From Serratia plymuthica (lineage in GTDB: Bacteria; Pseudomonadota; Gammaproteobacteria; Enterobacterales; Enterobacteriaceae), in the NCBI RefSeq assembly GCF_018336935.1, contig NZ_CP068771.1:2108001-2172000 (forward strand): a stretch of DNA of 64,000 nt, in the 5' to 3' direction. The notes under the pieces are model-generated. The model worked only from the letters and a program-made list of their open reading frames with translations, had not been told where the DNA came from and searched no databases. The translations under genes and the position numbers were made by a program. How positions within the stretch are numbered: position 1 is the first letter of the stretch; each line of letters opens with the position of its first letter. Positions 1 through 64,000 of the stretch are shown here, one piece after another.

Positions 1-899
1 TACGCTCATCCGACGGCGCCACATCATGTGCGCGATCAAACAATAGGCCACCTGCGCCGGGCAGGGGAAATAATCTCTGTGGCACGCTGCTGTTCGACAT
101 TCGCAAAGTATAACGTGATAGCAATAAGCGTCACAAATGCCTCAGGCGGTTCGATGGGGTTGCGGTTGGGTAAAAAAACGCCGACCAAAAGGGATGGCGA
201 ATAGGGTGTTGCATCGGCAGTTTTTACTCAGGCTATTAAATGGAAACTCAAAAATGCCATTTTGGCGTTATTTTATTTCGCTCTATTTCAAGGTGTGAAC
301 TCTGATGTGGATTATTACTCGTTGAATATTTACATCACTATTATGTGTTTTTTTATTGGCAACCAGGAAAAGGGGTTAAATTGAAACATCGCATCGCGAT
401 ACACTGAGCGAAATTAAATTAACCCTTGGCGTGTCGCTATTTAAACGCCGAGGCGCGGATGAAAAAATTGTGGGCGCTGACGCCGGTTGCGGCTACTGCG
501 GCACCGCCGGCAGCCACTGCGGCGGTTGGTGTGAGAGGGAACGCCGCAATGAACGGCAGAATGCTCATGATGAAATCAATCCTCCGCAGGATGAAAGAAT
601 TAATGCCAACAATCAGCATCATCATTCACTCATTCACAACCGGGCCGCTGAAATAGCGCGCTGAACGTCTGATGGCGTTTTTATTGTATTGGCGCGTTAT
701 CGAAGAGCAGGTGCGCCGCAAGGATGTTCGCCGAGAAAATAATAGCCATACGCTAAAAAAGGCAATGAAGAAAAAATGCTGTGAGGCAACTCTCTTAATG
801 CGAATAGTTATTATGTCACTATACTGAAGGGGCGTGCCGACGGGCTTGAGCGCGTTGGCGTAATCGTACATTTTTAGGAATTGTACTAAGGAGACAGTG
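1..899. other. Leader region without a convincing gene
   Basis: About 0.9 kb upstream of fumC in which I find no credible coding sequence. The first 430 bases are rather AT-rich and broken by stops. Several overlapping 60-100 codon frames lie between 426 and 940 on both strands, but they contradict one another, have no good ribosome binding site and resemble no family I know. A frame on the minus strand from about 100 runs off the left edge, too short to judge. The last 60 bases presumably hold the fumC promoter and leader. No fumA is present immediately upstream, unlike in E. coli. Confidence 0.5.
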
Positions 900-2297
900 A
901 TGGCAGCCGTTCGTATTGAAAAAGACTCCATGGGGCCCATCGAAGTGCCGGCCGATCGGCTATGGGGCGCGCAAACTCAGCGTTCTCTGGCGCATTTTCG
1001 CATTTCTTCCGAAAAAATGCCGACGGCATTGATTCATGCACTGGCGCTGACCAAACGCGCTGCCGCCGGGGTAAACCGGGATCTGGGCTTGCTGCCGGCG
1101 GAGCGCGCCGACGCCATTATCAACGCCGCCGATGAGGTGCTGGCGGACAAGCACCCGGACGAGTTCCCGCTGTCGATCTGGCAAACCGGTTCCGGCACCC
1201 AAACCAACATGAACATGAACGAAGTGCTGGCCAATCGCGCCAGCGAGCTGTTGGGCGGGGTTCGCGGCGAAGAGCGGCGCGTGCACCCGAACGATGACGT
1301 TAACAAGAGCCAGAGCTCCAACGACGTGTTCCCGACCGCGATGCACGTGGCGGCGGTGATAGCGGTACGCGAACATCTGATCCCTGAACTGAAAGTGCTG
1401 CATAAAACGTTGAGCGACAAAGCGGAAGCTTTCCGCGATATCGTCAAAATCGGCCGCACCCATCTGCAGGATGCCACGCCGCTGACGCTAGGCCAGGAAA
1501 TTTCCGGCTGGGCGGCGATGTTGCAACATAATTTGCAGCACATTGAAGCCAGCATTCCGCACATTTGCGAGCTGGCGCTGGGCGGCACGGCGGTGGGGAC
1601 CGGACTGAACACCCATCCCGAATATGCGGTGCGCGTCGCCAGGGCGCTGGCCGACCTGACCCGGCAGCCGTTCGTTACCGCACCCAACAAATTTGAAGCG
1701 TTGGCGACCTGCGATGCGTTGGTGCATGGGCACGGCGCGCTAAAAGGGCTGGCGGCCTCATTGATGAAAATCGCCAACGACGTGCGCTGGTTGTCCTCCG
1801 GCCCGCGCTGCGGCATCGGCGAGATTGCCATTCCGGAAAACGAACCGGGCAGCTCCATCATGCCGGGCAAGGTCAACCCGACCCAGTGCGAGGCGATGAC
1901 CATGTTGTGCGCGCAGGTGTTGGGCAACGACGTGGCGGTGAATATCGGCGGCGCTTCCGGCAACTTTGAGCTGAACGTGTTCCGCCCGATGGTGATCCAC
2001 AACTATCTGCAGTCTATCCGGCTGCTGGCCGACGGCATGCAGGGCTTTAATGAGCACTGCGCGGTGGGCATCGAACCCAACCGCGATCGCATTAGCCAGT
2101 TGCTGAACGAATCTTTGATGCTGGTTACCGCCTTGAATACCCATATCGGCTATGACAAAGCGGCGGAAATCGCCAAGAAAGCGCATAAAGAGGGGCTGAC
2201 GCTAAAAGCCGCGGCGTTGAAACTGGGTTACCTGACCGAAGATCAATTCGACCAATGGGTGCGCCCGGAAGAGATGGTCGGCAGCATGAAGAATTAA
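900..2297 (+). CDS. fumC: Class II fumarate hydratase FumC
   Basis: Cytoplasmic, iron-independent fumarase that interconverts fumarate and malate in the TCA cycle; the class is oxidation-stable. The 465-residue product aligns by eye along its whole length with E. coli FumC (467 aa). It has the lyase-superfamily signature [15 protein letters not shown], which carries the mobile catalytic serine loop, the substrate-binding stretch [13 protein letters not shown], and the conserved region [20 protein letters not shown] three bases upstream is in frame, but the ATG at 900 is preferred because GGAG at 890-893 is well spaced from it. It stands alone here. A weak stem of about 8 bp with a G-T pair at about 2321-2356 could end transcription. 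Confidence 0.97.
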
Positions 2298-2438
2298 CCT
2301 CCCGCCTTATTGAACGTCACCGAGGGGTGCCGCGCATTTATGACTGCGCCCCTTTCAGTATCAAACGTCATTGTCGCCATCTTGCCCATACCTTAACGAC
2401 CCGTGTAAACTGCCAAAATAGCTAATGGTTATAATGAC

Positions 2439-2530
2439 GTGGGCAAGTTTTCTGATTTGGAAACCTTCATCTGCGTGTGCGAAACGGCATCCTTTATCGC
2501 CGCCGCCCGCAGATTAAGCGCAGGGAAACC
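2439..2530 (+). pseudogene. Remnant of a LysR-family regulator N-terminus
   Basis: From a GTG at 2439 the frame encodes MGKFSDLETFICVCETASF and then IAAARRL, a typical opening of a LysR winged helix-turn-helix (a first helix followed by the A-A-x-x-L start of the recognition region). After about 26 residues the likeness stops and the frame becomes proline- and serine-rich. It stays open by chance into the next gene, so a long fused frame exists, but the fusion makes no sense because the next gene has its own start and Shine-Dalgarno. I read this as the stump of a deleted LysR gene left upstream of the YafY-type regulator. Confidence 0.6.
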
Positions 2531-2606
2531 GGCGGCCATTTCGCCCCCGCCAAGGCCAGGGTATTCGCCGATGTTGTCCAGCAAGCCTTGTACAGGGAGT
2601 CATGAT

Positions 2607-3296
2607 ATGTCGCGCACCGAACGTTTACTGGATCTGATGCAGATCCTGCGGCGCCATCGTTATCCGGTCGCCGGCCATGCGCTGGCGCAGGAAATGAATA
2701 TCAGCATGCGCACGCTGTACCGCGATATCGCCACGTTGCAGCAGCAGGGGGCGGAGATCGTCGGTGAAGTGGGCGTGGGTTATGTGTTGCGGCCTGGTTT
2801 TACGCTGCCGCCGCTGATGTTCTCGCCGCAAGAAATCGAAGCGCTGGTGCTGGGAATGCGCTGGGTGGCGCGGCGTGGCGACACCCAATTGGCCGGCGCG
2901 GCGAATAATGCGCTGGCGAAAATTGCCGACGTCCTGCCTGCGACGCTGCGTGATGAGCTGGAGGCCAACACCTTGTTGGTTGGCCCGATAGACGTGGTGC
3001 AGGTGGCAGACGAAACGGTGGTGTTGATCCGGGATGCCATTCGCCAGGAGCGCAAGCTCGCCGTGGATTACTGTGATCGCGACGGTAGCTCCAGCGAACG
3101 TACTCTGTGGCCATTTGCGCTCGGCTATTTTGAACAGGTGCGCATACTGGCCGCCTGGTGCGAGCTGCGTCAGGAGTTCCGTCATTTCCGCCTCGACCGT
3201 ATCCGTCTGGCTACGCCGCTGGCGCAGCGCTACCCACGCGGCCGCCGCGTGCTGTTGAAAGAGTGGTATCAAACTCATGGTATTACTCCCCAGTAA
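2607..3296 (+). CDS. YafY/DeoR-type HTH regulator with WYL domain
   Basis: Transcriptional regulator of the HTH_11 plus WYL architecture, 229 residues. Residues 1-60 form the winged helix (MSRTERLLDLMQILRRHR, then a recognition region with SMRTLYRDIATLQQQG). The C-terminal half carries a WYL-like domain, with the core around ERKLAVDY and the later RFRHFRLDRI-like segment (here FRHFRLDRI). E. coli YafY and many regulators of small VOC or detoxification genes share this layout; the ligand is unknown. The start at 2607 is chosen because CAGGGAG lies 9-15 bases upstream and the protein then begins as the family does. The VOC gene 91 bp downstream on the same strand may be its target or operon partner. 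Confidence 0.85.
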   Translation: MSRTERLLDLMQILRRHRYPVAGHALAQEMNISMRTLYRDIATLQQQGAEIVGEVGVGYVLRPGFTLPPLMFSPQEIEALVLGMRWVARRGDTQLAGAANNALAKIADVLPATLRDELEANTLLVGPIDVVQVADETVVLIRDAIRQERKLAVDYCDRDGSSSERTLWPFALGYFEQVRILAAWCELRQEFRHFRLDRIRLATPLAQRYPRGRRVLLKEWYQTHGITPQ

Positions 3297-3387
3297 ACAA
3301 TCATCACTACTGCCAAAAACTGTCAGCAGGGTGGGCTAATTTATCGCTATCGGGAGCCGTCGGTTCCCCAGCCATGAGGACAGTCTG

Positions 3388-3756
3388 ATGACAACCCCAA
3401 ACATGACTCTGCTTTACGTCGATAGCCCGGAAAAAAGCGTCGCTTTCTATCGCCGGTTACTGGGGCGGGAGCCGGTGGAGTTTTCACCTACCTTCGCGCT
3501 GTTTGTACTGAGTAACGGCTTCAAACTGGCGATGTGGTCGAAGCATACCGTAGAACCGGCCGCAACGGCTGTCGGTGGCGGCGGTGAGATTGGTTTTCTG
3601 TGCGAGCAACCGCAGCAGGTAGAGGTACTTTGTCAGCAGTGGCGTGATCTGGGGGTTGAGATTATCCAGCAACCGGTGTCGCTCGATTTCGGTTATTCTT
3701 TCGTCGCCACCGATCCGGACGGCCACCGCCTGCGGGGCTACGCGCTCACCCGGTAG
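3388..3756 (+). CDS. VOC-superfamily (glyoxalase/bleomycin resistance-like) protein
   Basis: A 122-residue vicinal oxygen chelate fold protein, PhnB/glyoxalase-like. It opens with the first beta-alpha-beta-beta-beta unit (LLYVDSPEKSVAFYRRLLG) and ends with the characteristic DPDGHRLRGYAL of the second unit. Single-domain members act as dimers, and roles vary from metal-dependent isomerisation to drug sequestration; nothing here fixes the substrate. GAGGA precedes the ATG at 3388. It follows the YafY-type regulator and ends convergently with tus, overlapping its 3' end by 11 bases. Confidence 0.85.
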   Translation: MTTPNMTLLYVDSPEKSVAFYRRLLGREPVEFSPTFALFVLSNGFKLAMWSKHTVEPAATAVGGGGEIGFLCEQPQQVEVLCQQWRDLGVEIIQQPVSLDFGYSFVATDPDGHRLRGYALTR

Positions 3757-4687
3757 GCGCGTCGGTATACAAATGCAGCCGTTTAACCAGTAGCCGCAGT
3801 GGTCTGGCATCCGGTTTGTATTTGTGTTTGACCGCCGCGGCGTCGTAATTGAGCAGTTCGCCAATCTTCGGCACCTGTGCGCCGCTTTCCACCTGGCACA
3901 GGGCGATCAGCGGCAGCGGGCAGGGGTGTTGCACCTGCTTTTGCTGCTCCTGATACCACACGCGGGCGATCGGCTGCACCTTCACCGGGCGTTTGATTTT
4001 CAACACCGCCTGTTGCGGCAGGCGGCTGACGTCATCGATCTCGCGGCTGACCAGTTCGGCCCATTGCTCGCGGTTATGCGGCGGCACTGCACGCCCGGCC
4101 TTCAGGCTTTTTTCCAGCTGCGCCAAAATATCGTCGCGTTTCACGTTTTTGATAATGTGTTTGTTGGCCCAGCCGAAGCGGACCGAATCCGGGTTACTCA
4201 GGGCGGTGATGGCACGATAGGCGCTGAGGGTGATCAGGCCATGCAGATGAGTGTGGACGAAATCGAACCGCTGCTCCGGCGCCAGGCCCGAATCGACGGT
4301 GATAATCTGCTCCAGTTCGGCCTTCAGCCGATTAATCAGGGCGATCTGCGCCTGCAATGCCTGGTATTGCGGCAGTTCCACGGCCAGACAGATCACGCCG
4401 GGCAGGCGTACCGCCGCCTTGCTGCTGACGTTGTGTTTATTGTGATGGATAAACAGCCGCTGGTAGTGCTCCAGTGCGAGCGCACGCGCCGCCTGGCCGA
4501 CATGCTGCTCGACGGCGATCTGTTCCACTGCCGCATGCTCCTGGCCTTTCTCGATTTCCGGCAGGCTGAACACCCGTGCGGCCAGCAGCCGCAGCGGCAG
4601 GATCTGCTGGTGGAGCGCCGCCAGTGCCTGCTCCAACTCGATGAAACACGCATTCATCCTGCCGATTAGACCGTATTTATCCATCAT
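3746..4687 (-). CDS. tus: Tus, replication terminus site-binding protein
   Basis: Monomeric DNA-binding protein that sits on Ter sites and blocks replication forks arriving from one side, so that replication ends in the terminus region. The 313-residue product matches E. coli Tus (309 aa) over its length. Diagnostic blocks are RVFSLPEI near residue 40, SSKAAVRLPGVIC, RFGWANKHIIKN, the LKIKRPVKVQPIARVWY strand region, and the C-terminal KPDARPLRLLVKRLHLY. The start could be 4687 or the second ATG at 4684. A Ter sequence lies just upstream over the likely promoter, as in E. coli where Tus represses its own gene. The 3' end overlaps the VOC gene convergently. Confidence 0.97.
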   Translation of the reverse strand: MMDKYGLIGRMNACFIELEQALAALHQQILPLRLLAARVFSLPEIEKGQEHAAVEQIAVEQHVGQAARALALEHYQRLFIHHNKHNVSSKAAVRLPGVICLAVELPQYQALQAQIALINRLKAELEQIITVDSGLAPEQRFDFVHTHLHGLITLSAYRAITALSNPDSVRFGWANKHIIKNVKRDDILAQLEKSLKAGRAVPPHNREQWAELVSREIDDVSRLPQQAVLKIKRPVKVQPIARVWYQEQQKQVQHPCPLPLIALCQVESGAQVPKIGELLNYDAAAVKHKYKPDARPLRLLVKRLHLYTDAPTG

Positions 4688-4697
4688 TCACCTCGCA

Positions 4698-4719
4698 TTT
4701 TAGTTACAACATACATTAA
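4698..4719 (-). promoter_or_regulatory. Ter site in the tus promoter (TerB-like)
   Basis: Read on the minus strand, the bases give TAATGTATGTTGTAACTAAA. This contains the Ter core G-N-ATGTTGTAACTAA exactly, including the C-G base pair whose flipped cytosine forms the Tus lock in E. coli. It lies 11 bases before the tus start, in the same position as E. coli TerB, so it should both arrest forks and autoregulate tus. Its orientation gives the polarity of arrest once the position of the dif site is known. Confidence 0.93.
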
Positions 4720-4845
4720 GGGAACGACAAACGAAAGGGCAACCTCGGCCACAGTGATAACGCCAGGCTCCCAGTGGTCCAGTCTGGCAGGGGGATTAAG
4801 GTGGCCGCCTGTTTCAGCGTACGGACAGGCGGCAAGGGGAAGGGG

Positions 4846-6141
4846 TCAGACGCGCGCCGCTTCCGGCAGTTTCTTCAGATAATGCACTACCAGCAGCGCC
4901 AGCAGCAGCATCACGCTGATAAACGCCACCACGCCGCTCCAACCGAAGCTGTGCCAGAACACACCGCCGAGCGTACCGGCGACGCTGGAGCCGACGTAAT
5001 AGCAGAACAGGTAAAGAGAAGACGCCTGGCCTTTGGCGCGTCTTGCCCGGCGGCCAATCCAACTGCTGGCAACCGAATGGGCGGCAAAGAAACCTGCGGT
5101 AAACAGCATCATGCCGATAAAAATAATCGCTACCGGCGCCAATGCGGTAATCAGGATCCCGATCAGCATAATCACGATTGAAGCCAGCAGAACCGGGCCA
5201 CGACCGAAACGAGAGGTCATCGCGCCGGCCTTCGGCGAACTGTAAGAGCCGGTCAGATACACCACCGACAGCAGGCCGACAATCGCTTGGCTGAGGTGAT
5301 AAGGATCGGACAGCAGGCGGTAGCCAATGTAGTTGAACATGGTGACAAAGCTGCCCATCAGCAGAAAACCTTCGGCAAACAGCAGCGGCAGACCCTTGTC
5401 GTGCCAATGCAGCCTGAAGTTAATCAGCAAGGTGCGAGGGCGCAGAGAACTGGCGCGGAAATGTGTAGAAGCAGGCAAAATGCGCCAGAACATGCAGGCG
5501 GCGGCCAGAGCAAACAGCCCGATCACCGCCAGCGACGCGCGCCAGGAGAAGAAATCGGTCAGCACCCCGGTGACCAGGCGGCCGCTCATGCCGCCGATGG
5601 AGTTGCCGCTGATGTAAAGCCCCATCGAAAAGGCGACAAAACTGGGGTGGATCTCTTCGCTTAAATACGTCATGCCAACGGCGGCCACGCCGCTCAGCGA
5701 CAACCCAATCAGCGCACGCATCAGCAAGATGCCGTGCCAACTGGTCATAAAGGCGCAAATCAGGGTGCATATAGCCGCCAGCAACAACGCCACCACCATC
5801 ACCGATTTACGGCCGATGGCATCGGACAGCGGGCCGGTAAACATCAGGCCGATCGCCAGCAGGCCGGTGGAGGCGGAAAGCGACAGGCTGCTTTCCGCCG
5901 GCGAGATGCCAAAGTCCTGCGACAGAACCGGCAGGATCGGCTGCACGCAGTACAGCAGGGCGAAGGTGGCCAACCCGGCGGAAAACAGCGCCAGGGTAAC
6001 GCGTATAAACTGCGGCGTTCCGCGTTCGATGTAAGGGAGTTTATTCAGGGTGGAACGTTTGGCTTTTGGCGCAGCAGCCGCCTCGTCATTGGCGGCCAGC
6101 GTCGACGGCATACTGGCCGCAGAACGCACAGGGGTTGTCAC
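4846..6141 (-). CDS. ynfM: MFS transporter YnfM
   Basis: Twelve-helix major facilitator antiporter of the inner membrane, 431 residues (E. coli YnfM 417), often annotated as arabinose-efflux-like. Matching blocks are RGTPQFIRVTLALFSAG at the first helix, the loop 2-3 motif GPLSDAIGRKSVMV, HPSFVAFSMGLYISGNSIGG, and the C-terminal SSLYLFCYYVGSSVAGTLGG. The GTG at 6141 is chosen because AAGGAAAG lies 3-10 bases upstream of it; the next in-frame ATG lies 10 residues later. It is divergent from ynfL, the arrangement seen in E. coli. The substrate is not established. Confidence 0.9.
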   Translation of the reverse strand: MTTPVRSAASMPSTLAANDEAAAAPKAKRSTLNKLPYIERGTPQFIRVTLALFSAGLATFALLYCVQPILPVLSQDFGISPAESSLSLSASTGLLAIGLMFTGPLSDAIGRKSVMVVALLLAAICTLICAFMTSWHGILLMRALIGLSLSGVAAVGMTYLSEEIHPSFVAFSMGLYISGNSIGGMSGRLVTGVLTDFFSWRASLAVIGLFALAAACMFWRILPASTHFRASSLRPRTLLINFRLHWHDKGLPLLFAEGFLLMGSFVTMFNYIGYRLLSDPYHLSQAIVGLLSVVYLTGSYSSPKAGAMTSRFGRGPVLLASIVIMLIGILITALAPVAIIFIGMMLFTAGFFAAHSVASSWIGRRARRAKGQASSLYLFCYYVGSSVAGTLGGVFWHSFGWSGVVAFISVMLLLALLVVHYLKKLPEAARV

Positions 6142-6260
6142 AGTCTTTCCTTACCGAGCTTCGGGCGATTTAAACAGACACATCATGGGTTGACAAAATG
6201 ATAGGGAGAGCCCAGTTTTTTGTCTAATATATTAATAATTCAAATTAAGACGTCTAAAGT

Positions 6261-7151
6261 ATGAATATCGAGCTGAGACACCTGCGCTATTTTGTCGCCG
6301 TGGCGGAAGAACTGCATTTCGGTCGGGCGGCGGAGCGTCTGCGCATTTCGCAACCGCCGCTCAGCCAGCAAATCCAGGCGCTGGAGGAAATGGTCGGCGC
6401 GCGTTTGCTGGCGCGTAACAACCGCAACGTCAGCCTGACGCAGGCGGGGGAAATGTTCCTGAAAGAGGCTTATCAGGTGCTCGATCAGGTCGGCCGTGCG
6501 GCGGAGAAGGCCGCGCGACTGGAGCGTGGCGAACTGGGCGAGTTGACCATTGGTTTCACCTCTTCGGCCCCCTTTATCAGCGTAGTGTCGCGCAGTTTGC
6601 GGGCTTACCGCCAACAGCATCCGCACGTGCATATAAAAATGCGCGAAGTGAATACCAAGCAACAGATCGAACCGCTGCTTAACGGCGAGCTGGATCTGGG
6701 CGTGATGCGCAATACGCGCTTGCCGGACGTACTGAAGCATCAACTGTTGCTGTGCGAGCCATTGGTTGCGGTGGTGCCGGAAGGGCATCCGTTAACCCAT
6801 ATTGCGCCCGGCACGTTGCGTTTCCAGCATCTGGCGGAAGAACCCTTTGTGTTTTTCTCGCGGGAGGTAGGCACGGCGTTGCATGACGAAATACTGTCGC
6901 TGTTGGCCAAAGCGGGGATCACGCCTTATATCACCCAGGAAGTCGGCGAAGCGATGACCATCATCGGCCTGGTGTCTTCCGGGTTGGGCATCTCTATTTT
7001 GCCGGCGTCTTTTGGCAGGGTGAAAGTCGATGGGGTGAAATACCTGCCGCTGGCGGAACCGGAGGCGATGACCGAAGTCTGGTTGGTGCATCATCGCCAA
7101 AGGGCGCTGACCGCTGCAGCCAAATCCTTGATGACGCTGCTGTTGCCGTAA
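6261..7151 (+). CDS. ynfL: LysR-family regulator YnfL
   Basis: A 296-residue LysR-type activator or repressor. The N-terminal winged HTH is clear (MNIELRHLRYFVAVAEELHF, then RISQPPLSQQIQALE) and is followed by the linker helix and a periplasmic-binding-like effector domain from about residue 90. Placement divergent from ynfM, 119 bp away, matches E. coli ynfL/ynfM and suggests it controls that transporter from the shared intergenic region. The effector is unknown. No strong Shine-Dalgarno is visible before the ATG. Confidence 0.88.
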   Translation: MNIELRHLRYFVAVAEELHFGRAAERLRISQPPLSQQIQALEEMVGARLLARNNRNVSLTQAGEMFLKEAYQVLDQVGRAAEKAARLERGELGELTIGFTSSAPFISVVSRSLRAYRQQHPHVHIKMREVNTKQQIEPLLNGELDLGVMRNTRLPDVLKHQLLLCEPLVAVVPEGHPLTHIAPGTLRFQHLAEEPFVFFSREVGTALHDEILSLLAKAGITPYITQEVGEAMTIIGLVSSGLGISILPASFGRVKVDGVKYLPLAEPEAMTEVWLVHHRQRALTAAAKSLMTLLLP

Positions 7152-7309
7152 CGGAGTTCTGCGCAAATAAAACACAATCCGCGGCGAAAGCAGGGGGAAT
7201 TTGTGCTGCAAATCACATAACGAATCAAATAGTTGACGCTGTATTACAAAAGCCCCACCATAGCCTCTAGTCTTTATTTAGAAGCGCGAAAAATAGTAGG
7301 AGCAGGTTT

Positions 7310-8527
7310 GTGATTGCTGTTGGGCAGCCTGGGCATATCGATCAAATCAAACAAACAAATGCAGGGGCAGTTTATCGGTTAATCGATGAACTGGGCCCAA
7401 TTTCGCGCATCGAACTGTCAAAACGCGCGCAACTCGCCCCCGCCAGCATCACCAAAATCGTACGCGAGCTGCTGGAAGCGCATCTGGTTAAAGAAAACGA
7501 ATACCAGGAAGTCGGCAGCCGCGGGCGACCGGCGGTGGGGCTGGTGCTGGACACCGAAGCCTGGCATTACCTTTCCGCGCGCATCAGCCGTGGCACCATT
7601 ACGCTGGCGCTGCGCGATATCAGCAGCAAACTGGTGGTGGAAGAGCTTCTGCCGCTGGACGCCGAACACCCCGAACCGCTGCTAAAACGCATTCTCGCTG
7701 AAGTCGACCAGTTCTTTATCCGCCATCAAAGCAAACTTGAGCGTCTGACGGCGATCGCCATTACCCTGCCGGGCACGATCGATGTGGTCTCCGGCGTGGT
7801 GCACCGTATGCCGTTTTACGACGTCGTGGACATGCCGCTGGGCCCCGCGCTGGAAACGCGCACCGGGTTACCGGTCTATCTGCAGCACGATATCAGTGCC
7901 TGGACCATGGCCGAAGCGCTGTACGGCGCTTCGCGCGGCAGCCAGAACGTGATTCAGGTGGTGATCGACCACAACGTCGGCGCCGGCGTGATCACCAGCG
8001 GGCGAGTGCTGCACGGCGGTAGCCACAGCGTGGTGGAGATTGGTCATACGCAGGTCGATCCTTACGGCAAACGCTGTTACTGCGGTAATCACGGTTGTCT
8101 GGAGACCGTCGCCAGCATTGAAAACATCCTGGAGATCGCCCAGCAGCGTCTCGCGACCTCCATGAGCTCCAGCCTGCACGGCGCGCCGCTGACGGCAGAA
8201 TCCCTGTGCGATGCGGCGCTGGCAGGCGATCAACTGGCCAAAGATATCATTTTGGGCGTGGGCCACAGCGTGGGGCGTATTCTGGCGATCATGGTCAACT
8301 TGTTCAACCCTGAAAAAATTCTGGTCGGTTCGCCGCTGAACCGCGCGGCGGAAATTCTGCATCCGGCCATCGCTTCCTGCATTCGTCAGCAATCTCTGCC
8401 GGCCTACAGCGATCATGTGCAGGTGGAGTCCACTCAGTTTTTCAACAAGGGCACCATGCCCGGCGCCGCCCTGGTGAAGGAAGCCTTGTACAACGGCTCG
8501 TTGCTGGTACAGCTGCTGCAAGGGTAA
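7310..8527 (+). CDS. mlc: Mlc, ROK-family glucose-PTS repressor
   Basis: Global repressor of ptsG, manXYZ, malT and the pts operon; in E. coli it is relieved when unphosphorylated EIICB-Glc captures it at the membrane. The 405-residue product follows E. coli Mlc closely. It has an N-terminal HTH (PGHIDQIKQTNAGAVYRLID, then QLAPASITKIVREL) and a ROK sugar-kinase-like core. The structural zinc site CYCGNHGC is at residues 256-263 with H247 region GHTQ before it. The gene starts with GTG at 7310; AGGAG lies 9 bases upstream. The order ynfL-mlc-ynfK is as in E. coli. Relevant neighbours in this window are two sugar uptake operons, though the sequence alone does not show Mlc sites in front of them. 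Confidence 0.95.
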   Translation: MIAVGQPGHIDQIKQTNAGAVYRLIDELGPISRIELSKRAQLAPASITKIVRELLEAHLVKENEYQEVGSRGRPAVGLVLDTEAWHYLSARISRGTITLALRDISSKLVVEELLPLDAEHPEPLLKRILAEVDQFFIRHQSKLERLTAIAITLPGTIDVVSGVVHRMPFYDVVDMPLGPALETRTGLPVYLQHDISAWTMAEALYGASRGSQNVIQVVIDHNVGAGVITSGRVLHGGSHSVVEIGHTQVDPYGKRCYCGNHGCLETVASIENILEIAQQRLATSMSSSLHGAPLTAESLCDAALAGDQLAKDIILGVGHSVGRILAIMVNLFNPEKILVGSPLNRAAEILHPAIASCIRQQSLPAYSDHVQVESTQFFNKGTMPGAALVKEALYNGSLLVQLLQG

Positions 8528-8673
8528 TATCAGTAATACTTATCGTTTAACGATAAAAGATTGCGCTACCTCAAGCCCTGTTCGCTCAGCATCCCCTAGA
8601 ATTTTCCCGTTCTTCTCCTTCGCCTTATTACGGCGATATTTGGGTTAATGGAGCATTTCGGGGCAATTAAGAC

Positions 8674-9345
8674 ATGTTAAAGCGTTTATTTGTAACAGGC
8701 ACGGATACCGACGTCGGTAAAACCGTGGTTTCTCGCGCCTTGCTGCAGGCGCTGGCCGCGCAAGGCCGTTCGGTCGCCGGCTATAAGCCGATCGCGGCGC
8801 GTTGTCAGGAAACCAGCGAAGGCATTCGCAATAAAGACGCTTTGGTTTTACAGGCATCTTCGACCCTGCCGCTGTCGTACGAGGAAATTAATCCCATCAC
8901 CTGTCTGGATGAGGTGTTTCACGCTCATGCCACCGAGGATATCAATTACGGCGTGATGAGCAGCGGGTTGCAGAGTCTGTCCGCCAGAGCCGATACCGTG
9001 GTCGTGGAGGGCAGCGGCGGTTGGCGCGTGCTGATGAACGATCTGCGTCCCTACGCCGAGTGGGTGATTCAGGAGCAATTGCCGGTGGTGTTGGTGGTGG
9101 GAATCAAACTGGGCTGCGTCAGCCACGCCTTGTTGACCGCGCAAGCGATCATTAATGACGGTTTACCTTTGTTGGGATGGGTGGCGAACCGGATTAATCC
9201 GGGGCTGGCGCATTACGCAGAAACAATCGAAGCTTTGCGTCAACGCATTCCTGCGCCGCTGTTGGGGGAAATCCCTTATCTGCCGCGCGCCGAGCAGCGC
9301 GAACTGGCGCACTACCTCGATATCTCCGCGCTGCTGAACCGCTAG
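8674..9345 (+). CDS. ynfK: Dethiobiotin synthetase paralogue YnfK (BioD2)
   Basis: ATP-dependent dethiobiotin synthetase family, 223 residues: the family closes the ureido ring of biotin on diaminopelargonate. The P-loop GTDTDVGKT is at residues 9-17, followed by the K-P-I-A substrate loop (GYKPIAARC) and the VEGSGGWRV segment, which in BioD is usually VEGAGG. E. coli has BioD in the bio operon and this lone paralogue next to clcB; its physiological need is uncertain. It overlaps the convergent clcB stop by four bases. Confidence 0.88.
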
Positions 9346-10622
9346 GCATTGTGATAGACCGACACCGAACGCAAGCCGCGCGACACTGTGGTGGCTATCA
9401 CGCAGGCCAGCAGAATGCCGGGCAGTAGGGTGTATTCGCCGGTCATCTCAAACACCATCAACGCGGCCATGATTGGCGCGTGAGTGGTGGCGGCCAACAG
9501 GGTTGCCATGCCGGTCAACGCCATTAACAGCGGCACGGCAGCACCCAGTTCGGGCCAGGTGGCGCACAACTGCCCAACCACCGAACCCAGCGCAGCGCCG
9601 ACAAACAGCGTTGGGGTGAACACGCCGCCGGGCGCGCCGGAACCACTGCTGGCAAGCACCGCCAGCAGCTTGCAGATCAATATGGCGCCGACCAGCAATA
9701 CGCCGGGCGGTGCGCTGAGCAGAGACTGCACCACGCTGTAGCCATTGCCCCACACTTCAGGAAACAGCAGCGACAGCAAACCAACAATGAATCCGCCCAG
9801 CGCCAGTTGCAGCGGCGGCGTCAGGCGCAGTGAGCGGAACGCATGGCCGGAGGCCGACATCGCCCACAGGAACAGCGGGCCGCAGATGCCGGCCAGCACG
9901 CCGAGCAGCGCCATCAACAGATATTGCACCGGCCAGGGCGCAGGCAGGGGCTCCACCAAATACAGCGGCGCCTGGCCACCGTTGAGCAAATTAGTCACCA
10001 GCAGCGCGCTGACGGCGGCAATCACTACCGGGCCGAGCGAAGCCAGCATCAGAGTGCCAAACAGAATTTCGGCGATAAACAGGCTGCCCGCCAGCGGCGC
10101 GTGATAGGCGCTGGCCATACCGGCGGCGGCGCCGCAGGCTACCCACAGTTTCCACTCTTTTTCGTGGGTGAAACGTTGGGCGAATACCGATCCCACCAGC
10201 GCCGCCAGCAGGATCATCGCACCTTCGCGGCCGATAGCGCTGCCGCTGGACACCACCAGCAATGAAGCCAGGCATTTAACCAGGCTGGCGCTGACATCGA
10301 GTCGCCCGTCGCCGGTTTCTATCGCTTCCATATAATCGGTAGGCGCTATTTGCCGCTGATGTTGATAACGCTGATACACCCACAGCAACAAACCTGCCGC
10401 CAGGCCGCCCAGGGCCGGGGTTAAGGCTCGGCGCCAGCCCGGTAATGCGGCGGCGGCGGCCACCAGGCTGCCATCTTCGTGATCGAGCAATGCCCACTCC
10501 AGCCCGAGCATGGCGCGGTGAAACAGCCAAACGACCAACGCGGCGGCAATGCCCAGAAAGATGGCGATAAACAGGCGGCGCAGCAGGGCGCGATAGTGAT
10601 GCAGGTGGACCAATCGTTTCAT
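9342..10622 (-). CDS. clcB: ClcB-type chloride/proton transporter
   Basis: Voltage-gated chloride channel family protein of the inner membrane, 426 residues from the chosen ATG. In E. coli the ClC proteins act as H+/Cl- exchangers aiding extreme acid resistance. Visible ClC landmarks are [10 protein letters not shown], the loop [17 protein letters not shown], and the final [28 protein letters not shown]. An upstream extension in frame to 10733 is possible but adds a basic stretch absent from E. coli ClcB, so 10622 is preferred even though no clear ribosome binding site precedes it. It is convergent with ynfK, as in E. coli. Confidence 0.88.
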
Positions 10623-10763
10623 GAGTCGGTAAAATCGTGAGAAAAATGAAAGGTTCAGCTGAGCATTGTGCTTGCCGGTCCGGCCGAAGGCCAGAGAATC
10701 TTTGCAGATCCGCCGCCGGGATCGTGGTTTCAACTGAGAAGCGATAAATCCCTTTCATCTACT

Positions 10764-10776
10764 GTGACGTTGTCAC
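10764..10776. promoter_or_regulatory. matS site, MatP binding
   Basis: The 13-mer GTGACGTTGTCAC is an exact match to the palindromic consensus GTGACRNYGTCAC that MatP uses to organise the Ter macrodomain in enterobacteria. It is intergenic, between clcB and the MFS gene. Together with tus/Ter and a second exact match at 40107 it places the window in the terminus domain. Confidence 0.85.
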
Positions 10777-10896
10777 CAAATGTTCAAATGATGCGTTTTT
10801 CGCCATGGAAAACAGGGAAGTAGACGCAGCTTACGGCAGCGTTCAACACGACGGGTATAATTTGATGACAATAAAAATCCAGAGCCAAACATCGCT

Positions 10897-12384
10897 ATGA
10901 CAACTAACGACTCATCTGCACCCCTCGCGCATCGCCCGCTGATTCTGATCGCCTGCATGCTGGCGATGTTTATGTCAGCCATCGAGGCGACGATTGTCGC
11001 CACGGCAATGCCGACCATCATTGGCGATCTCGGCGGTTTCTCGCTGCTGGGCTGGGTCTTTGCGGTCTATTTGCTGGCGCAGGCCATCACCATTCCGATC
11101 TATGGCCGGCTGGCGGATCTATTGGGCCGCAAGCGGGTATTTTTCTTTGGCGCATCGCTGTTTTTGCTGGGATCGGTGTTGTGCGGTTTTTCGCCCAACA
11201 TGTACTGGCTGATTGGTTTTCGGTTGTTGCAGGGGCTGGGCGCCGGGGCGATTATGCCGATCGCGACCACCATTATCGGCGATATCTACAGCGCTACCGA
11301 GCGGCCGAAGGTCATGGGCTATCTGTCCAGCGTGTGGGGCGTGTCGGCAATCATAGGTCCGCTGCTGGGGGCGTTTATCGTCCAGCATTTGCCTTGGGCG
11401 CTGGTGTTCTGGGTCAATTTGCCGATCGGCCTGCTGGCGATGTTTTTCCTCGGCCGCTACCTGCCCCCCAGTAAACAGGTGCGCAAACACGCGCTGGATC
11501 TGGCGGGCACGGCGTGGCTGACGCTGTTTGTCGCGGCGCTGCTCATGTCGTTGCTGCAGGCGGAAAATCTGGGATGGTGGGTGTTGCCGCTGCTGTCGCT
11601 GGCGGCGGTGTCGCTGATGCTGCTGATCCGCCAGGAGCGCCGTGCGCCAGAGCCGTTGTTCCCGTTGGCGCTGTGGCAAAGCCGGGTGATTGTGGCCGGC
11701 AATGTTGGCGGGGTGGTGATCGGCGCGGCGATGATGGGGATCAGCGCTTTTCTGCCGACCTTTATTCAGGGCGTGATGGGCGGAACGCCGCTGGAAGCCG
11801 GAACCACGCTGGCGCTGATGTCGATTGGCTGGCCGCTGGCCAGCACCCTGAGCGGGCGGCTGATGCTGATGACGTCTTACCGTACCACTGCGTTGCTGGG
11901 GGCGCTGTTGCTGGTAGCCGGCGGATTGATCTTATTGCTGCTGCAGCCGAACGGCGGTCTGCTGTGGGGGCGGGTGGCGGCCTTTATGGTGGGGGCCGGC
12001 ATGGGCTTGTGCAACACCACGTTTCTGGTTTCAGTGCAAAACGCCGCGCATCACAGCATTCGCGGCATAGCCACCGCCTGTACGGTATTCACCCGGATGG
12101 TGGGGTCGGCCATCGGCACCGCTATTCTGGGCGCGACGTTGAACCTTAACTTGCAGCACCGTCTGCCGCAAACCGCCGATCCGGTGCAGCAATTGATGGA
12201 GCCGGCAGTGCGCGCCGCCATGACGCCGGAAAAACTGGCGGATGTGGTTCAACAGGTGGCCGCTTCGTTGCATTGGGTGTTTTTGGTTTCCGCACTGATT
12301 TCGTTGCTGGCGCTGGCGGCGGCGATGTTGATCCCCGCGCGGCACAGGCCGCAAGGCGAGGGTGAAGAGGCGGAGCAGGCGTAG
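10897..12384 (+). CDS. DHA2-family (EmrB/QacA-like) MFS drug exporter
   Basis: Predicted 14-helix proton antiporter, 495 residues, of the drug:H+ antiporter-2 family. Motif D1/1 (AMFMSAIEATIVATAMPTI) and motif A (GRLADLLGRKRVFFFG) lie in the first three helices, and motif C (GVSAIIGPLLGAFI) in helix 5; the last is diagnostic of exporters. The C-terminal tail is acidic and cytoplasmic. No membrane-fusion partner is adjacent, so it probably pumps to the periplasm alone. It stands after the matS site and before the accessory block. Substrates cannot be read from sequence. Confidence 0.85.
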   Translation: MTTNDSSAPLAHRPLILIACMLAMFMSAIEATIVATAMPTIIGDLGGFSLLGWVFAVYLLAQAITIPIYGRLADLLGRKRVFFFGASLFLLGSVLCGFSPNMYWLIGFRLLQGLGAGAIMPIATTIIGDIYSATERPKVMGYLSSVWGVSAIIGPLLGAFIVQHLPWALVFWVNLPIGLLAMFFLGRYLPPSKQVRKHALDLAGTAWLTLFVAALLMSLLQAENLGWWVLPLLSLAAVSLMLLIRQERRAPEPLFPLALWQSRVIVAGNVGGVVIGAAMMGISAFLPTFIQGVMGGTPLEAGTTLALMSIGWPLASTLSGRLMLMTSYRTTALLGALLLVAGGLILLLLQPNGGLLWGRVAAFMVGAGMGLCNTTFLVSVQNAAHHSIRGIATACTVFTRMVGSAIGTAILGATLNLNLQHRLPQTADPVQQLMEPAVRAAMTPEKLADVVQQVAASLHWVFLVSALISLLALAAAMLIPARHRPQGEGEEAEQA

Positions 12385-12519
12385 TAAAAGCGAGCCGCTC
12401 GCTGCCTTCAATCTCCGTCCAATACGGCCTGCGCGTTTTTTCGCACTACAGAAGGGTGCTCCCAAGACCCGCGGCAAAAGCGATTACATAATAAATCATG
12501 CTCATGCGTTTCATACCTG

Positions 12520-13917
12520 TCAGTGCGCCTGCTCCAGCGGCAGGAAGGTCTCGGCAAAAATATCGGGCTCATACCCGGCGGCGGCAAACAGATGCTCACG
12601 AGATTCATCAATCGCTGCACGAAGTCGTGTGCTGTCCACACCCAGAACTTTGCCGTTCTGCTTGACGATGCGTCCGCCGATCATGACGGTATCAATGTTG
12701 CTGCGCTCTGTCGCATGTACCACCGTGCCAAAGGCATTCCCGGACGGGTAGAGGTTGATGTCGCCGGTGTTAATCAGGATCAGGTCTGCCTGTTTGCCTG
12801 GCGTCAGGCTGCCAATTTTGTCCTGCAGCCCTGCACAGGCAGCACCATCGACGGTCGCCGCTTTCAGGAGTTGTACTGCCGGAAGCGTTTTCAGCGAAGG
12901 TGCGGAATCGCAGCAGTGCTGCTGATGCATGCCCATCACCCGCTGCAGGTAAAATGCCACGCGCATTTCCATAAACATGTCGCTGCTGTAGGACGTTTCA
13001 TTGTCCACGCTCAGGCCGGGGTTGATGCCATGACGCTGCGCAGCCTGAATGGCAAACATACCGTTTTCGATACCATAGTGCGCATCGGAACGTGGGCAGA
13101 CGTTCACCCGGACACCGGCTTCTTGCAGGATTTTCCATCCCTCGTCAGGCAGCGCCGTGCAGTGATTGAAAATATTGTCCGGGCCCAGAAGGCCCTTTCG
13201 ATGCAAGGGTTCAAGCTCCGATGCCATCTCGGCACCAAAGAATTCAGTGACGATCGACAGTCCCAGCTTGCGGGCCTCAGCCCACAGCTCTGGCTCCAGC
13301 TGTGCCATGACCGCAAGAGAAACAAGGCTTTCAGGATTGTTCTTGAAGTACTTTTCCTGCAGGCGTTGCCAGTTACCCGGCCAGTGCGCTTTATCCCATT
13401 CGCCTGCTACCGGTGCCCCCGAGGCATGTATGGCACGAATACCTGTGTCAAGCAGGGCCTCAACGGCGGCATCGGAATGTGCGGCGGTGCGGCTGTTGTG
13501 CGAATTATCAATCACCGTGGTGATGCCTGCGTCAATACAGCCCAGGGCAGTCAGCAGGTTACCAATATAGATATCGGCAGGCCGATAGTATTTGGCGAAA
13601 GAGAAATGCGTTGCGTTGCTGTAGTCGTCCAGACAGGTGGCGTTAGGGTTAATGCGGCGGAGTTGTCCTTCCCATGAGTGACGATGAGAATCCACCATCC
13701 CCGGCATGGCGATCATGTTCGTGGCGTCTATAACATAGGCACCCTGTGCGTCCAGGTTCCGACCCACGGCGGTAATGGTTGATCCGCTGATAAGAATATC
13801 ACCGCGTTCAATATTACCGACACTCTCATCCATGCTCAGTATCGTTGCGTTTCGTATCAAGGTTGCCGGCGAGTTTACAGACTGATTATTAACAATATTT
13901 CTGATGTAATCTGTCAT
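12520..13917 (-). CDS. Amidohydrolase-superfamily deaminase/chlorohydrolase-like enzyme
   Basis: A 465-residue member of the AtzA/TrzA/cytosine deaminase branch of the metal-dependent hydrolases. The beta-sandwich plus TIM barrel layout is evident: MVDSHRHSWEGQ gives the H-x-H pair at the first strand, IFNHCTALPDE the third histidine position, and GLSVDNETSYSSD the catalytic aspartate. The end PGKQADLILINTGD closes the sandwich. At the second-strand position where most relatives have a metal-binding H (H-x-x-E), this protein reads LSIVTEFFGAE and I see no histidine. The metal site may be altered or the substrate unusual. It is divergent from a LysR gene at 14049. Confidence 0.8.
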   Translation of the reverse strand: MTDYIRNIVNNQSVNSPATLIRNATILSMDESVGNIERGDILISGSTITAVGRNLDAQGAYVIDATNMIAMPGMVDSHRHSWEGQLRRINPNATCLDDYSNATHFSFAKYYRPADIYIGNLLTALGCIDAGITTVIDNSHNSRTAAHSDAAVEALLDTGIRAIHASGAPVAGEWDKAHWPGNWQRLQEKYFKNNPESLVSLAVMAQLEPELWAEARKLGLSIVTEFFGAEMASELEPLHRKGLLGPDNIFNHCTALPDEGWKILQEAGVRVNVCPRSDAHYGIENGMFAIQAAQRHGINPGLSVDNETSYSSDMFMEMRVAFYLQRVMGMHQQHCCDSAPSLKTLPAVQLLKAATVDGAACAGLQDKIGSLTPGKQADLILINTGDINLYPSGNAFGTVVHATERSNIDTVMIGGRIVKQNGKVLGVDSTRLRAAIDESREHLFAAAGYEPDIFAETFLPLEQAH

Positions 13918-14048
13918 TTAAAGTGCCTCTTTTCTAATCAACAGGAAAACGATACTTCGCTCTATTAACCTGAAAAAGATGCTTAAAGCGTTTTCATAAT
14001 TCATAATTTACGAATAATAAGATTTACTGTCGGCTTGGGAGAAGGAAA

Positions 14049-14933
14049 ATGGACCGTATTCAGGCTATGCAGGTCTTTACGCGGGTGGCCGAAGTCGGAA
14101 GCTTCGTACGCGCAGCAGAAACACTTTCACTGCCTTCTTCCACGGTAACCAGCACGATTAAAAACCTTGAGAAATACTTGCAGGTGCGTCTGCTTAACCG
14201 GACGACGAGACGGGTGAGCCTCACCCCTGAAGGATTGCGGTATCTTACGCAATGCCGCGAAATCCTGTCGTTAATTGAACATACTGAATCCAGCCTGGCA
14301 GACTCCGTCAGGCGGCCACAGGGGCGGCTGCGGGTTGATATGCCCGGAGGGATCGCCCATTTCATCGTCATGCCAAAGTTGAAGGACTTTTACCGGCTTT
14401 ATCCGGATATTTACCTGATGATTGGGGTGAGCGACCGGCAGGTCGATCTCATCCAGGAGGGCGTAGACTGCGTAATCAGAACGGGGGAATTAACGGACTC
14501 CACACTTGTTGGCCGTCCGCTTGGAAGGTTTCGCTGGGTGACCTGCGCCTCTCCGGATTATCTCAAGGCATACGGTATCCCCAAAACACCTGAGGAATTG
14601 TCACAGCATCGGGCGATCCATTACTTTTCCGGCTCGGCCAGGCGCACGAATGAACTGCGTTTTGCGCGTGGCACTGAGACGCTGTCCGTCCCGGTGAAGG
14701 GAGATACAGCCGTTAACGAAACGGGACTCTATATCAAAATGTGTCTTGAAGGTTTCGGGCTGGCACAGCTTGCTGAGAATGTGATCTCTGAGAATCTTCA
14801 GGAAGGGAGCCTGGTTGAGGTTCTGGCAGACTGGCAGCCGCCGTCAGTACCGGTAACGATGCTTTACCCGCATCAGCGCTTTCTTTCTCCCGCAGTGCGC
14901 GCGTTTGCCGACTGGATCGCCAGGATTATCTGA
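14049..14933 (+). CDS. LysR-family regulator, CrgA/AaeR-like group
   Basis: A 294-residue LysR regulator of the branch that opens MDRIQAMQVFTRVAEVGSFV, with the helix-turn-helix ETLSLPSSTVTSTIKNLE at about residues 25-45 and the wing RLLNRTTRRVSLT. The effector domain runs from about residue 90. Being divergent from the amidohydrolase with 131 bp between starts, it is the obvious candidate regulator of that gene. GGAGAAGG precedes the ATG. Third-position base use is less GC-biased than in the core genes nearby. Confidence 0.85.
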   Translation: MDRIQAMQVFTRVAEVGSFVRAAETLSLPSSTVTSTIKNLEKYLQVRLLNRTTRRVSLTPEGLRYLTQCREILSLIEHTESSLADSVRRPQGRLRVDMPGGIAHFIVMPKLKDFYRLYPDIYLMIGVSDRQVDLIQEGVDCVIRTGELTDSTLVGRPLGRFRWVTCASPDYLKAYGIPKTPEELSQHRAIHYFSGSARRTNELRFARGTETLSVPVKGDTAVNETGLYIKMCLEGFGLAQLAENVISENLQEGSLVEVLADWQPPSVPVTMLYPHQRFLSPAVRAFADWIARII

Positions 14934-14991
14934 AACTTTCACTTCATACAGGTTAATGGCAACCCAAAGTGACTCTAGAAGAGGAATTACT

Positions 14992-15531
14992 GTGATCAAG
15001 TTAAGACCGGCTCAATACGGGGATGTCGATGAGATTGCACTTCTGCATACTGCCGGATGGCGAGATACTTACGGCAACGTTATGTCTTCAGATTTTCTCG
15101 AGAACTATGCGCAAAAAGAGCTCCTCTCCTACTGGAACTCTGTATTGAGCAAGTACAGCGACGATGTGGCCGTTTTCGTCGCTGAAAAAGAAGGAAAAGT
15201 TGAGGGGTTTATATGTGTAAAACTTCAGAATGACGCGCAATGGGGAGCGTATATCGATAGCCTGCATATCAGTTCGGCTCTCCGGGGGCAGGGCGCTGGA
15301 AAAAAGTTGCTCCGTCACGCAGCAGAATGGATAAATGGTATGGACGCTGTGTCAGCGATTTACCTGTGGGTATTTGAAGACAATGTCAGGGCAACAATTT
15401 TTTATCAGAATGTTGGAGGGGTCATTGTGGAGCGTACAGTCTCCGATTTGCCTTCGGCAGATAAAGCCCCGATATTCAGGGTTAGCTGGAAAAATGCCAG
15501 TCAGCTTATCATGGGTACCCTTGGCGCTTGA
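14992..15531 (+). CDS. GNAT-family N-acetyltransferase
   Basis: A 179-residue acetyl-CoA-dependent acetyltransferase. The fold signature is VIKLRPAQYGDVDEIALLH at the start, DSLHISSALRGQGAGKKLL as motif A (the pyrophosphate-binding R/Q-x-x-G-x-G), and a C-terminal YQNVGG motif B segment. The GTG at 14992 is chosen because GAGG at 14981-14984 is correctly spaced and the fold begins there; upstream ATGs in frame add unrelated residues. It lies 58 bp after the LysR gene and may be cotranscribed. The target amine is unknown. Confidence 0.75.
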   Translation: MIKLRPAQYGDVDEIALLHTAGWRDTYGNVMSSDFLENYAQKELLSYWNSVLSKYSDDVAVFVAEKEGKVEGFICVKLQNDAQWGAYIDSLHISSALRGQGAGKKLLRHAAEWINGMDAVSAIYLWVFEDNVRATIFYQNVGGVIVERTVSDLPSADKAPIFRVSWKNASQLIMGTLGA

Positions 15532-15703
15532 GCTGAACTGTCCTTATCTGTAGCGAAGGTATCTGTTTTTACTGGCATGCTGCTGAATGACTAATCCTGG
15601 ATCAAAGAGGACATTGGAGCATGTGTCAGTCCGCTCTGTGCCAGAGCGGAAGTTGCTAATATCTATCTGCATAATCTGTGGGGAGCAGATCAGGGGGGAC
15701 TAG

Positions 15704-15831
15704 GATGCGCAGGTGGGTGAAGCGCTGAGTCGGATGACGCAATTGGGGATAACGCGCAGCGTTCGGATCACATGACAGGTATGCCAACAGTAGCCATCCT
15801 GTCGACTAACTCTGATTTATTCAACAAAGCC
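15704..15831 (+). mobile_element. IS5-family (IS903-like) remnant
   Basis: The frame from 15704 to the stop at 15775 reads DAQVGEALSRMTQLGITRSV and then RIT, the end of an IS5/IS903-type transposase. About 40 bases later, 15814-15831 is GATTTATTCAACAAAGCC, the exact complement of the IS903 terminal inverted repeat as I know it. The rest of the transposase upstream is not recognisable and the other end is missing. It marks the left side of the AT-rich NdpA unit and points to transposition in this block. Confidence 0.72.
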
Positions 15832-16006
15832 TCTAACTTCCTAAATACTGTCGCTTTGTACATGTATGCAAGAAAAAAAACTTTGTACACCTAGCCATAA
15901 ACATTACACTATCCGCAACACAGATCTTTCGTGGTTGAAAGAGATTTTTCAACTTTTTATGAAGTTAGGTGAATCACTACGGTGATATATTGATAATGGG
16001 TGCAAG
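15832..16006 (+). promoter_or_regulatory. Leader of the NdpA-like two-gene unit
   Basis: An AT-rich 175-bp stretch between the IS end and the first gene. The octamer TTTGTACA occurs twice, at 15855-15862 and 15882-15889, 27 bases apart, and could be an operator pair. No recognisable -35/-10 of high quality was identified. The remainder back to 15532 holds the IS remnant and otherwise nothing I can name. Confidence 0.3.
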
Positions 16007-17092
16007 ATGGCATTTCAGTTAAGGCATTGTGTTATACACGAACTTGTAAAAGAAAGTGGAAAACAGCGCGTTGAGGATATTATTAAGCAGGTTCTTCCTA
16101 CAGATGACAAGTATGTGCAGGACTTAGTAAAATCCTTAAATGACTTAATTGGAAAGAAAGAAAACCAAGCAGCAAGAGGGACTTTTGATATTGAGGATCC
16201 TACTTATAAGGTACCGAATGCCTTCCAGGGCTATTACAACGGTAGGGCAGGGTCTGATTCATTTCATACATTTTCAACAGTGTGTATGAATGAACTTACC
16301 CGACAAGCAAAAGATCCTTCAAGAGTTGCCGCATCTGGTGGAGCAATAGTATTTGCTCATTACACAAGTGGTACCTCTAACTTCATGCTTATTACGATGG
16401 TTAAGCAAAAAGAAGCTTTACGGCTAGATGAAAATTTAAAGCCGGTAGGAACCGTTCAAATAGATATGGCTAAGATACACCAAGCTGCACGGATAAACTT
16501 TGATAGATACCATCAATATGAAGTATTACCGGAAGAAGAGAAACCTACATATCTCGCCTTCGTCAGTCCTAAAATAAATCAAGATGCTTCAGGATATTTT
16601 GTAGCAGCCTTAGGATGTTCAGATAGTGTTCCCTCTGCTAAAGCCACTGATGGTGCACTTAATGGAGTAAAACAATACTTCGAAGCGAACAAAGAGTTAA
16701 CTGCGTATAAAAATCAAGCTTATGATGCTGTACTCAATTACTTAACATTAAAAGAAGATGGTAAATTAGCATCTCTAACCGAAATCGATCATGCAGTTAG
16801 AGGTATAGTTCCGGCAGAAAAGCATGAATATATGGATAATTTTATAACTTATCTTAATAGCGAAGAAATTGGACTACCGTTAGAGTTTTCTATTAACAGA
16901 GCTGTACTCGGTAGGCGTGCTAAAGTAAAAGCTAAGTCAAATGGGTGGGAATTAAATTTTGAAAGGCGATTTTTCGGTACAACTCCAGGATCAGTAATTC
17001 AGTATAATCGAGCAGATAAAAAACTGATAATATCGAAGCTAGATGATAATACCATACAAAAGTTAGAAGCTGTCCTTAAAGAGAGAGGGTAA
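16007..17092 (+). CDS. NdpA/YejK-family nucleoid-associated protein
   Basis: A 361-residue protein of the 37-kDa nucleoid-associated family (YejK/NdpA). Family traits are the opening RHCVIHELVKE, the AFQGYYNGR-like segment, a central LAFVSPK strand, and the FSINRAVLGRRAKVKAKSNG block near residue 300. Core YejK binds DNA and is abundant in the nucleoid, with no known catalysis. This copy is not in the yejK context: it is AT-rich, preceded by an IS remnant, and followed after only two bases by a gene for a membrane protein of unknown family. That fixed pairing in an accessory block suggests a specialised system such as phage defence, but nothing in the sequence proves it. Confidence 0.8.
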   Translation: MAFQLRHCVIHELVKESGKQRVEDIIKQVLPTDDKYVQDLVKSLNDLIGKKENQAARGTFDIEDPTYKVPNAFQGYYNGRAGSDSFHTFSTVCMNELTRQAKDPSRVAASGGAIVFAHYTSGTSNFMLITMVKQKEALRLDENLKPVGTVQIDMAKIHQAARINFDRYHQYEVLPEEEKPTYLAFVSPKINQDASGYFVAALGCSDSVPSAKATDGALNGVKQYFEANKELTAYKNQAYDAVLNYLTLKEDGKLASLTEIDHAVRGIVPAEKHEYMDNFITYLNSEEIGLPLEFSINRAVLGRRAKVKAKSNGWELNFERRFFGTTPGSVIQYNRADKKLIISKLDDNTIQKLEAVLKERG

Positions 17093-17094
17093 TT

Positions 17095-18381
17095 ATGTGC
17101 GCCCAACAATTTGAAAAATTAGTCAATTTATATCGTGGGCTAGGTAGACCTGCGATGACTGATTCTCAATTTATTTTTGAGGGAAAACTTAGAGATAACC
17201 TTATACAGCTAAAAGAGTTATGGGATGAACATAATCCAATGCTCTCAGATTTTGAAATATCATTTAATGGTTCGAGTGTCGGGACCTATTTTGGTGATAT
17301 TTTCCCGACCAATATTGATAATAATAAAAAAATAACACTGAAAGTTTCTTTGCCTAGTGGTGATTTTCAGTTTGTAGATTCACTTGATGTCTTTTTATCA
17401 TTTGATAATAAATTGAACATGGGGTTAGATGTCGAGAATGTATACCTTGTCCAAGAAAATTATGTTTTTGGAGAAAAGACAAACAATGAAAAAATTAAAA
17501 ATACATTAATATTATCTCACTTTATAAATGAACTTGGTAAGCTAGCAAACTACATTGATCGCATTGATGACAATGGCCGTCTTAAAATTGTATTTATTGA
17601 TGCCGGAAGCTCTAAAAAAATACCGCCAATTGTTATTGAGCCCAATATATCAATAGAGAATGTATCTTATCCTACAGTAGATTTATCAGTCTTTAATAAC
17701 ATCAATAATCATGAGAATGATAATGCTCACGTTCAAGAAAAACAATCAATGTTTAGAGTTTCATTAATTGAAGTGCTAAGAGAGGTGGATAGAGAGGATG
17801 GTAATTTTAATAACTTAATTAAGCACTGGGAACTTCTTAAAGAGACCTATTACGGTAATTTCGAATGTTATTTAACTAATTTTTCATTTCTGAAACAAAA
17901 AAAAGAAGCTGCCGAAAATTACATGTCAGTTTCAAGCAAAATATCAAGTACACTATCCTCTATTTCAGGGAAGCTTTTCGGACTTCCGATTTCCATAGGT
18001 GTTGCTCTTGCTATTTTAAAGTCATCACAAAAGTTTGAAGGTATTCTCACCTTAATTGGTGTCGCAATTACATCGCTATTAATACTCTTTACTATTCAAG
18101 ATCAAAGAAAGGTTCTTTATTCGATAAGGGCATCTATAGATGCTTTATTTAGCCATACAAAGTCAGCTAAATCTGGCGAACTGTCAGAACTTATAGCCGC
18201 CCACAAAAGAGATCTTTTTTCTCAAGCTGATAAGCTTAACTTAGTAATGGTTATCTTTTTGATTTTATCAATTACGCCTTTCATCCTCTCATTACTAGTT
18301 TATTTATCAAAATTTGAACCAGCTATTGTTATTAAACTCGATACATATATATCAATATTTATGAAGCAACTGTTGTCCTGA
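17095..18381 (+). CDS. Unknown protein with three C-terminal membrane segments
   Basis: I do not recognise this 428-residue protein. Residues 1-290 are soluble, rich in N, D and K, with beta-like stretches (FEISFNGSSVGTYFGDIFP; DSLDVFLSFDNKLNMG) and a helical part at about 225-290. Hydrophobic segments lie at about 293-310, 315-334 and 381-404, with a cytoplasm-like helical loop (QDQRKVLYSIRASIDALF) between the second and third. GAGAGAGGG precedes the ATG, two bases after the NdpA stop, so the two are surely one operon. A DNA-side sensor paired with a membrane effector is a common design of abortive defence systems; that is inference. Codon use is strongly AT-biased, unlike the flanking chromosome. 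Confidence 0.75.
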   Translation: MCAQQFEKLVNLYRGLGRPAMTDSQFIFEGKLRDNLIQLKELWDEHNPMLSDFEISFNGSSVGTYFGDIFPTNIDNNKKITLKVSLPSGDFQFVDSLDVFLSFDNKLNMGLDVENVYLVQENYVFGEKTNNEKIKNTLILSHFINELGKLANYIDRIDDNGRLKIVFIDAGSSKKIPPIVIEPNISIENVSYPTVDLSVFNNINNHENDNAHVQEKQSMFRVSLIEVLREVDREDGNFNNLIKHWELLKETYYGNFECYLTNFSFLKQKKEAAENYMSVSSKISSTLSSISGKLFGLPISIGVALAILKSSQKFEGILTLIGVAITSLLILFTIQDQRKVLYSIRASIDALFSHTKSAKSGELSELIAAHKRDLFSQADKLNLVMVIFLILSITPFILSLLVYLSKFEPAIVIKLDTYISIFMKQLLS

Positions 18382-18884
18382 TTTAAACAATAGGACGTAA
18401 CATAACCAATCAAATCTAAGTTAGCCAAGCATGTAAGCAATGATTAACGTAATGGCATTAATAGCATTTCATTAAAATCGTGATGCTGGAAACGTTTAAA
18501 AAAATCTCTATATCACTTCATACATTATCGCCCATACCACATAACACGTCCGGCAATGCCGATTTGTTTTACTAAAATAATCAACCCCATATCCCCAATC
18601 GGGTTCCTAGGAAAATTCAACTGAAGTGCGTACTCTTCTATACAAAATCTCTTCTCAACCAGAACCTGAACATGGCAGTTACTGTTTGCTTAATCCGCTT
18701 TGAACTCACAGCTCTTAGCGGACTTCAAGCTCAGTGACCTGCTCCACGCTGAATTATCAGACGCCGTCTGAATTTGCGGCGGGCTGGAGAAAGAGTAATT
18801 CTGAGAGTGAAGGATCCGACATTACTAACTGAGCATTGTATCTAATCATGGGGCAGGTCAAGACCTGTAAGACAAACTGTACCA
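18382..18884. other. 503-bp stretch without a gene
   Basis: Downstream of the membrane-protein gene. I see no open frame with a start signal, no clear terminator hairpin and no recognisable IS end. Base composition shifts from AT-rich near 18400 to balanced near 18750, which suggests a junction between pieces of different origin. Confidence 0.4.
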
Positions 18885-19289
18885 TTATTCTTTTTTGAAC
18901 CTGCCCACAATCAGGTCTTTGATGGAAACACCGTCATCTTTTGCGCGATTATATAATACATAAAATGTTTCCTCATCAACGCTGATGACGAAAGTGCGTT
19001 TGATGATCCTGTCGTAAACGTATGCGCCTGCTAAAATAAGCAAGAAAGTAAGAGAGGCGATTAATAATGCACTAGTTCCTTTATCAATATAGGTAGCAAG
19101 GAGAATACCCACAGGAGCAAGGAATAGCATAATATGAACCGCTAGAAAAAAAGCTGCAGAGCCAAGCCCACTATTCTTGAACTCATTTCTCGTTTTTATC
19201 ATTACAGTTTTAGATACAAGAAAAAAAGGGATCAGAACTAACCCGACTCCCATATATTTCAGATAATCCAACGCAGTTAGAGTGTTCAT
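18885..19289 (-). CDS. Small membrane protein of unknown function
   Basis: A 134-residue protein with three likely membrane segments: about 13-30 (MGVGLVLIPFFLVSKTVM), 43-67 (AAFFLAVHIMLFLAPVGILL) and 74-92 (LLIASLTFLLILAGAYVY). A basic linker and a C-terminal tail of about 40 residues ending in KDLIVGRFKKE follow, and the tail looks ribbon-helix-helix-like only in length. CAGGA stands 7 bases before the ATG on the minus strand. No family recognised. It lies in the accessory block on the opposite strand from its neighbours, so it is probably its own unit. Confidence 0.55.
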   Translation of the reverse strand: MNTLTALDYLKYMGVGLVLIPFFLVSKTVMIKTRNEFKNSGLGSAAFFLAVHIMLFLAPVGILLATYIDKGTSALLIASLTFLLILAGAYVYDRIIKRTFVISVDEETFYVLYNRAKDDGVSIKDLIVGRFKKE

Positions 19290-19593
19290 TAACTATTCCT
19301 GACAGGGGCTCGAGATCGTTGAATGCTGAGGTGAAGTTACTATAAAGGGAGCACCGGAAGATGTCCATGGAGGGTGGTGTGAACAACTGCGAACTTCCGC
19401 TTTCGCTCTTAACTGCCTGCCAAATATCTCACATTCAGCATGAGAAGCGACAGTCTCATCGCTGATAGACTGAAAAATCAGGCTGTCCCGGTGATACGGG
19501 GAATATGAAAAAATAGTACCTCTAATTTGGTCGTGATGGGACGATACCCCCTGTAAAGCGCGGGACGGTCGCGCACCAACTGGAGACATACCC
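19290..19593. other. Intergenic stretch between two orphan genes
   Basis: About 300 bp between the divergently placed small genes at 18885-19289 and 19594-19803. It should contain both promoters. A 100-codon frame on the minus strand spans it, but its composition (many H, S, P and C) and lack of a start signal argue against coding. Nothing else was recognised. Confidence 0.35.
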
Positions 19594-19803
19594 ATGAAAT
19601 CTTACGATCTGCTACTGACTATCATCAGCTTTACCGCTGATTTCCGTTCCAGATATCGTTTAAACGGAACCATGCTGAATTACAGGTGCTACGAAACATT
19701 TTACATCTGGATCGGTATGTACGTGCTGGATGAAACAGAAACGATGGCTGTACGCGAGTTTGCTCTGAATGAAATGCACCTGCTGGCGATAGATGCCGAC
19801 TGA
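19594..19803 (+). CDS. Small orphan protein
   Basis: A 69-residue product beginning MKSYDLLLTIISFTADF and rich in Y, E and M; no family recognised. Support for coding is local: GGAGA stands 7 bases before the ATG, and a good rho-independent terminator begins 10 bases after the stop. Such small acidic orphan genes are common in phage- and plasmid-derived pieces. It could be a small regulator or anti-system factor, but there is no direct sign of function. Confidence 0.5.
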   Translation: MKSYDLLLTIISFTADFRSRYRLNGTMLNYRCYETFYIWIGMYVLDETETMAVREFALNEMHLLAIDAD

Positions 19804-19812
19804 TGATGACTG

Positions 19813-19833
19813 AGCCCCTCTGGGGGCTTTATT
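19813..19833 (+). terminator. Rho-independent terminator after the 69-aa gene
   Basis: Stem AGCCCC/GGGGCT with a 4-base loop (19813-19828), followed by TTATT. It lies just after the stop of the small gene and fits as its terminator. Confidence 0.65.
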
Positions 19834-20004
19834 AGGGACAGAATTGGCAGACCGTCAGGCGTTAGCCAGAGAGGTCTGAACGTCCCCTGAGTGCCAGGAG
19901 CGGACGTTGTTGACAAGAAATTTCACTAATCAACAGGCTAGCTCGTTAAAACCAGTAGTAAACTGCTATGGTGTTTACGCTATCAACATCCGACTGAAAA
20001 AATG

Positions 20005-20453
20005 TACCCGTAATGCACGCGAGTTTCTGTGATCTCACGGATACGCAGACGCAGCGCACTGTCATCGGCCGCCACGGAGCGATAGCGAAACGAACTGCGA
20101 CTAACCCGCAGCGCAAACAGACCTGCCTTTCGCTGGCCCCGTAACGCGCCTGCAGGTCTCGGACCCATTCACGCAACCGTGCCAGCGTCAGGTCTTTTTT
20201 GCTAGCACGTCCTGCAGCATCGCCTTGTCGAGACTCAGATCGGCCACCAGTTTCTCAGCTGCAGGTTTTCCTCTTCAAGCTGGCGCATGTGCTTCAGCTC
20301 AGAGGGCGAAATGCCACCGTATTTCTTGCGCCACGTATAGAACGTGGCATCAGAAATGCCCAGCTTACGGTAGACCTCAGGCACCGACGTACCCAGTTCG
20401 GCCTGCTTGAGGGCAAAGACAATCTGCTCTTCGGTGAATCGTGATTTTTTCAT
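20005..20453 (-). pseudogene. IS3-family transposase remnant (orfA plus start of orfB)
   Basis: On the minus strand from the ATG at 20453 the product starts MKKSRFTEEQIVFALKQAEL and continues with SDATFYTWRKKYGG, the OrfA HTH of the IS407/IS1222-like branch of IS3. Near 20265 a frameshift removes the usual end, which is still readable in another frame as KLVADLSLDKAMLQDVL. OrfB then starts as MREWVRDLQARYGASERQVC, shifts frame again at about 20115, and continues as SRSSFRYRSVAADD before being cut off at about 20005. Two frameshifts and a missing 3' part make it inactive. It lies directly upstream of the ATPase-PIN pair. The rest of 19834-20693 holds no other gene. Confidence 0.85.
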
Positions 20454-20693
20454 CGGCACCACCTCCGTTCAGGGAGTGTAGATCATGCCGGAATTCTGTT
20501 TCTGAATGGAGCAGGATTTTGGGTCAGGGTCAAAACAGCACAGGAAAGATCCGCAAGCACCTGACATTAGATACATTTCCCCTATTTTTTTTGCTATTCT
20601 GCCCCAATATGTTGCAAAGGGTGGAACTATATCAATCAAGCCCTCTCATCTACGATACAGAAGAAGTATGCGAGATGTGATACAGGAGAATAT

Positions 20694-21989
20694 ATGTTAA
20701 CGGAAATTCTGATTAAAGATTTTAAAAGTTACAAACAACAGACGTTACATCTGTCTCCCTTAACACTCATGATTGGTGCAAATGCTTCCGGTAAAAGTAA
20801 CGCCCTAGAAGCATTTCGTTTTCTGTCCTGGCTTGCGCAGGGGCAGAAACTGTCAGTCCTTAAACATCGCGTTGATGACTCCGAGCAAATCCTTCGCGGC
20901 CAGGTAAAAGACCTAGGGTATTTGGGCGCAAACGCATTCAGGCTAGGCTGCTCCATTGATGACAGCCATTGGAACCATTTTGAAGTTGAGATCACCTTAC
21001 GAGAACAAGAGCTTCACATTTCTCAGGAGACGATTACCTCAACGAAGGAGACTTCCCCTCTTTACCGAATAGAACAGGTTTCTTCAGGCTTGGGTACTGA
21101 TGTACGGGTGGCCTACAACAACTTTTCGCGAGGTGGACGTAAGCCTCAAGTCAATTGTACTGACCAGATTGCAATTATGAATCAACTGGCATCATCAGCG
21201 ATGTTTGATTCAGGACATAAAAAGGCTCAGAGAGAAATTCCTGTAACCACGACCTTATTTCAGAATTTGCTATCAAATACGCTTTTTTTGGATCCTGTGC
21301 CTTCGCTAATGCGAGGTGATAGTTATCCAGAAAAACGCCTGCGTGGCGATTGTGCCAATCTGTCTGGCGTGTTGTTTACTCTTTGGCAAAATGAAAATGC
21401 AAAGCCGGTAATTGTCGATTTCATCAAAAGTTTACCGGAACAAGATGTTAAAGATATAACCTTCTTTGAAGATCGAAGGGGAAAAGTATCCCTGGAATTA
21501 CTAGAGTCTTTCGGTAATCAGGATCGAAAATGCTCAGTGGAGTTACTTTCTGACGGAACACTGCGAGTGCTGGCAATCGCAGCAGCTTTGTTATCAATTC
21601 CACAAGGGTCGACTCTGGTCATAGAGGAAGTGGATAATGGTGTTCATCCTTCCCGTGCGAGGCAATTACTGACTACGATGCGTGAACAAGCTCAAAAAAG
21701 AGACATTCGATTATTAATGTCCACGCACAATCCGGCCCTCATGGACGCTTTACCTGATTCCGCATTAGGCGATGTAGTGTTTTGTTATCGCAATAAAGAT
21801 ACTGGGGATAGTCAGCTAATGAGATTATCGGATTTGAATGATTTCCCGGGTCTGGTTTCCCAAGGACCATTGGGTGAACTGGTAACCAATGGTGTTGTAG
21901 ATCGCTTTGTTAAATCACCGGTTACGCCTGAACAGAAGAAAAAAAATGCAATTGATTGGCTAGCGAAAATGCAGGGGGGCGAACAATGA
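20694..21989 (+). CDS. ABC/SMC-type AAA ATPase (AAA_21/OLD-like), first gene of a pair
   Basis: A 431-residue soluble ATPase of the RecF/OLD-like ABC group. Walker A GANASGKS is at residues 28-35, the signature-like LLSDGTLRVLAIAAAL at 284-299, Walker B LVIEEVD at 308-314 with the catalytic glutamate, a D-loop-like HPSRARQL, and the switch histidine STHN at 343-346. The roughly 200 residues between Walker A and the signature replace the coiled coil of SMC proteins with a compact lid. CAGGAG precedes the ATG. It shares an ATGA overlap with the PIN-like gene, so the two are translationally coupled. ATPases of this type paired with a nuclease are a recurring defence design (OLD, PARIS, retron ATPases); the assignment here is by analogy. 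Confidence 0.85.
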   Translation: MLTEILIKDFKSYKQQTLHLSPLTLMIGANASGKSNALEAFRFLSWLAQGQKLSVLKHRVDDSEQILRGQVKDLGYLGANAFRLGCSIDDSHWNHFEVEITLREQELHISQETITSTKETSPLYRIEQVSSGLGTDVRVAYNNFSRGGRKPQVNCTDQIAIMNQLASSAMFDSGHKKAQREIPVTTTLFQNLLSNTLFLDPVPSLMRGDSYPEKRLRGDCANLSGVLFTLWQNENAKPVIVDFIKSLPEQDVKDITFFEDRRGKVSLELLESFGNQDRKCSVELLSDGTLRVLAIAAALLSIPQGSTLVIEEVDNGVHPSRARQLLTTMREQAQKRDIRLLMSTHNPALMDALPDSALGDVVFCYRNKDTGDSQLMRLSDLNDFPGLVSQGPLGELVTNGVVDRFVKSPVTPEQKKKNAIDWLAKMQGGEQ

Positions 21990-22486
21990 GTGCTGTCTGC
22001 ATCATTGATACCTCTGTTTTCTTGAATCTATTAAACGTACCAGGAAAAAACCAAGATAAAGATTCAATCATTCAGAGCTATTCGGAGTTTGTTCAACTTG
22101 AAACGACATTTATTTTACCAATGGCTACGATCATTGAAACAGGCAATCATATCGCCCAAAATGGTAATGGCACACTCAGGCGAGAAACGGCAGAACGTTT
22201 CCTCATAACGGTAAAAGGAGCCTTTACAGGTGAGGCCCCTTATCGCACGAGTGAGTTTCCCAATACCACAGAAATACTCTCATGGCTTGATCGATTTCCG
22301 CAACTGGCTGGTCAAAATAAGTCCCCAACTAAGCTATTTGAAGGCACAAGTTTTGGCGATCTAAGTATTATTGTAGAATATGAGAAATGCGTTGAAAGAT
22401 TTCCTCTTACGGAAGTATTTATCTGGTCACTTGATAGTGATCTGAATCAATACAGACATATTCCTAGAAGGAGTCCCGCTAGATAG
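21986..22486 (+). CDS. PIN-like nuclease, partner of the ATPase
   Basis: A 166-residue protein with the spaced acidic residues of the PIN fold: D8 in VCIIDTSVFLN, E51 in ATIIETGNH, D125 in FGDLSIIVEYEK, and D150/D152 in WSLDSDLNQY. PIN enzymes cut single-stranded RNA using divalent metal, commonly as VapC-type toxins. It starts inside the ATPase stop codon (ATGA), and no VapB-like antitoxin gene is adjacent, so the ATPase is the likely controller. An in-frame ATG further upstream lies inside the ATPase gene and is rejected. Base composition is intermediate, lower in GC than the core. Confidence 0.75.
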   Translation: MSAVCIIDTSVFLNLLNVPGKNQDKDSIIQSYSEFVQLETTFILPMATIIETGNHIAQNGNGTLRRETAERFLITVKGAFTGEAPYRTSEFPNTTEILSWLDRFPQLAGQNKSPTKLFEGTSFGDLSIIVEYEKCVERFPLTEVFIWSLDSDLNQYRHIPRRSPAR

Positions 22487-22779
22487 TAGGCCTATTACAT
22501 CAACGCTGTGACTTTTTGATTAATTATGTTGGTTCAGGGCTGATCTGACAATTACCGTTTTTTAACACTGTCGCGTATAGATTTATGTACTGCACCGTAT
22601 TAACGACAATAGTTCATCGGTAAAACGGCCTAATCTTTATTAGATTCAGAACCATGATGTATTTATTAGGGGTGATTACCGATTACGATTAGGTCAGCTT
22701 CTCGCTCAAAGCTGTCTGTCATGCCTGCCAAAGAAACCGGCTGAACCTGGGATATTTCCGTTTTCCAAGAGAAAGGAAA
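22487..22779. other. Junction region between accessory block and ynfD-type gene
   Basis: About 290 bp after the PIN-like gene. I see no gene, tRNA or IS end. It is AT-rich at first and becomes balanced by about 22700, which probably marks the right boundary of the accessory block. Confidence 0.35.
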
Positions 22780-22795
22780 GGGCGCGGTTGCGCCC
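22780..22795 (-). terminator. Terminator hairpin of the DUF1161 gene
   Basis: Perfect stem GGGCGC/GCGCCC with a 4-base loop. On the minus strand it follows the DUF1161 stop by about 10 bases and runs into TTTCCTTTC, acceptable for a rho-independent terminator. Confidence 0.6.
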
Positions 22796-22805
22796 TGAAC
22801 TGCGG

Positions 22806-23105
22806 TTATTGCGCGGTTTTGGTGTCCTGGCTGGTGCCGGTCTGAGCCGCGTCACCGTTGTCATCGCCGTTGCTCAGGCGGGTATAGACAATTTTCTGCG
22901 TGTCGTTTTCGCAGTGACCAACGACCAATCCGCCGGCCTGTTGGGCCTGGTCATTGGGCACGATGTCCAGCTTGAAGCCGGATTCCGGGACGCCGTTTTT
23001 GACAATTTTCTGTGAAATGTCCGCCTTCACGCTTTCGCATGAAGCCAAGGCTGCCAAGGGGGCTGCGGTCAGCAGCAGTGCACCCAGGATAAGCGCTTTT
23101 TTCAT
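22806..23105 (-). CDS. ynfD: DUF1161 periplasmic protein, YnfD-like
   Basis: A 99-residue exported protein. The signal peptide MKKALILGALLLTAAPLAALA is followed by SCESVKADISQKIVKNGVP, the standard opening of DUF1161, with a second cysteine in VVGHCENDTQKIVYTR that probably forms a disulphide with the first. The C-terminal tail is rich in D, N and T. Function is unknown. The ATG at 23105 is used: AAGGACG lies upstream of it, and an in-frame TTG one codon earlier is less likely. E. coli ynfD lies in the same map region, which supports the symbol, though the family has several paralogues. Confidence 0.8.
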   Translation of the reverse strand: MKKALILGALLLTAAPLAALASCESVKADISQKIVKNGVPESGFKLDIVPNDQAQQAGGLVVGHCENDTQKIVYTRLSNGDDNGDAAQTGTSQDTKTAQ

Positions 23106-23194
23106 CAATTCGTCCTTATTTGAGCATGAACTTCCTTTGTCACAATAGCAGCAATGGCGGCTGAGGTTAACGTTCGCCGCTTGCTGTGGCGTGA

Positions 23195-23563
23195 TTAAGG
23201 ATTAATCTGACGGCCGGTCTGGCGATCCAGACACTTGCGGGTGTTCGGCTCCCAGTAGGCGTTAACGTTCAGGCTGTCGTCGCAGCGGTCCTCGTTATCA
23301 ATCGCCTTGTCTACCTTGTCGAACTCTTTCTCCACGCGGGTGTTGACCTTATGGCGCAGGGATTTGGTGTCGTTGAACTGTTCTTTGCTCTGGCGTGCCG
23401 CTTCGGTGCTCATGGCGCCGCTGTTGCTGCCATCGACAGTGACGCAGGTGCTGCCCTGAGTGCAGCTGGCGGCCAACGCCGGAGCCTGCCAGGCGCCCAT
23501 CAACATCAGCATGGCGACCGGCAGCATCCCGCGCAGCAGTCGTTGAGTAGAAAGTGTTTTCAT
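23195..23563 (-). CDS. ynfB: DUF1283 exported protein YnfB
   Basis: A 122-residue secreted or periplasmic protein. A signal peptide of about 32 residues ([19 protein letters not shown] and onward, cleavage probably after ALA) precedes the DUF1283 body with [20 protein letters not shown] and the closing CLDRQTGRQ. Four cysteines suggest two disulphides. The role is unknown. AAGGATG is the ribosome site for the ATG at 23563; longer frames upstream lack support. It is divergent from ynfA, as in E. coli. Confidence 0.88.
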
Positions 23564-23712
23564 CGTTTCATCCTTATGAGTTAGTGTTGCCGGAAGAAGG
23601 TAACACTGGCTTAATCTCGCCCTCAGGCGTGGCAATAAATATACCACCGAGCCTTGATGCTGCACCAGTCAAGCACCGCTTCGTTTACTTTATAGAGAGA
23701 AAATCATTACCC

Positions 23713-24042
23713 ATGTTAAAGACTACCCTGCTATTTTTCGCCACCGCGCTAGCCGAAATTATAGGCTGCTTCTTGCCTTACCTGTGGCTGAAAAAAAACG
23801 CCGGCGTTTGGTTGTTGCTGCCGGCGGCGGCCAGTTTGATGCTGTTTGTCTGGCTGTTGACGCTGCACCCGGCCGCCAGTGGGCGAGTCTATGCGGCGTA
23901 TGGCGGCGTTTATGTGGCGACGGCGCTGCTGTGGCTGCGGGTGGTGGACGGGGTTAAGCTGTCGGCGCTGGATTGGCTGGGCGCCGGGGTGGCGTTGGCG
24001 GGGATGCTGATTATCGTTTCAGGCTGGCGTGCCGCCGGATAA
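23713..24042 (+). CDS. ynfA: YnfA family inner-membrane protein
   Basis: A 109-residue four-helix membrane protein of the UPF0060 family, related in fold to small multidrug resistance pumps. Matching landmarks are [15 protein letters not shown] in helix 1, the [20 protein letters not shown] segment, and [16 protein letters not shown] at the end. Start at 23713. E. coli YnfA has been discussed as a possible small drug exporter. It ends 19 bp before the convergent ydfG. Confidence 0.92.
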
Positions 24043-24061
24043 CCCGGCGGCACGGGGAGCG

Positions 24062-24811
24062 TCAGGACTCGCGGTGGATGTTCAACCCGGCGAAGGACTG
24101 GCTGACCGGCATGATTTCCAGCGTATTGATATTGACGTGCGCCGGCAGGGTGGCCACCCAGAACACCGACTCGGCGATATCTTCCGGCGTCAACGCATTG
24201 GCGCCGTCGTAGATCTTGTCGACTTTGCCATCGTCGCCTTTGAAGCGCACGTTGGAGAACTCGGTACCGCCCACCAGCCCAGGCTCAATGTCGGTGACGC
24301 GGAGGCGCGTGCCGTGCAGATCGGCCCGCAGACCCAGGCTGAACTGCTTGACGAAAGCCTTGGTCGCGCCGTAAACGTTGCCACCGGCATACGGCCAGTT
24401 GGCGGCGACGGAACCGATGTTGATCACATGGCCAATGTTGCGCTCGACCATCGCCGGCAGCAGGGCGCGGGTCATGTTCACCAGGCCTTTGGTGTTGGTA
24501 TCGATCATGGTATCCCAGTCGTCGGCGTCGGCTCTGTGCGCAGGTTCCAGGCCCAACGCCAGACCGGCGTTATTCACCAGCACGTCGATTTGGCGCAGCG
24601 CGGCAGGCAGCTCGTCGATCACCTGCTGAATAGCGGCGCGGTTGCGTACGTCCAGGCGGACGATATGCAGCGCGTCACCCAGTTCGTCTTTCAACTCTTC
24701 CAGACGTTCAACGCGGCGACCGGTGGCAATCACCTGGTGGCCTTCGCGGATAAAACGTCGTGTGATAGCCTCGCCAAAACCTGATGTGGCGCCCGTGACA
24801 AAAATGATCAT
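24062..24811 (-). CDS. ydfG: NADP-dependent 3-hydroxy acid / malonic semialdehyde dehydrogenase YdfG
   Basis: Short-chain dehydrogenase, 249 residues. In E. coli it oxidises L-allo-threonine and serine and reduces malonic semialdehyde to 3-hydroxypropionate. Rossmann motif TGATSGFG is at 6-13, NNAG at 80-83, and the catalytic triad S134, Y147, K151 stands exactly at the E. coli positions. The end PAHVNINTLEIMPVSQSFAG is family-specific. The start at 24811 (MIIFVTG) matches relatives; a longer frame adds five residues. In E. coli ydfG adjoins dcp; here about 28 kb separates them. Confidence 0.95.
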   Translation of the reverse strand: MIIFVTGATSGFGEAITRRFIREGHQVIATGRRVERLEELKDELGDALHIVRLDVRNRAAIQQVIDELPAALRQIDVLVNNAGLALGLEPAHRADADDWDTMIDTNTKGLVNMTRALLPAMVERNIGHVINIGSVAANWPYAGGNVYGATKAFVKQFSLGLRADLHGTRLRVTDIEPGLVGGTEFSNVRFKGDDGKVDKIYDGANALTPEDIAESVFWVATLPAHVNINTLEIMPVSQSFAGLNIHRES

Positions 24812-25010
24812 GTGACTGTTCCTCAAGTGTTTATACCCTACATGCTATTAGGATTAGCATAATCCCACACCAAGTGGCAGCGGTTATCTGCATGTGCGGT
24901 AAAAAACAGTCGTCGATGCGGGCAAACGGGCGGTTTTCGGTCAGTTGGCAACGAAGGGAAAAGCAGGCCAGGCCGCTAAACGATTATCAAGGGCCGGGCC
25001 GGTAAAACCT

Positions 25011-25532
25011 TTAACGCTGTGGCGGAACCTGGTAGACCACGCAGTCGTATTTGGTGTTTTCGCGCCGGCCGGCTACCACGCCGCCGAGGGATTCCGCGAT
25101 GCGTCGGCTGGGGGTATTTTGCTCGGCCACCGGGTAGATAAAGTGCTGCGGTCGGTAGCGATCGCTGGCCCAGACCGCTATGGCGTGGACAATTTCGCGG
25201 CCATAGCCGTTGCCGTGTTGAGTCTCCTTCACCCAAATGCCCAGTTCCGGCGTTTGGCTGTGCAGATCGTGCGCGCCGCCCATGCCGACAAACGCTTTGG
25301 TGTCGCGCAGACGGGCAACGAAAATCACTTCCTCGCCTTCGCGGATCAGCGGTAACCAGGTTTGCCAGACGTTGGCGAAGGCCTCCGGCGACGCCTCAGG
25401 TTCAAAATTCATAAAGCGCGTCAAGGTTGGGGTAATCGCCTGGTAAACCTCGTCGGCGTCTGCTGCGGTAAATGGAGCAATCAACAACCGGTCGGTGTTA
25501 AGGCGGCACTGAGAAAGGTCACTGTGAATCAT
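25011..25532 (-). CDS. GNAT acetyltransferase, RimJ/RimL-like
   Basis: A 173-residue acetyltransferase of the RimJ/RimL subgroup. Typical features are CRLNTDRLLIAPFTAADADE at the start, GIWVKETQHGNGYGREIVHA as the acetyl-CoA-binding motif, and the N-x-x-S-R-R-I-x-E-x-L segment (NTPSRRIAESLGG). The ATG at 25532 is preferred over longer frames because GAGGTAATAAT lies just upstream. Such enzymes acetylate protein N-termini, small amines or antibiotics; the substrate is unknown here. It is 98 bp upstream, in transcription sense downstream, of the aldo/keto reductase gene on the same strand. Confidence 0.82.
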   Translation of the reverse strand: MIHSDLSQCRLNTDRLLIAPFTAADADEVYQAITPTLTRFMNFEPEASPEAFANVWQTWLPLIREGEEVIFVARLRDTKAFVGMGGAHDLHSQTPELGIWVKETQHGNGYGREIVHAIAVWASDRYRPQHFIYPVAEQNTPSRRIAESLGGVVAGRRENTKYDCVVYQVPPQR

Positions 25533-25629
25533 TATTATTACCTCGCTTTTCAGGCCAGAACGGCAAAAATCCGCGCCCGTCAAAACGGGGCGGATCATCG
25601 ATACTACGTTGATTAACGGCAGATGCGAC

Positions 25630-26688
25630 TTATTTTTGCTGCAGGTGTGGAGCAAGCAGAAGCAGGTCGGCGTCCGAGAGACGGTCCGGCGCGGTGGCGG
25701 CCTGGTGCCAATAAGGATAAATCAGTGGCGGGCGGCTCACTTCCTCCAGCCGCTGAAGGTCCTCCTCATTCAGGTGCAGATTGGCGGCCTGCAGGTTGTC
25801 CTGCAGTTGATTGTCGTTGCGCGCGCCGATCACCACAGAGGTGATGGCAGGCCGCGCCAGCAGCCAGGCAAGGGCGACTTGAGCCGCAGACACGCCGTGC
25901 GATTGGGCGATATCCACCAGCACGTCGACGATATCGTACAGCCGCTCCTCGTCGCGTACCGGCGGCTCGCCCCAGTTGGCCAGGTGGCGGGTGCCTGCCG
26001 GCGCAGGCTGATTGCGGCGGTATTTACCGGAAAGCAAACCGCCGGCCAGCGGGCTCCACACCAGGACGCCGACGCCCTGATCCGCCGCGATCGGCAGCAG
26101 TTCATACTCTGCCTCGCGGGCCTGCAGCGTGTAATGAATCTGCTGGCTGACCGGGCGCACCAGGCCCAGGCGTTCGGCTGCGCTAAGGTGTTTCATCAGG
26201 TGCCAGCCGGAAAAGTTGGACACGCCGACGTAACGCACCTTGCCGCTGTTGACCAAATGCTCCAGCGCGCGCAGGGTCTCTTCAACCGACGTCAGGCCGT
26301 CCCACTCATGCAGTTGATACACGTCGAGATAGTCGGTGTTCAGCCGCCGCAGACTGGCTTCGCAGGCGCGGATCACATGATGGCGAGACAGCCCCGCGTC
26401 GTTCGGGCCGGCGCCCATCGGGAAGCGCGCCTTGCTGGCGACCAGCACCTGCTGGCGTTTTTTGCCCAGCGCCTGGCCCAGGATCTCTTCCGCCTTGCCG
26501 GCGGAATAGACGTCGGCGGTATCGAACAGGTTGATGCCGGCGTCGATACAGCGGTCTATCTGATTGCGGGCTTCGTCAACGCCGGTATCGCCGGTTTTGG
26601 CGAATTTGCCCGCGCCGCCAAAGGTCATGGTGCCGAGACTCAGCGCCGAAACTTTCAGGCCGGAATGGCCAAGCTGACGGTATTGCAT
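25630..26688 (-). CDS. Aldo/keto reductase
   Basis: A 352-residue NAD(P)H-dependent oxidoreductase of the AKR superfamily (TIM barrel). The catalytic tetrad is visible: D56 and Y61 in FDTADVYSAGKAEE, K86 in VLVASKARF and H127 in YQLHEWD. The NADP-binding end is PAITSVVIGARNDNQLQDNL. It most resembles the YajO/Tas-like group acting on sugar-derived or xenobiotic aldehydes. It is separated by only three bases from the MFS gene upstream on the same strand, so they are probably one operon: an exporter plus a reductase, a common detoxification pairing. Confidence 0.88.
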   Translation of the reverse strand: MQYRQLGHSGLKVSALSLGTMTFGGAGKFAKTGDTGVDEARNQIDRCIDAGINLFDTADVYSAGKAEEILGQALGKKRQQVLVASKARFPMGAGPNDAGLSRHHVIRACEASLRRLNTDYLDVYQLHEWDGLTSVEETLRALEHLVNSGKVRYVGVSNFSGWHLMKHLSAAERLGLVRPVSQQIHYTLQAREAEYELLPIAADQGVGVLVWSPLAGGLLSGKYRRNQPAPAGTRHLANWGEPPVRDEERLYDIVDVLVDIAQSHGVSAAQVALAWLLARPAITSVVIGARNDNQLQDNLQAANLHLNEEDLQRLEEVSRPPLIYPYWHQAATAPDRLSDADLLLLAPHLQQK

Positions 26689-26691
26689 CGT

Positions 26692-28146
26692 TTAACTCCT
26701 TGCCTTGGTTGCCGTGGATTCATCAGCGCCAGCCGGTGCCGACGAAGGGGATTTTTTCCGGCGCACTTCGCTGCCGGCATCGGGATTCAACGTCAGACTG
26801 TCTGCCACCGCCAACAGGGCGATAACGCCGATAACCCCAAACGCCAACTGGAAATCGACCAGCGGCAGGCGACTGGCCGACTGCGGTATCAGCATTTCCG
26901 CCAATCGCAGCGCCAGCGCACCGATGGCGATGCCCAGGCCGCTGCCCAGTTGCTGCGATACGGTGAACAGAGTATTGGCGCCGCCCATCTGCGGCTGCGG
27001 CACTTCGGAGAACGCCAGCGTATTCAGCGCGGTGAACTGCATGGAACGCGTCAACCCGCTGACGAACAGCAACGCCACGATCAGCCAGGTCGGGGTCTGC
27101 GGCGTCAATAACGCGCAGGCAAAAATGGTGGCGGCGTTCAGCAGCCCATTGACTACCAGCGTGGTGCGAAAGCGGAAACGGTAAAGTATGGCAGAGGTAA
27201 AAGGTTTCATCGCCAGATTACCGGCAAACACCGCCAGCACCAGCAGCCCGGCGTCGAAGGCGTTGAGACCAAAGCCGATCTGGAACAGCAGCGGCAGCAA
27301 GAAGGGCACGGCGCCAATGGCGATGCGGAACAAGGCACCGCCCAAAATGGTGACGGCGTAACTTTTTATCCGCATCGCCCACAGATTGATCAACGGGTGC
27401 GCGGTGCGTTTGGCGTGGCGTACCGCCAGCGCGCCCAGTGCCAGGCTGCCGAGGATGCACAGTACCGGCACCAGCCAGGAGAGCTGCGGGTGGTTGATAA
27501 GGTCCAGGCCGAACATCAGGCCGAAGCAGGCGATGCCGGTCAGCATGAAGCCGATGGCGTCAAACGGCACGCCTTTCTGCGGCGCTTCCTGCGGGATCAA
27601 CCGCCAGGCCAGCCACAGCGCGGCGACGCCCAGCGGCACGTTGAGAAGGAAAATCCAGTGCCATGACGCGTAGGTGGTAATAAAACCGCCGACCGGCGGG
27701 CCAAGGATTGGCGCCACCAACCCCGGCCAGGTAATGGTGGCGATGGCTTTTATCAGATCCGGTTTGGCGGTATTGCGCAGCACCACCAACCGGCCGACCG
27801 GCACCATCAGCGCGCCGCCAAAGCCTTGCAGAATGCGGGCGGCGGTGAAGGTGGGCAGGTTGACGCTGGCGGCACACAGCACCGAGGCCAGGGTGAAAAT
27901 CATCACCGCGGCGGCAAAGACATTGCGCGCGCCGAAGCGGTTGGCGATCCAGCCGCTGGCGGGAATAAACACCGTCAGCGTCAGGATATAGGCGGAAATG
28001 CCGATGTTCATGTCCACCGCCCGCACGCCGAAAGCGGCCGCCATCTGCGGCATGGCGGTGACAATCACCGTACCGTCGAGGTTTTCCATAAAGAAGGCGC
28101 CGGCCACCAGCAACGGCAGCGCGCTGGCGCGTGAAAACCCGCTCAT
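26692..28146 (-). CDS. DHA2-family MFS transporter, MdtD-like
   Basis: Predicted 14-helix exporter, 484 residues from the ATG at 28146. Motif D1 is FMENLDGTVIVTAMPQMA, motif A region GWIANRFGARNVF, motif C region GLVAPILGPPVGGFI. MdtD and HsrA-like proteins look similar. A GTG at 28170 gives an eight-residue extension; neither start has a convincing ribosome site. The C-terminal tail is hydrophilic, with EVRRKKSPSSAPAG. It lies directly upstream of the aldo/keto reductase. Confidence 0.85.
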   Translation of the reverse strand: MSGFSRASALPLLVAGAFFMENLDGTVIVTAMPQMAAAFGVRAVDMNIGISAYILTLTVFIPASGWIANRFGARNVFAAAVMIFTLASVLCAASVNLPTFTAARILQGFGGALMVPVGRLVVLRNTAKPDLIKAIATITWPGLVAPILGPPVGGFITTYASWHWIFLLNVPLGVAALWLAWRLIPQEAPQKGVPFDAIGFMLTGIACFGLMFGLDLINHPQLSWLVPVLCILGSLALGALAVRHAKRTAHPLINLWAMRIKSYAVTILGGALFRIAIGAVPFLLPLLFQIGFGLNAFDAGLLVLAVFAGNLAMKPFTSAILYRFRFRTTLVVNGLLNAATIFACALLTPQTPTWLIVALLFVSGLTRSMQFTALNTLAFSEVPQPQMGGANTLFTVSQQLGSGLGIAIGALALRLAEMLIPQSASRLPLVDFQLAFGVIGVIALLAVADSLTLNPDAGSEVRRKKSPSSAPAGADESTATKARS

Positions 28147-28283
28147 GGCGAGATTCGCCGGGTGGAGCACAGACAGTATGCAGGCATGACAAGAAACTCC
28201 GTTTCAAAAAATTTAATCCGGACGAGTTTTCGAGCATAGCGCATCGTACAGAGGTTAAAAAGAGGTTAAGCGGGGGATGATTA

Positions 28284-28307
28284 GCGAGCGCAGCGATCTG
28301 CGCTCGC
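28284..28307 (-). terminator. 10-bp stem-loop after the sugar ABC operon
   Basis: Perfect inverted repeat GCGAGCGCAG / CTGCGCTCGC around CGAT, 60 bases beyond the ABC ATPase stop on the minus strand. There is no T-run, so it is a weak terminator or an mRNA 3'-end stabiliser. Confidence 0.4.
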
Positions 28308-28366
28308 AGAGGGGGGCAGTCTGTTTCAATCCGCGTTTTCACGCCGAAATGCGGGGTACCGGATAC

Positions 28367-29446
28367 TCAACGTTCGCTTAGCCGCTGGCCGCTGGCGGCG
28401 TCGAACAGGTGGATCGCGTCGATGTTGGGCGCCAGCCACAGTGGCTGGCCGCTTTCGGCGTTGATCCTGCCGCTGAACTGCACATGCAACCGGTAGCCGC
28501 CCCAGGTCAGGTGCAGCAGACTGACGTCACCGGTGATCTCCATCAGCCGAAGCTGGGCGGGCGGCTGTTCGCTGACTTCGACCAGCAGAAAATCATGTGG
28601 GCGCAGCCCGAGGATCACGTGACTGCCCGGCACCGCCTGCCGCCACTTATCGGGCAGCGGCAGCCAAAGTTCACCGCAGGTTACACCGGGGCGATCGCCG
28701 CGCGGCGTGACGATGCCCTCCAACAGGTTCATGGGCGGCGAACCGATAAAGCGCGCCACAAAGGTGTTGGCGGGCGCGTCGTAGATCTCCAGCGGCCGGC
28801 CCTGTTGCACGATGTTGCCGTCTTTCATCACCACGATTTGATCGGCCAGCGTCATGGCTTCAATCTGGTCGTGGGTGACGTACACCGTGGTGGTTTTGAA
28901 CTGCTGATGCAGCGATTTTATCTCGGCGCGCAGCTCCATGCGCAACTGGGCGTCGAGGTTGGACAACGGCTCGTCGAACAAGAAGACCTTCGGATTGCGC
29001 ACTATGGCACGCCCCATCGCCACCCGCTGGCGCTGACCGCCGGACAGCTCTTTCGGATAGCGCTGCAACAGGTGATCGATCGCCAGAATACGCGCCGCTT
29101 GTTGCACTTTGCTCTGCTGCTCGCTTTTGCTGACCTTCATGACCTGCATGTGAAACGCCATGTTTTCCGCCACCGTCAGGTGCGGATAGAGCGCATAGCT
29201 CTGGAACACCATGGCGATATCGCGATCGGCGGGGTCCAGATCGTTAATCTTCTGTTTATCCAGCAGGATAGCGCCATCGGATAGCGTATCCAGCCCGGCC
29301 AGCAAGCGCAGCAACGTGGATTTGCCGCAGCCGGAGGGGCCGACCAGCACGGTAAAGCTGCCGTCGGGAATGATCAGGTCCAGCGGATTGAGCACCCGCT
29401 GTTTGCCATAATATTTGGCGACTTTCACCAGTTCTACGCTTGCCAT
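28367..29446 (-). CDS. Sugar ABC transporter ATP-binding protein (MalK/UgpC type)
   Basis: ATPase of a CUT1 carbohydrate importer, 359 residues. Walker A GPSGCGKST is at 36-44, then the signature LSGGQRQRVAMGRA, Walker B KVFLFDEPLSNLD, switch YVTHDQIEAMTLAD, and a C-terminal TOBE domain from about 240 (FLLVEVSEQ and onward). The ATG at 29446 is used: it overlaps the kinase stop by one base (TGATG), and the 85 further residues in the open frame are only the kinase gene read out of frame. It is the last gene of a five-gene operon: binding protein, two permeases, kinase, ATPase. Confidence 0.92.
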   Translation of the reverse strand: MASVELVKVAKYYGKQRVLNPLDLIIPDGSFTVLVGPSGCGKSTLLRLLAGLDTLSDGAILLDKQKINDLDPADRDIAMVFQSYALYPHLTVAENMAFHMQVMKVSKSEQQSKVQQAARILAIDHLLQRYPKELSGGQRQRVAMGRAIVRNPKVFLFDEPLSNLDAQLRMELRAEIKSLHQQFKTTTVYVTHDQIEAMTLADQIVVMKDGNIVQQGRPLEIYDAPANTFVARFIGSPPMNLLEGIVTPRGDRPGVTCGELWLPLPDKWRQAVPGSHVILGLRPHDFLLVEVSEQPPAQLRLMEITGDVSLLHLTWGGYRLHVQFSGRINAESGQPLWLAPNIDAIHLFDAASGQRLSER

Positions 29447-30399
29447 CAGATCATCTCCCCGGCGCAGGTTTTCAGGGTATGCCAGTCCAGATATTGGCGC
29501 GGCGAGCTGCTGATGGCGTGGCTGGCGGCGCGAATGCCCCAACGCAGCGCCACCGTGGCCGAATGGCCGTGCAGGCAGGCGGTCAGGAACCCGGCGTTGA
29601 AACTGTCGCCGGCGCCGATGGTGTCTACCACCTTGATCGGGTGCGCCGCCGCCTGCAACAGCCGTTCGCCGCACCACATGCGTGCGCCGTCCGGGCCGCA
29701 TTTCACCACGCAGGCGGCATCGGCCGGTTGTTGGCGGTTCAGGGTGCGGGCGGCGGTGTACAAATCTTCATGGCCCGCCATGCCGCAGGTCTCCACTTCA
29801 TTCAGCAACAGAATGTCGCAGAACGGCAACCAGTCGGCGATCTGCCCGCGCAGCGCGTCGCTCCAGCCCTGCGGCGGCCAGCCGGTGTCTACCGCAATGC
29901 GGTAGCCGCGCTGGCGCAGGGTTTGCAGCAGCGCCGGATAATCCGCCAGCAAAGTGGTGCACAGGAAGGTGCCGCATAACAGCACGGTGTCGCCGTTGCC
30001 GGCGAACAGCGGGATCTGGTGCAGTACGTCGTCCTGGCTCAGGCGGGTGATGTGCCCTTGATTGCTGAAAAAGGTGCGCTCGTTGTCGGGGTGCGTCACG
30101 CCGAAGGTCAGCGAGGTTTCGCAGCTGTAGGTCGGCCAATACAGCGAGCTTTCCGGGAACAGCTGCGCCAGCCAGGGGCTGAAATAGTCGTTGCCCTGAT
30201 TGGCCACCAGCCGATAAGGCGTCTCCAGCGCCGCCAACGCCAGCGCACAGTTGCCGGCCGAGCCGCCGGGGCGCAGTTCGCTGTGATCCAGCATCGCCTC
30301 GGTGCCTTTCTGCGGCCACTGGTGCAGGGTACTCATGATCACGTCGACGTTGATATTACCGACCACGTACAGGGTGGGTTTGGTGTTGGTATTCATCAT
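29446..30399 (-). CDS. PfkB/ribokinase-family sugar kinase
   Basis: A 317-residue carbohydrate kinase. The N-terminal family pattern lies at RPGGSAGN (43-50), and the C-terminal signature DTIGAGDSFNAGFL (259-272) contains the catalytic aspartate D265 and the anion hole GAGD. Family members phosphorylate ribose, fructose, tagatose-6-P, 2-keto-3-deoxygluconate or nucleosides; I cannot tell which. Its position between the permease and ATPase genes of the importer says it acts on the imported sugar, probably a ketose or sugar acid. Confidence 0.88.
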   Translation of the reverse strand: MMNTNTKPTLYVVGNINVDVIMSTLHQWPQKGTEAMLDHSELRPGGSAGNCALALAALETPYRLVANQGNDYFSPWLAQLFPESSLYWPTYSCETSLTFGVTHPDNERTFFSNQGHITRLSQDDVLHQIPLFAGNGDTVLLCGTFLCTTLLADYPALLQTLRQRGYRIAVDTGWPPQGWSDALRGQIADWLPFCDILLLNEVETCGMAGHEDLYTAARTLNRQQPADAACVVKCGPDGARMWCGERLLQAAAHPIKVVDTIGAGDSFNAGFLTACLHGHSATVALRWGIRAASHAISSSPRQYLDWHTLKTCAGEMI

Positions 30400-30419
30400 G
30401 TGAATTCTTCCCTTTTAAG

Positions 30420-31259
30420 TCAGCCCTTGCTGCCGCCGCTGGTTAAGCCGCTGACCAGCGTTTTTTGCAGCCAAATGGCAATAAAGAGTGGCGGTATGGC
30501 GGCCAAAATGCCGACTGCGGCGATCAATCCGTCATCGGTGGCGCGCCCGGCGGTGAAACCGGCGATGGTCACCGGCAGCGTCTGGGCCTGAATATTGCTG
30601 GTAAACAGCAGCGCGTAGAAAAATTCGTCCCAGGCCAGCAACCAGCCGAACAGCGCCGAGGCCCCGAGCGCCGGCTTCGCCAGCGGCAATGTGATGCGCA
30701 GCAGCACCTGCCACTGACGCAGCCCATCCAGCCGCGCCGCCTGTTCGATGTCGATCGGCAGGGCATCGAACTGATTCTTCAGCATCCAGGTGAGAAACGG
30801 CAGGATCAGCGAGCAGTAGACCAGCACAAGACCGATGTGGGTGTTCAACAGCGCCAGCTGTTGCAGAATAAAGTACAGCGGCAGTACGAAGGCGACCGGC
30901 GGCACCATGTAAATCGCCAGGCTGGCGAACAGCCAGCCGTCGCGGCCCGGATAGCGTGAAAAGCTGAACGCCGCCGGGATCGCCAGCAGCAGCGAAATCA
31001 ACGTGGCGCCGCAGGCCACCAGCAGGCTGTTGAACAGCGCGTGCAGGAACAGCGCGCCAGGCTGGCCGGCCTGTAACGACAGCAGGCTGCCGTAGCGCGA
31101 AAAGTCCCAGCGGCGCGGCAACCATTCCAGCGGCACGCGGGTCAGATCGGCGGAGGAGCTGACGCTCATCAAAAACAGCCACAGCATTGGCGCGAGGATC
31201 GACAGCGCCAGCAGCAGCGCGGCGCCATAGCGCAGTATCAGGCGGATTTTACGCTTCAT
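30420..31259 (-). CDS. Sugar ABC transporter permease (MalG type)
   Basis: A 279-residue inner-membrane permease of the CUT1 family with six predicted helices. The EAA loop that docks on the ATPase reads EQAARLDGLRQWQVLLRITL, with the conserved G a few residues after the AA. The end SGLTSGGSKG is typical of MalG-like proteins. ATG 31259 is chosen: AAGGAG lies 14-9 bases upstream, and the in-frame TTG two codons earlier is too close to it. It overlaps the preceding permease gene by 11 bases. Confidence 0.9.
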   Translation of the reverse strand: MKRKIRLILRYGAALLLALSILAPMLWLFLMSVSSSADLTRVPLEWLPRRWDFSRYGSLLSLQAGQPGALFLHALFNSLLVACGATLISLLLAIPAAFSFSRYPGRDGWLFASLAIYMVPPVAFVLPLYFILQQLALLNTHIGLVLVYCSLILPFLTWMLKNQFDALPIDIEQAARLDGLRQWQVLLRITLPLAKPALGASALFGWLLAWDEFFYALLFTSNIQAQTLPVTIAGFTAGRATDDGLIAAVGILAAIPPLFIAIWLQKTLVSGLTSGGSKG

Positions 31260-32163
31260 CGGCAAGGCTCCTTCGGCGCTGGCGGAACAGCATCAGCATG
31301 TAGAGTGCAATCAGCAGGCCGCACAGCAGAGTCATCAGCACCGCGTAGGCGGCGCCGCTGCCGGCACGCAGATAGCTGAACGATTCCTGATAAACGAAGA
31401 AGCTGAGGGTCTTGGTGCTGTCCATCGGCCCGCCGCGGGTCATCACGTAAATGATGTCGAATACCTTGAAGGCGTCGATGGTGCGCAACACCAGCGCCAC
31501 CGCCAGCGGGGCCAGAATGGCGGGCAGAGTGATGGCACGGAATCGCCGCCAGGCGGAAGCGCCGTCCAGTCGGGCCGCTTCGTACAGATCCTCCGGAATA
31601 GATTGCAGTGCCGCCAGCGTCAATAGGGTGATCAGCGGGTAGTTTTTCCAGATATCCGCCAGCATCACCGCGTTCAGCGCCGAGGCGGGATCGCCCAGCC
31701 AACTGCGGTAATGGTCAATGACCCTAAGCTGGGTCAGCAGCGCATTGATGCTGCCGTAATCCGGGTTGAAGTTCAGCCGCCACATTGTCGCGTTGACGAT
31801 GGTGGGCAGCGCCCAGGGCAAAATCACCAGCACCCGCAGCAGGTTGCGGCCGTGGAATTGCTGGTTGAGCAGCAGCGCCACCAACACGCCAATCACCCCT
31901 TCGAACGCCACCGAAACCACGGTGAAATACAGCGTGCGCCACAGCGCGGCCTGGAAATCCGGGTCGGTCAGGGCATACAAAAAGTTATCGACGCCGACCC
32001 AGGCAGGCGTTACGCCGTCACCGACCAGCGCCGCGTCGGTAAAGCTCAGCCACAGGGTGCGGCCCAGCGGCCAGGCGGTTAACAGCAGCATCATCAGCAG
32101 CATGGGCGCCAGCAGCACCCATGCCTGACGCCGCTCACGTTGGGGCAAAGTGAGCATCGTCAT
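31249..32163 (-). CDS. Sugar ABC transporter permease (MalF/UgpA type)
   Basis: A 304-residue permease of the CUT1 family. The EAA motif is YEAARLDGASAWRRFRAITLP. The first helix (AWVLLAPMLLMMLLLTAWPLG) and the region LLNQQFHGRNLLRVLVILPW are as in MalF-like proteins without the large periplasmic domain of MalF itself. An ATG two codons in is an equally possible start. It starts three bases after the binding-protein stop, so the pair is tightly coupled. Confidence 0.9.
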   Translation of the reverse strand: MTMLTLPQRERRQAWVLLAPMLLMMLLLTAWPLGRTLWLSFTDAALVGDGVTPAWVGVDNFLYALTDPDFQAALWRTLYFTVVSVAFEGVIGVLVALLLNQQFHGRNLLRVLVILPWALPTIVNATMWRLNFNPDYGSINALLTQLRVIDHYRSWLGDPASALNAVMLADIWKNYPLITLLTLAALQSIPEDLYEAARLDGASAWRRFRAITLPAILAPLAVALVLRTIDAFKVFDIIYVMTRGGPMDSTKTLSFFVYQESFSYLRAGSGAAYAVLMTLLCGLLIALYMLMLFRQRRRSLADEA

Positions 32164-32166
32164 CCC

Positions 32167-33417
32167 TTAACGCAGCCGCGCCGCGCTTTTGGTGGCGGCA
32201 TCCAGGCCCGCTTGCGGCGTCACCTTGCCTTGCAGGATCTGCTGCAAATCCTGTTGCAACCCGTTGGAAAGCCGTGAGTAATCGGCAGTTTCAGGGCGCG
32301 ACAGCATCACGTTCAACGACTGTTTGGCGGCGGCGATCAAGGGTTGCTGGTCTTTCTGCACCGCCGGATCCTCGTAGGAGGATTTCCAGATCGGCAGGCT
32401 CAGTTTGGCGTACTTATTCTGCACCGGCTGGGAGGTCATGTAGCTGATGTACTGCCAGGCCTGATCCGGGTGGGCGCTGGCCTTGGCGATGCCGAGGCCC
32501 ATCGAACCGTTGACGGCGGAAACCTGGCCCTCAACCGATCCCGGCGCCGGCACTATGCCGACGTCGCCGGCCACTTTGCTCTGCTTCGGATCGTTGGCCA
32601 TGTTGTACATATAGGTCCAGTTGAGCGCAAAGGCGGCATCGCCGTTAGAGAAGGCTTTGCGCACGTCCTCTTCCAGATATTCGCGCGAGTTCGGGTTGGT
32701 CAGCCCCTTGTCCAGCGTGTCTTTCATGTAACCGGCGGCCTGTAATGAGCCTGGGGTGGAGAAGTTGATTTTCCCCTGTTGGAAGAACTGCCCCTTGAAG
32801 GCGGACACCAGCGTGGTGTAATCGCAAACCAGCGCCTCGGCCTGTGACCAGCTCCACACCAGCGGATATTTGACCACGTTTTTCTGTTTCAGGATTTCTG
32901 CCTGCTGCGCCAGCTCCTGCCAGGTTTTCGGCGGGGCGCTGATGCCGGCCTTGGCCAGCATGGCTTTGTTGTAATACAGGTACTTGGTATCGAGGATCCA
33001 CGGCATTCCCCAGCGCTTGTCTTTATAAGTGACGGTGGTCATGGCGCCGTCGAAAATCTTGCCGCTGTCGTCGGCGCTGATGCGCGAGGTGACATCCTGC
33101 AACAGGCCGAACTTAACGAATTCGGCCGGCCAGATGGCGTCGAACAGCACCACGTCGTAGCCGTTGCTGCCTGCGCCGCGCGCCGCGACGATTTTATCGT
33201 GCAGCGCTTCGTAAGGGACGAATTCCAGATTAACGGTGATATCCGGGTGCTGTTGGGTGAAATCGGCGGTCATGGCGCGGATATCGTTTTCGCTATAAGC
33301 CGCCTGGGTCATAAACAGTGCGTTGATTTGCGTAGGGGCGGCAAAGGCGCTTGAGATGCAAAACGCCAGGGCAGACAGGGTGCAGGCGGCCTTGGCGGCA
33401 CGGGTAGGGCTTTTCAT
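32167..33417 (-). CDS. Periplasmic sugar-binding protein of the ABC importer
   Basis: A 416-residue type-1 extracellular solute-binding protein (MalE-like cluster). The signal peptide is about 27 residues, MKSPTRAAKAACTLSALAFC continuing to AFA, with cleavage predicted before APTQ. Body landmarks are FTQQHPDITVNLEFVPYEAL, SNGYDVVLFDAIWPAEF, and WGMPWILDTKYLYYNKAMLAKAG. GGAGAA precedes the ATG. It is the first gene of the operon and divergent from the ROK regulator, 101 bp apart. The ligand class is sugar or polyol; the exact ligand is unknown. Confidence 0.9.
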   Translation of the reverse strand: MKSPTRAAKAACTLSALAFCISSAFAAPTQINALFMTQAAYSENDIRAMTADFTQQHPDITVNLEFVPYEALHDKIVAARGAGSNGYDVVLFDAIWPAEFVKFGLLQDVTSRISADDSGKIFDGAMTTVTYKDKRWGMPWILDTKYLYYNKAMLAKAGISAPPKTWQELAQQAEILKQKNVVKYPLVWSWSQAEALVCDYTTLVSAFKGQFFQQGKINFSTPGSLQAAGYMKDTLDKGLTNPNSREYLEEDVRKAFSNGDAAFALNWTYMYNMANDPKQSKVAGDVGIVPAPGSVEGQVSAVNGSMGLGIAKASAHPDQAWQYISYMTSQPVQNKYAKLSLPIWKSSYEDPAVQKDQQPLIAAAKQSLNVMLSRPETADYSRLSNGLQQDLQQILQGKVTPQAGLDAATKSAARLR

Positions 33418-33518
33418 GGTGCGTTCTCCGGTGTTAAAAAGATTCTTAAATCAATTTGATTGCTTTAATGGAGGGCACCATACTGCAAACACCGATTTCC
33501 CTTTCTGCATAGGCAGTT

Positions 33519-34691
33519 ATGACGACATCCGGCACTAACCTTGAACATGCTCGTGCACACAACCGGCGCGTAGTGATAGAGGCAATCCGTCTGCACGGCG
33601 AACTGACCCGTGCCGAAATCGCCCGGCTGACTTCACTGACGCCGCAAACCGTTTCAAACATCGCGACAGAACTGGAACAGGCCGGCATTCTCTCCTCGCA
33701 CCTGCCACGCCGTGCCGGAGGGAGGGGCCAACCGGCGACGCCGTTGACCCTCAATCCGGACAGTGCGTATTCCATCGGCATCCATCTGGATCACCAGACG
33801 CTTCTGATCATCGTCGTTGATCTGTCAGGGAGCGTTCGTTTCCATCGGCTGATTATGGTGCAAAAGCCGCAACCTGCTGCGACCTTGAAACTGATTTGTG
33901 ATGTACTGCAAGAAATGCGCCAACAGCCGGAGATGGCCTGGGGAAAAATGCTGGGCATCGGCGTGGTGATGCCGGGGCCGTTTGGCGTGGAAGGGATCTC
34001 CTCCGTCGGGCCGACGACCCTCAACGGCTGGGAAAATATCGATGTCGTGGCTGAACTTAGCGCGCAAAGCGGCCTGCCGGTGACGCTGGAGAACGACGCC
34101 ACCGTCGCCGCCATCGGCGAACGTCTGCACGGCGTGGCCAGGCAGCTCAATTCGTTTATTTATCTGTATCTCGGCACCGGCCTCGGGGCGGGGATCTTCA
34201 CCGACGGGCGCATTTATACCGGCCATGCGCACAATGCCGGTGAAATAGGCCACATGATTGTGCAACCGGGCGGGCGTGGCTGTTATTGCGGCAACCAGGG
34301 TTGTCTTGAGCGCTACGTTTCCTTGCAGGCGGCGTACGAAAGCTGCGGTTTGGATCCGATGCGTGCCATGCCGCAGGATCTGCTGGCATTGCCGCAGGCG
34401 CAGATCGACCTCTGGCTGGATTCTGCGGTGCCGGCACTGCGCCAGGCGATCAACATCATCGAGTGCATGTTCGATGCCGAAGCGGTGATTATTGGCGGGC
34501 TGATGCCGGAAAGCATTGTGGAGCAGCTGATCAAACGCCTGGCGCCCTTGCACCGCTCGGTACGCAGCAAATACCTCGATGGTCTGCGCGTGCGCTTGGG
34601 CACCACCGGCGCGGATACCGCAGCATTGGGGGCGGCGGCGCTGCCGCTGTTCGACGAGTTTAACCCACGTTATGAAGTGCTGTTGAAATAG
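33519..34691 (+). CDS. ROK-family transcriptional regulator of the sugar operon
   Basis: A 390-residue NagC/XylR-type repressor. The N-terminal winged HTH is at about residues 12-60 (NRRVVIEAIRLHGELTRAEI, then SLTPQTVSNIATELEQAG). The ROK core has the EIGHMIVQPGGRGCYCGNQG block and Cys-rich zinc site CYCGNQGCLE. It is divergent from the importer operon, so the 101-bp gap should hold its operator; the imported or phosphorylated sugar is the likely inducer. It is a paralogue of mlc in this same window but with an independent target. Confidence 0.9.
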   Translation: MTTSGTNLEHARAHNRRVVIEAIRLHGELTRAEIARLTSLTPQTVSNIATELEQAGILSSHLPRRAGGRGQPATPLTLNPDSAYSIGIHLDHQTLLIIVVDLSGSVRFHRLIMVQKPQPAATLKLICDVLQEMRQQPEMAWGKMLGIGVVMPGPFGVEGISSVGPTTLNGWENIDVVAELSAQSGLPVTLENDATVAAIGERLHGVARQLNSFIYLYLGTGLGAGIFTDGRIYTGHAHNAGEIGHMIVQPGGRGCYCGNQGCLERYVSLQAAYESCGLDPMRAMPQDLLALPQAQIDLWLDSAVPALRQAINIIECMFDAEAVIIGGLMPESIVEQLIKRLAPLHRSVRSKYLDGLRVRLGTTGADTAALGAAALPLFDEFNPRYEVLLK

Positions 34692-34753
34692 CCACTTCAT
34701 TTTCTCGATTTATATTCTTGCTCGATGTTGGTGCATCGCGTTAATTAGCCCAG

Positions 34754-34799
34754 GCAAGCAAACGGTTGCTATTTTTCAGGCAACCGTTTGCTTGCTTTC
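34754..34799 (+). terminator. Strong rho-independent terminator after the ROK gene
   Basis: A perfect 16-bp stem, GCAAGCAAACGGTTGC (34754-34769) and its complement (34780-34795), with a 10-base loop, followed by TTTCT. It is unusually long and perfect and works in both orientations. It is centred about 80 bases after the ROK stop. Confidence 0.8.
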
Positions 34800-35005
34800 T
34801 AATTATTTTCACTTCCCCGTGTTAATTCAATGATTTATTTTATCTCATTGTTTTTTAATGATAATTAACAATAAAAAAACAACTGGCACGCTGCTTGCTA
34901 TCCTTAATTCAACATCTGCAAACGATAAAAAGACCGACATACTTTCACCGAATTGAGTTTACTCAACGGGGTGCGGTACGTGGGTCGGTAGAGAAGGAAA
35001 GCAAA
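34800..35005 (+). promoter_or_regulatory. AT-rich promoter region of the guaD-xdh operon
   Basis: Very AT-rich up to 34900, then a leader with the segment TTTACTCAACGGGG. GAGAAGGAAAG at 34991-35001 is the ribosome site for guaD. I did not find an unambiguous -35/-10 pair or a known operator. Confidence 0.35.
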
Positions 35006-36337
35006 ATGAGCATGGCATTCACCGCGGCCATCCGTGGCAATTTTTTCGATATCGCTGCCTGCGTGGAAAGCCCGCAGCAGTTGAATGAGCAACTGCGGCA
35101 TATCCCCGACGGATTACTGCTGCTTAATGAAGGCACCATTGTCTGGCTCGGCAGTTGGCAGCAGGGCGAGCCGCTGTTGCCGCCGGGTTTCGAGGTGACG
35201 CATTACCGCGACAAGCTGATCGTGCCGGGGTTTATCGACACCCATATTCACTACCCGCAGACCGAAATGATCGGCGCCTATGGCGATCAACTGTTGGCGT
35301 GGTTGAAACACTACACTTTCCCGACCGAAAGCCAGTTCTGCTGCGAACGGCATTCCGGCAAGATGTCGGCGTTCTTCCTGCAACAACTGTTAAGCAACGG
35401 CACCACCACGGCGCTGGTGTTCGGTACGGTACATCCGCAGTCGGTTGACGCATTGTTCAGCCAGGCGGCGGCGCTCAACATGCGCCTTATCGCCGGCAAA
35501 GTGATGATGGACCGCCACGCACCGGACGAACTGCTGGAAACCCCGGAGCAAAGCTACCGGCAAACGCGTGAACTGATCGAACGCTGGCACGGCAAACAAC
35601 GCCTGGGCTATGCGATAACGCCGCGTTTCGCGCCCACCAGCACCCCAGCGCTATTGGCACAGGTACAGCGGCTGCGCGAAGAGTTTCCGGACGCCTGGCT
35701 GCACACCCACCTGAGCGAGAACCTGGATGAAGTGGCCTGGGTGAAAGCTTTGTTCCCGGAGAACAGCAGCTATCTGGACGTGTATCACCAGTACGGCCTG
35801 ACCGGCGAGAAAAGCGTATTCGCTCACTGCCTGCACCTGGAAGAGCAAGAGTGGGATTGCCTGTGCCAGACCGGTTCGGCGATCGCTTTCTGCCCGACCT
35901 CCAACCTGTTTCTCGGCAGCGGGTTGTTCAACCTGCAAAAAGCCTGGCAGAAGCAGGTGAAGCTGGGCATCGGCACCGATGTCGGCGCAGGCACCACGTT
36001 CAATATGCTGCAAACGCTGGGCGAGGCTTACAAGATTGGCCAGTTGCAGCGCTATAAACTTTCCGCCTGCGAAGCCTTCTATCACGCTACCTTGGGCGGT
36101 GCGCGCGCGTTGGCGCTGGACGATAAGATCGGCAACTTCGGCGTCGGTAAAGAGGCGGATTTTGTGGTGTTGGATCCTGCCGTGTCGCCGCTGCAGAAGT
36201 TGCGCCATGAAAACAGCAGCGAACTGGCGGACCAGTTGTTCTTGCTGATGACGCTGGGGGACGATCGCAACGTTTATCGTACCTACGTTGATGGCAAAGT
36301 GGTTTACCGCGCGGCCGCGCATCAGGAGGCAGCATGA
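35006..36337 (+). CDS. guaD: Guanine deaminase GuaD
   Basis: Zinc-dependent amidohydrolase that deaminates guanine to xanthine. 443 residues. Metal and substrate motifs: PGFIDTHIHYPQTEM (H-x-H), WLHTHLSENLDE (H and the proton-shuttling E), SVFAHCLHLEEQEW, and GTDVGAGTTFNM (catalytic D). The ATG at 35006 is chosen for its AGAAGGAAAG site; a longer frame from 34895 has no start signal. Its stop overlaps the xdhA start (ATGA), so the deaminase is coupled to the enzyme that uses its product. Confidence 0.95.
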   Translation: MSMAFTAAIRGNFFDIAACVESPQQLNEQLRHIPDGLLLLNEGTIVWLGSWQQGEPLLPPGFEVTHYRDKLIVPGFIDTHIHYPQTEMIGAYGDQLLAWLKHYTFPTESQFCCERHSGKMSAFFLQQLLSNGTTTALVFGTVHPQSVDALFSQAAALNMRLIAGKVMMDRHAPDELLETPEQSYRQTRELIERWHGKQRLGYAITPRFAPTSTPALLAQVQRLREEFPDAWLHTHLSENLDEVAWVKALFPENSSYLDVYHQYGLTGEKSVFAHCLHLEEQEWDCLCQTGSAIAFCPTSNLFLGSGLFNLQKAWQKQVKLGIGTDVGAGTTFNMLQTLGEAYKIGQLQRYKLSACEAFYHATLGGARALALDDKIGNFGVGKEADFVVLDPAVSPLQKLRHENSSELADQLFLLMTLGDDRNVYRTYVDGKVVYRAAAHQEAA

Positions 36338-37764
36338 TCCAGTTCCTGCTTAATCAAACGCTAAAAAGTGAAAGCGCGCTCGATCCCAACACCACGGTGC
36401 TGAACTATCTGCGCCGCAACCTGGGCCGTTGCGGCACCAAAGAAGGCTGTGCCTCCGGTGACTGCGGGGCTTGCACCGTCGTATTGGCCGAACCGGCAGA
36501 CGGGCAGTTGCGCTACCGTAGCGTCAATGCCTGCCTGACGTTTGTCAGCGCGCTGCACGGCAAACAGCTGATCACGGTGGAGGATTTGAAACACGATGGT
36601 CAATTGCACAGCGTGCAGCAGGCGATGGTCGATTGCCACGGCTCGCAGTGCGGTTTTTGCACGCCGGGGTTTGTGATGTCGATGTTCTGCCTGCAAAAGA
36701 ACGGCGGGGAATACCAGCGTGAACAGGCGCAGCAGGCGCTGGCGGGCAACCTGTGCCGCTGCACCGGCTACCGGCCGATTCTGGCGGCGGCGCAGCAGGC
36801 CTGCGGCGTCAAGGGCGAGGACAGTTTCGATCGCGGGGAACGGCAAACCCTGGAGCGCCTGCAAGCCATTCGTGCAGCGACGCCGCTGGAAGCGGCGGGC
36901 AAAGGCTGCCTGATGCCGCAAACGGTCGACGAGCTGGCGGCGCTGTACCGACAACACCCGCAGGCCAAATTGTTGGCCGGCGGCACCGATCTGGCTCTGG
37001 AGGTCACCCAGCGTCACCAGGACGTGCCGCTGATGATTGCCATTGGGCAGATTGAGGCGTTGAAGCACGTCAGCTGGCAGGACGAACGCTTGACGATCGG
37101 TGCCGGTGCTGTGCTGAGCGACCTGTATCCGCTGCTGGAAAAATATCACCCGGCCTTCGGCGAGCTGTTGGCGCGTTTCGCTTCGCAGCAGATCCGCAAC
37201 CAGGGCACCCTGGGAGGCAATATCGCCAATGCCTCGCCGATTGGCGACGGTGCACCCTTGCTGCTGGCGCTGGATGCCATGCTGAACCTGCGCTGCGGCG
37301 ATGTACGGCGTGAGCTGCCATTGAACGATTTCTTCCTGGGATATCGCCAGACCGCGTTGCAGCCGGGGGAATTTATCGAAAGCATCGTGCTGCCGGCCAC
37401 CGCGCCGGCGGATTTCCGCGCCTGGAAAGTATCCAAACGGCTGGAGGACGATATTTCGGCGGTGTGCGGCGCTTTTAACCTTAGGATCGAGCACGGCGTT
37501 ATTCGCAGTGCCCGGCTGGCATTTGGCGGCATGGCCGCAACGCCAAAACGCGCCTTGCTATGCGAGCAGCAACTGGTGGGGCAGCCCTGGCGGCGCGCCA
37601 CCGTTGAACATGCGGTGCAGGCGTTGGCGCAGGACTTTACGCCGCTCAGCGATTTCCGCGCCAGCAGCGGTTATCGCCTGCTGGTGGCGCAAAACCTGCT
37701 GCGCCGCTATTTCATTGCGCTGACCGCGCCGCAGCTGGCGATCGAGGTGACGGCTCATGAGTAA
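36334..37764 (+). CDS. xdhA: Xanthine dehydrogenase small subunit XdhA (2Fe-2S and FAD)
   Basis: Electron-transfer subunit of bacterial xanthine dehydrogenase, 476 residues. N-terminal plant-type [2Fe-2S] domain with GCASGDCGACTVV and NACLTF; second [2Fe-2S] helical domain with SQCGFCTPGFVMSM and GNLCRCTGYRPI; then the FAD domain from about residue 185 with LLAGGTDLALEV and GTLGGNIANASPIGDG; and a CO-dehydrogenase flavoprotein C-terminal domain. Electrons pass from the molybdenum site to NAD+. It overlaps xdhB by eight bases. Confidence 0.95.
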   Translation: MIQFLLNQTLKSESALDPNTTVLNYLRRNLGRCGTKEGCASGDCGACTVVLAEPADGQLRYRSVNACLTFVSALHGKQLITVEDLKHDGQLHSVQQAMVDCHGSQCGFCTPGFVMSMFCLQKNGGEYQREQAQQALAGNLCRCTGYRPILAAAQQACGVKGEDSFDRGERQTLERLQAIRAATPLEAAGKGCLMPQTVDELAALYRQHPQAKLLAGGTDLALEVTQRHQDVPLMIAIGQIEALKHVSWQDERLTIGAGAVLSDLYPLLEKYHPAFGELLARFASQQIRNQGTLGGNIANASPIGDGAPLLLALDAMLNLRCGDVRRELPLNDFFLGYRQTALQPGEFIESIVLPATAPADFRAWKVSKRLEDDISAVCGAFNLRIEHGVIRSARLAFGGMAATPKRALLCEQQLVGQPWRRATVEHAVQALAQDFTPLSDFRASSGYRLLVAQNLLRRYFIALTAPQLAIEVTAHE

Positions 37765-40159
37765 TAACAAACGTATCGAATCGACGCAGGAACAGCTGGC
37801 CGACCGTTTCCGCCAGCCGTTGACTACCGGGGTAGGCCGTAGTCGCAAGCATGAAAGCGCCGACAAACACGTCAGCGGCGAGGCGCAATACATCGACGAT
37901 CGGCTGGAATTCCCAAACCAGCTGCATCTGGCGGCCAAGCTGAGCGAGCGGGCGCATGCGCGCATCATCAAGCTGGATTTGTCAGGCTGTTACGCCTTCC
38001 CCGGCGTGGTGCGGGTGATCACCTGGCAGGACGTGCCGGGGGAACTGGATATTGCGCCGCTGACCCACGGCGATCCGCTGCTGGCGAAGGAGACGGTGGA
38101 GTACGTTGGGCAGGTGATCGCGGTGGTGGCGGCAGAAGACCCGGAGATCGCCTGGCGGGCGGCGCAGGCGGTGAAGGTGGAGTATCAGGATCTGCCTGCG
38201 CGGCTGGACGTGACGCAATCGCTGCGCGAAGGTTTTGTGGTGCAGGAGGCGCACCATCATCGGCGCGGCGACGCCGACGGCGCACTGGCGCGGGCTTTGT
38301 ACCGCATTCAGGGCGAGTTGCACGTCGGCGGCCAAGAGCATTTTTATCTGGAAACCCAGATTGCGTCGGTGATGCCCGCCGAGGACGGAGGCATGCTGGT
38401 GTATTCCTCCACCCAGAACCCGACCGAAATCCAGAAACTGGTGGCCTCGGTGCTCAACCTGCCGATGCACAAAATCACCCTCGACATGCGCCGCATGGGC
38501 GGCGGCTTCGGCGGCAAGGAAACCCAGGCTGCCGGCCCGGCGTGCCTGTGTGCGGTGGTGGCGCACCTGACCGGGCGGCCGGTCAAAATGCGCCTCAATC
38601 GTCATGACGACATGCTGATCACCGGCAAGCGCCACCCGTTTTATATCCGCTATGACGTTGGCTTTGACGACGGCGGGTTGCTGAACGGCATCAAGATCGA
38701 CCTGGCCGGCAACTGCGGCTACTCGCTCGATCTTTCAGGATCTATTGTCGATCGCGCCATGTTCCACGCCGATAACGCCTATTTTCTGCAAGATGTATTG
38801 ATTACCGGTCACCGCTGCAAAACCCATATCGCGTCCAATACCGCCTATCGCGGCTTTGGCGGGCCGCAGGGCATGATGGCGATTGAGCAGATCATGGACC
38901 ATATTGCGCGCTATCTGGCGCTCGATCCGCTGGCGGTGCGCAAGACCAATTATTACGGCAAGGAGCAACGCAACGTCACCCATTACCATCAGCCGGTGGA
39001 GCAGAACCTGCTGCAGGAGATGACCGCCGAACTGGAACAGAGTGCGGATTACTCGGCTCGGCGCGAGGCTGTTCGCCGTTTCAACGCCGAGAACCCGATC
39101 CTGAAGAAAGGGCTGGCGCTGACGCCGGTGAAGTTCGGCATCTCCTTTACCGCCGGCTTCCTCAACCAGGCCGGTGCGCTGGTGCTGGTTTACACCGACG
39201 GCAGCATTCAGCTCAATCACGGCGGCACCGAGATGGGCCAGGGGCTGAACACCAAGGTGGCGCAGATAGTCGCCGAAGTGTTCCAGGTGGATATTGAACG
39301 CATTCAGATCACCGCCACCGATACCGGCAAAGTGCCGAACACCTCGCCGACGGCAGCGTCATCCGGCACCGATTTGAACGGCAAGGCGGCGGAGAATGCG
39401 GCGTTAATCATCAAGCAGCGGTTGATCGACATGCTTTCCAAACAGCACCAGGTCAGCGCCGATCAAATTACCTTCAGCAACGGCCAGGTCAGGGTAGGCG
39501 AGCGTTATTTCAGCTTCGAGCAGGTGGTCGAGCAGGCGTATTTCAATCAGATTTCGCTCGCCAGCACCGGCTATTACCGCACGCCGAAAATTTTCTACGA
39601 TCGCGACAAGGCCAGCGGCCACCCGTTCTATTACTTTGCCTACGGCGCGGCCTGCGCGGAAGTGTTGATCGACACCCTGACCGGCGAGTACAAACTGCTG
39701 CGCGCCGATATTCTGCATGACGTGGGCGACTCGCTGAACCCGGCTATCGACATCGGCCAGGTTGAGGGCGGCTTTGTGCAGGGCATGGGCTGGCTGACCA
39801 GCGAAGAGCTGGTGTGGGATGAACAGGGCAAGCTGCTGACCAACGGCCCGGCCAGTTACAAAATCCCGGCGATTGGCGATGTGCCCGCCGATCTGCGCGT
39901 CACGCTGCTGGAAAACCGCAAAAACCCGGAAGATACGGTGTTCCATTCCAAAGCGGTGGGCGAGCCGCCGTTTATGCTGGGGATCTCGGTTTGGTGCGCG
40001 ATCAAGGACGCGGTCGCCAGCCTGGCGGATTACCGCCTGCAACCCAATATTGACGCGCCGGCCACGCCGGAGCGGGTGCTGTGGGGCGTGCAACAGATGC
40101 TTTCAAGTGACATTGTCACTGAATTGGCGCGGGAGAACGGCGATGGACGAATGGATTGA
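37757..40159 (+). CDS. xdhB: Xanthine dehydrogenase molybdenum subunit XdhB
   Basis: Catalytic subunit, 800 residues, holding the molybdopterin cofactor and hydroxylating hypoxanthine or xanthine to urate. Motifs: RRMGGGFGGKETQA (Moco dithiolene contact), AYRGFGGPQGMMAIEQ with the substrate-stabilising arginine, GGTEMGQGLNTK, and VGEPPFMLGISVW, which carries the catalytic base glutamate near the C-terminus. Together with XdhA it forms an (alpha-beta)2 enzyme as in Rhodobacter and Pseudomonas. The last 17 bases overlap xdhC. A matS site lies inside its 3' end. Confidence 0.95.
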   Translation: MSNNKRIESTQEQLADRFRQPLTTGVGRSRKHESADKHVSGEAQYIDDRLEFPNQLHLAAKLSERAHARIIKLDLSGCYAFPGVVRVITWQDVPGELDIAPLTHGDPLLAKETVEYVGQVIAVVAAEDPEIAWRAAQAVKVEYQDLPARLDVTQSLREGFVVQEAHHHRRGDADGALARALYRIQGELHVGGQEHFYLETQIASVMPAEDGGMLVYSSTQNPTEIQKLVASVLNLPMHKITLDMRRMGGGFGGKETQAAGPACLCAVVAHLTGRPVKMRLNRHDDMLITGKRHPFYIRYDVGFDDGGLLNGIKIDLAGNCGYSLDLSGSIVDRAMFHADNAYFLQDVLITGHRCKTHIASNTAYRGFGGPQGMMAIEQIMDHIARYLALDPLAVRKTNYYGKEQRNVTHYHQPVEQNLLQEMTAELEQSADYSARREAVRRFNAENPILKKGLALTPVKFGISFTAGFLNQAGALVLVYTDGSIQLNHGGTEMGQGLNTKVAQIVAEVFQVDIERIQITATDTGKVPNTSPTAASSGTDLNGKAAENAALIIKQRLIDMLSKQHQVSADQITFSNGQVRVGERYFSFEQVVEQAYFNQISLASTGYYRTPKIFYDRDKASGHPFYYFAYGAACAEVLIDTLTGEYKLLRADILHDVGDSLNPAIDIGQVEGGFVQGMGWLTSEELVWDEQGKLLTNGPASYKIPAIGDVPADLRVTLLENRKNPEDTVFHSKAVGEPPFMLGISVWCAIKDAVASLADYRLQPNIDAPATPERVLWGVQQMLSSDIVTELARENGDGRMD
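40107..40119. promoter_or_regulatory. matS site inside xdhB
   Basis: GTGACATTGTCAC matches the MatP consensus GTGACRNYGTCAC exactly, here within coding sequence (residues about 784-788 of XdhB). It is 29 kb from the first matS site, a spacing that fits terminus macrodomains. Confidence 0.8.
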
Positions 40160-40919
40160 GGCGCTGGCGGAAGCACGCCGGCGCGGCGAGCCCTGCGTGC
40201 TGGTGACGTTGATCGATGAGCTGGGTTCCACGCCGCGCAACCGCGGCACCAAAATGCTGGTGACCGCCGAACGGGCGGTCAATACCATCGGCGGCGGTCA
40301 CCTGGAGTTCCAGGCGCTGGCGATTGCACGTGAGATGTTGCAGCAGGGTGGCGCCACGCTGCGGCTGGAGCGTTTCCCGCTGGCGGCGCGGTTGGGCCAG
40401 TGCTGCGGCGGAACCACCAGCGTGCTGTTCGAACCCTTGATCCCGCCGCGCCCGCAAATCGCGCTGTTTGGCGCCGGGCATGTGGGCCGTGCGTTGGTGA
40501 ACATTCTCGCCACCTTGCCGTGCCGGGTGCGTTGGGTAGATAGCCGTGCGGCGGAGTTCCCTGCGGCGATGCCGCCGGGAGTGCAGCAAGAGATTTGCGA
40601 TGAGCCGCTGGAGATCGTCGATGCCATGCCGCCAGGCAGTTATTTCATCGTGATGACTCACGATCACGCGCTGGATCTGGCGTTGGCGGAGCGCATTTTG
40701 CGCCGTGGCGATGCCGGTTACTTTGGCCTGATTGGTTCACTGACCAAGCGTAAACGCTTCGAGTACAAGCTTGGCCAGCGCGGCATCAGCGAACAGGTCA
40801 TAGCCGCCATGCGCTGCCCGCTGGGGTTGCCGGACGTGAAAGGCAAACTGCCTGCGGAGATCGCGGTAGCGGTGGCCGGGGAGATTATTGCCTGTTACGG
40901 CAGAGCCACCCGGGGATAA
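40143..40919 (+). CDS. xdhC: XdhC, xanthine dehydrogenase maturation factor
   Basis: A 258-residue accessory protein that binds molybdenum cofactor, helps its sulfuration and hands it to XdhB. N-terminal XdhC/CoxI domain (LVTLIDELGSTPRNRGTKML, with GGGHLEFQAL) and a C-terminal Rossmann domain with FGAGHVGRALVN and YFGLIGSLTKRKRF. Start 40143 lies within the end of xdhB; earlier in-frame codons are xdhB read in another frame. Last gene of guaD-xdhABC. NicB in this window also needs Moco, but of the sulfur-independent kind in part, so XdhC sharing is speculative. Confidence 0.93.
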   Translation: MDEWIEALAEARRRGEPCVLVTLIDELGSTPRNRGTKMLVTAERAVNTIGGGHLEFQALAIAREMLQQGGATLRLERFPLAARLGQCCGGTTSVLFEPLIPPRPQIALFGAGHVGRALVNILATLPCRVRWVDSRAAEFPAAMPPGVQQEICDEPLEIVDAMPPGSYFIVMTHDHALDLALAERILRRGDAGYFGLIGSLTKRKRFEYKLGQRGISEQVIAAMRCPLGLPDVKGKLPAEIAVAVAGEIIACYGRATRG

Positions 40920-40920
40920 A

Positions 40921-40939
40921 GGCGGGCCGATGGCCCGCC
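40921..40939 (+). terminator. GC-rich hairpin at the xdhC / effector junction
   Basis: Stem GGCGGGCC/GGCCCGCC with a 3-base loop, directly after the xdhC stop and facing the convergent effector gene. It has no T-run, but position and stability suggest a bidirectional terminator. Confidence 0.5.
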
Positions 40940-40965
40940 CCTGCGGTGGCGGGAAGCACTGAGGA

Positions 40966-43215
40966 TCAAGCCCAAAGATCCTGAATTGCCTGTTTGGCGT
41001 GCTCGAACATTTTATCCCGGATGATGTCTTTTTGAGATTCGGCGAGTTCGGGTGCGCGGGTTGAGGGTACCCACAGGGCACGTGCACCGGATTCGACGAC
41101 CACCGGCGCGCCATTCATTGCAGTGAAACGGCGTTCGGGCCGAGCCTCGCCGCTGGCGGTCACGTCCTGCTGTTTCACCGTGAGGCTGCCCTGCACGAGC
41201 CCGGTACCGACCAACTGACGATTTACGGAGACCAGCGACAGCTCGCGGCTGGTCGTCAGGCCGAAATAAATCAGCCGGTAGAGGAAATACCCGGCCCACA
41301 TTTCGCGCTGTTGCACGCTGCTTTCGCGCATAAACCATGCGCGGGAGTCATGCACCTGATCGTCGAACAGCGCCATGATGAGCTGCCCGGTCTCATCAGC
41401 GGTTTTCCACCCCATTTTGTCCCGGTAGAGCCGGGGAAAGAGGCGTTCGCCGTCGCGCTTCATGGCGTCATACTCGGCTTTACGGTCGCGGCTGCGCATC
41501 AGATAAACGGCGTGGCGGGGAATGGTGTCGAGCACGATCTGCTGCCAGGAGTTCTGATCTCGCGCCCAGTCGAAATAGTCTGCCTGAAACTCGGCGGCGG
41601 CTTCGCGGGTCTGGCGTTGCTCGGTTTTGGGGGCGTAGTCGGGTAGCCCCTGTATGTCCTCCCCACCTTTTTGCATTTTGGCGCGCTGGCGTATTTTATG
41701 CTCTGCCTCCCAGGCCTTTTTATTTTTATCCAGCACGTCAGGATCTTCATCATCATAAGACTGATGCAGATAGAACGGCTGCGTGAGGAAGGTTTTTTTG
41801 CCGTAACGGCCAATGCGCCATGCGGTCAGCCAGCCCATCTGCTCACGCACAAGGTGTTCAAGCCCCTGAGCCAGCCTGACGGGGTGATAGCCGTCCACCT
41901 GCGCCGGTGGGGTGTCCGGTGAGATCCCCAGCGTGGTGCGCCATGCGTTAAAGCGCAGGATCAGCTCGTGGCTGAGCTTAAATTCGTCCTCAAATCCTGG
42001 GGGAAATGCCCGGAAGGCGAGCAGCGGGGCCAACTGCTCGGGAATGCATTCCGGCAGAATGGCGAGCGGGGCCCCGGCCTCAAAGGCGGCGGCGTACATG
42101 TCATGCAGCGGGATTTGTGAGAGCAGCAGGCTCACGTCGCCGGTGGCTTTTCCCTGCTCGCCGGGCGGGTAGCCGCCGCCGAGGTCGGAGTGGACGCCGG
42201 GGTAAAGGGTTTCGGTGGCGTACGCGGGATAGCGGCCGTCGGCACGGCGCACGGAGTCGAGCGGGAAGCACTGGCGCTGTTCATGGGCGGAGACCAGATG
42301 CACGCAGCGCTTAACAAAGCCCGGAAAGTCGGCCTCGTCCGGCAGATGCTGGGTATTGTCAGACCAGCCCTGATGGCCGTTAAAGCCCGGCACCATATTG
42401 GGAAGGCCGACGGACGGCACGGTGTCGATGATGCCAAGAAACTCGACGGTGACGGGGAGCCCGAGCAGGGTGATGACGGGCGGGTACTGCCCGTTTTGCT
42501 GTGGGGGGGACAGCTGGGTGAGCCAGTTGACGAAGGTTCTGGCTTCGGCAGCGCCGCGTGAAAACCCGTAAACGAACAGCTTAATGCCAAGCAGCGTGGG
42601 CTTGTGGTACTCAACTTTGGCTTTCAGCGGCGACAGCAGCCGATTGATGACGAGGCGGCGCGGCACCTCGCCGGAGAACGGCAGGTGGGCGGTCATGTTC
42701 ACAAGCTCTTTTTTTGCCACGTCGTCATCGAGCTTGCCGCCGGTCAGGGTGTATATGAGTGCGTCCACCAGACGCAGCAGCGCCCAGTTGATGCGGTTTT
42801 CCCCGCCGAGTGCATTTGCCAGCCCCATGCTGTCGTAGTCCGATTCGCCAATCTTGGGGAACGGGGTGCCGACGCCGGGCATATAGTAATTATGATAGCC
42901 GCGCTCCCTGTCTTGCGGGGTGGCGTGATAGAGCTTGGCGACGTTGGTCGGGTGCGGCGGCTTAGCCGTATTGGTGTCGTTCTCATTGTTATTGCCGGTG
43001 CCGTCAAAAAACAGGCTGACGTGGAGGCATTTGCTGCACGTAGAGACGCCACGAGACTGTGCCTCGACGCATTTTTGAGTATGGTAATCGCGCTCCTCCT
43101 GCATCAGGCGCCTGTAATTTTGCATCACGGCTTCGGGGCTGAGCTTTCGACGATCACCGGATTCCAGTGAAAACGGCGGTGGGGCGCAGGCTGGCTGGAC
43201 TATGAGTGTGGACAC
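40966..43215 (-). CDS. Type VI secretion phospholipase effector, Tle1/DUF2235 type
   Basis: A 749-residue probable lipase toxin delivered by a type VI secretion system. The DUF2235 hydrolase core begins at HVSLFFDGTGNNNENDTNT (residues 65-83), has the nucleophile elbow GFSRG with S219, a catalytic aspartate candidate D264 in GIIDTVPSVG, and the histidine region VHSDLGGGYPPG (H342). The N-terminal 60 residues carry four cysteines, including CSKC. Tle1 enzymes hydrolyse phospholipids in the rival's periplasm. The start is GTG at 43215, overlapping the upstream immunity gene by 16 bases. No vgrG, PAAR or tss gene is in the window, so this is an orphan effector locus served by a secretion system elsewhere. 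Confidence 0.85.
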   Translation of the reverse strand: MSTLIVQPACAPPPFSLESGDRRKLSPEAVMQNYRRLMQEERDYHTQKCVEAQSRGVSTCSKCLHVSLFFDGTGNNNENDTNTAKPPHPTNVAKLYHATPQDRERGYHNYYMPGVGTPFPKIGESDYDSMGLANALGGENRINWALLRLVDALIYTLTGGKLDDDVAKKELVNMTAHLPFSGEVPRRLVINRLLSPLKAKVEYHKPTLLGIKLFVYGFSRGAAEARTFVNWLTQLSPPQQNGQYPPVITLLGLPVTVEFLGIIDTVPSVGLPNMVPGFNGHQGWSDNTQHLPDEADFPGFVKRCVHLVSAHEQRQCFPLDSVRRADGRYPAYATETLYPGVHSDLGGGYPPGEQGKATGDVSLLLSQIPLHDMYAAAFEAGAPLAILPECIPEQLAPLLAFRAFPPGFEDEFKLSHELILRFNAWRTTLGISPDTPPAQVDGYHPVRLAQGLEHLVREQMGWLTAWRIGRYGKKTFLTQPFYLHQSYDDEDPDVLDKNKKAWEAEHKIRQRAKMQKGGEDIQGLPDYAPKTEQRQTREAAAEFQADYFDWARDQNSWQQIVLDTIPRHAVYLMRSRDRKAEYDAMKRDGERLFPRLYRDKMGWKTADETGQLIMALFDDQVHDSRAWFMRESSVQQREMWAGYFLYRLIYFGLTTSRELSLVSVNRQLVGTGLVQGSLTVKQQDVTASGEARPERRFTAMNGAPVVVESGARALWVPSTRAPELAESQKDIIRDKMFEHAKQAIQDLWA

Positions 43216-43730
43216 GTGGCGGGCTCCTTCATCTCTCTGGGATATTTTATCGGGCTGTCGGGGTGGCTGGGGCTCAGGCAGGACTGGGTGACTTCGACCT
43301 GGTCGCAGGGCAGGAAGTGGACGGTGATACCGCAGGTGCCTCCCGGGCCGGGCCGGGGGATGTCAACGGTACGGGTAAAGTGCTGGTATTTTGCCGCATG
43401 GCGGGCATAGGCTTCGGGTTCGTATTCATCCCCTTCCTTTTTTCGGGGGATAACTTCATCAGGGTTAGGATCCGCCTCCCACTCGACGCGGGCCTTAAGG
43501 CCGGGTGTCCACTTTGGGGAGTAGGCAATGCAACATGCGCCGCCGGCCATACCATAGGCGTTCATTCCAGGCCCGCCGGCACCGTTCACAGTGAACCAAT
43601 TGATGCCTTTCGCGGTGTGGTTATAGCCCTCGACATCGCCGGCCAGCGTGTCATTTGGCCTCATGGCCGCACAGCTGACGAGCGTCAGCGCGGCCAGCGT
43701 CAGAAGGAGTAGCTGACTTTTTCCCTGCAT
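43200..43730 (-). CDS. Immunity lipoprotein, copy 1 (DUF3304-like)
   Basis: A 176-residue lipoprotein predicted to protect against the adjacent phospholipase. The signal MQGKSQLLLLTLAALTLVSC has a lipobox LVSC with the lipidated cysteine at 20, so it should be anchored in the periplasmic face of a membrane, where Tle1 acts. The body has GINWFTVNGAGGPGMNAYG, MAGGACCIAYSPKW and a C-terminal HFLPCDQVEVTQSC. Residues 97-103 read KKEGDEY, the segment that differs most between copies. It is directly upstream of the intact effector and overlaps it by 16 bases, so this copy is presumably the cognate one. Confidence 0.8.
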   Translation of the reverse strand: MQGKSQLLLLTLAALTLVSCAAMRPNDTLAGDVEGYNHTAKGINWFTVNGAGGPGMNAYGMAGGACCIAYSPKWTPGLKARVEWEADPNPDEVIPRKKEGDEYEPEAYARHAAKYQHFTRTVDIPRPGPGGTCGITVHFLPCDQVEVTQSCLSPSHPDSPIKYPREMKEPATCPHS

Positions 43731-43759
43731 AATATCCGTCCCTTATGGTCAACAGACCT

Positions 43760-43915
43760 TTATGTGTTGCGTGACCTATCCTGTGTTTCGAACAGCTCCT
43801 GCATCAGGCGCCTGTAATTTTGCATGACAGCGGCGGGCGTCAGTTTTAGACGGCCTGCTGATACCAGTGAAAACGGCGGTGGGGCGCAGGCTGGCTGGAC
43901 TATGAGCGTGGACAT
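43760..43915 (-). pseudogene. Truncated effector 5' end between immunity copies 1 and 2
   Basis: On the minus strand an ATG at 43915 (the intact gene has GTG here) begins a 51-codon frame that reads like the effector N-terminus: MSTLIVQPACAPPPFSL, then VSAGRLKLTPAAVMQNYRRL. After LMQE it runs into the copy-1 upstream leader and stops. The stretch VSAGRLKLTPAA differs from ESGDRRKLSPEA in the intact effector, so it derives from a related but different effector allele. It is a duplication footprint rather than a working gene. Confidence 0.75.
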
Positions 43916-44430
43916 GTGGCGGGCTCCTTCATCTCTCTGGGATATTTTATCGGGCTGTCGGGGTGGCCGGGGCCCAGGCAGGAATGGGTGACTTCGACCT
44001 GGTCGCAGGGCAGGAAGTGGACGGTGATACCGCAGGTGCCTCCCGGGCCGGGCCGGGGGATGTCAACGGTGCGGGTAAAGTGCTGGTATTTTGCCGCATG
44101 GCGGGCGTAGGCTTCGGGTTCAAACCCCGCCCCTTGTTTTACTCTGGGGATAACTTCATCAGGGTTAGGATCCGCCTCCCACTCGACGCGGGCCTTGAGG
44201 CCGGGTGTCCACTTTGGGGAGTAGGCAATGCAACATGCGCCGCCGGCCATACCATAGGCGTTCATTCCAGGCCCGCCGGCACCGTTCACAGTGAACCAAT
44301 TGATGCCTTTCGCGGTGTGATTATAGCCCTCGACATCGCCGGCCAGCGTGTCATTTGGCCTCATGGCCGCGCAGTTGACGAGCGTCAGCGCGGCCAGCGT
44401 CAGAAGGAGTAGCTGACTTTTTCCCTGCAT
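43900..44430 (-). CDS. Immunity lipoprotein, copy 2
   Basis: A 176-residue lipoprotein almost identical to copy 1 (I count ten differences). Lipobox LVNC, cysteine 20. The differences cluster: residues 97-103 are VKQGAGF instead of KKEGDEY, and three changes fall in THSCLGPGHP near the C-terminus. The rest, including all body cysteines, is unchanged. The clustering suggests a toxin-contact surface with altered specificity, so this copy may guard against a variant effector from neighbouring strains. Same leader and ribosome site as copy 1. Confidence 0.78.
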   Translation of the reverse strand: MQGKSQLLLLTLAALTLVNCAAMRPNDTLAGDVEGYNHTAKGINWFTVNGAGGPGMNAYGMAGGACCIAYSPKWTPGLKARVEWEADPNPDEVIPRVKQGAGFEPEAYARHAAKYQHFTRTVDIPRPGPGGTCGITVHFLPCDQVEVTHSCLGPGHPDSPIKYPREMKEPATCPRS

Positions 44431-44459
44431 AATATCCGTCCCTTATGGTCAACAGACCC

Positions 44460-44615
44460 TTATGTGTTGCGTGACCTATCCTGTGTTTCGAACAGCTCCT
44501 GCATCAGGCGCTTGTAATTTTGCATGACAGCGGCGGGCGTCAGTTTTAGACGGCCTGCTGATGCCAGTGAAAACGGCGGTGGGACGCAGGCTGGCTGGAC
44601 TATGAGTGTGGACAT
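44460..44615 (-). pseudogene. Truncated effector 5' end between immunity copies 2 and 3
   Basis: Second 51-codon footprint, same structure as the one at 43760-43915 shifted by exactly 700: ATG start at 44615, effector-like N-terminus with the alternative segment SAGRLKLTPAA, then the immunity-gene leader and a TAA. Both footprints share the same alternative allele, unlike the intact effector. Confidence 0.75.
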
Positions 44616-45130
44616 GTGGCGGGCTCCTTCATCTCTCTGGGATATTTTATCGGGCTGTCGGGGTGGCCGGGGCTCAGGCAGGACTGGGTGACTTCGACCC
44701 GGTCGCAGGGCAGGAAGTGGACGGTGATACCGCAGGTGCCTCCCGGGCCGGGCCGGGGGATGTCAACGGTGCGGGTAAAGTGCTGGTATTTTGCCACATG
44801 GCGCGCTTCGGCCTCGGGTTCGTATTCAAACCCTTCCTTTTTTCGGGGGATAACTTCATCAGGGTTAGGGTCCGCCTCCCACTCGACGCGGGCCTTGAGG
44901 CCGGGTGTCCACTTTGGGGAGTAGGCAATGCAACATGCGCCGCCGGCCATACCATAGGCGTTCATTCCAGGCCCGCCGGCACCGTTCACAGTGAACCAAT
45001 TGATGCCTTTCGCGGTGTGGTTATAGCCCTCGACATCGCCGGCCAGCGTGTCATTTGGCCTCATGGTCGCGCAGCTGACGAGCGTCAGCGCGGCCAGCAT
45101 CAGAAGGAGTAGCTGACTTTTTCCCTGCAT
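44600..45130 (-). CDS. Immunity lipoprotein, copy 3
   Basis: A 176-residue lipoprotein, first of the series in transcription order. It differs from copy 1 at about seven positions: T11M and A22T in the signal region, F101, E108 and V112 in the variable segment (KKEGFEYEPEAEARHVAKY), R144 and one S-to-G near 155. Lipobox LVSC. Its upstream region beyond about 45186 is unique, so the operon promoter is probably there and would drive all three immunity genes and the effector. Confidence 0.78.
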   Translation of the reverse strand: MQGKSQLLLLMLAALTLVSCATMRPNDTLAGDVEGYNHTAKGINWFTVNGAGGPGMNAYGMAGGACCIAYSPKWTPGLKARVEWEADPNPDEVIPRKKEGFEYEPEAEARHVAKYQHFTRTVDIPRPGPGGTCGITVHFLPCDRVEVTQSCLSPGHPDSPIKYPREMKEPATCPHS

Positions 45131-45607
45131 AATATCCGTCCCTTATGGTCAACAGACCTCGATGTGTTGCGTGACCTATCCTGTGCTTCGAACAACTTTT
45201 TTCTATCATGGTTAATATTATCTTTCTGACGATTTTGACCGTTTTCCGATTTTTAGGAGTGTTCTTGCCTGGGTTGAATCGGGTTTCGAGAAAAATATAA
45301 CCGTTTGTTATAAAAAGGATTTTAAATGTTCCGGACTGAAGGTCTGGCAGAATGCACAAAACGAGAACCAACCCGTTGGGAGCATATTTACGGTGAGCCG
45401 CAGGAGGATCGCATTTTACGCCCTGGCGACGTTGGTCGGATGCGGCGGCTTAGCCGTATTGGTGTCGTTCTCGTCGTTATGGCGGTGGCCGGGGAGATGA
45501 TTGCCTGTTACGGGAGGGGGAGCGGGGCTAAAACCGCGGCGGTGTGTTTTCGATAATTGTGTGGGCGCCCCCCGAAGGTTGCGCCGCCACATGTAAGAAT
45601 CGTCAAA
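45131..45607. other. Promoter of the effector-immunity operon, then a mosaic scar
   Basis: From 45131 to about 45310 the sequence is AT-rich and includes the likely promoter of the immunity-effector operon on the minus strand. From 45422 to 45513 lies a scar described separately. The rest up to the aglB stop holds no gene; the open frame across the scar is a product of the mosaic. Confidence 0.5.
45422..45513. pseudogene. Mosaic scar: effector fragment joined to an xdhC 3' fragment
   Basis: 45422-45480 repeats effector sequence at about 42934-42992 with few mismatches (shared core GGCGACGTTGGTCGG and TGCGGCGGCTTAGCC). Directly after it, 45482-45513 repeats 40869-40900 at the 3' end of xdhC with one mismatch in 32 bases. 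In the intact locus these two pieces are 2 kb apart. The scar therefore is what remains of a second, deleted copy of the xdhC-effector junction, and it gives the island a short direct repeat of xdhC at both ends. Confidence 0.75.
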
Positions 45608-48588
<2,981 letters not shown>

Positions 48589-48889
48589 AAATACTCCTCA
48601 TATTTTTCCGGGTCAGATTTTTTATTATTTCGTTTTAACCGATTTATTTTCCATTCAAAGAGTAGGGACTTTGAAAAAAAAGTTCGCAAAACTATTAATC
48701 ATTTTGTGATCGCATTCATGTTTTCTCGCTGGGTGAAGTGGTCTACTTTTATGGCGATTTGTATACATTAGAGTGATCAAGGAAAAAATAGCCAGGGGAA
48801 TATCCAAATAAATTTCAGGTTTTACAGTGCGGTAACCTCTTTTTGTTGCGCGGTTATCAGGATTCATTGAGGGATAAAGAGGTCTTCAA
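48589..48889. promoter_or_regulatory. Divergent control region of aglA and the GntR gene
   Basis: A 301-bp AT-rich region. At 48705-48720, TGTGA-N6-TCATG is a fair CRP half-site pair (left half perfect). At 48760-48767 TGTATACA is a perfect 8-bp palindrome, a possible core of the GntR-type operator. Both are candidates from pattern only. Confidence 0.4.
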
Positions 48890-49594
48890 GTGATCTACAA
48901 AACGCTTGCTGAACGTCTGAGAATACGTATCAATTCTGCCGATTTTGCTATCGGCGATGCTTTACCCAGCGAGAAACGTCTGGCTGCCGAATTTTCTGTA
49001 TCGAGAATGACGCTACGCAAAGCAGTAAATTTACTGATTGAATGGGGGCTGGTGCGTCGCTGTCACGGCAGCGGAACCTTCGTCGCGCAGAAAGATCTTC
49101 AACATGAAACTCGCGGGCTGATGGGGTTTTCGGAACTGATGAAAGAACTGGGCCGCCCCACGGTGAGCCAGGTGCTGGAGTTTCGAATGATGGGAGCTCC
49201 CCCAGCCATCGCCAGCCAGCTGCGCATCAAGGCCGATGAACGCATTTACTATTCGCGTCGCGTCAGGTTTGTGGAAGGGAAGCCTGTGGTGCTGGAAGAC
49301 AGTTACATGCCTGGCAGGTTATTTGGCAACCTTTCAGTGGCGCACCTGGAGGGGTCAAAGTTTGCGTATATAGAAGACGAATGCCATATCAATATCGCAG
49401 GGAATTACGAGAGCTTCAGCCCAATCTTGGCAGACAGCACGATCGGCGCGCTACTGCACGTTGCCGAAGGCACGCCGCTGCTGCGCCTGACATCGCTTTC
49501 CTACAGTGATACCGGCGACTATATCAACTATTCGGTGATATTCAGAAATGCCAATGAATACCACGTGGATTACCATTTGAAGCGCAATAAATAG
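48890..49594 (+). CDS. GntR/HutC-family regulator of the alpha-glucoside genes
   Basis: A 234-residue HutC-subfamily repressor. The winged HTH is in residues 1-70 (LAERLRIRINSADFAIGDAL; then SVSRMTLRKAVNLLIEWGLV and GSGTFVAQ), followed by a UTRA effector domain from about 90 (FSELMKELGRPT; YYSRRVRFVEGKPVVLEDSY). TreR/PalR-like regulators of this class sense phosphorylated sugars. The start is GTG at 48890 with AGAGG upstream. Divergent from aglA and just upstream of the sucrose isomerase, it probably controls both. Confidence 0.88.
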   Translation: MIYKTLAERLRIRINSADFAIGDALPSEKRLAAEFSVSRMTLRKAVNLLIEWGLVRRCHGSGTFVAQKDLQHETRGLMGFSELMKELGRPTVSQVLEFRMMGAPPAIASQLRIKADERIYYSRRVRFVEGKPVVLEDSYMPGRLFGNLSVAHLEGSKFAYIEDECHINIAGNYESFSPILADSTIGALLHVAEGTPLLRLTSLSYSDTGDYINYSVIFRNANEYHVDYHLKRNK

Positions 49595-49978
49595 CGGTCG
49601 AAGGGGCCGCATTTCTGCGCTATGGTAATTGCAATAATTCCCAATCTAATCATTACGTTGATCAACGGATTTTTTCGCAAAATAACATAAGAATGTTTTT
49701 TGTTATCGCAAATTAATAGTGTTTTAGAGCGTTCGCACCCCATGAGCTAACACGGTTTAGCAAGGTGTGCTAAAAAACAGCCGATTTAAAACAAATATCA
49801 CTTAAAAAATCGTGATGCCTTATATTTACTTTACCCGGCCATTGTTAGGATACATAATTTAAAAGCTTCTATTAGATACTGAAATTAATCAGTGTGAAAA
49901 TAACGATTAAACATTTAAATATCAGGGGAAACATTGAATTGATTTTATTTTTTGAATAAGAAACAGGAGAGTATTGTA
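49595..49978 (+). promoter_or_regulatory. AT-rich leader of the sucrose isomerase gene
   Basis: A 384-bp gap, strongly AT-rich, with no open gene. It must hold the palI promoter. AGGAG at 49965-49969 is the ribosome site for the ATG at 49979. The segment CGGTTTAGCAAGGTGTGCTAAAA-like area near 49752-49776 contains the short inverted repeat TTTAGCA/TGCTAAA (49755-49776), a possible operator. Confidence 0.4.
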
Positions 49979-51778
49979 ATGCCCCGTCAAGGATTGAAAA
50001 CTGCACTAGCGATTTTTCTAACCACATCATTATGCATCTCATGCCAGCAAGCCTTAGGTACGCAACAACCCTTGCCTCACGAAAAGAGTAGCGAACAGGC
50101 GAAAACCCTCCCTAAATGGTGGAAAGAGGCTGTTTTTTATCAGGTGTATCCGCGTTCCTTTAAAGACACCAACGGCGATGGTATCGGGGATATTAACGGC
50201 ATCATAGAAAAATTAGACTATCTAAAATCTTTGGGAATTGATGCTATTTGGATCAACCCACATTATGATTCCCCTAACACGGATAATGGTTACGATATAC
50301 GTGATTATCGAAAAATCATGAAAGAATATGGCACGATGGAAGATTTCGATCGCCTGATTTCTGAAATGAAAAAACGTAATATGCGCTTGATGATTGATGT
50401 GGTCATCAACCACACAAGCGATCAAAACGAATGGTTTGTTAAAAGTAAAAGCAGTAAGGATAATCCTTACCGCAGCTATTATTTCTGGAGAGATGCTAAA
50501 GAAGGGCAGTCGCCTAATAATTACCCCTCATTCTTTGGTGGCTCGGCGTGGCAAAAAGATGAAAAAACCAATCAATACTACCTGCACTATTTTGCTAAAC
50601 AACAGCCTGACCTAAATTGGGATAACCCCAAAGTCCGTCAGGATCTTTATGCAATGTTACGTTTCTGGCTAGATAAAGGCGTGTCTGGTTTGCGCTTTGA
50701 TACGGTCGCGACCTACTCAAAAATTCCGGATTTCCCGGATCTCACCCAACAACAGCTGAAGAATTTTGCACAGGAGTATACCAAGGGCCCTAACATTCAT
50801 CGCTACGTCAATGAAATGAATAAAGAGGTTTTGTCTCATTACGACATTGCGACTGCCGGTGAAATCTTTGGCGTACCCCTGGATCAATCGATAAAGTTCT
50901 TCGATCGCCGCCGCGATGAGCTGAACATCGCATTTACCTTTGACCTCATCAGGCTCGATCGAGACTCTGATCAGAGATGGCGTCGAAAAGATTGGAAATT
51001 GTCGCAATTCCGGCAGGTCATCGATAACGTCGACCGTACTGCAGGGGAATATGGCTGGAATGCCTTCTTCCTGGATAACCACGATAACCCGCGTGCTGTC
51101 TCGCACTTTGGCGACGACCGCCCACAATGGCGTGAGCCATCGGCTAAAGCGCTTGCCACCTTGACGCTGACTCAACGAGCAACGCCTTTTATTTATCAAG
51201 GTTCAGAATTGGGCATGACCAATTACCCCTTCAAAGCTATTGATGAATTCGATGATATCGAGGTGAAAGGTTTTTGGCACGACTATGTTGAGACAGGAAA
51301 GGTGAAAGCCGACGAGTTCTTGCAAAATGTACGCCTGACGAGCCGGGATAACAGCCGGACGCCGTTCCAATGGGACGGGAGCAAAAATGCTGGATTCACG
51401 AGCGGAAAACCCTGGTTCAAGGTCAACCCAAACTACCAGGAAATCAATGCGGCCAGCCAAGTCACGCAGCCCGATTCAGTATTTAATTATTATCGTCAGC
51501 TGATCAAGATAAGGCATGACATCCCGGCGCTGACCTACGGGACATACACCGATTTGGATCCTGCAAATGATTCGGTCTATGCCTATACACGCAGCCTTGG
51601 GGCGGAAAAATATCTCGTTGTTGTTAACTTTAAGGAGCAAATGATGAGATATAAATTACCGGATAATTTATCCATTGATACAGCGATTATAGAAAGCAAC
51701 GGCAAAAACGGTGTGAAAAAGAATGATTCATTGCTCGAACTAAAACCATGGCAGTCAGGGATTTATAAACTAAATTAA
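49979..51778 (+). CDS. palI: Sucrose isomerase (isomaltulose/trehalulose synthase)
   Basis: GH13 enzyme that rearranges sucrose to isomaltulose and trehalulose. 599 residues, with an export signal (MPRQGLKTALAIFLTTSLC and onward), so it acts in the periplasm. Numbering from the ATG at 49979 puts the catalytic residues exactly where they are in the studied enzymes: nucleophile D241 in GLRFDTVA, acid/base E295 in AGEIFG, D369 in FLDNHDNP. The isomerisation motif RLDRD at 325-329 separates sucrose isomerases from ordinary alpha-glucosidases. It looks nearly identical to the S. plymuthica enzyme as I recall it. A TTG nine codons upstream is in frame but the AGGAG lies after it. GC content is lower than the core, consistent with acquisition. 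Confidence 0.95.
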   Translation: MPRQGLKTALAIFLTTSLCISCQQALGTQQPLPHEKSSEQAKTLPKWWKEAVFYQVYPRSFKDTNGDGIGDINGIIEKLDYLKSLGIDAIWINPHYDSPNTDNGYDIRDYRKIMKEYGTMEDFDRLISEMKKRNMRLMIDVVINHTSDQNEWFVKSKSSKDNPYRSYYFWRDAKEGQSPNNYPSFFGGSAWQKDEKTNQYYLHYFAKQQPDLNWDNPKVRQDLYAMLRFWLDKGVSGLRFDTVATYSKIPDFPDLTQQQLKNFAQEYTKGPNIHRYVNEMNKEVLSHYDIATAGEIFGVPLDQSIKFFDRRRDELNIAFTFDLIRLDRDSDQRWRRKDWKLSQFRQVIDNVDRTAGEYGWNAFFLDNHDNPRAVSHFGDDRPQWREPSAKALATLTLTQRATPFIYQGSELGMTNYPFKAIDEFDDIEVKGFWHDYVETGKVKADEFLQNVRLTSRDNSRTPFQWDGSKNAGFTSGKPWFKVNPNYQEINAASQVTQPDSVFNYYRQLIKIRHDIPALTYGTYTDLDPANDSVYAYTRSLGAEKYLVVVNFKEQMMRYKLPDNLSIDTAIIESNGKNGVKKNDSLLELKPWQSGIYKLN

Positions 51779-51824
51779 TAAATCTCATTATCACGCCAAG
51801 CAATGTAAATATATTGAAACTATT

Positions 51825-51852
51825 AAAACCGGCAATTTATGCCGGTTTTTTT
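51825..51852 (+). terminator. Rho-independent terminator of the sucrose isomerase gene
   Basis: Stem AAAACCGGCA/TGCCGGTTTT with a 5-base loop and a following T-run, starting 47 bases after the stop. Textbook form. Confidence 0.85.
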
Positions 51853-52033
51853 AATGCGAAATGAAGACCGGGGTTTGAGGGGGGCAATGCCGGTGAGCCA
51901 GCCAACCTCTCGTGGGCGCGAGCACGTTGCTGATGAACAATCTCGCTTCAAATGTTATCGTGAGAATGGCGTGTCGCAGTGGCGCCGCCGGGGTTTGTTC
52001 TCGATTCAGGTCTGATTCACATAACAAGGTCAC

Positions 52034-52417
52034 ATGGAAATGAAAGTGTTGCTCATCGCTTCGCTAGGCGCTTTATCGTTAATGCAAGCATCATTCTCCT
52101 TCGCGGATAACGCCAATGGGAAAAACATCTACTTACAGAGATGTAGTATGTGTCACGGAACAGACCTCAAAGGCACGGGGCCATTGGCTGATAAAACCAA
52201 TCCGCCGCCGCCTGATCTGACAACTCCCTCTTTCAAAGAACGGCTCAATGATTATCCGGGCGTTATTGTCTCATCGATAATACTTCGTCCAAATGGAGAC
52301 TTGATTCCCAAAACTTTGCGAGAGAATGGGGTAAAGCTGCCGCCGTTCTCTTGGCGGCTTCAGGATCTGCGCGATTTAAATCAATACATGAGCGCTGTGA
52401 TTTCAAAAAATAGATGA
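52034..52417 (+). CDS. Exported cytochrome c-like protein with an unusual heme pocket
   Basis: A 127-residue c-type cytochrome fold. The signal peptide (about 24 residues, ending SFSFA) is followed by the heme attachment site CSMCH, C37-C40-H41. The second half resembles class I cytochromes of the cbb3/SoxX-like type: GVKLPPFSWRLQDLRDLNQYM. In most relatives this loop reads M-P-x-F and supplies the axial methionine. Here it is L-P-P-F and no other methionine fits well, so the distal ligand is unclear. No oxidase or dehydrogenase gene adjoins it. The ATG at 52034 has AAGGT upstream; a second at 52040 is possible. Confidence 0.8.
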   Translation: MEMKVLLIASLGALSLMQASFSFADNANGKNIYLQRCSMCHGTDLKGTGPLADKTNPPPPDLTTPSFKERLNDYPGVIVSSIILRPNGDLIPKTLRENGVKLPPFSWRLQDLRDLNQYMSAVISKNR

Positions 52418-52637
52418 CGTTGAAAGGCAGGCGCAGAAATCGAATAGCCCTTCAGCGTGGTGACCTGTTTGACCGAATCCTTCAGAGATAGTCCAGACTG
52501 CGGTGCCCTGTAACGGGGCCCGCTATTCTAATCACTTGTTTTTGCTCAAACTGCCAACTGCGCCTAAGCTAGGATGTGGTCTGGGGACTGGGGTCCCTGT
52601 GCACTTTATTCCGTGAACATGGAGGAGTTTCGATTTG

Positions 52638-54839
52638 ATGCGTTTATCTACATTGGTGCTGGCGATCGGCATGGCGCTGGGCTCGCAGGCACAGGCAGCA
52701 GAAACCAACCCGCACGCGAGTCATAGCGCGTTGCCAAGCGGCCAGGCGAAGGAGGCTAACGTGACCGGCGAAGCCAATCAGCACGAGAACAAAAAGAACG
52801 AGAACCCATTCTTCTATCAGAGCCGCCTGCCATTCCAGGCACCGCCGTTCAATCTGATTAAAGAAAGCGACTACGCCCCGGCGATCGACGCCGGCATCAA
52901 GCAAAAGCTGGAGGAGGTGGAGAAGATCGCCAATAACCCGGCCAAGCCTGATTTTAAAAATACCTTTGTGGCGCTGGAGCAGGCCGGAGCGCTGTTGACG
53001 CGGGTGATGAACGTGTTTGGCGCCATGACCTCGGCCAACACCAGCGACGCATTGCAAAAGCTGGATGAGGAAAGCTCGCCGAAACTGGCGGCGCTGGATG
53101 ACGCCATCATGCTTAACAGCAAGCTGTTCGCGCGCATCAAGGCGATTTATCAGCAGCGCGATGCGCTGAAGCTGGATGCGGAGTCGCGCCGCCTGGTGGA
53201 AGTGACATACAAGAACTTCGAGTTGGCCGGGGCTAACCTGCCCGATGCCGATAAAACCAGGCTGAAAGCGCTGAATCAGGAAGCGGCGACGCTGAGCACC
53301 CAGTTCTCCAACAAGCTGCTGGCGGCGACCAAAGACGGCGCGCTGGCGATTGCCGACAAAGGCAAGCTGGACGGCCTGTCGGAAAGCGAACTGGCAGCGG
53401 CAGCCCAGGCGGCCGGCGAGCGCAAGCTGGACAAACAGTGGTTGCTGGTGTTGCAAAACACTACCCAGCAGCCGGAATTGCAGAGTCTGAAAGACAGAGA
53501 TACGCGTAAGGCATTGTTTGACGCTTCATGGAACCGGGCGGAAAAGGGCGATGGCAACGACACCCGCCAGACCCTCGCACGCCTGGCTAAAGTGCGTGCC
53601 GAGCAGGCCAAACTGCTGGGCTTCCCGAACTATGCCGCCTGGAAACTGCAAAACCAGATGGCCAAAACCCCGGACGCGGCGCTGAGCTTTATGCGCAATA
53701 TCGTTCCGGCGGCCACCGCGCGCGCCGAACGCGAAGCCAAAGACATTCAGGCGGTGATTGATCAGCAGAAAGGCAATTTCAAGGTTGAAGCCTGGGACTG
53801 GCAGTTCTACGCCGAGCAGGTGCGCAAGGCGAAATACGATCTGGATGAATCGCAGATCAAGCCTTACTTCGAACTGGATAACGTGCTGAACAATGGCGTG
53901 TTTTATGCCGCCAACCTGTTGTATGGCATCAGCTTTAAAGAACGCAAGGACATCCCGGTCTACCAACCGGACGTACGCGTGTATGAAGTCTTCGATAAAG
54001 ACGGCAAATCTCTGGCGCTGTTCTATACCGACTTCTTTAAGCGCGACAACAAGGGCGGCGGCGCCTGGATGAGCAACTTTGTCGAACAGTCGAAGCTGAA
54101 AGGCACCAAACCGGTGATTTACAACGTCGCCAACTTCACCAAACCGGCGCCGGGCCAGCCCGCGCTGCTGTCGTACGACGACGTGATCACCATGTTCCAC
54201 GAGTTTGGCCATGCGCTGCACGGCATGTTTGCCGATCAGGAGTATCCGAGCCTGTCCGGCACCAATACCGCGCGCGACTTTGTTGAGTTCCCCTCACAGT
54301 TCAACGAACACTGGGCCAGAGATCCCAAAGTCTTTGCGCACTTCGCCAGGCACTACAAAACCGGCGAAGCCATGCCGCAGGAACTGGTCGACAAAATCAA
54401 AAAAGCCGACAAGTTCAACAAAGGTTATGACATGACCGAGCTGCTGTCTGCCGCGTTGCTGGACATGCATTGGCACATGCTGAGCGCGGACCAGCCGCAG
54501 CAGGACGTGGACAAGTTCGAAGCCGAATCGCTGCTGAAGGATAAAATCGATCTCGGCTACGTGCCGCCGCGTTATCGCTCCAGCTACTTCAAGCATATCT
54601 GGGGCAACGGTTATGCCGCCGGTTACTACGCCTATCTGTGGACCGAAATGCTGGCGGATGACGCCTTCCAGTGGTTCGCCGAGCACGGCGGCCTGACGGC
54701 GGAGAACGGGCAGCGCTTCCGCGAAATGGTGCTGTCGCGCGGCAACAGCCAGGATCTGGAAAAACTGTATGTCGACTGGCGCGGCAAAGAGCCAAGCATC
54801 GAGCCGATGCTGATTAACCGCGGTCTGAAAGACGAATAA
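52638..54839 (+). CDS. dcp: Peptidyl-dipeptidase Dcp
   Basis: M3-family zinc metallopeptidase, 733 residues, releasing C-terminal dipeptides from peptides. The zinc site HEFGH is at 521-525, with the third ligand glutamate in the following FVEFPSQFNEHW helix. YFKHIWGNGYAAGYYAYLW at about 655 is the substrate-binding tyrosine region. This copy has an export signal (MRLSTLVLAIGMALGSQAQA), so it is periplasmic, with a histidine- and glutamate-rich linker after it. ATG 52638 is preferred over the TTG one codon earlier: GGAGGAG at 52621-52627. dcp also neighbours ydfG in E. coli. Confidence 0.94.
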   Translation: MRLSTLVLAIGMALGSQAQAAETNPHASHSALPSGQAKEANVTGEANQHENKKNENPFFYQSRLPFQAPPFNLIKESDYAPAIDAGIKQKLEEVEKIANNPAKPDFKNTFVALEQAGALLTRVMNVFGAMTSANTSDALQKLDEESSPKLAALDDAIMLNSKLFARIKAIYQQRDALKLDAESRRLVEVTYKNFELAGANLPDADKTRLKALNQEAATLSTQFSNKLLAATKDGALAIADKGKLDGLSESELAAAAQAAGERKLDKQWLLVLQNTTQQPELQSLKDRDTRKALFDASWNRAEKGDGNDTRQTLARLAKVRAEQAKLLGFPNYAAWKLQNQMAKTPDAALSFMRNIVPAATARAEREAKDIQAVIDQQKGNFKVEAWDWQFYAEQVRKAKYDLDESQIKPYFELDNVLNNGVFYAANLLYGISFKERKDIPVYQPDVRVYEVFDKDGKSLALFYTDFFKRDNKGGGAWMSNFVEQSKLKGTKPVIYNVANFTKPAPGQPALLSYDDVITMFHEFGHALHGMFADQEYPSLSGTNTARDFVEFPSQFNEHWARDPKVFAHFARHYKTGEAMPQELVDKIKKADKFNKGYDMTELLSAALLDMHWHMLSADQPQQDVDKFEAESLLKDKIDLGYVPPRYRSSYFKHIWGNGYAAGYYAYLWTEMLADDAFQWFAEHGGLTAENGQRFREMVLSRGNSQDLEKLYVDWRGKEPSIEPMLINRGLKDE

Positions 54840-54870
54840 GTCGTCACGGCGTTAGCCCGTAAGGCCACGA

Positions 54871-54899
54871 AGGACGCAAGCTTGCTTGCGTCCTTTTTT
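54871..54899 (+). terminator. Rho-independent terminator of dcp
   Basis: Stem AGGACGCAAGC/GCTTGCGTCCT with a 2-base turn, followed by six T. Begins 32 bases after the dcp stop. Confidence 0.88.
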
Positions 54900-54963
54900 A
54901 CGCCAGGGGGACATGGTCGGTGTGATGGTTTATCATGCGCGGGATAATTTTGGCCCGTGAGCA

Positions 54964-56169
54964 ATGAAGATAAAAATCCTCTTAAAACGCAGTTTCGTCC
55001 TGATCTTGCCGTTACTGATATCCGCCTGTGGCACCCTGTCGCGTATGCCGACTGACACCTCGCCGTTGGAAAGCCGACGTTTGGCGTGCAGCGGCGATCT
55101 GCAAGCCGAAGTTGATCGCCTGGCGCGGCCGCTCATTGACGGCCGGCAGACGCCGGGGCTGGTGGTCGGGGTGTTGACGCCGAACGGGCAGGCCCGCACC
55201 TTTGGCTATGGCGTAACCGATGCGCAGCAGCGTTATCCGGTTAACGGTAACACGCTGTTTGCCGTGGGGTCGGTCAGTAAGGGGTTTATCGCCGAAGTGA
55301 CCGTCGTGTTGGTTAACAAGGGGGTGCTGCATTGGGAGGATACGTTGGCGACGTTGTTACCGGCAGGGACTGTACTCAGCAAGGATGCGGCCAACATTAC
55401 CTTGCTGCAACTGGTGACCCACACCTCGGGGCTGCCGCGCCAAATGATGACACCGGAAATGCTCGGTGCCTTCGTCCGTTACCTGTTTACCGGCGATAAT
55501 TTTTATGGCGCGCTGGATACGCCAAAAGTTCTCGATGATCTGGCACAGTTTGAGGCACCGGCGGTGGAAGCACCGCGCTATTCCAACCTGGGTTATGCGC
55601 TGCTGGATTACATTTTGCAGCGGCGCACCGGGAAAACCGTCGATCGCCTGACGGCGGAAAACATCCTCCAGCCGTTGGGGCTGACCCACACCAGTTACAA
55701 TGTGCAGCAGTTACCGGGTTATGCGCAGCGTGCCATAGGTCATGCCGGCGATCAGCCGAAGTTTATTCGGCGCGGTCAGCCGGTGCCGGACTGGCGGTTT
55801 TCTTCCTATATGATTGGTGCCGCCGGGTTGTATACCGACGCCGACGATCTGCTGCGCTATGCACGGGCGCATTTTGTCTCTACCGGCTCCGCTGCGCTGG
55901 ACCAGGCGCTGAAAAACTCGTTGACCGTGCGTTTTGCGCGCAAAAAAGAGGCGGCGGCCATCGCCTGGATAGTGGATGACGTTGGGACGCAGCAAATTAC
56001 CTATCAGGTGGGATTTATCGGCGGTTACTCCAGCTATATCGGCCTGGATCTGCGCCACAAGACGGCGGTGGTGGTGTTGCAAAACAGCTTCAACTGGAGC
56101 AATAACATTGGCCACCGCTTACTGCAGCGCATGGGCGAGGCCGCAGACGGGCATTTCACCTGCCAATAA
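54964..56169 (+). CDS. Serine beta-lactamase-like lipoprotein hydrolase
   Basis: A 401-residue protein of the beta-lactamase class C / penicillin-binding esterase family. The N-terminus MKIKILLKRSFVLILPLLIS AC has the lipobox LISAC (lipidated C22), so it is membrane-anchored on the periplasmic side. Motif S-x-x-K is S103-V-S-K106, Y-x-N is Y206-S-N208, and the third strand motif is about GFIGGYSS near residue 352 rather than K-T-G. AmpC-like antibiotic hydrolysis is not implied; AmpH/EstB-like peptidase or esterase activity is as likely. It ends convergently with nicT. Confidence 0.85.
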   Translation: MKIKILLKRSFVLILPLLISACGTLSRMPTDTSPLESRRLACSGDLQAEVDRLARPLIDGRQTPGLVVGVLTPNGQARTFGYGVTDAQQRYPVNGNTLFAVGSVSKGFIAEVTVVLVNKGVLHWEDTLATLLPAGTVLSKDAANITLLQLVTHTSGLPRQMMTPEMLGAFVRYLFTGDNFYGALDTPKVLDDLAQFEAPAVEAPRYSNLGYALLDYILQRRTGKTVDRLTAENILQPLGLTHTSYNVQQLPGYAQRAIGHAGDQPKFIRRGQPVPDWRFSSYMIGAAGLYTDADDLLRYARAHFVSTGSAALDQALKNSLTVRFARKKEAAAIAWIVDDVGTQQITYQVGFIGGYSSYIGLDLRHKTAVVVLQNSFNWSNNIGHRLLQRMGEAADGHFTCQ

Positions 56170-56170
56170 G

Positions 56171-56194
56171 TTGGGCTCCGCGTACGGAGCCCAA
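56171..56194. terminator. Bidirectional terminator between the hydrolase gene and nicT
   Basis: Perfect stem TTGGGCTCCG/CGGAGCCCAA with a 4-base loop, in the 30-bp gap between two convergent stops. It can serve both genes. Confidence 0.8.
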
Positions 56195-56199
56195 CACCC

Positions 56200-57507
56200 T
56201 CAGCGATTAACCACCTTGGCCGGCAGAGCGATCACCAGCAGCGAACTGATCAGCAGACAACCGGCGAAAGCCCACAGCGCGCCGCCGCTTTTGCCGGTCA
56301 GATCCAGTGCCAACCCCATCAGCGAGTTACTCACCAACCCGGCGATATTCGCCAGCGAGCAGGCCAGCGCAAAGCCGGTTGCCGCCGCCGTACCGCGCAA
56401 AAACGTGGCCGGCAGGCTGAAGAACACCGGCACCGCGCCGATGATCGCCGCCTGGGCGATGGAGAACAGCAGCACCGTGGCGATCACGTTATGGGTGAAG
56501 AAGGTGCTGCCGGCCATCGCCATCGCGCCGACGATAAACGGCACTATGATATGCCAGCGGCGCTCGCGCATGCGGTCGGAACTGGTGCCAATCAGCAACA
56601 TGCCCAGCAGGGCGGCGACGCTCGGCAGCGCGGTCAGCATGCCGATGGTGGTAATGTCGGTGACCCCGGCAGTTTTGATAAAGGTCGGCATCCAGAACCC
56701 CATCGCATAGGCGCTGAGCAGGATCGAGAAATCGATGCCGCCCAACATCCACACCTTGAGGTTAAAGAAACCGTCGCGGAAACTGTGCTTGCTGTGGCCG
56801 GCTTCGGCATCGTCATGCGCCAGATCCTGCTCAATGCGTTTTTTCTCGTCGTCGGTTAACCATTTTGCCTGCCGATAATTATTGGGCAGCACCCAGAAGG
56901 TGAGCACGCCCAGCAGCACGCTGGGAATGCCCTCCAGCAGGAACAGCCATTGCCAGCCATGCAGCCCGTGGCGCATATCGAAATGCCCCATGATCCAGCC
57001 GGAGAGCGGGCCGCCGATCACGCTCGACAGCGGCAGGCCGATCATGAACAGCGCTATGATGCGGCCGCGACGATAGGTGGGGAACCATAACGTCAAATAA
57101 TAGAGTACGCCGGGCAGGAAGCCGGCTTCCGCCACGCCCAGCAAAAAACGGATGGCGTAAAACTGATTGGGGGTGGTGACGAACAGGGTGCCGGCGGAAA
57201 GCAGGCCCCAGGTGATCATGATGCGGGCAATCCACACCTTGGCGCCGACGCGCTGCAGGATCAGGTTGCTCGGCACTTCAAACAGGATATAACCGACAAA
57301 AAACAGCCCCGCGCCCAGCCCAAAGGCGGCTTCGCTCAGTTGCAGTTGATCGGCCATCTGCAGCTTGGCCAGCCCGACGTTAATGCGGTCAAGGTAGGCG
57401 GCCAGATAACACAGGCAGAGAAACGGGATCAACTTCCAGGTGATTTTGCGGTACAGCAGCGATTCTGTTCCCGCTTTCCCCGCTAACGGGGTTTCAACAA
57501 TGGCCAT
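56200..57507 (-). CDS. nicT: MFS transporter NicT-like, probable nicotinate or metabolite importer
   Basis: A 435-residue twelve-helix transporter of the anion:cation symporter family. Landmarks: YLDRINVGLAKLQM at helix 1, GYILFEVPSNLILQRVGAKVWIA, and PTYRRGRIIALFMIGLPLSS. In P. putida NicT stands at the end of nicCDEF and is thought to take up nicotinate-related compounds; here it is likewise last in a minus-strand operon. The 119-bp gap from nicF is the largest in the operon and could hold a separate promoter. Confidence 0.83.
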   Translation of the reverse strand: MAIVETPLAGKAGTESLLYRKITWKLIPFLCLCYLAAYLDRINVGLAKLQMADQLQLSEAAFGLGAGLFFVGYILFEVPSNLILQRVGAKVWIARIMITWGLLSAGTLFVTTPNQFYAIRFLLGVAEAGFLPGVLYYLTLWFPTYRRGRIIALFMIGLPLSSVIGGPLSGWIMGHFDMRHGLHGWQWLFLLEGIPSVLLGVLTFWVLPNNYRQAKWLTDDEKKRIEQDLAHDDAEAGHSKHSFRDGFFNLKVWMLGGIDFSILLSAYAMGFWMPTFIKTAGVTDITTIGMLTALPSVAALLGMLLIGTSSDRMRERRWHIIVPFIVGAMAMAGSTFFTHNVIATVLLFSIAQAAIIGAVPVFFSLPATFLRGTAAATGFALACSLANIAGLVSNSLMGLALDLTGKSGGALWAFAGCLLISSLLVIALPAKVVNR

Positions 57508-57626
57508 GATGGTGTCTCCAGGTGGTGCATGGTGGCCTCCGGAGGAGGAGTGTTGTGTGTTTGCTTTTGAGGCGCTTTCCGCGCCTTCTTTAATTGTTCA
57601 GCTCTCCGTGCAGGTAAAACTCTGGG

Positions 57627-58268
57627 TTACAGCCGGTTCAGATAATCGAGGCTCTCCTTTTTCGTCACCACGTCGCCGTATTTGCTGTCGATGTCGAACA
57701 GGTTGGCTTCGTGCGGGCCTGAGTGGCGGTCGCCCACGCATTCACGCACCACGATAGTGCGAAATCCGTGTTGCACGGCGTCCACCGCGCTGGCGCGGAT
57801 ACAGCCGCTGGTGGAGCAACCGGCCAGCAGCAGGGTATCGATGCCGAGCGCCACCAACATAGGTGCAAGCGCAGTGCCGAAAAAGGCGCTGGCATATTGT
57901 TTGGTCAACACCACCTCGGTCGCTGACGGCGCAACCTGGGGGCAGAACGCCGCCAACGGGTTGCCCTCGACCATGTCTTTCATCACCGGCGCTTTTTTCA
58001 CCCAGATGCCGCCATCGGCAAAATGCCCCGCATGATAGCGGATATTGGTGTGGATCACCGGAATTCTCACCTGGCGTGCGGTGGCCAGCAGCGCCACGCT
58101 TTCGTCGACCGCGCTGACCACGCCGGGGGCGAACAGCGGTGCGCCCTCGGTGGTGTAAGCCTGCATAAAGTCGATCATCAGCAGCGCCGGGCGATGGCCG
58201 AAACCGATGCGGTTGCCCCAGACGCCGCTGTAGTTATCTACGAGAGAGTTATCGGCTGCGGATGCCAT
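57627..58268 (-). CDS. nicF: Maleamate amidohydrolase NicF
   Basis: Isochorismatase-fold cysteine hydrolase, 213 residues, hydrolysing maleamate to maleate and ammonia. Triad candidates: D33 in LMIDFMQAY, K123 in LTKQYASAF, and C156 in GCSTSGCIRASA. It is 9 bases from nicE upstream in the operon. Context with NicC, NicD and NicE makes the specific assignment firm. Confidence 0.92.
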   Translation of the reverse strand: MASAADNSLVDNYSGVWGNRIGFGHRPALLMIDFMQAYTTEGAPLFAPGVVSAVDESVALLATARQVRIPVIHTNIRYHAGHFADGGIWVKKAPVMKDMVEGNPLAAFCPQVAPSATEVVLTKQYASAFFGTALAPMLVALGIDTLLLAGCSTSGCIRASAVDAVQHGFRTIVVRECVGDRHSGPHEANLFDIDSKYGDVVTKKESLDYLNRL

Positions 58269-58277
58269 TTTTCCTCC

Positions 58278-59030
58278 TTAATAGGCGCCGGACAGCAGGG
58301 CGCCGGCGCCGGGAACGATCGGCTCCAGCTCCAGTGCGGTCAGCATGGCGTAGGTGGTGGCGATGGCGGCGGTCAGCACCGGCTTGCCGGTTTGCGCCTC
58401 AACGGTGGCTACCGCGGGTAAAGACGGCATTTGCACGCAGGCGGAGAGCACTATGGCGTCTACGTCGCGCAGATCCATCTCGGCGACAATGCCCGGCAGT
58501 TTGGCCGGATCGTGACGGCCCACCGCCAGGTTGTCCGGGATCTCCAGCGCGCGCCACACCTTGACCTCAATGCCCTCGTGTTCGATATAGTCCACCACCA
58601 TTTGGGTCAGCGGTTTCATGTAAGGCGCCACCAGTGCGATGCGTTTGGCGCCGAGCACTTTCAGGCCACTGACCAGCGCGCCGGCGCTGCTGATCACCGG
58701 CGCCGCTGCGGCATTGTCTTGCGTGATCCGGGCCAGACGAGCCTGCGATTCACGGTGATACCCCAGCCCCATCGACATGATAGCCACCAGGCAGGCATAA
58801 CCGAGCACGTCGACCTGCGCGTCGGAAAGCTCCAGCGCACAGCGGTCTGATTCGGCGTCCATCGCCGCCAGTTCCGCTTTGCTCACATGCTTCATGCGCA
58901 TGCGGCTGGAGTGGAAGGTGAAACGCTCCGGGCGGATTAGCTGGCGCGCGGTCAACATCGCCGGAATTTCGGTTTCCATCGTGGTGTTGGAGCTGGGTAC
59001 GATCTGGCCGATACGGTAATTTTTGGTCAT
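58278..59030 (-). CDS. nicE: Maleate cis-trans isomerase NicE
   Basis: Asp/Glu-racemase-fold isomerase converting maleate to fumarate, 250 residues. Both catalytic cysteines are present: C80 in GYACLVAIMSMG and C198 in LSACVQMPSLP. The start IGQIVPSSNTTMETEIPAM is typical of maleate isomerases. Fumarate formed here can feed the TCA cycle through FumC or other fumarases. It lies 16 bases after nicD. Confidence 0.93.
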   Translation of the reverse strand: MTKNYRIGQIVPSSNTTMETEIPAMLTARQLIRPERFTFHSSRMRMKHVSKAELAAMDAESDRCALELSDAQVDVLGYACLVAIMSMGLGYHRESQARLARITQDNAAAAPVISSAGALVSGLKVLGAKRIALVAPYMKPLTQMVVDYIEHEGIEVKVWRALEIPDNLAVGRHDPAKLPGIVAEMDLRDVDAIVLSACVQMPSLPAVATVEAQTGKPVLTAAIATTYAMLTALELEPIVPGAGALLSGAY

Positions 59031-59046
59031 GACAAAGATTCCTTAA

Positions 59047-61318
<2,272 letters not shown>

Positions 61319-62377
61319 ATGGCGGTCAATGAGAGTCAGCTGGTTCAACTGTTCGAGCAGGTGCTTACGCTGTCGAAAGTGGATGCTTCGCAGAGCGTAG
61401 CCATCCTGAAAAGCCACTATTCCGATGCGCGTACGGTACGCGCCGCCACCGATGCCGCGCTGCGGTTGGGGGCCAAGGTGTATGCGGTGGAGCTCCCCTC
61501 GTTCAACCATCCGCGGGCGATGGGCAATGACATGACCGCCTACTGCGGCGACACGGCGCTGACCGGCAACCCTGCCGCGCAGCGTGCGCTGGAAGCCGCC
61601 GATTTGATCGTCGACACCATGATGTTGCTGCACTCGCCGGAGCAGGAACAAATACTGAAAACCGGCACGCGCATACTGTTGGCGGTCGAGCCGCCGGAGG
61701 TGTTGGCACGGATGTTGCCTGACTCAGAGGACAAAGCGCGGGTGTTGGCGGCGGCTGCGCTGCTGGAACAGGCGAAGCTGATGCGGGTGACATCCGCCGC
61801 CGGCAGCGATTTCCGCGCCCCCCTGGGGCAATACCCGACGGTGACCGAATACGGTTATGCCGACGAACCGGGGCGTTGGGATCACTGGCCGAGCGGTTTT
61901 CTGTTTACCTGGCCGAATGAGGAGCAGGCGGAAGGGGTGCTGGTGCTGGACGTCGGCGATATCCTGCTGCCGTTTAAGAGCTATGCCCGGGAACGCATTA
62001 CGCTGGAGATTGAACAAGGTTTCGTGACGGGGATTCACGGCGGCTTCGAGGCGGAATACCTGCGCGAATACATGAAGTATTTCAAGGATCCGGAAGTGTA
62101 CGGCATCTCGCATATCGGTTGGGGCCTGCAACCGCGCGCCCAGTGGACGGCAATGGGCCTGCACGACAAAAACGACGGCATGTGCATGGATGCGCGCGCA
62201 TTTTACGGCAACTTCCTGTTCTCCACCGGCCCGAATACCGAAGTCGGCGGCACGCGAAAAACGCCGTGCCACATGGATATTGCGCTGCGTCGCTGCGATA
62301 TCAGCCTGGATGGCCAGACGGTAGTGGCTGAAGGGGAAGTGGTCGCGCCGGAGGCATCGCGGGTGCGCCAGGGTTAA
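61319..62377 (+). CDS. nicX: 2,5-dihydroxypyridine 5,6-dioxygenase NicX
   Basis: Mononuclear iron extradiol-type dioxygenase that opens 2,5-dihydroxypyridine to N-formylmaleamate. 352 residues. Iron ligands H265 (YGISHIGWGLQ), H318 and D320 (PCHMDIALR) sit at the same positions as I recall for the Pseudomonas enzyme. The M29-like aminopeptidase fold shows in SVAILKSHYSDARTVRAATD. Start ATG has GGAGA upstream. It is followed after 67 bp by nicR, probably in one transcript. Confidence 0.94.
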   Translation: MAVNESQLVQLFEQVLTLSKVDASQSVAILKSHYSDARTVRAATDAALRLGAKVYAVELPSFNHPRAMGNDMTAYCGDTALTGNPAAQRALEAADLIVDTMMLLHSPEQEQILKTGTRILLAVEPPEVLARMLPDSEDKARVLAAAALLEQAKLMRVTSAAGSDFRAPLGQYPTVTEYGYADEPGRWDHWPSGFLFTWPNEEQAEGVLVLDVGDILLPFKSYARERITLEIEQGFVTGIHGGFEAEYLREYMKYFKDPEVYGISHIGWGLQPRAQWTAMGLHDKNDGMCMDARAFYGNFLFSTGPNTEVGGTRKTPCHMDIALRRCDISLDGQTVVAEGEVVAPEASRVRQG

Positions 62378-62444
62378 CCGTTGCTGTTAACCGCGGGGGT
62401 TTGTACTATTCTCGGTAGTTTCCATAGATGGTGAGAGTAACGCA

Positions 62445-62918
62445 ATGACGCCCCCCGAAGACTCGGCCGCCGACGACGGCAAAGCCGAAAACTATCATTT
62501 TACCGAACAAGTCGGGCACCTGCTGCGCAAGGTTTATCAACGCCACGTGGCGATATTCCAGCAGAACGTCGGGGATTCTCAACTGACCGCCGTGCAGTTT
62601 ATTACCCTGTGCGCGGTGCGCGACATGGGGCCTAGCTCGCTGACCGAGCTGGTGCAGGTGACGGCGGTCGATCAGGCCACCATTCGCGGTATCGTTGAGC
62701 GCCTCAAGGCGCGTGAATTGATCACCGTCATGCCGGATCCGATAGACCGGCGCAAAGTGGTGGTCGGGTTGACCGACACCGGCGCTGCGCTGTTGGCGAC
62801 AACGGTGCCGCATGCGGCGAAGATCACGGAATTAACCTTCGGCACGCTCAATCCGGCCGAGCGTGTCGCCTTGATGTTCCTGCTCAATAAAATGCTGGAA
62901 GACCAGCCGCCAGGCTAA
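62445..62918 (+). CDS. nicR: NicR, MarR-family repressor of nicotinate genes
   Basis: A 157-residue MarR-type winged-helix regulator: GHLLRKVYQRHVAIFQQNVG opening helix, recognition region SLTELVQVTAVDQATIRGIVE, and wing DPIDRRKVVVGLTDTG. In P. putida NicR represses both nic operons and is relieved by 6-hydroxynicotinate. Location between nicX and nicA matches that system. ATG 62445 has a weak ribosome site. Confidence 0.9.
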   Translation: MTPPEDSAADDGKAENYHFTEQVGHLLRKVYQRHVAIFQQNVGDSQLTAVQFITLCAVRDMGPSSLTELVQVTAVDQATIRGIVERLKARELITVMPDPIDRRKVVVGLTDTGAALLATTVPHAAKITELTFGTLNPAERVALMFLLNKMLEDQPPG

Positions 62919-62981
62919 TTCGCTCCCCGTAACTGCGGTTGCCCGGTGAGTGGCCTGCGGCGAGGTCACGGCCCACAATAC

Positions 62982-63106
62982 ATACCCTATAGCTTTCAAG
63001 TTGCAGCCAGGCGCCCAGCTTGCTCATCCCCAGGAGCTTACTCCGGTAAGTGGCTGGGGTGCGCAAGTGCAGGTAACAACGCTGCGGCTTGAAAGATGAC
63101 GGGTAT
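62982..63106 (+). repeat. ERIC element between nicR and nicA
   Basis: A 125-bp imperfect palindrome from ATACCC to GGGTAT, with inner arms GCTTTCAAGTTGCAGC and GCTGCGGCTTGAAAG. The conserved centre CCCCAGGAGCTTACTCCGGT and AAGTGGCTGGGGTGCGC corresponds to the ERIC core (the GTAAGTGACTGGGGTGAGCG-type sequence). Full-length ERICs are about 126 bp, so this is complete. It is transcribed with nicR or lies ahead of nicA, where its hairpin could alter readthrough or RNA stability. Confidence 0.88.
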
Positions 63107-63133
63107 AACCGGAGCGCAGGCGGAGACGCGAGA

Positions 63134-63673
63134 ATGGCGATATCTGAAGTGCCAACGTCCAGGGAGGGGGCGGTAAAAACGCTGACGGAGCATTCGCTGA
63201 TGCTGTCGGTGAACGGAAAAAACATTCATACCCAGGTCATGGCGGATACGCCGCTGCTGTTGGTGTTGCGTAACGATCTGGCGCTGAACGGCCCGAAATA
63301 CGGTTGCGGCCTCGGCGAATGCGGCGCCTGCACCGTGCTGGTTGACGGCATTGCCGCACGCTCCTGCGTGATCCCGGCGCTGGGCGTGGCCGATCGGGCG
63401 ATCACCACGCTGGAAGGGCTGGGGGATCGCGACCACCTGCACCCGGTGCAGCGCGCCTTTATCGAAGAGCAGGCCGCGCAGTGCGGTTATTGCCTGAACG
63501 GCATGATCATGACCACCAAAGCCCTGCTGGATCGCAACCCTTCGCCGAGCGACGGCGAAATCCGCCAGGCGCTGTCCGGCAATCTGTGCCGTTGCGGCAC
63601 CCACATCGAAATCCTGCGTGCGGTTCAGCGCGCCATTATTCTCTGTCGCAGTGAGGAAATTCCGCATGACTGA
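63134..63673 (+). CDS. nicA: Nicotinate dehydrogenase small subunit NicA
   Basis: Two [2Fe-2S] domains, 179 residues from ATG 63134 (CGGAG eight bases upstream). First cluster [16 protein letters not shown] and RSC; second [11 protein letters not shown] and NLCRCGTH. It passes electrons from the NicB molybdenum site in the conversion of nicotinate to 6-hydroxynicotinate. Pseudomonas NicA is about 157 residues; the extra 22 at the N-terminus ([20 protein letters not shown]) are not obviously part of the fold, so MLSVNGK at about 63200 is an alternative start. It overlaps nicB by eight bases. Confidence 0.92.
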
Positions 63674-64000
63674 GGCCCGTTTCTCATTGCCGAGCCAGGC
63701 TGAATTACTGCAACGTAACGGCACGTTATTGGTTATCGATCAGATCCAGCCGCCACCGGGCCTGGTGCCGAAAGGCCAAACGCCTACTCTGAAACCCAAA
63801 GAGCAGGGGCTGTTTATCGCCATTTGCGACAGCGGTGAGGTCTACGCCTTTAACGGCCATGTCGATCTCGGCACCGGTGTGCGCACCGCGCTGGGGCAGA
63901 TCGTCGCCGAAGAATTGTACCTGCGGATGGAACAGGTCTGCATGGTGCTGGGCGATACCGAAAGCACGCCAAACCAGGGGGCGACCATCGCCAGCGCCAC
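63666..64000 (+). CDS. nicB: Nicotinate dehydrogenase large subunit NicB, partial
   Basis: The first 111 codons of the gene; the rest lies beyond the window. The product reads [19 protein letters not shown] and includes FNGHVDLGTGVRTALGQIVA, the molybdopterin-domain opening of NicB-type subunits, and LGDTESTPNQGATIASAT. Full NicB proteins also carry cytochrome c domains at the C-terminus that pass electrons to the respiratory chain; this cannot be checked here. The start ATG overlaps the nicA stop. Confidence 0.9.
   Translation, partial: MTEARFSLPSQAELLQRNGTLLVIDQIQPPPGLVPKGQTPTLKPKEQGLFIAICDSGEVYAFNGHVDLGTGVRTALGQIVAEELYLRMEQVCMVLGDTESTPNQGATIASA

What the first reader, a model, noticed from the sequence alone, without database searches (positions are those of the whole stretch)
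16007..18381. NdpA-like nucleoid protein coupled to an unknown membrane protein
A YejK/NdpA-family protein outside the yejK locus is followed after two bases by a 428-residue protein with a large soluble N-terminal part and three C-terminal membrane segments. The unit is clearly AT-rich against a GC-rich chromosome and next to an IS903-type end. A DNA-binding sensor plus membrane effector layout recalls abortive-infection systems. I know no described function for this pair.
Basis: partly seen in the sequence, partly recalled or inferred. Interest (0 to 1): 0.75.

Follow-up and report, generated by a model that had tools for sequence, protein, structure and literature searches.

The report
Likely DS1-like phage-defence gene pair
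Two linked genes, one for a nucleoid-type DNA-binding protein and one for a membrane protein, form a mobile pair found in prophages, plasmids and genomic islands; the pair is a distant cousin of a recently named anti-phage system, so it probably defends bacteria against viruses, by a mechanism not yet shown.

Summary
ORFs 16007-17092 (Pfam NA37, the YejK/NdpA family) and 17095-18381 (428 aa, soluble N-terminus, about three C-terminal membrane segments) lie two bases apart at 34% GC, on a 10.4-kb island (12384-22771) absent from this site in the four same-genus genomes compared. 'No described function' is out of date: both proteins are distant homologues of NCBIfam DS1_1/DS1_2, a two-gene anti-phage system, but far below its cut-offs (130 of 330 bits; 66 of 315), so this is a separate clade, not DS1 itself. 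The genes almost never part. Of 77 loci found with the membrane protein, 73 have NA37 beside it; the rest are three truncated remnants and one contig end. Of 63 viral-contig loci found with NA37, 61 have the membrane gene; two end at the contig edge. Protein distances correlate at r=0.96. In 41 of 64 distinct viral records the pair is tail-to-tail with antiterminator Q. Best mechanism, inferred only: Kiwa-like, a membrane protein holding an NA37 protein that captures incoming phage DNA. Novelty is modest; the family's breadth and its Q-linked prophage niche are the additions.

The parts
16007..17092 (+). Gene 1: accessory NA37 (YejK/NdpA-family) protein, 361 aa, predicted DNA-binding component
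17095..18381 (+). Gene 2: membrane protein, 428 aa; alpha/beta N-terminal part, a 50-residue helix (245-294), then about three membrane segments
   Evidence: NCBIfam DS1_2 66.4 bits (cut-off 315) over residues 115-374; phrog_5023 1.1e-37; AlphaFold2 pLDDT 82.9; hydropathy
17081..17089 (+). GAGAGAGGG, Shine-Dalgarno-like, 5 bases before the ATG of gene 2; suggests translational coupling
   Evidence: read from the sequence; gaps of -14 to +12 nt in 54 other loci
15840..18703 (+). Block shared at 86% identity with E. coli O169:H41 (L006) and Siccibacter turicensis (L015): about 165 bp upstream, both genes, about 320 bp downstream
   Evidence: blastn of the island against fetched loci; in the Leclercia contig L014 the match is 15629-18723 at 92%
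15814..15831 (-). IS903-type terminal inverted repeat (18 of 18 bases; repeat sequence recalled)
18742..18864 (-). Fragment matching IS3-family transposase DNA of plasmids at about 93-96% identity
12384..22771 (.). Genomic island that holds the pair; four same-genus genomes have 12383/12384 next to 22767, 22772, 22772 and 22790
   Evidence: L144, L145, L148, L147
20694..21989 (+). AAA ATPase matching PADLOC candidate defence family PDC-M07A, in the same island
   Evidence: 704.9 bits, 9.8e-213
21956..22486 (+). Match to PADLOC candidate defence family PDC-M07B, partner of the above
   Evidence: 240.7 bits, 1.7e-72

Best explanation
The pair is a mobile two-gene anti-phage module of the DS1 superfamily: an accessory YejK-like protein (gene 1) and an obligate membrane partner (gene 2). 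Shown by sequence: the homology, the operon, the strict pairing, the co-divergence, and carriage by prophages, plasmids and islands. Inferred: the membrane protein sits in the inner membrane with its N-terminal domain and long helix in the cytoplasm, holds the NA37 protein at the membrane, and senses or is positioned at phage entry; the NA37 protein then coats incoming phage DNA and blocks its replication or transcription without cutting it. This arrangement resembles Kiwa (KwaA membrane tetramer, KwaB DNA binder).
For: Both proteins hit the two halves of one named anti-phage system, in order. The reverse holds: a profile from the window family retrieves L170 and L174, whose proteins exceed the DS1 cut-offs (367 and 385 bits against 315; 420 and 427 against 330). 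DefensePredictor section 5 lists a YejK nucleoid-associated domain among domains newly validated in phage defence. Pairing: 38 of 41, 14 of 15 and 2 of 2, 15 of 15, 4 of 4; in reverse 61 of 63. Co-divergence r=0.956 over 74 pairs, highest of 2000 permutations 0.210. 14 of 33 conserved columns of the paired NA37 proteins carry another residue in 27 YejK sequences. Opposite-strand position beside Q in 41 of 64 distinct viral records. Company: PDC-M07 in the window island, a NACHT gene, a restriction endonuclease gene. Kiwa mechanism as summarised in passages of PMC12904381. No enzyme family above chance in either protein.
Confidence: 0.55

Rival explanations
1. Abortive infection: the NA37 protein senses phage DNA or an altered nucleoid, then switches on the membrane protein, which opens the inner membrane and kills the infected cell.
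For: Layout of a soluble sensor plus a membrane protein; invariant P298, Q337 and P395 in or next to the membrane segments of 55 aligned proteins; a long helix joins the N-terminal domain to them. Membrane-acting effectors are common in defence (established knowledge).
Confidence: 0.27
2. Toxin-antitoxin type module: the membrane protein is toxic by itself and the NA37 protein restrains it.
For: First gene soluble, second membrane, closely spaced; in the loci examined no full-length membrane gene lacks an NA37 gene where the contig has room.
Against: Three loci keep an open membrane ORF beside a broken NA37 gene: L007 (IS1 insertion), L021 (split ORF) and L177 (split ORF). L020 shows the reverse, an intact NA37 with a split membrane ORF. 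Sequencing errors could explain the splits, not the IS1.
Confidence: 0.1
3. Not defence: a prophage or island maintenance function, such as tethering the element's DNA or nucleoid to the membrane, or stabilising lysogeny by transcription against Q.
For: Tail-to-tail position with antiterminator Q in 41 of 64 distinct viral records; YejK is a nucleoid protein.
Against: The pair also sits on plasmids, on tRNA-linked islands and in the window island; 0 of 41 genome-contig loci have Q next to it; the homologous DS1 carries an anti-phage name.
Confidence: 0.08

Closest known systems
DS1 (NCBIfam NF053868 DS1_1_antiphage + NF053869 DS1_2_antiphage; probably DS-1 of DefensePredictor, PMC13092281)
   Same: Same two genes in the same order, both homologous; over-cut-off members L170 and L174 are found by the window family's own profile.
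   Different: Window proteins score 130 and 66 bits against cut-offs of 330 and 315. In the membrane-protein tree the window group (3 rows, support 100) and the DS1 group (4 rows, support 95: L170 and L174 over both cut-offs, L172 over one, L173 not scored) are separate; long branches are flagged in the DS1 group.
YejK/NdpA (core nucleoid-associated protein)
   Different: 20% identity to the genome's own YejK; 14 of 33 conserved columns differ; a membrane partner gene is adjacent.
Kiwa (KwaA/KwaB)
   Same: Two genes, one membrane protein and one DNA binder that does not cut (passages read).
PHROG families phrog_3767 and phrog_5023
   Same: Both window proteins match, 2.4e-61 and 1.1e-37; the prophage copy L076 matches more strongly (5.2e-73 and 1.8e-67).
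   Different: phrog_5023 has no assigned function, and the output links the two families in no way.

Membership tests
DS1 (NCBIfam equivalogs) | Protein 1 over the NF053868 cut-off (330 bits) | tested here: not met
   130 bits; L170 and L174 reach 420 and 427
DS1 (NCBIfam equivalogs) | Protein 2 over the NF053869 cut-off (315 bits) | tested here: not met
   66.4 bits; L170 and L174 reach 367 and 385
DS1 (NCBIfam equivalogs) | NA37 gene directly followed by its homologous membrane gene | tested here: met
   two-base gap; same layout in L170, L172 and L174
DS1 (NCBIfam equivalogs) | Reduces phage plating | not testable with these tools
   needs a bench assay
YejK/NdpA orthologue | NF001557 cut-off (341 bits) | tested here: not met
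   117.8 bits
YejK/NdpA orthologue | Is the genome's core NA37 copy | tested here: not met
   the better copy is at 5202711-5203655 with 373.7 bits against 153.5
NA37 superfamily (PF04245) | Score over the Pfam gathering cut-off | tested here: met
   153.7 against 24.6 bits
Kiwa | KwaA and KwaB profile matches | tested here: not met
   no PADLOC match for either protein at E<=1; no DUF4868 match in Pfam at E<=1 (that KwaB carries DUF4868 is recalled)
Kiwa | KwaB fold | tested here: inconclusive
CorA-type channel | GMN motif (recalled) | tested here: not met
   no GMN in the 428-aa translation

The most novel reading that the evidence does not exclude
A relative of the core nucleoid protein YejK has become the DNA-binding half of a membrane-tethered phage-DNA trap that evolved independently of Kiwa; it has spread through Q-bearing (lambdoid-like) prophages in a slot directly behind antiterminator Q, where convergent transcription may also switch it off when the prophage is induced.
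Probability: 0.3. Interest if true: 0.65.

Novelty: new member of a known kind. Interest (0 to 1): 0.4.

Why it matters
It shows that a freshly named anti-phage system (DS1) is one branch of a larger family of obligate NA37-plus-membrane pairs found in prophages, plasmids and islands, mainly of Proteobacteria in these searches. That gives many natural variants for working out how a nucleoid-type protein could defend against phages, and makes testable the idea that membrane-tethered DNA traps have been built from different DNA-binding proteins.

Tried and rejected

Loci without NA37: L043, L045, L046 and the plasmid locus L010 hold only the C-terminal part of the membrane protein (profile positions 158 or 164 to 423); in L045 the remnant follows an ORF that I read as glmS. 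They look like remnants, not a solo system. A weak DS1_2 match in genome G176 (L137, 20.1 bits) is not matched by the window family's profiles and has no NA37 within its 3.2 kb; I take it as chance or a very remote relative. G447 has a single divergent NA37 without a membrane gene.

Prevalence depends on the profile: A1 found 1 of 369 in the class (own genome only) and 3 of 99 relatives; the broader A5 found 16 of 295 in the order and 8 of 398 in the phylum, own genome included each time. With window DNA 2 of 5426 E. coli genomes match; with prophage-type DNA (L076) 11 of 5426 match over 5-16% of the query, in a nucleoid-associated protein gene, not followed up. Rfam found nothing at gathering scores in 12000-23500. 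Promoter and terminator scans gave no more than shuffles. Plasmid hit H25 and phage hit H69 were not fetched.

Papers. DefensePredictor (PMC13092281): section 5 in full plus passages; figures and supplements not seen; 'DS-1' as a whole word does not occur in its main text. PMC12904381, PMC11984713, PMC12409358 and PMC12753305: passages only. The Kiwa paper (10.1016/j.cell.2025.07.002) and the integron paper (10.1038/s41564-025-01927-7) are not held. In the searches I saw titles and starts of abstracts of the listed papers only; none of these describes this pair.

Rows dropped before counts. The 77 loci are loci, not species: the collections overlap, e.g. L024 and L061 look like one genome. One search took 125 pairs after leaving out L020, L021, L043, L045, L046, L052, L055, L057, L127 and L130 (broken, cut or duplicate), L070-L073 (contigs already present) and L007, L010 and L013; then L166 and L177 went as short, and 123 were thinned to 74 at 85% identity of the membrane protein. 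One search shows 54 loci after leaving out broken, cut and own-genome loci, with start codons chosen by my script. The 64 distinct viral records are the 76 minus 12 contigs present twice (counted from the lists).

Full report
What is there. The first is a Pfam NA37 protein and is not the genome's YejK, which lies elsewhere with 373.7 bits and is 20% identical. The second has no Pfam family at E<=1. The pair has 34% GC against 58% for the window outside its island.

Setting. Of the same-genus genomes I compared four, and in all four window position 12383 or 12384 is joined almost directly to 22767-22790, so the pair lies on a 10.4-kb island, 12384-22771. One of the four (G396) has a pair of its own at another place, and one (G381) a damaged copy. 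The island also carries the PADLOC candidate defence pair PDC-M07A/B at 20694-22486, an IS3-type fragment at 18742-18864 and an IS903-type end at 15814-15831 (repeat recalled). A block at 15840-18703, both genes with about 165 bp before and 320 bp after them, is shared at 86% identity with E. coli O169:H41 and Siccibacter turicensis. In that E. coli the pair sits between arsenic genes and a restriction endonuclease gene, with an integrase next to tRNA-Thr further on. A second E. coli carries it near tRNA-Phe, with IS1 in the NA37 gene. Window DNA matches 2 of 5426 E. coli genomes.

Known relatives. NCBIfam gives DS1_1_antiphage, 'nucleoid-associated anti-phage protein', at 130 bits for protein 1 (cut-off 330; YejK 117.8 of 341) and DS1_2_antiphage at 66 bits for protein 2 (cut-off 315). 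A profile of the window family (A5) run over 295 genomes of the order found 15 loci besides the window's own. Ten of the 15 membrane proteins were scored against NCBIfam: two, L170 and L174, exceed the cut-off, L172 just misses it (311.9), the other seven score 51-98. The NA37 proteins of L170, L172 and L174 exceed theirs. This ties the families together from the other side. DefensePredictor (PMC13092281, section 5 read) names its validated systems DS-n, tested them in E. coli MG1655 against 24 phages, and lists a YejK nucleoid-associated domain among the domains newly validated in defence. That its DS-1 is the NCBIfam DS1 is my inference. The window clade is thus related to a tested system, not itself tested. 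In the membrane-protein tree the window group, the DS1 group and a large prophage group are each one side of a supported branch (100, 95 and 99, quick method, groups named by me, long branches flagged).

Coupling. Five searches with the membrane protein gave 77 loci besides the window's own: 41, 15, 2, 15 and 4 new ones; some are the same genome in two collections. An NA37 gene is next to it in 38, 14, 2, 15 and 4 of these, 73 of 77. The other four are three truncated C-terminal remnants and one contig edge. In 54 loci the gap between the genes runs from -14 to +12 nt. From the other side, 61 of 63 viral-contig NA37 loci have the membrane gene directly downstream; the other two end at the contig edge. 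Over 74 non-redundant pairs the two identity-distance matrices correlate at 0.956; the highest of 2000 permutations was 0.210. In a search of 60 relatives for NA37, second copies that are not pieces of the core copy occur in G000, G396, G381, G391 and G449, and all five have the membrane gene; G447 has one divergent NA37 without it.

Prophage niche. In 41 of 64 distinct viral records, 40 IMG/VR contigs and Klebsiella phage P7641, an antiterminator Q gene on the opposite strand begins or ends within -13 to +86 bp of the end of the membrane gene. In P7641 the pair lies between endolysin and Q against the direction of those genes, and the record has an integrase. None of 41 genome-contig loci shows this. 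It is the usual look of cargo expressed in the lysogen (inference). In the INPHARED phages, 45 of 50,697 records match the NA37 protein (40 listed, all but P7641 at about 20-27% identity), but only 1 matches the window's membrane protein and 2 the prophage-type one, so most of those phage NA37 genes seem to lack a partner at that sensitivity.

Neighbours. Of 109 neighbour proteins of at least 220 aa from 18 of the 41 genome-contig loci, 49 PADLOC models are matched at E<=1e-20 (25 listed): type IIG, type I and type II restriction-modification, Shedu SduA, reverse-transcriptase (DRT), mad2, mad3, mad8 and PDC-S25 among them, nearly all by a single protein. Five proteins match phage integrases and two TnsD/TniQ. 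One protein can match several models, and no control set was run, so this is suggestive only.

Verdict. A real, mobile, tightly coupled pair, best described as a separate clade of the DS1 kind. It fails the DS1 equivalog cut-offs, so it should not be filed as DS1; that it works like DS1 is likely. The family breadth and the Q-linked slot are the useful additions.

Noticed in passing
window 20694-22486: An AAA ATPase and a small partner matching PADLOC candidate defence system PDC-M07A/B lie in the same island.
   Followed up: partly
window 20004-20533: About 530 bp repeated at 86% identity in the same genome (G000:C1:4270724-4271256) and at 85-87% in three same-genus genomes; nature unknown.
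   Followed up: no
L076:7112-8686 and 40 other viral records: The membrane gene and antiterminator Q are convergent and overlap or nearly touch; transcription of one would run antisense into the other.
   Followed up: partly
L045, L046, L043, L010: N-terminally truncated copies of the Pseudomonas-type membrane gene recur on chromosomes and a conjugative plasmid; in L045 it follows an ORF that I read as glmS, which may mean carriage at the edge of a Tn7-like element.
   Followed up: partly
L018:6861-9203: A full pair on a contig binned as Candidatus Moraniibacteriota; either transfer far outside Proteobacteria or a binning error.
   Followed up: no
window 18885-19289: A small hydrophobic ORF on the - strand after the pair, no family at a meaningful score.
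   Followed up: no
L007:9983-11844: IS1 splits the NA37 gene of an E. coli copy while the membrane gene stays open.
   Followed up: yes
H70-H80 (E. coli genomes): 11 of 5426 E. coli genomes match prophage-type NA37 DNA over 5-16% of the query; whether a membrane gene follows was not looked at.
   Followed up: no
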